DNA from: a virus
Length of the DNA: 20,273 nt
Strand: one strand, 5' to 3'
IMG/VR virus record: IMGVR_UViG_3300042542_005395
Span: 1 to 20,273 of that record
The position numbers and the translations under genes are program-made. The notes beneath the pieces are model-generated. The model made no database searches. It saw nothing but the letters and a program-made list of their open reading frames with translations, and was not told the origin of the DNA. Position 1 is the first letter of the stretch, and each line of letters opens with the position of its first letter. Below are positions 1-20,273 of the stretch, one piece after another.

Positions 1-1
1 A

Positions 2-1009
2 AGAGTATCATTTGATTTGAAACTCTATGGTAATTGTGCGTATCAAGTATTTTGGAATGACGAACATACCAAGATTGTAAAGATGTATCACATTCCAGTA
101 CAAACCCTTCGTGCTGAGAAACTATACGATAATACGAGAGTAGAATACTATTACTATTGCACTGATTGGAAAGACCAACGAAAGATAAAAGATAAAATCA
201 AGATACCAGCATTTGGTACATCTAATGAGAAAAGAGAAGTTCTATACATCAAGGATTATTCACCTAATCTATATTATTATTCTTTACCTGATTGGGTATC
301 TGCTCTTCAGTTTGCAATTGCAGAAGCTGAGTTATCTAATCTACACATAAACTCAATCACAAATGGGTTCTTACCAACCTTGATGATTAACTTTAACAAT
401 GGAGTTCCTGCACCTGAAGAAAGACAAACTATTGAAGATTTGTTATATTCTAAATTTACTGGCACTAATAATGGTGGTAGATTTATGGTATCCTTCAATG
501 ATGATAAAGAGAACCAACCAACCGTAACTGCAATCCAATCTGATAACCTCCACGAGAGATTCAAATACATTGCAGAATATGCACAAGATAGAATCTTGGT
601 AGGTCATAAAATTACATCACCTTTACTCTTTGGTATAAGAACACAGAACAATGGTTTTTCTTCCAATTCTGATGAGATGAAGACAGCATATAGTATCTTA
701 CAAACAATGACCATTGCACCTTTCCAGAACCTTATAATCAACTATTTAACCACTGCGTTAAGAGAAGGTGGATTACCTGAATTGGAATTGTACTTTGAAC
801 AACTAACTCCATTAGTAATCTTATCAGAGACTGCAGAAGAAACTGGTAAAACAATTGAACAAGTTGAAGATGAAGTAAATGATTCAATGGCAACTCCTGA
901 CCAAGAACCTGACCCAAACATCGAAGAAGAAACTATAAGTGATGAGGAGGAGTTGGAGTTCATCAGAAACAACATGGGTACAAAACTATTAAACAAAAGA
1001 TTTAACTAA
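2..1009 (+). CDS. Phage portal protein, C-terminal part (5' end outside window)
   Basis: The reading frame is open to the left edge, so the true start lies upstream; the TTG at 17 is not a convincing start. The visible 335 residues match the portal family of Bacteroidota siphophages as I know it: an early LYGNCAYQVFWN segment, a strand rich in Tyr (VEYYYYCTDW), the conserved NGFLPTLMINFNNGVP block, then GTNNGGRFMVSFNDDKENQPTV and GHKITSPLLFGI, followed by an acidic, probably flexible tail. Portals form the dodecameric ring at the capsid vertex through which DNA is packaged and ejected, and they contact the connector proteins encoded next. The following gene starts one base after the stop. No catalytic residues are expected. 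The alternative, another structural protein, is unlikely given the long run of family-specific blocks. Confidence 0.9.
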   Translation, partial: RVSFDLKLYGNCAYQVFWNDEHTKIVKMYHIPVQTLRAEKLYDNTRVEYYYYCTDWKDQRKIKDKIKIPAFGTSNEKREVLYIKDYSPNLYYYSLPDWVSALQFAIAEAELSNLHINSITNGFLPTLMINFNNGVPAPEERQTIEDLLYSKFTGTNNGGRFMVSFNDDKENQPTVTAIQSDNLHERFKYIAEYAQDRILVGHKITSPLLFGIRTQNNGFSSNSDEMKTAYSILQTMTIAPFQNLIINYLTTALREGGLPELELYFEQLTPLVILSETAEETGKTIEQVEDEVNDSMATPDQEPDPNIEEETISDEEELEFIRNNMGTKLLNKRFN

Positions 1010-1010
1010 T

Positions 1011-1529
1011 ATGGCAACTGCATTATTTATAACTCGTAATGACATCATCAAGAATACTCCACTCCAAGGAGCAATAGATGCTGATGCATTACTACCATTC
1101 ATGGTAACAGCCCAAATCAAGTATATAAAGAACTTGATTGGTACGGTATTGTATGACTTTTTGTCATTAAAAATAGAAGATGGTACAATAGGTGGTTTAA
1201 GTGTGTTTTACCAAGACTTACTTGCAGATCATATCAAACCTACTCTTATATGGTATGCATGTGTTGAGTATATCCCATTTAGTTCCATTCAGTTCAAATC
1301 TAATGGTGCTGTAAAACAACAATCAGAACAAGGTGTTGCTCCAACAAAGACAGAGATAGATTATCTACTAGCAAAGGCACAAGATAATGCTGAATACTAT
1401 GCATTGAGATTACAAAACTATTTGATTGCTTACTCTAATCAAATACCACAATATCTACAATCAGTAGGAAATCAAACGCAGATATACCCCGATCAAACGA
1501 ACCAGTACTTTGGTGGAATTCAATTATAA
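1011..1529 (+). CDS. Head-tail connector (adaptor) protein, DUF6712-like
   Basis: This 172-aa, mainly alpha-helical protein directly follows the portal. It opens with MATALFITRNDIIKNTPLQGAIDADALLPFMVTAQ. This looks like the helical head-tail adaptor family (DUF6712-like in Bacteroidota phages; functional counterpart of HK97 gp6), in which a first helix pair packs against the portal ring. The C-terminal 40 residues are rich in Gln, Asn and Tyr and are probably extended. The start is the first ATG after the portal stop, with an A-rich leader and no Shine-Dalgarno. Position and length fit an adaptor; the exact family is my recognition from sequence pattern only. Confidence 0.7.
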   Translation: MATALFITRNDIIKNTPLQGAIDADALLPFMVTAQIKYIKNLIGTVLYDFLSLKIEDGTIGGLSVFYQDLLADHIKPTLIWYACVEYIPFSSIQFKSNGAVKQQSEQGVAPTKTEIDYLLAKAQDNAEYYALRLQNYLIAYSNQIPQYLQSVGNQTQIYPDQTNQYFGGIQL

Positions 1530-1539
1530 TAAATAAGAT

Positions 1540-2061
1540 ATGGCAGCAATAGTTGAAAATAGTGGTGTAAACTACACACTTTATTATAATATTTTAGATT
1601 ACTTCAAGACGATTATGGATAACCACCCATCATTACAACTGGTTACCCAAGGATTGATTCAAGATTTTGATACGCGTGAATTTCCACAATATCCAGTGGG
1701 TAATGTATCAATACTTTCTTGTGAGTATTTAGATACTGTAACTAATTGGGAAATTCAATTGGTAGTTGCTGATAAGATAAAGAATAAAAATAACGAGAGT
1801 GATGGAGTGTTTAATACACAAACCATTCCTTTCTATGGAGTAGATGATGTGGTAGATATACATGCAAACACACTTGCAATCATAAACGATTTAACATCCT
1901 TTACACAAAGGTCAGTAAATGGTTTAGATATACCTGATATCATCATAAACGAACCATTTGAAGATAGATTCAATAATGGTCTTGCAGGTTGGGTGTCTAC
2001 CTTTACCGTAGTAGTTCATAACAATAGAGATAGATGTTTATTCCCATTACTACCTAACTAA
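1540..2061 (+). CDS. Neck / tail-terminator-like protein
   Basis: This 173-aa protein lies between the adaptor and an HK97 gp10-like gene. In siphophage neck modules that slot normally holds a stopper, completion or tail-terminator protein. Visible features are an N-terminal helix (YTLYYNILDYFKTIMDNHPSL), a beta-rich middle, and a C-terminal strand block in which a PFEDRFNNGLAGWVSTFTVVVHNNRDRCLFP segment is the most conserved-looking part; I have seen this ending in other Bacteroidota phage neck proteins. The stop codon TAA shares its last A with the start ATG of the next gene, so translation is probably coupled. The role is inferred from synteny; no enzyme motif is present. Confidence 0.6.
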   Translation: MAAIVENSGVNYTLYYNILDYFKTIMDNHPSLQLVTQGLIQDFDTREFPQYPVGNVSILSCEYLDTVTNWEIQLVVADKIKNKNNESDGVFNTQTIPFYGVDDVVDIHANTLAIINDLTSFTQRSVNGLDIPDIIINEPFEDRFNNGLAGWVSTFTVVVHNNRDRCLFPLLPN

Positions 2062-2486
2062 TGGCAACTCTAAATCAAACTATTAAAAAAACCAAAGGAT
2101 TAGAACAAATTGCGCAACAAGTAAAGAATGTTGCCTTGTTCTATGCACCTAAAGATACTGGTCATCTGAAAAGAGAAATAAACAAATTCAATAGAGTAAA
2201 ACAAATGGTTTCTATTGTTGGTTCAGGAACACGGAGTAAAATCAAAATAGATTTAGATGTATCCCCACCAACTGCAGAATATGGTAAATGGTTTCAAGAC
2301 CCACCCAAAGTTGTAAAGAGAAGAAAGTTCAAACAAACTGCAATCAAAAGAGGAAACTGGCAGTTTGGTAAAAAGGCCTTAAAAGATAAATCAGTTAAAA
2401 CTGAAATCAAGAAATTCACAAAAGAATTTGCTAAAGAGTTCAAACGATTTGCCGTATTAGAACTACAAAAGTTTAGATTTACATAA
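2061..2486 (+). CDS. HK97 gp10-like neck / tail-completion protein
   Basis: A 141-aa, strongly basic protein. It contains an APKDTGHLKREI segment near residues 32-43, the hallmark of the HK97 gp10 (minor tail / tail completion) family, whose members carry an (A)P.DTG.L..SI motif. A short beta segment (MVSIVGSG) and the phrase AEYGKWFQDPPKV follow, and the last 50 residues are almost all Lys/Arg and aromatic residues. It overlaps the previous stop by one base. Gp10-like proteins act where the head joins the tail tube. The very basic C-terminus is longer and more charged than usual and could contact DNA or the inner tube; that is inference. Confidence 0.7.
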   Translation: MATLNQTIKKTKGLEQIAQQVKNVALFYAPKDTGHLKREINKFNRVKQMVSIVGSGTRSKIKIDLDVSPPTAEYGKWFQDPPKVVKRRKFKQTAIKRGNWQFGKKALKDKSVKTEIKKFTKEFAKEFKRFAVLELQKFRFT

Positions 2487-2539
2487 CCCTCCATACCTTT
2501 TTGGATTATAGTGGTTATATATAAAATGATTTCAGGATT

Positions 2540-3709
2540 ATGGCCTTATATATTACACAAGAACCAGATATAGTAAGTTTAGCACAATCACCAATGCCAA
2601 TCACATTGGAAGAAGATACTGCAGTAATAACTTCATCTTCTTTTCAGTATGTTTTAGATTTATACTATTGGAGTGGTGGCCCTGCAGATTCAGGTTCATC
2701 AAAATACACATTAGTTAAATACCCGAACGAAAGTGGTGTTGGTATATTTGATATAAGTAGAATACTAAACTCTACACTTACCGATTTATTACAAACGAAC
2801 CCATCCAATGTAAAGTATGCAAAGGGAGTTGGGTATTGGGAATATTTATCAGGTTCAAATTATGTAACTGGTTCACAAAAGGTTGAAACACAATTAGTAA
2901 GGTATTTAGATGGATACCAATTATTTCCAGAACCTATTGGTGAATTTATATACGAAATGACACCACACTGGCCGTTGATGACATCAGGTCCAGCAACACA
3001 ATCAGTATTTATAGATGATATAAGTAATGCAGGTGTATTCACTGGTTTATATGATTTTAGTAGTGAGAGAGCAGCCAAGATAGTTTATTCATCAAGTATT
3101 CAAACTGGTGAGTATTTATTATACACTGGTTCTTTAACAAGTGAGCAAATAAACCCATATCCTAATGCACCAAATGATGCAGGATTTCCATTATCAGGTT
3201 CTTTTGATTCATATACTATACAAGCATATTCTAATCTTGGTAATCCATTAGGATTTCCTTTAAGATACAATATAATTTGTAATCAAAAGTATCCAAATAT
3301 ACGAATCAAATGGAAAAACCGATTTGGTCAATTTGATTCATTTAACTTTAACATGATTAACACAAAAAGATTTGATGTTAATCGTTCACTTTATCAACCA
3401 CAAATTGGTTCATGGGGTGGAACATCTTTAGGATATGCTAATTACGAAAGTAATAATCTAAACTATATGGTGGATACAAAAGAAAGTATCCAAGTGAATA
3501 CTGATTGGGTAGTTGAAGAATATAACGAAATCTTCAAACAACTTTTGGTAAGTGATGAGATATATTGGATATATGATATAGTAGAATATGAAGTAAAACC
3601 TTTAACTATAAAAACATCTAATCTTACTTTTAAGACTGGTGTAGTAGATAAAGTAATTCAGTATGCATTTGAATTTGATTATGGCCAAACTTACAAACTT
3701 GTAATCTAA
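2540..3709 (+). CDS. Tail structural protein, beta-rich (function not assigned)
   Basis: A 389-aa protein rich in Ser, Gly, Tyr and Asn, with no signal peptide or membrane segment. A run of predicted beta strands includes FQYVLDLYYWSG (about residues 36-47), GIFDISRIL and the block YPNIRIKWKNRFGQFDSFNFNMINTKRF around residues 252-280. The RIKWKNRFGQFDSFNF phrase recurs in uncharacterised structural proteins of Bacteroidota phages, next to tail-hub genes. The protein follows the neck genes and precedes the hub-type protein, whose ATG overlaps its stop by one base. It may be the tail tube protein or a baseplate component; its length is above that of most tube proteins, so a distal-tail role is at least as likely. 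A 53-nt A/T-rich gap with no clear promoter precedes it. Confidence 0.55.
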   Translation: MALYITQEPDIVSLAQSPMPITLEEDTAVITSSSFQYVLDLYYWSGGPADSGSSKYTLVKYPNESGVGIFDISRILNSTLTDLLQTNPSNVKYAKGVGYWEYLSGSNYVTGSQKVETQLVRYLDGYQLFPEPIGEFIYEMTPHWPLMTSGPATQSVFIDDISNAGVFTGLYDFSSERAAKIVYSSSIQTGEYLLYTGSLTSEQINPYPNAPNDAGFPLSGSFDSYTIQAYSNLGNPLGFPLRYNIICNQKYPNIRIKWKNRFGQFDSFNFNMINTKRFDVNRSLYQPQIGSWGGTSLGYANYESNNLNYMVDTKESIQVNTDWVVEEYNEIFKQLLVSDEIYWIYDIVEYEVKPLTIKTSNLTFKTGVVDKVIQYAFEFDYGQTYKLVI

Positions 3710-5820
3710 TGGGAGTTAATAGTAGTAAAGGTTTTAATTTTAGATTAATGGCCTCAGGGAGTAATGGGTTTCAACAACTTGATACTTTCTCTGATGAAGA
3801 TGTATTCGTATCTAATAATGTCACCGGTCTATTTGATTTAGGTTTATTACCATCTGATTTTACAAGACAAATTACTATACCTGGCACAAAGGTAAATAAC
3901 GCGTTCTTTCAACACGTTTACGATATAATGGTAGAAAACCCTTACTTGTTCTCTACAAATGTAAAGGTGCCCGCTTATTTTGATTTTGACGGTATTAGTA
4001 TATCCAATGGGTATCTCCAATTAAACCAAGTAAATGTATATGCTAATAAATTCGTAGAGAGTTATGAGATTAGTATATACGGTGGGTTATCATCTTTTGG
4101 TAGAGATGTCAATAGATTTTTTCTTACCGATTTAACATCTTCATTGGCAAAATATAACCATGTTGCTAATTGGGATAATATATCTCAATCTTGGGAAAAT
4201 GGATTGTTTGGTGGTGATTTAATTTATCCACTTGCAGAATATGGCCAGAAGATACAATATACACCACAAGAACCATTGTTTGGCATAGATTCACCATCAG
4301 GTTCCCTTTGTGTTCAGGATTTCAAACCAGCAATTAGAATAAAGAAAGTATGGGATGCAATCTTTGAAGAGTTTGGATACACATACTCATCATCTTTTTG
4401 GGAACAACCATTCTTGGATAATGCGTATATGTTGTGTAATAACAACCTTCGGTATCCAATCTTTGATGAAATAGATTTAGAAACTTATGGTTTGTTTAGA
4501 ATTAGTCCTATTAGTGGCAGTGGAACTGATTTTTTATTAACTGCAGGAAACAATAGAAAAATTGAATGGTATAATATAACATCAAATCCTGGTGGTAATC
4601 TTTCTGCTAATTTACAATATGCACTTGATTTTCCAACACAAATAAGAGGATTATTAAATCTAAATTTTGAGGTTTCATCATCAGCTGTTGGTAATGGTAT
4701 TCCACAATTTTTTTTAGAAATAAAGAATACTGGAAATACATTTTCTTCAAGTATTGAATTAATCAATTACAATAATTTTATGGATGATGTGCAGATATAT
4801 AATTCTACACAAACAAGAACTGAAAAGTTTGAATTATTGACTGAATGGAATTCATCATTACTACCAGCAGATACTTATGAGTTTTATATTAGATACGAAA
4901 ATCAAGGTGGTTCTAATTTTAGAGTTATTATCAACCCTGATAGTGCAGTAACTTCTTATTTTCAAGTAACGAAAGTAAATCAAGGTGGTGAAGGATTAGT
5001 AATGAACATTGCACAGAATATGCCATTTGGAACAACTGGTATTAAGTTGATTGATTTTATTACATCTATTCAAAAGAAATATAACCTTGTAATATACCCG
5101 AACAATACGAAACAACGAGAGTTCATAGTTGAAACATTTAACAATTGGTATAAGAAAGGACAAGTTAGAGATTTTAATAGGTATATTAACTTGAATGAAA
5201 AGATTTCTGCAATACCTGCAAACAACCTTGCAGTAAATGCATTGAATTTTGGTGATACTCTTGATGGTGATTATATATCCCAACAATTTAGTAAAGCAGA
5301 GAATAGAGAGTATGGTAAGTCTTATTATGTAGATACCGAAAACTTCTTCTCACAAGGGACATTTGAAGTTAAAACAAAGTTTGCATCCACTCCTCTCGGT
5401 TATCTTGCAGGTACTGGTACATCAGGTTCTGCACAAAGTGGAGTATTCCAATTCCGTTCTACTGCAACTGCAACTACAATAGGTTCATTTAATGCAGAAG
5501 CAATTGCAAACATTAAGTTAGGAACTCAATTCTTAACTCAAGCATCTGCTTTTGTTTTCTCACAAAATAGTTCTCAGACTGTAAATAATCCTTCTACTGG
5601 TTTCTTTGTAACTACATTAGAAGTTGGTGATACTATTTTATTTGAAGCATTCGGTACTGGTGCAACTAATTTTGATTATACCTTTATTAGGGATTTGGAT
5701 GGTGTACAAACTATATTAGATAGTGGAACTACTGAAACTACATTCAATTATACAATTACAGATGTAGATGCAGCTGCAACAACTGCAACATTCTTATGTG
5801 TGGTTCAAGATAGTGATTAA
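3709..5820 (+). CDS. Tail hub / baseplate-type structural protein with C-terminal Ig-like domain
   Basis: A 703-aa protein. Residues 1-230 contain GLFDLGLLPSDFTRQITIPGTKVNNAFF and DFKPAIRIKKVWDAIFEEFGYTYSSSFW. Residues about 445-560 contain GIKLIDFITSIQKKYNLVIYP, DFNRYINLNEKIS and QFSKAENREYGKSYY. I recognise these blocks from the large tail-hub-like protein of Bacteroidota phages, where they are usually followed by a C-terminal LYNPRTR/LNDI domain. Here that ending is absent and is instead found at the start of the next gene. From about residue 580 the composition changes to Ala/Thr-rich and ends in a beta-sandwich-like stretch (VGDTILFEAFGTGATNFDYTFIRD, then TTFNYTITDVDA), probably an Ig-like domain. 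It likely sits at the tail tip, where it would anchor the fibres encoded downstream. Confidence 0.65.
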   Translation: MGVNSSKGFNFRLMASGSNGFQQLDTFSDEDVFVSNNVTGLFDLGLLPSDFTRQITIPGTKVNNAFFQHVYDIMVENPYLFSTNVKVPAYFDFDGISISNGYLQLNQVNVYANKFVESYEISIYGGLSSFGRDVNRFFLTDLTSSLAKYNHVANWDNISQSWENGLFGGDLIYPLAEYGQKIQYTPQEPLFGIDSPSGSLCVQDFKPAIRIKKVWDAIFEEFGYTYSSSFWEQPFLDNAYMLCNNNLRYPIFDEIDLETYGLFRISPISGSGTDFLLTAGNNRKIEWYNITSNPGGNLSANLQYALDFPTQIRGLLNLNFEVSSSAVGNGIPQFFLEIKNTGNTFSSSIELINYNNFMDDVQIYNSTQTRTEKFELLTEWNSSLLPADTYEFYIRYENQGGSNFRVIINPDSAVTSYFQVTKVNQGGEGLVMNIAQNMPFGTTGIKLIDFITSIQKKYNLVIYPNNTKQREFIVETFNNWYKKGQVRDFNRYINLNEKISAIPANNLAVNALNFGDTLDGDYISQQFSKAENREYGKSYYVDTENFFSQGTFEVKTKFASTPLGYLAGTGTSGSAQSGVFQFRSTATATTIGSFNAEAIANIKLGTQFLTQASAFVFSQNSSQTVNNPSTGFFVTTLEVGDTILFEAFGTGATNFDYTFIRDLDGVQTILDSGTTETTFNYTITDVDAAATTATFLCVVQDSD

Positions 5821-5831
5821 AAATATAAATT

Positions 5832-7208
5832 ATGGCAGTAACTAATAAAATATTCATTCCAACATTTATCTCATCTATAAATTATGAACCGGTGAGAACA
5901 CTTCCCCATTTGTATTTCTACAATGGGTTGAAGGAGAGTGAAGAGTATTTTATACAACACTACCCAAGTGGTAGTACAAGTTCTATTGTAAATTCATCAC
6001 AAACATCATTTCCATATCTTGATTATTATGATGGGTTGACACCTAATAGTTCTTCCAATTCACTCCTATTCTTTAATGAATTACCAGCTTATGGAGAAGC
6101 ACCTACTGGTTCATTATATACTGAATATTGGGATACTTATGTATCCTTATTATATAACCCAAGAACACGATTGTTTAATGCCAGTGCAATAATACCCCTT
6201 GCGGATTATTTTGAGATGGAATTAAACGATATTGTACAATGGAGAGGTAATTACTATCACCTTCGTGCAATAAACGATTACAACTTAAAAGATGGTACTT
6301 GTAAGATAGAACTATTAGGTCCAATCATTAGAGATGCAGTTAGTGAAGAGGTACCACCAACACCACCTATTAGTAATTGTATATTTAATTTCAGTTCTTC
6401 GGTTGAACCAGTTGTTACCACAACAACAACTGCAGCACCTACTACAACTACAACCACTGCAGCACCAGTTGAAAATTGTACGGCTTATGTAGTTGGTACA
6501 AGAACAGGTGCATCATTCTTCTTTACATATAGAGAATGTGGTACTGGAATTTTAAGAACTATATCAATAAATCAAAATAACAGAGAATGGTATTTTTGTG
6601 GAGCTGTAACATCTGCACTCCCACCTTGGGGTTATGCGAATGAAATCGGGCCTTGTAGTGAACCAATCCCAACTACTACAACTACAACAGCAGGACCTAC
6701 AACAACTACTACTGCTGCACCAACTACAACTACAACTACAATAGGATGTACATCTTGTGCAAGTTATACTATTGGAGGTTCATTAGGTGTTAATGGTACT
6801 TGGGGATATACAAATTGTTTGACTGGAGTAAGTGAAACTGTTGGAATTACATCACAAGTAATAAGAACAGTTGCTAGTAGAACTGCACCAGTTAAATTAT
6901 CAGGTACTGGTACTGCAAGTGTTACAAATGTATTTACATTCCCAGCAGGATATAATTGTGGCCCATTTGATTTTTGTAAAACTGAAACTTGGAGAATGGT
7001 TACAAAAGATAGACAAAGCCCTCCTGGTTTTATATTAACACAATACTACAATCCAACTAATTGTCAAGTACAAACAATCGCATTATCTAGTGATGCATCA
7101 ACTTATGATATTAGTGTCATATCAGGTTCGTTAACATTAGGAGGTCCAACTTCTGTTCTAGCATCAATAACACTCTTATCAACTGGTAGTAGTTCTTGTT
7201 GTTTGTAA
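5832..7208 (+). CDS. Tail-tip protein: hub C-terminal-type domain plus mucin-like linkers and Cys modules
   Basis: A 458-aa mosaic. Residues 1-170 look like the C-terminal end of a Bacteroidota tail-hub protein: LPHLYFYNG, SFPYLDYYDG, SLLFFNELPAYGE, YVSLLYNPRTRLFNA and LNDIVQWRGNYYHLRAINDYNLKDGTC. Residues 194-212 and 278-304 are Thr-rich linkers with AAP/AGP punctuation. Between and after them lie small beta-type modules bounded by cysteines (about 216-276, 306-376 and 382-458), including FFFTYRECGTG and TWGYTNCLTG, which look like copies of one motif. The chain ends in SSCCL. The N-terminal domain probably docks on the hub from the preceding gene, 11 nt upstream, while the Thr linkers hold the modules out for adsorption. 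Thr-rich linkers are likely O-glycosylation targets of the enzymes encoded two genes downstream (inference). Confidence 0.65.
   Translation: MAVTNKIFIPTFISSINYEPVRTLPHLYFYNGLKESEEYFIQHYPSGSTSSIVNSSQTSFPYLDYYDGLTPNSSSNSLLFFNELPAYGEAPTGSLYTEYWDTYVSLLYNPRTRLFNASAIIPLADYFEMELNDIVQWRGNYYHLRAINDYNLKDGTCKIELLGPIIRDAVSEEVPPTPPISNCIFNFSSSVEPVVTTTTTAAPTTTTTTAAPVENCTAYVVGTRTGASFFFTYRECGTGILRTISINQNNREWYFCGAVTSALPPWGYANEIGPCSEPIPTTTTTTAGPTTTTTAAPTTTTTTIGCTSCASYTIGGSLGVNGTWGYTNCLTGVSETVGITSQVIRTVASRTAPVKLSGTGTASVTNVFTFPAGYNCGPFDFCKTETWRMVTKDRQSPPGFILTQYYNPTNCQVQTIALSSDASTYDISVISGSLTLGGPTSVLASITLLSTGSSSCCL
6411..6740 (+). repeat. Threonine-codon (ACN) repeat tracts, first tail-tip gene
   Basis: Two stretches of near-pure ACN codons (about 6411-6467 and 6663-6743) encode Thr runs broken by Ala-Ala-Pro or Ala-Gly-Pro. 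ACA, ACT and ACC alternate, so the DNA is not a perfect trinucleotide repeat. That suggests the Thr-rich protein is kept by selection rather than produced only by recent slippage. Confidence 0.85.
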
Positions 7209-7226
7209 AAATAAATTATATAAAAT

Positions 7227-8417
7227 ATGGCAACCGAAATAAGAAAAATAACATTAACTGAATATAACAATTTGAGTGGTCCTGCATATAGTGTGCAATA
7301 CTCTACTGATTGTATTACATATTCTCAATCTATGGATTGTACTAATTTATTTTTGGCAGGAGTTGGTTCTTTTGGTTTTTGTACCGTTGATGAGGATACT
7401 ACTTGTATTCGTTTGACATCTATTAATTCTCCTTGTACTAATTCAGTTGTTGAAGATTTAACACCTACAACAACTACTACTACAAGTACAACTACAAGTA
7501 CAACTACTACTTCTACAACAAGTACTACAACTACTGCAGCACCAACTACAACTACTACTTCTACTACAAGTACAACTACTACTTTAGCACCTACTACAAC
7601 TACTACAAGTACTACAACTACTCTGGCTCCTACAACAACCACGAGTACAACTACTACTACAGTTGCACCAACAACTACAACTACAACGGTAGAACCAACA
7701 ACTACCACAACAACTACATTAGCTCCAACTACAACAACTACAACTGCAGAACCAACTACAACAACTACAACAACCACAACTGCTGCTCCAACAACTACAA
7801 CTACAACCGAACCATGTGTTGATTGTTTTGTATATACTTGGCAAAATGTAACTGGCTCAGTAGTTGGTATTGGAGGACGAAATTGTAATGGATTTGATAC
7901 ATGGAGTTTCAATACTGACCCTTCTACATCAGGTAGTACTCCTTGTGCAAGACAATTTAGTGCACAACAAATAACTGATTATGCAAATTTAGGTCTTAAT
8001 ATAATATCATCTGCTTCTTGTGGAAATAGTTGTATACCTACTACAAGTACAACAAGTACTACAACTGCAGCACCTTCAACACTTTGTTATGAAATAGAGA
8101 CCGTACAAAGTTCTCAAGGTGAATGTTTTGATTGTCCTGGTTTCTTTGCAAGTACAACTGATACTATACTACATATCTTTGATATTTGTAGTGGTAGTGA
8201 GATATTCCCACCAGTTGATATATTTGTTGAAACAAGATATAGTGATAATTCAACATCAAGTTTATTGATACCATCAGGTTCTACTGGTAGTTTGATTATT
8301 GCTACAAGTGATGTACAATGTGTTGCACCTCCTACTTGTGGTGAAATTGCAAGTCCAACATTTGTAAGTGCGAGTATAGTAGCATTGACTGGAAGTATTA
8401 GTCAATGTTGTGTGTAA
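7227..8417 (+). CDS. Mucin-like Thr-rich tail-tip / adhesion protein
   Basis: A 396-aa protein with four zones. Residues 1-78 form an N-terminal domain with Cys at 29, 38, 52, 60 and 70. Residues 79-196 are a very long linker with roughly 80 Thr, occasional Ser, and punctuation by AAP, LAP, VAP, VEP and AEP every 6-12 residues. Residues 197-268 are a Cys-bounded module (CVDCFVYTW to SCGNSC). After a second, short Thr linker, residues 285-396 form a C-terminal domain that ends in SISQCCV, echoing the SSSCCL end of the upstream gene. Composition matches a mucin-type stalk, rigid and extended if glycosylated. It follows the hub genes by 18 nt and is followed 15 nt later by a glycosyltransferase gene. 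It has no signal peptide, so a virion rather than an exported role is favoured. I know of no named family for the whole protein. Confidence 0.6.
   Translation: MATEIRKITLTEYNNLSGPAYSVQYSTDCITYSQSMDCTNLFLAGVGSFGFCTVDEDTTCIRLTSINSPCTNSVVEDLTPTTTTTTSTTTSTTTTSTTSTTTTAAPTTTTTSTTSTTTTLAPTTTTTSTTTTLAPTTTTSTTTTTVAPTTTTTTVEPTTTTTTTLAPTTTTTTAEPTTTTTTTTTAAPTTTTTTEPCVDCFVYTWQNVTGSVVGIGGRNCNGFDTWSFNTDPSTSGSTPCARQFSAQQITDYANLGLNIISSASCGNSCIPTTSTTSTTTAAPSTLCYEIETVQSSQGECFDCPGFFASTTDTILHIFDICSGSEIFPPVDIFVETRYSDNSTSSLLIPSGSTGSLIIATSDVQCVAPPTCGEIASPTFVSASIVALTGSISQCCV
7461..7814 (+). repeat. Long ACN-codon tract encoding the 118-residue Thr-rich stalk
   Basis: About 354 bp of nearly continuous ACN codons, with interruptions encoding Ser (AGT) in the first half and Ala-Pro or Glu-Pro in the second. 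A shorter relic lies at about 8038-8073. The mixture of ACA, ACT and ACC means only local slippage-prone runs. Length is likely to vary between related phages. On the opposite strand the same tract reads as a long Val-rich open frame, which is an artefact. Confidence 0.9.
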
Positions 8418-8432
8418 ATAAAAAAAAGTTAT

Positions 8433-9371
8433 ATGAAAAAATTAAGATATGTATGTGCTCAACCTGCTACTGATTATTATAAGTGGCAGGTTGAAGTCCT
8501 CATAAACAACTTCACATCAATGGGTATAAACCCAAATGATATGGATATAGTTTGTTGGAAAGTTAATGGAGTTATTCCTGATGATTGGATTAAACTTGCC
8601 AATTCCTATCCAGCAAGATTCTTCTTCTACGATGATACAAGAGAGAATAAACACTATATCTCTTCTATTCGTCCAAACATTCTAAAACAACACTTTCAAG
8701 CACATTCTTATTTAGAAAGTGATGCAATATTCTATCACGATTGTGATATACTCTTTACCAAGAATCCTATTTTTTGGATTACCGATGAGATGTTAGAAGA
8801 TGATAATTGGTATGGTTCAGATACTCGTTGGTATATCTCACACGATTACATTATCGGTAAAGGTGAAGATGTGTTACATGAGATGTGTAACATTATGGAA
8901 ATTCCGAAACAATTAGTAAAAGAAAACGAACATAATTGTATCGGTGCACAATACCTGATGAAAGGATTATCCTATGAGTATTGGGATTGGGTAGAACAAA
9001 AATGTGATAGAATGTTTAAGGAGATTACCGAATTAAACAATAAAAAGAAATTAGAAAACCCTTCATACCACGAACTACAAATATGGTGTTCTGATATGTG
9101 GGCTGTATTGTGGAAAGGTTGGTTGATGGGATACAAAACTATAACTCATCCTAACTTTGATTTTAGTTGGGGTACATCATCTGAAACAGAATACCACAAA
9201 TTAAACATCATGCATAATGCAGGTGTAACTAATAGTTCATCAGGATTATTTTACAAATCAAGTTATATAAATCAATTACCTTACAACTCACCAGAACCAA
9301 ACAAAGGTACTGCATCTTGGTGGTATTGGGATTGGGTAACAAGAACTGGTAAAAGATCATGTCTGAAATAA
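8433..9371 (+). CDS. GT-A-type glycosyltransferase, possible protein O-glycosyltransferase
   Basis: A 312-aa protein. Residues 95-108 read ESDAIFYHDCDILF, a hydrophobic strand ending in a D-C-D (103-105) metal/nucleotide-sugar motif typical of GT-A glycosyltransferases. Residues 260-264 (MHNAG) resemble the C-terminal His-x-x-Gly metal ligand region of GT8-like enzymes. The layout recalls the hydroxyproline/serine protein glycosyltransferase group of eukaryotes (HPAT/SERGT-like) more than lipopolysaccharide transferases, but that is an impression by eye. Many Trp and Tyr occur in the C-terminal half. There is no signal peptide or membrane anchor, so it should act in the cytoplasm during assembly. 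It lies 15 nt after the Thr-rich stalk gene and overlaps the next gene by 13 nt, so the three enzymes are probably co-translated. Confidence 0.7.
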   Translation: MKKLRYVCAQPATDYYKWQVEVLINNFTSMGINPNDMDIVCWKVNGVIPDDWIKLANSYPARFFFYDDTRENKHYISSIRPNILKQHFQAHSYLESDAIFYHDCDILFTKNPIFWITDEMLEDDNWYGSDTRWYISHDYIIGKGEDVLHEMCNIMEIPKQLVKENEHNCIGAQYLMKGLSYEYWDWVEQKCDRMFKEITELNNKKKLENPSYHELQIWCSDMWAVLWKGWLMGYKTITHPNFDFSWGTSSETEYHKLNIMHNAGVTNSSSGLFYKSSYINQLPYNSPEPNKGTASWWYWDWVTRTGKRSCLK

Positions 9372-9886
9372 AATCAAAAATAGTACATAGTGAAAATCCA
9401 ATAGAACATTGGAGTGATATATCAAATGTTCAGGGTAAAATTGTAATGGATTTAGGATGTGGTTGGTTGTTTCAAGACCACGAATCAACACCTGAATATT
9501 TTATTAATAGAGGTGCAGAATTACTAATTGGAGTAGAGGCAGCATGTGGTGAAATAGAAAAACTAAAAGAACTATTCCCTACTCATACTTTTGTTTGTAA
9601 AACTATTTTATCAACTGATGATTTAATCCAACTTTTTACTGAATACAAACCACAAGTAATAAAGATGGATATAGAAGGTTACGAAAGTGTAATAGAAAAT
9701 ATGGATGCATCACACTGGGAATCTATTGAAGAGATAGGTGTAGAGTATCATAACCCTACTTGTAAATCTATATTAGAAACTAAATTAGTAGAATTTGGAT
9801 TTGAAATAACAAATCTAAATCAGTTTGGTTGGTTTTGTACCGATACAAACATCATGGGAATATTACACGCAAAAAGAAAAATATGA
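9359..9886 (+). CDS. FkbM-family SAM-dependent methyltransferase
   Basis: A 175-aa Rossmann-type methyltransferase. Motif I is KIVMDLGCG (residues 27-35, SAM-binding Gly-rich loop). The acidic end of the next strand is probably E60 (LLIGVEA), and IKMDIEGYE (residues 101-109) is the signature post-core strand of the FkbM family (usual form hKhDhEG.E). FkbM enzymes O-methylate sugars, and in phage and surface-polysaccharide loci they often accompany glycosyltransferases. The protein is shorter than many FkbM members (about 200-270 aa), lacking N-terminal additions. It overlaps the upstream glycosyltransferase by 13 nt and the downstream one by 4 nt (ATGA), which argues that the three act as one unit, capping or modifying a glycan. 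Confidence 0.85.
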   Translation: MSEIKSKIVHSENPIEHWSDISNVQGKIVMDLGCGWLFQDHESTPEYFINRGAELLIGVEAACGEIEKLKELFPTHTFVCKTILSTDDLIQLFTEYKPQVIKMDIEGYESVIENMDASHWESIEEIGVEYHNPTCKSILETKLVEFGFEITNLNQFGWFCTDTNIMGILHAKRKI

Positions 9887-10734
9887 ATATAACAAAAGCA
9901 ACTTATGGTGGAGTAGATTGTCTCCAACAAGTAAAATCAAAAGTAAAGGGTGAAACTTTGATTCTCCGTGTAGATAATAATATAATCGGTGATACACAAC
10001 CTGGAGTAGTAAAGTTCCTAGAAATAGAAATAAATGGGGAATTACATAGTATTAGAGAAGGTCATACTTTTACCTATCCAAAATCTCAACATAATAAGTT
10101 AGGTGTTTGGTATTCTAATGATACAACTAATCATCCGGCAGTGATAGAATCTCTAAAATCTATAAAACTTGCTGCAGAAGGAAAGGCAGATATAGTAACT
10201 TGTGTATGGAATCACTTACCTGATAATCCATTCCACGAGGTAATATCTTGGAATCGTTCATCTTCACACCTGAATCAACTACTACAAATCTTACAATGTA
10301 TCTATGTTGCAAAGACAATCGGTAAGTACGAATATGTATCATTCTTGGAACATGATGTTCTATATCCAGTAGGGTATTTTGATTACGAAGATTTCGGTGG
10401 AGGTATTCTAACTAACATGAATTATGGTGGAATCAATAAGACTGGATGGCAATATAGAGGTCAGGATGATGAACCCATGCATCAGATGACAATGAGAGTA
10501 GAAGATGCATTAGAACATTTTCATTCTATTCTTGGTAATGCATTGGTGACAAATAGTGGTATGATTGAATCACAAAGAATGACAAGAAATCAATGGAGAT
10601 GTGAGAACGAAAGTATTCACATCAATCATGGTTCTCACTTTACATCCCATTTCAGTATATACCGAAAAGATAATGTATACTCAACACATTCGTATTGGGG
10701 TGATTATACAAACTACCTTCACCTATTTAGATAA
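9883..10734 (+). CDS. Putative second glycosyltransferase with N-terminal beta domain
   Basis: I chose ATG 9883 (283 aa) because it forms an ATGA overlap with the preceding stop; an upstream in-frame ATG at 9829 would add 18 residues translated from inside the methyltransferase gene. Residues 1-75 look like a small beta domain (KATYGGVDCLQQV..., LILRVDNNIIGDTQPGVVKFLEIEING), resembling the DUF3395-type fold. Residues 103-165 contain ADIVTCVWNH and EYVSFLEHDVLYP, where E156-H157-D158 occupies the place of the DxD motif of GT-A enzymes. NHGSHFTSHFS (residues 248-258) adds further His candidates for metal binding. No membrane segment is seen. It is most likely a glycosyltransferase acting with the two upstream genes; sugar and acceptor cannot be told from sequence. 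Confidence 0.55.
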   Translation: MNITKATYGGVDCLQQVKSKVKGETLILRVDNNIIGDTQPGVVKFLEIEINGELHSIREGHTFTYPKSQHNKLGVWYSNDTTNHPAVIESLKSIKLAAEGKADIVTCVWNHLPDNPFHEVISWNRSSSHLNQLLQILQCIYVAKTIGKYEYVSFLEHDVLYPVGYFDYEDFGGGILTNMNYGGINKTGWQYRGQDDEPMHQMTMRVEDALEHFHSILGNALVTNSGMIESQRMTRNQWRCENESIHINHGSHFTSHFSIYRKDNVYSTHSYWGDYTNYLHLFR

Positions 10735-10740
10735 TCATTT

Positions 10741-10757
10741 TTGTTAAATAAGAAAGA
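10741..10757 (+). promoter_or_regulatory. 17-nt translation-leader repeat, copy 1
   Basis: The leader TTGTTAAATAAGAAAGA is repeated exactly at 13230-13246. Copy 1 lies 5 nt before the ATG of the 49-aa gene, and copy 2 lies 2 nt before the ATG of the protease gene. Both are A-rich and lack a Shine-Dalgarno, as expected for efficient initiation in Bacteroidota. The exact conservation over 17 nt suggests a functional or duplicated initiation leader. Confidence 0.6.
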
Positions 10758-10762
10758 CGATT

Positions 10763-10912
10763 ATGATTTCACAAGTATTGAATATATTAGCTGCAGATGA
10801 TTTTTATGGAGTTTCTGAAAATGTAGAAATCGCAAAGGGTAAATACGAGATAGTACACACATGGAAAAATGTGTGGTATAAAATAAAGAGACATTACTAC
10901 TATGGCAGATGA
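10763..10912 (+). CDS. Small unknown protein (49 aa) upstream of the tape measure
   Basis: An ATG at 10763 opens a 49-codon frame reading MISQVLNILAADDFYGVSEN, continuing through an acidic/basic middle to a C-terminus rich in Tyr, Trp and Lys (WKNVWYKIKRHYYYGR). It fills an otherwise empty 167-nt gap between the second glycosyltransferase and the tape measure gene, is preceded by the 17-nt leader repeat shared with the protease gene, and overlaps the tape measure start by 11 nt. I do not recognise it. In many siphophages this position is held by tail-assembly chaperones, but those are longer and use a frameshift, which I do not see here. Confidence 0.6.
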   Translation: MISQVLNILAADDFYGVSENVEIAKGKYEIVHTWKNVWYKIKRHYYYGR

Positions 10913-13217
10913 AAGAATAGAAATTGAAACCAATATAGATGTAACCCCTTCTATTGCTGCATTAAAACAGTTGAAAAAACAATTAAGAGAAACAACTGAC
11001 CCTGCTGAGTTTAGAAGATTACAACAACAAATAGATGATACACAAGAGGCAATCAATGCAGCAAAAGCAGGTGCTGGAAACTTTGCAGATGTTCTTGGTA
11101 ATCTACCTGGTCCTATTGGTGCAATTGCTGGTCAAACAAGTGGTTTGGTTGGTTCCTTAAAACAATTCGGACAAATCAAATTAACTGATATACGAGGTTC
11201 TTTTGTAGAATTAGGTAATGATTTAACTGATGTTGCAAAAGGATTTGCAAACATGACTGGTATTACAAAAGTATATACCGTATTAAATCAGGCATTGGCT
11301 CGTTCATTCGTAGCAGTAGGTGTTGGTGAAACTGCAGCTGCATCAGGTGCAAGAGCATTTGCTGCAGCATTAACTGCAACTGGTATTGGTGCGATTGTAG
11401 TTGCATTAGGTTTGTTAATTGCAAATTGGGATAAAGTAAAAGATGCAATCATGGGTGCTACTTTAGAAAGTAAAACCTATGAAGAAGCACAAGCAGATGT
11501 AACCAAGGCATTAGCAGATTTTAATAAAAAATTATTTGATGTAAATAATGCATTCAAACAAGCCAAAGATGGTACTATATCAAAGGATGAGGCACTTAAA
11601 AAGTATAACGAAACTCTTGGTTCTACCGTTGGTTTTGCAGGTTCATTAGAACAAGCAGAAGCATTACTTGCAGCAAATACAAAGTTTGTAATTGAAGGTA
11701 TTAAATTACGAACTCAGGCAAATGTGTTTTATGCTAAATCTGCAGAGGCAGCTGCAAAGGCAGTTAGTGGTGAAGATTTAGACCCTGATACTTGGCAAAC
11801 CATTGGTAATTACATTCTATCAGGTGGTCAGTATGCAGCATTTGCATCCAATCAAATTGGAAGTTATGCTTCAAACTTAACTGAAACACAAAAAGAAGCA
11901 GAGAAATTTGCTGCAGAAGGTGATAAACTTACCCAACAAGCAATTGAAAATGATAAGAATCTAAAGAAAGGTTTAGAATCACCACCTGATTATTCTAAAC
12001 AAATAGAAGCAAGAAAGAAAGAATTAGAAGATTTACAAAAGGCAAGAGAAGAAGCTCTACTTGGTGTTATGGATGCACAAGATAGAGAGATTCTTTTAGT
12101 TGAATCAAAATACAAAAAGATAATTGATTTGGCCAAGAAATATGGTCAAGATACAAAAGCATTTGAAGATGCAAGAGAAAAAGAATTAACTGATATAAGA
12201 CAAAAGTATCAGGATAAACAAAATAAAGAATTCTTTGATAAAGAACTAAAACAACTTGATTTAAGAAAATTAAGAGGTGAAATAAAAGAAGATGAATACC
12301 AAAAATCTTTATTAGATATTGCAGTAAAATACAATATACAAAAAGAAGAGGCTGAGGCAAAGTATCAACAATTCTTAACTAATGAACAAAAGAAAGGTGC
12401 AGAAGAAAGAAGACAATTAGCCTTTACTGAATTACAAAATCAAATTGATATATTAGATAGATTAAACGAAGCTATACAAGAAGATTTTGCACAAGATAAT
12501 CTACGATTAGAAGAGAAAAGAACTCTATTACAACAACAAAGAGATTTAGAATTACAAGCAGCAGAAAGTGATGCAGTAAAAAGATTAGAGATTATCAAGA
12601 AATATGCGGATGCAGAAACTGTTATTGAAAAACAACTAACTGATAATAAGAGAGCAGAATTACTTGCAAGAGAAACTGCTCAATTAAACTTTGTATCAGC
12701 AGTTGGTGGAGCAGTTGCAGCACTTGGTGGTTTATTCAAAGAAGGTAGTGCAGCTGCTAAAACTGCTGCACTTGCAGAGATTGCTATTGGTACTGGTGTT
12801 GGTTTCATCAACGCATTAAGAATAGCACAACAATCTGCTCAGGCTGCAGGACCAGGAGCTGCATTTGCATTCCCTATATTCTACGCAACCCAAGTAGCAG
12901 CAATTCTATCTGCAGCATCAAGAGCAAAGGCAATTCTATCCTCTGGTGGTAGAGGTGGTGGAGGAGGTGGAGGTTCCACATCAGGTGGAGGTGCATCACC
13001 ATCAGCATCCGCACCAAGATTTACTGCACCACAAGGAATTGCTACACCACAAATACAAGCAGGAACTGTTGGTTCAACTCCACAATCACAATTGGCACAG
13101 ACAATCGGTATGGCCTCTAATAGACCTATTGTTGCACAAGTGGTATCTACTGCAGTATCTTCACAGCAAGCACTAGATAGAAGGACTAATGGTGCAAGTA
13201 CGTTCGGTGGTGGATAA
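10902..13217 (+). CDS. Tail tape measure protein
   Basis: A 771-aa protein with tape measure architecture. The N-terminal region is helical and charged (residues 1-55). A Gly/Ala-rich stretch leads to a hydrophobic segment at about 152-174 (AFAAALTATGIGAIVVALGL). Long charged coiled-coil regions run from about 365 to 595, followed by a second Ala/Gly-rich hydrophobic zone at 597-680. A poly-Gly linker follows at about 682-695, and the C-terminus is rich in Pro, Ser and Gln. Tape measures set tail length at roughly 1.5 angstrom per residue in siphophages, so a tail of about 115 nm would be expected (family rule, not measured). The hydrophobic zones may insert into the host envelope during DNA ejection. 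It lies downstream of the tail-tip and glycosylation genes rather than before them, which is unusual for siphophage order. Confidence 0.9.
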   Translation: MADERIEIETNIDVTPSIAALKQLKKQLRETTDPAEFRRLQQQIDDTQEAINAAKAGAGNFADVLGNLPGPIGAIAGQTSGLVGSLKQFGQIKLTDIRGSFVELGNDLTDVAKGFANMTGITKVYTVLNQALARSFVAVGVGETAAASGARAFAAALTATGIGAIVVALGLLIANWDKVKDAIMGATLESKTYEEAQADVTKALADFNKKLFDVNNAFKQAKDGTISKDEALKKYNETLGSTVGFAGSLEQAEALLAANTKFVIEGIKLRTQANVFYAKSAEAAAKAVSGEDLDPDTWQTIGNYILSGGQYAAFASNQIGSYASNLTETQKEAEKFAAEGDKLTQQAIENDKNLKKGLESPPDYSKQIEARKKELEDLQKAREEALLGVMDAQDREILLVESKYKKIIDLAKKYGQDTKAFEDAREKELTDIRQKYQDKQNKEFFDKELKQLDLRKLRGEIKEDEYQKSLLDIAVKYNIQKEEAEAKYQQFLTNEQKKGAEERRQLAFTELQNQIDILDRLNEAIQEDFAQDNLRLEEKRTLLQQQRDLELQAAESDAVKRLEIIKKYADAETVIEKQLTDNKRAELLARETAQLNFVSAVGGAVAALGGLFKEGSAAAKTAALAEIAIGTGVGFINALRIAQQSAQAAGPGAAFAFPIFYATQVAAILSAASRAKAILSSGGRGGGGGGGSTSGGGASPSASAPRFTAPQGIATPQIQAGTVGSTPQSQLAQTIGMASNRPIVAQVVSTAVSSQQALDRRTNGASTFGGG

Positions 13218-13229
13218 ACTGAAAATAAA

Positions 13230-13246
13230 TTGTTAAATAAGAAAGA
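13230..13246 (+). promoter_or_regulatory. 17-nt translation-leader repeat, copy 2
   Basis: Exact second copy of TTGTTAAATAAGAAAGA, ending 2 nt before the protease ATG at 13249. See copy 1 at 10741-10757. No promoter-like -7 element is associated with either copy, so a translational role is more likely than a transcriptional one. Confidence 0.6.
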
Positions 13247-13248
13247 TT

Positions 13249-14235
13249 ATGAATTACTTAGAAGAAGATTTACAATTATTTGAACTCGTAGTAGATGCTG
13301 ATGAGGATGGCGTTTTTGCAAATTCGTTCGTGGAAGAACCTGCTATAGAAAGAGATTTCGTATTTTTTAACAAACATAAGGAAGTAACATTCCAAGCAAT
13401 TGATACTGAAAAGAGATTGGTTGCTGGACCACTTTTAATCCCGAATAAGAAGATTATTCGTATGGATGAACAAATGGGTATGTATAATGTTTTCTTCAAA
13501 CCAGAGACAATAGAAACCATTGCTAGAAAGTTCATGAAGAACAAGTATAATGGTGAAGTGACAGTAGAACATGATAAAAAAGTAAATGGTGTATATCTTA
13601 CTGAATCATGGATTATAGAACAAAGTTCAAAAGATAAGAGTAATCTATTTGGATACACATTACCGAAAGGAACTTGGTTCGGTATATATAAGGTAGATAA
13701 TGATAAAGTCTGGGAAGAAGTAAAAGCCGGAAAGTATCGCGGATTTTCGATTGAAGGTATCTTCGAACACAAAGCATCTACAATGAAATCATCACAATTA
13801 TTCAGTAAGGATATAGATGAGTTAAACGAGAACGAAGCAGATGTGATACTATCTATGATAAAAAATCTTGTAAAAAAAGATTTAAGATATAAAAAAAAAG
13901 AACGGATTTTAATGGAATCCTTTTCGGATTATCCTGATGATGTTAAGAACAATGCCAAGAATGTATTGGAATTCGTTGACAGAAATGGATGGGGTTCATG
14001 TGGCACTCCTGTTGGGAAGCAGAGAGCTAACCAATTGTCAAAGGGTGAGCCTATCTCGCTTGATACAATCAAAAGAATGTATTCCTATTTATCAAGACAC
14101 GAAATCGACCTCGAAAATAGTAAAACTTATAGTGATGGATGTGGAAAACTAATGTATGATGCGTGGGGCGGTAAGAGCGGATTATCTTGGAGTAGAAATA
14201 AATTAAGAGAATTGGGAGAATTAGGAGATGAATAG
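13249..14235 (+). CDS. XkdF-like phage head maturation protease with extra C-terminal domain
   Basis: A 328-aa protein. Residues 1-175 match the XkdF/S78-related serine protease family: VEEPAIERDFVFF, TVEHDKKVNGVYLTESWIIEQ (H108 as candidate catalytic His), the PKGTWFGIYKVDNDKVWEEVKAGKYRGFSIEGIF block and S167 in GFSIEG as candidate nucleophile. Such proteases cleave scaffold and capsid proteins during prohead maturation. Residues 226-318 are a separate domain (VLEFVDRNGWGSCGTPVGKQRANQL, ISLDTIKRMYSYLSRHE, YDAWGGKSGLSWSRNKL), a known accessory module in phage head proteins. A Lys/Asp linker encoded partly by an A9 run (13891-13899) joins them. The gene lies after the tape measure, away from the portal, which is an unusual position. 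It overlaps the next gene by 8 nt. Confidence 0.8.
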   Translation: MNYLEEDLQLFELVVDADEDGVFANSFVEEPAIERDFVFFNKHKEVTFQAIDTEKRLVAGPLLIPNKKIIRMDEQMGMYNVFFKPETIETIARKFMKNKYNGEVTVEHDKKVNGVYLTESWIIEQSSKDKSNLFGYTLPKGTWFGIYKVDNDKVWEEVKAGKYRGFSIEGIFEHKASTMKSSQLFSKDIDELNENEADVILSMIKNLVKKDLRYKKKERILMESFSDYPDDVKNNAKNVLEFVDRNGWGSCGTPVGKQRANQLSKGEPISLDTIKRMYSYLSRHEIDLENSKTYSDGCGKLMYDAWGGKSGLSWSRNKLRELGELGDE

Positions 14236-14554
14236 TAATTCAGCACACAAGAAATTAGTAGAACTTGCACCAGTAGTTCCATTCTCTGAATTTGAAAGAG
14301 TTCTAAAAGAAGAAGCAACACCATCTAATCCAGTCAAAGTTGGTTGGATTACAAAAGAAGGAAAGAATAGATACTACTTCATGTATTATATCGATGGCCC
14401 CCTTGGTGATGGAATTAGTGGTGGCACGGACACTAAAGCAGCAGAAGGTATGGTCAATATACCAGTAATAGGGTTAAGAGGAACTTGGAGAACACTCACT
14501 TGGGATACTGTATATAAATTTAGATTCAATAATAAAACTTATAGAGTAGCTTAA
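14228..14554 (+). CDS. Small unknown late protein (108 aa)
   Basis: This protein starts inside the end of the protease gene (8-nt overlap), so it belongs to the late operon. Residues 1-30 are helical (LVELAPVVPFSEFERVLKEEA). The rest is beta-rich (VGWITKEGKNRYYFMYYIDGP and GTWRTLTWDTVYKFRFNNKTYRVA), perhaps a small barrel with a Gly-rich loop (GDGISGGTD) between. I do not recognise the family. Its stop codon overlaps the stop codon of the minus-strand homing-endonuclease-like gene by two bases, as if that element inserted exactly at its 3' end. Virion or assembly roles are possible from context only. Confidence 0.65.
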   Translation: MNSNSAHKKLVELAPVVPFSEFERVLKEEATPSNPVKVGWITKEGKNRYYFMYYIDGPLGDGISGGTDTKAAEGMVNIPVIGLRGTWRTLTWDTVYKFRFNNKTYRVA

Positions 14555-15096
14555 AGTTTAAAGTTTATTACATAACCACCAGTTGTTTTTCGTTGGCCAT
14601 TACAAACCATTGATATTTTACTAGTATCTAATTTAAGATGTAGTGCACATTCATGACCTGAATTGTATTCGCCAACAAAAGTTCCATCTTTTTTGTATAC
14701 TAAAACTTTTTTTCTTTTAAGTTTACCCATTTTACTATAATGTCCTTTTTCTCGTAGGATTTGTACACTTGCTTTACCACCTAAACTACGAATTGATTTT
14801 AGTTGACCTGATTCTACATTTTTCATACCACCTTTTTTACGGCTTTCTTTTGTTGCTATCTTTACAGTCTTGTAATAAGGTTTATTATCTACTTTATATC
14901 CATACTCCTTTTGTAATTCTATTTCTCTATTAGATGCAATCATTATATCAGTATGAGTTTCAAGAATCTCGTATTCAGTATAACCTTGATTTTGAACTCT
15001 TATTTTAGCATCTTCTTCTTCGGTGCATCCAATTTTACCAATCCTTCCATCTTTATGAACGAAGGTTGGTATGTGGTAGATATAGTATTTTTTCAT
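14551..15096 (-). CDS. GIY-YIG-like homing endonuclease with NUMOD1 domain
   Basis: A 181-aa protein on the opposite strand from the late operon. Residues 3-66 look like a divergent GIY-YIG nuclease core: YYIYHI for GIY, RIGKIGC for YIG, an Arg at about 33, and E58 or E60 (NREIELQKEYGY) as candidate metal ligand. The middle is basic with NUMOD3-like SGQLKSIRSLGGKASV. Residues 130-178 form a NUMOD1 helix-turn-helix (VLVYKKDGTFVGEYNSGHECA to NGQRKTTGGYVINF). Free-standing homing endonucleases spread by cutting alleles that lack them. It has its own promoter with a full Bacteroidota consensus (15119-15150), consistent with an independent mobile gene. The C-terminal 50 residues are about 60% identical to those of the gene at 19690-20157. 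Confidence 0.75.
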   Translation of the reverse strand: MKKYYIYHIPTFVHKDGRIGKIGCTEEEDAKIRVQNQGYTEYEILETHTDIMIASNREIELQKEYGYKVDNKPYYKTVKIATKESRKKGGMKNVESGQLKSIRSLGGKASVQILREKGHYSKMGKLKRKKVLVYKKDGTFVGEYNSGHECALHLKLDTSKISMVCNGQRKTTGGYVINFKL

Positions 15097-15118
15097 TTTT
15101 AGGTGTTATTAAGATATA

Positions 15119-15150
15119 CAAATATACGAAATTTATTTCGTAATTCCAAA
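15119..15150 (-). promoter_or_regulatory. Bacteroidota-type promoter with internal dyad, for the minus-strand gene
   Basis: Read on the minus strand this is TTTGG (15150-15146), a 20-nt interval after TTG, then TATATTTG (15126-15119), a perfect TAnnTTTG -7 element. The predicted transcription start is about 15112, 15 nt before the ATG. The spacer contains the perfect inverted repeat TACGAAAT-TT-ATTTCGTA (15125-15142). Related promoters with the same spacing lie at 16282-16313 and 17438-17469. Confidence 0.8.
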
Positions 15151-15165
15151 TTAAACTACAATAAT

Positions 15166-15918
15166 ATGCCTATCAACATAAGACAAGGTGAAACCGAAAA
15201 TGAATTTATTTCAAGATGTATCGGTGAAGAAGTGAGTTCAGGTAAAGAACAAGATGTTTCTGCTGCTATTTGTTACTCCTATTGGAGAAAAGATAAGATG
15301 AGTAAGTTGAGAACATCACAAGAGAAATTCTCTGCAAAGTTAAAATACTCCCAAGATTTTAGAGGTATAAATCTTACCAACTTTGGTGAGAACTCTGATG
15401 CATGCTGGGAAGGATATATACAAGTAGGAACAAAAATACTTGATGGTAGAGAAGTTCCTGATTGTAGAGGACCAGTAGATGAGATGGAAACACAACCAAC
15501 CATATCATCTACATATCCAGGAGAACCGATGTCAGGTTCAGTTAAATTACAAGAATGCCCACCTGCAACATTGGATATAAATCTAAATCTAAAAAATCGT
15601 CAATATGCAATTGAGAATGCTATGTACGGTCCTTTGGATATAAAGAACCCTGGTAATTATTGGGATAAGATTGCACAACAATGGGAAGTTCCAGTTGAAG
15701 AAGCCAAGGGTGAGATATGTGGTAATTGTGCAGCATTTAACATAACCAAAAGAGTATTAGATTGTATTGCAGAAGGTATTAGTGGTGGAGAACCAACCTC
15801 TGATGCATGGGATGTAATTGAGGCAGGTGATTTAGGTTACTGCGAAATATATAAGTTCAAATGCAATGCAAATCGTTCTTGTTTTGCACACGTTGATGGC
15901 GGACCAATTAAAGATTAA
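15166..15918 (+). CDS. Cysteine-rich head/virion-associated-type protein
   Basis: I chose ATG 15166 (250 aa); an in-frame ATG at 15103 would place 21 odd residues within the promoter of the divergent gene. Three motifs are visible. Residues 6-40 (RQGETENEFISRCIGEEVSSGKEQDVSAAICYSYW) match a short module seen in phage head proteins. Residues 80-103 (CWEGYIQVGTKILDGREVPDCRG) form a second small motif common in the same proteins. Residues 164-248 form a Cys-rich domain (NYWDKIAQQWEV, CGNCAAF, GYCEIYKFKC, CFAHVDGGPI) with C185, C188, C200, C226, C233 and C239, a pattern suitable for zinc or Fe-S binding and known to me from uncharacterised phage structural proteins. Function is not established. 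It lies 5 nt upstream of bS21 in the same operon. Confidence 0.65.
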   Translation: MPINIRQGETENEFISRCIGEEVSSGKEQDVSAAICYSYWRKDKMSKLRTSQEKFSAKLKYSQDFRGINLTNFGENSDACWEGYIQVGTKILDGREVPDCRGPVDEMETQPTISSTYPGEPMSGSVKLQECPPATLDINLNLKNRQYAIENAMYGPLDIKNPGNYWDKIAQQWEVPVEEAKGEICGNCAAFNITKRVLDCIAEGISGGEPTSDAWDVIEAGDLGYCEIYKFKCNANRSCFAHVDGGPIKD

Positions 15919-15923
15919 TATAT

Positions 15924-16115
15924 ATGAATTTAGTAAAAGTAAAAGTGCGTGATAATAACATCACCCAGGCACTCAAGGTTTTCAAGAAGAAGGTTACCAA
16001 ATCCGGTCACTTAGAAGAATTAAAGAAAAGACAGGAATACCTTAAACCATCAGTAATAAAACACAAATTAGATCAGGATATTCGTTTCAAACGAAGAAGA
16101 GAGAATGGTAAATGA
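15924..16115 (+). CDS. rpsU: Phage-encoded ribosomal protein bS21
   Basis: A 63-aa basic protein that aligns along its whole length with bacterial bS21. It has VKVRDNNITQALKVFKKKVTKSGHLEELKKRQEYLKPS, then a basic C-terminal helix ending in RRRENGK. The conserved features are the ALK.FK(R/K) helix, the G.L.E(L/V)(R/K)(R/K)R core and the KPS turn. bS21 sits on the 30S platform near the anti-Shine-Dalgarno; in flavobacteria it helps occlude that sequence. Phage copies of bS21 are known and are thought to replace host bS21 on ribosomes. The leader (AAAGATTAATATAT) has no Shine-Dalgarno, unlike many Bacteroidota rpsU genes. It is the last gene of the late operon, followed within 2 nt by a terminator. 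Confidence 0.88.
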   Translation: MNLVKVKVRDNNITQALKVFKKKVTKSGHLEELKKRQEYLKPSVIKHKLDQDIRFKRRRENGK

Positions 16116-16116
16116 A

Positions 16117-16145
16117 AAAACCCCAACCAAAATGGAAGGGGTTTT
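16117..16145 (+). terminator. Intrinsic terminator after bS21
   Basis: The stem AAAACCCC/GGGGTTTT (16117-16124 with 16138-16145) has a 13-nt loop that itself can pair CCA with TGG. It begins directly after the bS21 stop. The symmetric A and T tracts make it potentially active in both directions. It ends the late operon. Confidence 0.85.
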
Positions 16146-16187
16146 GAGAAACAAATAAATAGCAAAAATTATTATATATAAATATAC

Positions 16188-16214
16188 ACACATCCCCAAA
16201 AGATGTGTTTTTTT
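16188..16214 (+). terminator. Second, tandem intrinsic terminator
   Basis: Stem ACACATC/GATGTGT (16188-16194 with 16202-16208), 7-nt loop CCCAAAA, followed by a run of T through 16214. It is placed about 45 nt after the first terminator. Together they insulate the late operon from the early promoter region downstream. Confidence 0.85.
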
Positions 16215-16228
16215 ATGCAAAAAATAAT

Positions 16229-16247
16229 CTACTTGATTATCAAGTAG
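16229..16247. promoter_or_regulatory. Perfect inverted repeat, candidate operator
   Basis: CTACTTGATTATCAAGTAG: 8-bp arms around a 3-bp centre, located 35 nt upstream of the -33 element of the promoter at 16282. There is no T run, so it is not a terminator. Size and symmetry fit a dimeric repressor or activator site. Directly after it lie two copies of AAAATAGTTG (16252-16261 and 16264-16273, 12 bp apart), which could be further binding sites. Confidence 0.5.
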
Positions 16248-16251
16248 TTAG

Positions 16252-16273
16252 AAAATAGTTGTAAAAATAGTTG
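16252..16273. repeat. Direct repeat AAAATAGTTG x2, candidate regulatory or iteron site
   Basis: Two exact 10-bp copies spaced 12 bp start-to-start, between the inverted repeat at 16229-16247 and the promoter at 16282. Spacing is close to one helical turn, so a protein could contact both on one face. Two copies are too few to call an origin. Confidence 0.45.
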
Positions 16274-16281
16274 CATAAGGG

Positions 16282-16313
16282 TTTGGAAAATACCAAAAGT
16301 TTTCGTATCTTTA
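16282..16313 (+). promoter_or_regulatory. Bacteroidota-type promoter upstream of the small early gene
   Basis: TTTGG at 16282-16286, 20 nt between TTG and the -7 element, and TATCTTTA at 16306-16313 (close to TAnnTTTG). The spacer holds an imperfect dyad ACCAAAA-G-TTTTCGT (16292-16306). The predicted start of transcription is about 16319-16320. This makes an ATG at 16321 essentially leaderless and favours the next ATG at 16354 as the translation start. Confidence 0.75.
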
Positions 16314-16353
16314 TTTTGTAATGATTGAGAAACACTTAAAACTTAAAACAAAA

Positions 16354-16563
16354 ATGACACATTCAACACAAAAATTAAACATTGCTAAATTACTAGTAAA
16401 AAGAATCACATTAGATTCAGTATTGGAAGACAGATACTACAATCAAAAAGAACTTGATATGTTAGATTCGGTTCGTAATGACCTTGGATACGATGTATAT
16501 GAGAAACTTGTAATTGAGATTATGTCAGATGATGAATTTATTTATCAAAATTTACAAAAATAA
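16354..16563 (+). CDS. Small unknown early protein (69 aa)
   Basis: The start at ATG 16354 is chosen because the promoter at 16282-16313 would start RNA at about 16320, giving a 34-nt A-rich leader. The in-frame ATG at 16321 would add 11 Lys-rich residues but leave no leader. The protein is small, helical and slightly acidic at the C-terminus: MTHSTQKLNIAKLLVKRITL, then DRYYNQKELDMLDSVRNDLGYD and IEIMSDDEFIYQNLQK. No motif is recognised. It is the first gene after the late-operon terminators and is probably expressed early by host RNA polymerase. Candidate roles (regulator, host takeover) rest only on position. Confidence 0.6.
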   Translation: MTHSTQKLNIAKLLVKRITLDSVLEDRYYNQKELDMLDSVRNDLGYDVYEKLVIEIMSDDEFIYQNLQK

Positions 16564-16567
16564 TACA

Positions 16568-16585
16568 AATTGACACTAATTGACA
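16568..16585. repeat. Direct repeat AATTGACA x2, spaced 10 bp
   Basis: Two exact copies of AATTGACA begin at 16568 and 16578, one helical turn apart, in the gap before the structured RNA. They could be a tandem protein-binding site. Low complexity makes chance occurrence possible. Confidence 0.35.
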
Positions 16586-16604
16586 AAATCATTTTCAGTA
16601 ATCC

Positions 16605-16633
16605 TTTATGGAATTCTGGATTTGTTATATTTA
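16605..16633 (+). promoter_or_regulatory. Possible promoter for the structured RNA
   Basis: TATATTTA at 16626-16633 fits the -7 element TAnnTTTG at 7 of 8 positions. A -33 element is weak (TTTATGG at 16605-16611). The predicted start near 16640 would fall exactly at the 5' foot of the first hairpin of the RNA element (16642), which supports it despite the poor -33 match. Confidence 0.45.
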
Positions 16634-16639
16634 TCTATA

Positions 16640-16737
16640 CAAGATGTGTGGTAGCATCTAAAAGAAATATGAACTATTAAGTTCAAACCCACCGAGAATA
16701 AAGTAACTACCACTACTTTGTTCGGAGTGGGTTTTTT
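16640..16737 (+). ncRNA. Structured leader RNA or small RNA with kissing loops and terminal hairpin
   Basis: Three hairpins lie in about 98 nt. H1 is AGATG/CATCT (16642-16646 with 16655-16659) with 8-nt loop TGTGGTAG. H2 is TGAACT-ATTA-AGTTCA (16670-16685). H3 has outer stem AACCCA-CCGA/TCGG-AG-TGGGTT (16686-16695 with 16722-16733), inner stem AAAGTA/TACTTT (16700-16705 with 16714-16719) and 8-nt loop ACTACCAC. GTGGTAG in loop 1 is exactly complementary to CTACCAC in loop 3, so a 7-bp kissing interaction is possible. H3 runs into T6, an intrinsic-terminator shape, 8 nt before the ATG of the DUF4373 gene. Two tiny frames lie within (MCGSI at 16644-16661, MNY at 16669-16680). It could be an attenuator, a ligand-binding leader or a free small RNA; I do not recognise the class. 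Confidence 0.6.
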
Positions 16738-16744
16738 ATTTATT

Positions 16745-17296
16745 ATGGAAAACAAAAATTATTTTACTCACGATTATCGTAGTAGGTTAGATACGAAATT
16801 GTTAGAGGTTAGAATGAAGCACGGAATGGAAGGTTTCGGTGTTTATTGGGGATTAGTAGAGATGTTGCACGAAGGTAATGGAACAATACAAATGAAACCA
16901 GATGTTATTGCTTATGAATTTCGTTGTAATGTTGAATTAGTTAAAGATATAGTTAGTATTTGTTTTGAACGAACTGAAGATGATTTAATTACTTGTAATA
17001 GAGTAATGGAGAATTTGAGGATTAGAAAAGAAAAGTTTGAGTCAAAAAGTGAAAAAGGTAGAGATGCAGCAAATAAAAGATGGGGTAAGGATAGGTCACC
17101 TATGGGTGATGTATGGGTAGATGATGGGTTTGGTATGGGTAATCATGCTAAAGAGAAAGAGAAAGAGAAAGAGAAAGTAAAAGAGATAGATCTTAAAATA
17201 GATAGTATAAGTGATCTTACTAGCACACCAACACCTTCTTTTGCTGAATTATTTTATCAAGGAGTATCAGCAGTAGATTATATAAAAAACAAATAA
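16745..17296 (+). CDS. DUF4373-type (Lin1244/Lin1753-like) phage replication protein
   Basis: A 183-aa protein from ATG 16745; an upstream TTG at 16718 lies inside the terminator hairpin and is rejected. Residues 4-95 carry the DUF4373/Lin1244 winged-helix-like domain: KNYFTHDYRSRLDTKLLEVRMKHGMEGFGVYWGLVEMLHEG. The family is found at the N-terminus of phage replication initiators and DnaD-like proteins. A NKRWG segment follows, then a Lys/Glu linker (residues 136-147), and the protein stops after about 35 more residues. The usual longer C-terminal DnaD/primosome domain is missing, so this is a short version. The leader contains the structured RNA, suggesting control of replication-protein synthesis by attenuation. 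Confidence 0.7.
   Translation: MENKNYFTHDYRSRLDTKLLEVRMKHGMEGFGVYWGLVEMLHEGNGTIQMKPDVIAYEFRCNVELVKDIVSICFERTEDDLITCNRVMENLRIRKEKFESKSEKGRDAANKRWGKDRSPMGDVWVDDGFGMGNHAKEKEKEKEKVKEIDLKIDSISDLTSTPTPSFAELFYQGVSAVDYIKNK
17152..17177 (+). repeat. GAGAAA hexanucleotide tandem repeat inside the replication gene
   Basis: About four copies of GAGAAA in frame encode the alternating Lys-Glu linker. Because the unit is six bases, changes in copy number lengthen or shorten the linker by two residues without frameshift. Such Lys/Glu linkers are common in this protein family. Confidence 0.7.
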
Positions 17297-17312
17297 TAAA
17301 AAAAAGGAGTAG

Positions 17313-17345
17313 ATAGAAACCTTGTTTGTTATTGTTAGTTTCTAT
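17313..17345 (+). other. Hairpin in the 209-nt gap after the replication gene
   Basis: Perfect 8-bp arms ATAGAAAC/GTTTCTAT with a 17-nt AT-rich loop and no T run after it, so it is not a terminator. It lies 16 nt after the stop of the replication gene. The gap (17297-17505) holds this hairpin, a second one at 17374-17418 and a promoter at 17438, but no convincing gene. Confidence 0.45.
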
Positions 17346-17373
17346 TGAGATATGGAGGATTAAAGAAGAGAAT

Positions 17374-17418
17374 AACCCATTCGCTTAATAGTATTATTGT
17401 ATCTAATAGTGAAGGGTT
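17374..17418 (+). other. Second hairpin in the gap
   Basis: AACCC-(bulged A)-TTCGCT pairs with AGTGAA-GGGTT (one G-U pair), closing a 22-nt AT-rich loop that contains TAATAGTATTA. There is no T tract. Together with the first hairpin it may be an RNA 3' end structure, a binding site or part of a replication origin next to the DUF4373 gene; the sequence alone cannot decide. Confidence 0.4.
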
Positions 17419-17437
17419 GAAAAATTATCTGAAATAA

Positions 17438-17469
17438 TTTGGAATTGTGAAATATATTTCGTATCTTTA
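17438..17469 (+). promoter_or_regulatory. Bacteroidota-type promoter upstream of the 70-aa gene
   Basis: TTTGG at 17438-17442, the same 20-nt interval as the other two, and TATCTTTA at 17462-17469. The spacer carries the near-dyad GTGAAAT-AT-ATTTCGT (17447-17462), closely related to the perfect dyad of the minus-strand promoter at 15119-15150. Predicted transcription start about 17476, giving a 30-nt A-rich leader. Confidence 0.8.
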
Positions 17470-17505
17470 CAGAGTAATAAATCAATAACTAAAAAAAACA
17501 AAATT

Positions 17506-17718
17506 ATGGCAAGATTTCAAGTAGGAGACAAGATTGAGTTTGTAAAATTCAGAGATGCAATCAGAAAAGGAGAAGTAGTAAAAGGTCCTTTTAATGTAGA
17601 AAAAGTAGACCATTACTATGTAAGATGGGATTGGGATGTAGATGGAATGATTGGAAGAAACCCAGACTTAATATGTGATTTGACAAGCACAAAGTATCAT
17701 TATAGAATTGCAAACTAA
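17506..17718 (+). CDS. Small unknown early protein (70 aa), SH3-like barrel possible
   Basis: A single gene enclosed by its own promoter (17438-17469) and terminator (17725-17750), hence an independently expressed unit. The sequence opens with MARFQVGDKIEFVKFRDAIRKGEVVKG, the pattern of an SH3-like or KOW-type beta barrel (a VGD.I strand followed by a GEVV turn). It continues with HYYVRWDWDVDGMIGRNPDLI. The sequence is hydrophilic with no membrane segment. No named family is recognised. Strong promoter and monocistronic layout suggest abundant early expression, as for host-takeover or nucleic-acid-binding proteins (inference). Confidence 0.7.
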   Translation: MARFQVGDKIEFVKFRDAIRKGEVVKGPFNVEKVDHYYVRWDWDVDGMIGRNPDLICDLTSTKYHYRIAN

Positions 17719-17724
17719 AACAAA

Positions 17725-17750
17725 GGGGAGGGAAACCTCCCTACTTTTTT
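17725..17750 (+). terminator. Strong intrinsic terminator
   Basis: GGGAGG/CCTCCC stem (17726-17731 with 17736-17741) capped by a GAAA tetraloop (GNRA class), followed after three bases by T7. It is the most GC-rich stretch nearby and a textbook rho-independent terminator. Confidence 0.92.
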
Positions 17751-17776
17751 CCAACTTTTCAGATTTCGTATAGTTA
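17746..17776 (+). promoter_or_regulatory. Weak possible promoter for the HNH gene
   Basis: TTTCGTATAGTTA (17764-17776) resembles the TTTCGTATCTTTA end of the two other early promoters, but the -7 element (TATAGTTA) fits poorly, and the -33 site at the expected distance is only a T run from the terminator. The HNH gene needs some promoter, since a strong terminator precedes it. Confidence 0.35.
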
Positions 17777-17801
17777 TACTGTAAGAAACAAATAATAAAT
17801 T

Positions 17802-18407
17802 ATGAAACAAATAGCAAACTACCCCCAGTACAAAGTATCTACTGATGGCACGGTCATTTCCTACAAAGGTTTAGAACCAAGAGTTCTTAAACCTCAGTTA
17901 GTATCCCAATCACAAAAGAAGTATCTTGCAGTTGGTTTATTTAACGAACACAATAGAAGAAATAATAGAGGTGAAAAAGTTCCAAAGTTTCATTACATCC
18001 ACAGATTAGTATACGAAACTTACATGGGACAAATACCAGAGAAATTAGAAGTAGACCACATAGATGAAAACCCACACAATAATAAATTAGAGAATCTACG
18101 ATTGGTTACACCTAAACAAAATGCAAGAACTTATTTCAGAAAAGAAAAAGGATTCTTGTATAGTGAGAGTAGAGATGAGATGTTAAAGGATTACCTTACT
18201 CTTAAAAATTATAGATTAGTTGCAGAAAAGTGGGGATGTGGTTTGGCAACTGTATCTCGGGTAATCAAGAACAAAAGATATGTGAATAATGTACTGAGAG
18301 AAAGTGAACCAGGAATAAAAGATGAATTTACACAAACTGATTTTAGAGATAGTAAATTCAGACAGAAATACAATTTACCATCAACATCAGAATGGAAAGG
18401 AAAATGA
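17802..18407 (+). CDS. HNH homing endonuclease with NUMOD4-like N-terminus
   Basis: A 201-aa protein. Residues 1-48 form a NUMOD4-like module (IANYPQYKVSTDGTVISYKG, then a K-P-Q stretch and YLAVGLF). The HNH_3-type nuclease core is at 64-108: H67 (YIHRLVYETYMG), D85-H86 (LEVDHIDENPHNNKLENLRLVT), N94 and N98, all catalytic or metal-binding positions present. Residues 142-168 look like a helix-turn-helix (YRLVAEKWGCGLATVSRVIKNKRY). Such genes are mobile and cut target DNA lacking them; in phages some also influence exclusion of rivals. It follows a strong terminator and overlaps the next gene by ATGA, so it is integrated into the early operon. It looks intact. Confidence 0.88.
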   Translation: MKQIANYPQYKVSTDGTVISYKGLEPRVLKPQLVSQSQKKYLAVGLFNEHNRRNNRGEKVPKFHYIHRLVYETYMGQIPEKLEVDHIDENPHNNKLENLRLVTPKQNARTYFRKEKGFLYSESRDEMLKDYLTLKNYRLVAEKWGCGLATVSRVIKNKRYVNNVLRESEPGIKDEFTQTDFRDSKFRQKYNLPSTSEWKGK

Positions 18408-18616
18408 AAAAGATTTTAGAACATATACAATTAGGAACTTATTTAGAGGCATTAATTCATGTACTCACACTCGGATTCGGTAAATCACTCTCAACCTATG
18501 TAGCAGTTCATCTGTTGGGTTTTAAGAGTTGTGGATGTTGTGAGAGAAGGGAGTGGTTAAATCGTTTAACAGATAAGAGTTATGATGGTAAATGTAAAGG
18601 AGTAAAATTATTTTAA
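18404..18616 (+). CDS. Small CGC-motif protein (70 aa)
   Basis: ATG 18404 overlaps the HNH stop as ATGA, so I prefer it to an in-frame ATG at 18392. The C-terminal half has CGCCERREWLN (residues 43-53). A Cys-Gly-Cys followed by an R..(W/K)LN motif is shared by a group of small uncharacterised proteins in Bacteroidota phages (recognition from memory), possibly metal-binding. The upstream part (YLEALIHVLTLGFGKSLSTYVAVHLLGF) is hydrophobic and could be a buried helix pair or a short membrane segment. Function unknown. Confidence 0.6.
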   Translation: MKKILEHIQLGTYLEALIHVLTLGFGKSLSTYVAVHLLGFKSCGCCERREWLNRLTDKSYDGKCKGVKLF

Positions 18617-18638
18617 CAACTATATAAACAAACAAATT

Positions 18639-18860
18639 ATGGAATTTCAAGAATCAACAGGCTCACTCAACCTTGAAGAGAGTATCAACAAAACAACACA
18701 AGAAGAGATTTTTTACTTTATTGATTTTACTAAATTAAAGAGTGTAGAAGATTTGGTGACAGTCATGGCTGCAATGGGATTTGGTTTATCAAACAAACAT
18801 TTTCATTTTGAGAAGATTAAACAATTCTTAGATTTAGATAGACCAGTACGAGCACAATAA
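18639..18860 (+). CDS. Small unknown protein (73 aa)
   Basis: An acidic protein with an N-terminal disordered-looking part (EFQESTGSLNLEESINKT), then helices EEIFYFIDFTKLKSVEDLVTVMAAMG and FEKIKQFLDL. No motif is recognised. It sits 22 nt after the preceding gene with an A-rich leader, and its stop shares one base with the next start, so both are in one operon and the next gene is translationally coupled. Confidence 0.6.
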   Translation: MEFQESTGSLNLEESINKTTQEEIFYFIDFTKLKSVEDLVTVMAAMGFGLSNKHFHFEKIKQFLDLDRPVRAQ

Positions 18861-19135
18861 TGAATTACCAAGATCTTTTTACACCAACTGAATGGACAGA
18901 GTTAAAGGATGTAATGAAATCCATTCACGATAGAATACCTGATAATCACATGGGAATAGTTTGGAATTCTTATCAGCGTATTAGTAAGGATAATACCCGT
19001 CAACCTTGTGGATGTCCATCTGCAGCAAAGTATTGGATAAATGCTGTAAATGTAATAAATGATTTTATTAGACAACAAAATTTATTACAAGCAGGAAACT
19101 TGGCAAAAGAAATCAACAATCAGGAGAACCAATAA
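18860..19135 (+). CDS. Small PCGC-motif protein (91 aa)
   Basis: A helical protein whose central PCGCPSAAKYW (residues 49-59) is its most distinctive feature. Cys-rich turns followed by a W-containing helix occur in small Bacteroidota phage proteins that lie beside the CGC..R..LN proteins, such as the one at 18404; the two may work together (inference). N-terminal FTPTEWTELKDVMKSI is helical. It starts at the last base of the preceding stop and ends directly at the ATG of the sigma-like gene, with no intergenic bases. Confidence 0.6.
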   Translation: MNYQDLFTPTEWTELKDVMKSIHDRIPDNHMGIVWNSYQRISKDNTRQPCGCPSAAKYWINAVNVINDFIRQQNLLQAGNLAKEINNQENQ

Positions 19136-19675
19136 ATGAATGAAAACTTGGAACTTAAACGAAGAATTGAGGTTTTGTATAAGACACACTATATCTGGTT
19201 ACTACAATCTGCAAAGAATATAACAAAGAATAATTTAGAAGCAGAAGACCTGATAGGTGATTTAATGATTTATCTATTAGAAAAAGGAACACCAAAGATT
19301 TACTATAAGGATTCTATAAATACGATGTATTGTTATCGGTATTTACAAACTAGATGGATAAACAAAATAGTAAAACACAATAAGGTTAAAATAACCGATA
19401 ATAAATTCCAAGAACCATTAGATGAAGTTTATTCTTATGAAGAAGATGAACGAATAATGGAATCATTTGATTTAGTTCAAGAAGAACTCCAAAGATTAAC
19501 AACAACTCGAGATTGGCCAAAAGTAAAGTTATTCCAATTGTATTACGATTCAGATGATACGATGTTGGAAGTAGCAAACAAAATAGGAATATGTAAATCA
19601 ACTATGTTTTCAAATATAAAGAAGATACGTCAACACCTGAAGACAACTTGTCCCAATCCATTCGTTGTAAAATAA
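19136..19675 (+). CDS. Sigma-70-like RNA polymerase sigma factor (phage-encoded)
   Basis: A 179-aa protein with the layout of a small sigma factor. Residues 8-50 resemble region 2 (RRIEVLYKTHYIWLLQSAKNITKNNLEAEDLIGDLMIYLLEKG; the AEDLIGDLMIYLL segment matches the 2.1-2.2 helix that binds the beta' clamp). An aromatic YCYRYLQTRWINKIVK follows at 65-80 (2.3-2.4 position). Residues 128-168 contain a region 4-like helix-turn-helix (PKVKLFQLYYD, TMLEVANKIGICKSTMFSNIKKIRQHLK). Phage sigma factors redirect host polymerase to late promoters. No late promoter of its own is visible in this window. Alternatively it may be a sigma-like small DNA-binding protein. It abuts the previous gene without a gap. 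Confidence 0.7.
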   Translation: MNENLELKRRIEVLYKTHYIWLLQSAKNITKNNLEAEDLIGDLMIYLLEKGTPKIYYKDSINTMYCYRYLQTRWINKIVKHNKVKITDNKFQEPLDEVYSYEEDERIMESFDLVQEELQRLTTTRDWPKVKLFQLYYDSDDTMLEVANKIGICKSTMFSNIKKIRQHLKTTCPNPFVVK

Positions 19676-19689
19676 AAATACAAAAGGTT

Positions 19690-20157
19690 ATGAAAAAATA
19701 TTATGTGTATGAACTAATCAACTTATATGGAACGGTTGAAGATGTGGGTGAAAGTTATAGACCTAATGTAAGATATAGAGAACATATCTATACAAAACCA
19801 AGAGAAAAATATCATGGTGTTGGCAAGTACTATGGCAGACAAGATTTGGTAATGAATATAGTTGCAGAGTTTGATACAAGAAAAGAAGCAAGAAAGTTGG
19901 AAACTGAATTAAAACTATCGTATGGATTAGAACCAACTGAATTAAATAGAACTATAAACACTGCCAAAAGAAATGAAGAAATAAAATCAAAATCAGTTTT
20001 AGTATATAAAAAAGATGGAACATTTGTAGGTGAGTATTCATCAAGAAGTGAATGTGCCAGAATTCTACAATTAGAACAAAGTAGTGTAAGTTCAATTTGT
20101 AATGGTAAATTAAAATCAACTCGTGGTTATATTATAAAAAACAAAGTAAATGCCTAA
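19690..20157 (+). CDS. GIY-YIG-like homing endonuclease with NUMOD1 domain (second copy)
   Basis: ATG 19690 (155 aa) is chosen over a frame extension inside the sigma gene. Residues 3-76 look like a divergent GIY-YIG core: YYVYEL, DVGES, RYREHIY, and E71 (RKLETELKLSYGL) as candidate metal ligand. Residues 102-150 form a NUMOD1 helix-turn-helix (VLVYKKDGTFVGEYSSRSECA to NGKLKSTRGYIIKNK), about 60% identical to the end of the minus-strand gene at 14551-15096. DNA identity is high over the first 41 bases of that module (19996-20036 versus 14666-14706, opposite orientation). It overlaps the next gene by 8 nt, so it inserted between the sigma-like gene and a gene further right. Confidence 0.75.
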   Translation: MKKYYVYELINLYGTVEDVGESYRPNVRYREHIYTKPREKYHGVGKYYGRQDLVMNIVAEFDTRKEARKLETELKLSYGLEPTELNRTINTAKRNEEIKSKSVLVYKKDGTFVGEYSSRSECARILQLEQSSVSSICNGKLKSTRGYIIKNKVNA

Positions 20158-20273
20158 TGATAAAATTATCAGTATAAGAAATCTAAATCAATTACTAACT
20201 AATCCCGATTACAAAGAGTATTACGAATTAAAACAAGAAATACTAAAAGATTACCCAATACAAAAACTACGAA
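20150..20273 (+). CDS. Partial unknown protein (cut by window end)
   Basis: An ATG at 20150 opens a frame that overlaps the end of the homing-endonuclease-like gene by 8 nt and continues to the window edge without a stop. The visible 41 codons start MPNDKIISIRNLNQLLTNPD and continue in a helical, charged, Lys/Glu/Tyr-rich style. The short overlap and open frame suggest a real gene. Too little is visible to name a family. Confidence 0.5.
   Translation, partial: MPNDKIISIRNLNQLLTNPDYKEYYELKQEILKDYPIQKLR

Follow-up and report, generated by a model that had tools for sequence, protein, structure and literature searches.

The CI RNA of P4 has relatives in the CA RNA of N15 and the c4 RNA of P1/P7. 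CI RNA is described as coming from the leader of the replication operon, being complementary to other parts of that same leader and being tied to premature transcription termination (PMC4825925). It is processed, acts in trans with seqA and seqC as its targets, and serves prophage immunity. The same source presents IsrK of prophage Gifsy-1, where a promoter, a short RNA, an intrinsic terminator and a read-through messenger share one locus as they appear to do here; IsrK differs in activating translation of the read-through RNA in trans, and kissing between a 5' hairpin and the terminator loop is not among the IsrK features described in the passages on it (PMC4825925). In the leader RNA reported here, as in the CI type, one segment is complementary to another part of the same leader, namely the loop of a 5' hairpin (H1) to the loop of the hairpin preceding the gene (H3). 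Unlike in P4, the H1 loop pairs with the apical loop of the predicted intrinsic terminator in which the leader itself ends, and the RNA occurs in lytic phages in up to three orthogonal copies per genome. Two flanking target sites of the CI type were not found in these leaders, the conserved complementarity being the single pair of H1 loop and H3 loop.

Attenuators of the pT181/pIP501 plasmid type combine mutually exclusive stems with an antisense RNA from the opposite strand. They share with our locus a replication-initiator leader with a terminator, predicted in our case, that would limit expression, whereas antiterminator pairing was not found in 15 leaders examined here. The rep leader pseudoknot of IncB/IncIalpha plasmids activates translation near the start codon; there too a leader hairpin loop pairs with a distant segment ahead of the replication gene, but in our leaders the pairing partner is the terminator loop. 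The ColE1 kiss joins two RNAs from opposite strands, RNA I and RNA II, by full-length pairing of 7-nt loops; such full-length pairing is also seen in L027 and L067, although in our leaders both loops lie in one transcript. The pRNA of phi29, likewise a phage RNA with two mutually complementary loops and little sequence conservation, pairs between molecules to form the ring of the packaging motor. By contrast, the present RNA ends in a predicted terminator in a gene context of replication, not packaging, and its linker mostly allows intramolecular pairing.

The broad kind, a structured phage leader RNA with a terminator, is known; the distinguishing feature is the conserved kiss between the 5' hairpin and the loop of its own terminator, which matches no family tested. 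The first-pass annotation had recognised no known class, and indeed Rfam 15 gave no match at or above the gathering threshold in the window (the whole 20,273-nucleotide stretch analysed, a 20-kb virus record), and 20 related loci likewise matched no family. Searches of the open literature turned up no account of an RNA of this type; both negatives apply to these resources only.

Anatomy of the leader RNA

The element (16642-16737) precedes a Lin1244_N/DUF4373 gene (16745-17296) encoding a putative replication initiator of 183 aa (PF14297, E 1.5e-8), homologues of which are annotated as replication initiation protein; all features of the leader and the gene lie on the plus strand. Folded to its minimum free energy (MFE; -32.4 kcal/mol, z = -5.7 relative to shuffled sequences), the element forms exactly three hairpins, H1, H2 and H3. 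H1 (16642-16659; AGATG, loop TGTGGTAG, CATCT) has counterparts in relatives and is the probable 5' end of the RNA. It is followed by an A-rich linker (AAAAGAAATA, 16660-16669), and many relatives are also A-rich after H1. The small hairpin H2 (16670-16685; TGAACT-ATTA-AGTTCA) abuts H3; counterparts of the TGAAC/GTTCA type are present in L027, L028 and L029 and absent from some family members. H3, the terminator hairpin (16686-16733), is built of an outer stem AACCCAC/GTGGGTT (16686-16692/16727-16733), an internal loop, an inner stem AAAGTA/TACTTT and the apical loop ACTACCAC (16706-16713), and the T6 tract of the predicted intrinsic terminator occupies 16732-16737. The kiss comprises 7 bp between GTGGTAG in the H1 loop (16648-16654) and CTACCAC in the H3 apical loop (16707-16713), segments that covary in relatives. 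The loop pairing with a hairpin between, and the promoter-like box, T6 tract and ATG around it, had all been read from the letters by the first-pass annotation and were all recovered, from the sequence and the MFE fold.

A -7-like promoter element of the Bacteroidota TAnnTTTG type, TATATTTA, is predicted at 16626-16633; no -33 element was recognised. In most of the 21 leaders listed, a TAnnTT[TA][GA] box begins 11-18 nt before H1. The Bacteroidota promoter consensus TAnnTTTG allows a start position to be predicted from the box, and the spacing from box to H1 then suggests that the transcript probably starts at or near H1. The start exactly at H1 proposed earlier thus gains support from the box and its constant spacing, while the start itself is a prediction.

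The stems and kissing segments are inverted repeats in the DNA as well, and could in principle constitute a protein binding site or an origin that merely resembles an RNA. However, of 15 leaders compared, 12 fold better as the plus strand than as the minus strand (p = 0.003), G-U intermediates are seen, and the T tract is always on the same strand as the gene. A DNA-only element is not supported, and we regard it as very improbable.

A tiny frame, MCGSI, covers H1 (16644-16661), and it had been suggested that its translation could break the kiss; ribosomes on this frame would disrupt H1 and with it the loop pairing. The frame does exist, in the window and in the close relative L029, but L027 and L001 lack it and in L028 only ATG-TGA is left of it, although the RNA is conserved in these relatives. 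With no conserved short frame among these leaders, the translational part of the suggestion is not supported, and a leader-peptide attenuator is hardly credible.

Two more terminator-like hairpins lie upstream in the window (16188-16208 and 16229-16247), one of them readable on both strands. An 80-aa reading frame follows them, and it has a promoter-like TATCTTTA to itself. Farther away, at 5832-8417, a pair of adjoining virion-type genes carries long threonine-rich repeats (PTTTTTT).

A family of leaders with covarying loops

A nucleotide search of a phage collection with the window region gave no match, single-protein searches for relatives gave few loci, and the genome collection yielded only two relatives. 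A pattern search with the linker motif returned largely noise, since only 2 of its 135 sites coincided with descriptor matches; inspection of pattern sites by eye revealed more family members. A protein-motif scan of DNA together with an alignment search gave about 100 Lin1244_N loci, many of which have a leader of the same anatomy. The resulting catalogue holds 23 leaders with 21 distinct kissing sequences, among them GTGAGAT:ATCTCAC, GTAGGAG:CTCCTAC, GTAGGCT:AGCCTAC, GTAGCAT:ATGCTAC, GTGGAAG:CTTCCAC, CGGGCAGG:CCTGCCCG and CCGACA:TGTCGG. No sequence core is shared among the catalogued members beyond the promoter-like box, the T tract and, in some, the A-rich linker. A ligand-binding riboswitch was considered and rejected because a conserved binding-pocket sequence was not found across members.

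The Lin1244_N gene of L001 (53% identity) has a leader that is unrelated in sequence and contains the parts in the same order: the box TATATTTA comes first, then a hairpin whose loop is CCCCTCTTAC, a second and small hairpin, a terminator with the apical loop AGGTAAGAGG, T6 and ATG, with CCTCTTAC:GTAAGAGG as the kiss. H1 of L001 is missing from the MFE fold alone, so MFE folding is not a sufficient test. Pairing kept where sequence similarity fails explains why such RNAs escape standard searches. The observation is real: these leaders make up a genuine RNA family, apparently undescribed, in many Bacteroidota-type phages. The RNA is lacking before some Lin1244_N genes, such as those of L030, L032 and L034, and is therefore not indispensable; in L058 an HNH gene comes before Lin1244_N, and a candidate RNA is located upstream of this HNH gene.

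In seven further loci (L038, L048, L088, L068, L036, L047 and L066) the 5' end of the leader pairs over 7-18 bases, some in two blocks, with a large terminator loop and shows no clear H1 hairpin, possibly a sister architecture. In the first five the 5' segment is apparently unstructured, and these are taken as possible variants. In L094, a tRNA 3'-half-like sequence CCGGGAGTTCGATTCTCCCGG with a short arm is located within about 70 bases upstream of position 2983, just before Lin1244_N.

The most direct evidence for the kiss comes from alignable relatives. The RNAs of the cultured Flavobacterium phages hattifnatt9-1, morran9-1, mumin9-1 and snusmum9-1 are near-identical, align unambiguously and were gathered by similarity to one of them. 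Their kisses are of 8 bp (GTGAGACG:CGTCTCAC, GTGAGAAG:CTTCTCAC and GTGGAACG:CGTTCCAC); three of the eight kissing pairs are altered on both sides and none is broken. Paired combinations fill 99% of the alignment cells, compared with 32-45% when partners are slid, and the stems covary too, with G-U intermediates. Between hattifnatt and mumin, 4 of 16 kissing bases are changed as against 6 of 80 elsewhere. When the window group (A5) was aligned with MAFFT, H1 came out two bases out of register, and counts from that alignment were not used; aligned by hand, the window and L027 differ at three of seven kissing pairs, all three compensated (GTGGTAG:CTACCAC to GTGAGAT:ATCTCAC). The phages JQ and phi10:1 have H1-stem, linker and TTGAG/CTCAA scaffolds in common, and their kisses are different. 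Compensatory loop changes, which the first-pass annotation had named as support for the pairing, are thus present, and the loss of complementarity without compensation that it had named as refutation does not occur in the aligned Flavobacterium phages.

How far chance could produce this complementarity beside an ordinary terminator depends on whether the window or the family is considered. When only the sequence upstream of H3 was shuffled, 0 of 300 shuffles matched the hairpin-loop fit of the window (p about 0.002), and a looser, fold-free test on the window alone gave p = 0.03. The single window sequence is therefore only moderately convincing, and it is the family that decides in favour of the kiss. 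The strict test (hairpin loop against terminator loop, with H3 fixed and the upstream sequence shuffled) gave a combined p of about 9e-18; the product covers the independent leaders that yielded a kiss and omits those lacking a qualifying pair of hairpins. Because of this omission the fold-free test is more neutral; with the -7-like box and the ATG as its anchors, it compares the first 50 nt with the last 10-85 nt for complementarity, and over 27 leaders it gave a combined p of about 1e-13. Ninety-seven other gene starts on the same contigs showed no excess of complementarity (median p 0.6; 9% below 0.05). A permutation on the catalogued leaders is partly circular, these having been selected for complementarity, and was not used as evidence for pairing.

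Descriptor scans gave a similar picture. In 784 kb scanned on both strands, the top 13 sense-strand matches were all just upstream of a Lin1244_N gene, and two high antisense matches were reverse complements of the same elements. A later, wider descriptor also matched at about 12 other places in 2.4 Mb of strand; a single match to it therefore means little unless position or homology supports it. The earlier judgement that the arrangement is unlikely by chance is thus moderate for the window alone and holds at the level of the family (combined p about 1e-17), where, given also the compensatory changes, chance is already refuted and its remaining probability is close to nil.

Gene context and multiple copies

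In the window and in relatives the RNA lies immediately ahead of Lin1244_N, and in relatives a DnaB or primase-helicase gene comes next. In Flavobacterium, Cellulophaga and Tenacibaculum phages three genes come after it, one of them small, the next initiator-like (DUF6291 in hattifnatt) and the last encoding a primase-helicase; in Muminvirus it is followed by a small gene, a ResIII helicase (PF04851 as annotated) and a DNA primase. L256 has it ahead of two helicase genes, and L251 and L261 have it ahead of homing-endonuclease genes and then a DUF3987 protein. Altogether, five kinds of replication cassette are preceded by the same RNA. The specific link to DUF4373 drawn in the first reading of the sequence is therefore too narrow, since the RNA stands before other replication cassettes and an SSB operon as well.

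Phage hattifnatt9-1 carries three copies, including one before an SNF2-type helicase and one before HNH-SSB, each with its own loop code. Each loop pairs with its own partner at about -12 to -13 kcal/mol, whereas pairing between copies is far weaker. Scans of hattifnatt9-1, JQ and phi10:1 gave no reverse-strand match and none in shuffles. Three orthogonal copies are what is expected of elements required to pair only with themselves; on one long transcript, orthogonal loops would prevent cross-pairing of the copies.

The RNA always adjoins genes of DNA replication or DNA metabolism, and could be a replication element, that is, a primer, an R-loop former or an initiator-bound RNA for which termination merely sets the 3' end. 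Unrelated cassettes and three copies per genome, one of them before HNH-SSB, are a poor fit to a single origin or initiator, and we consider this role improbable.

In hattifnatt9-1 (L123, NC_048832) the annotated start of the gp34 helicase (9441) falls within the terminator hairpin of the leader; an ATG at 9477, past the T tract, is the likelier start. A second small element, (A/C)GGTAATCTT(T/A)AAACC(T/G), follows the terminator near the ATG in L119 (about 3650-3685) and L123 (about 14455-14490). It is common to Flavobacterium and Cellulophaga phages, and its closing pair is compensated from A-T to C-G.

Termination in cis and alternative roles

The leaders have the anatomy of an attenuator: a promoter-like box, a leader, a predicted terminator and a gene. 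The T tract is about 10-25 nt from the ATG in the window and many relatives. No promoter fits into this interval, so the gene apparently must be read through the terminator, which makes a leader or attenuator role likely. A classic attenuator with mutually exclusive stems was rejected: in 15 leaders neither terminator arm has upstream complementarity beyond chance, and so no competing partner. Since the kiss uses loop bases only and the arms lack an upstream partner, terminator and kiss are compatible; this absence of competition is a point against the cis-acting reading set out next. The linker is long enough for an intramolecular kiss in most members, and looks short in L075 and L090 if the stack is straight and the pairing intramolecular.

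We favour a cis-acting leader in which a terminator locked by the kiss limits or gates early replication operons, and assign this reading a probability of roughly 0.55. Transcription from the TAnnTTTG/A-type promoter would probably begin at H1 and often end at H3, the two hairpins being joined by the kiss of their loops. The H1-H3 fold would most likely set the frequency with which RNA polymerase halts ahead of the replication genes, and stopping would release a compact RNA of about 95 nt with a hairpin at either end. The RNA is thus probably a brake on replication-gene expression. The fold, the kiss and its covariation, the placement, the strand, the loop codes of multiple copies and the lack of an antiterminator partner are computed from the genomes; use of the promoter, termination and its regulation, and a strengthening or regulating effect of the kiss on termination are what these features suggest.

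The product of termination may instead act in trans, the free small RNA that the first-pass annotation had offered beside an attenuator. The loops of the terminated H1-H3 RNA would then pair with leaders being transcribed from the same phage, or with another target, and alter termination, so that copy number or superinfection would be controlled; the RNA would resemble P4 CI RNA or plasmid counter-transcripts but come from the same strand as its target. Such an RNA would be short and stable-looking, with hairpins at both ends, and its kissing loops vary among same-host phages between nearly identical flanks, as expected of specificity determinants. P4 offers a precedent, in that its replication genes are controlled by an RNA that their own leader gives rise to (PMC4825925). 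Against this, the partner of each loop is in the same molecule, which would leave the free RNA mostly self-paired; carriers of the Muminvirus group are described as lytic (PMC7077304), which does not suit prophage immunity; and three orthogonal copies per genome suit action in cis better. With the anatomy also favouring the leader, a trans-acting RNA appears unlikely.

More tentatively, the leaders could represent an undescribed class of phage RNA device, pseudoknot-locked terminators that occur several to a genome with orthogonal codes and gate replication operons whatever the cassette. On this reading the loop codes may also determine how specific copy-number or superinfection effects are among related phages; we consider this broader proposal somewhat less likely than not. 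The timing of replication genes in Bacteroidota phages is poorly known, and the cis-acting leader offers a concrete candidate for an RNA control point across phages with unrelated replication machinery, with cultured Flavobacterium, Cellulophaga and Tenacibaculum phages among its carriers. If the kiss tunes termination, it would make a small regulatory part of orthogonal type, for which nature supplies many loop codes on scaffolds that are alike.

Endonuclease genes recur around these RNAs. The window contains two GIY-YIG-like genes, recognised by eye and alike at their C-terminal ends (14551-15096, minus strand; 19648-20157, plus strand), and an HNH_3 gene close to the replication gene (17802-18407, plus strand). 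Differing homing-endonuclease genes (GIY-YIG or HNH) directly follow the RNA terminator in L251, L261, L220 and the L123 copy at 13398. The RNAs of L251 and L261 are nearly identical, yet different endonuclease genes follow them, as if the terminator end of the RNA were a preferred insertion site for such genes.
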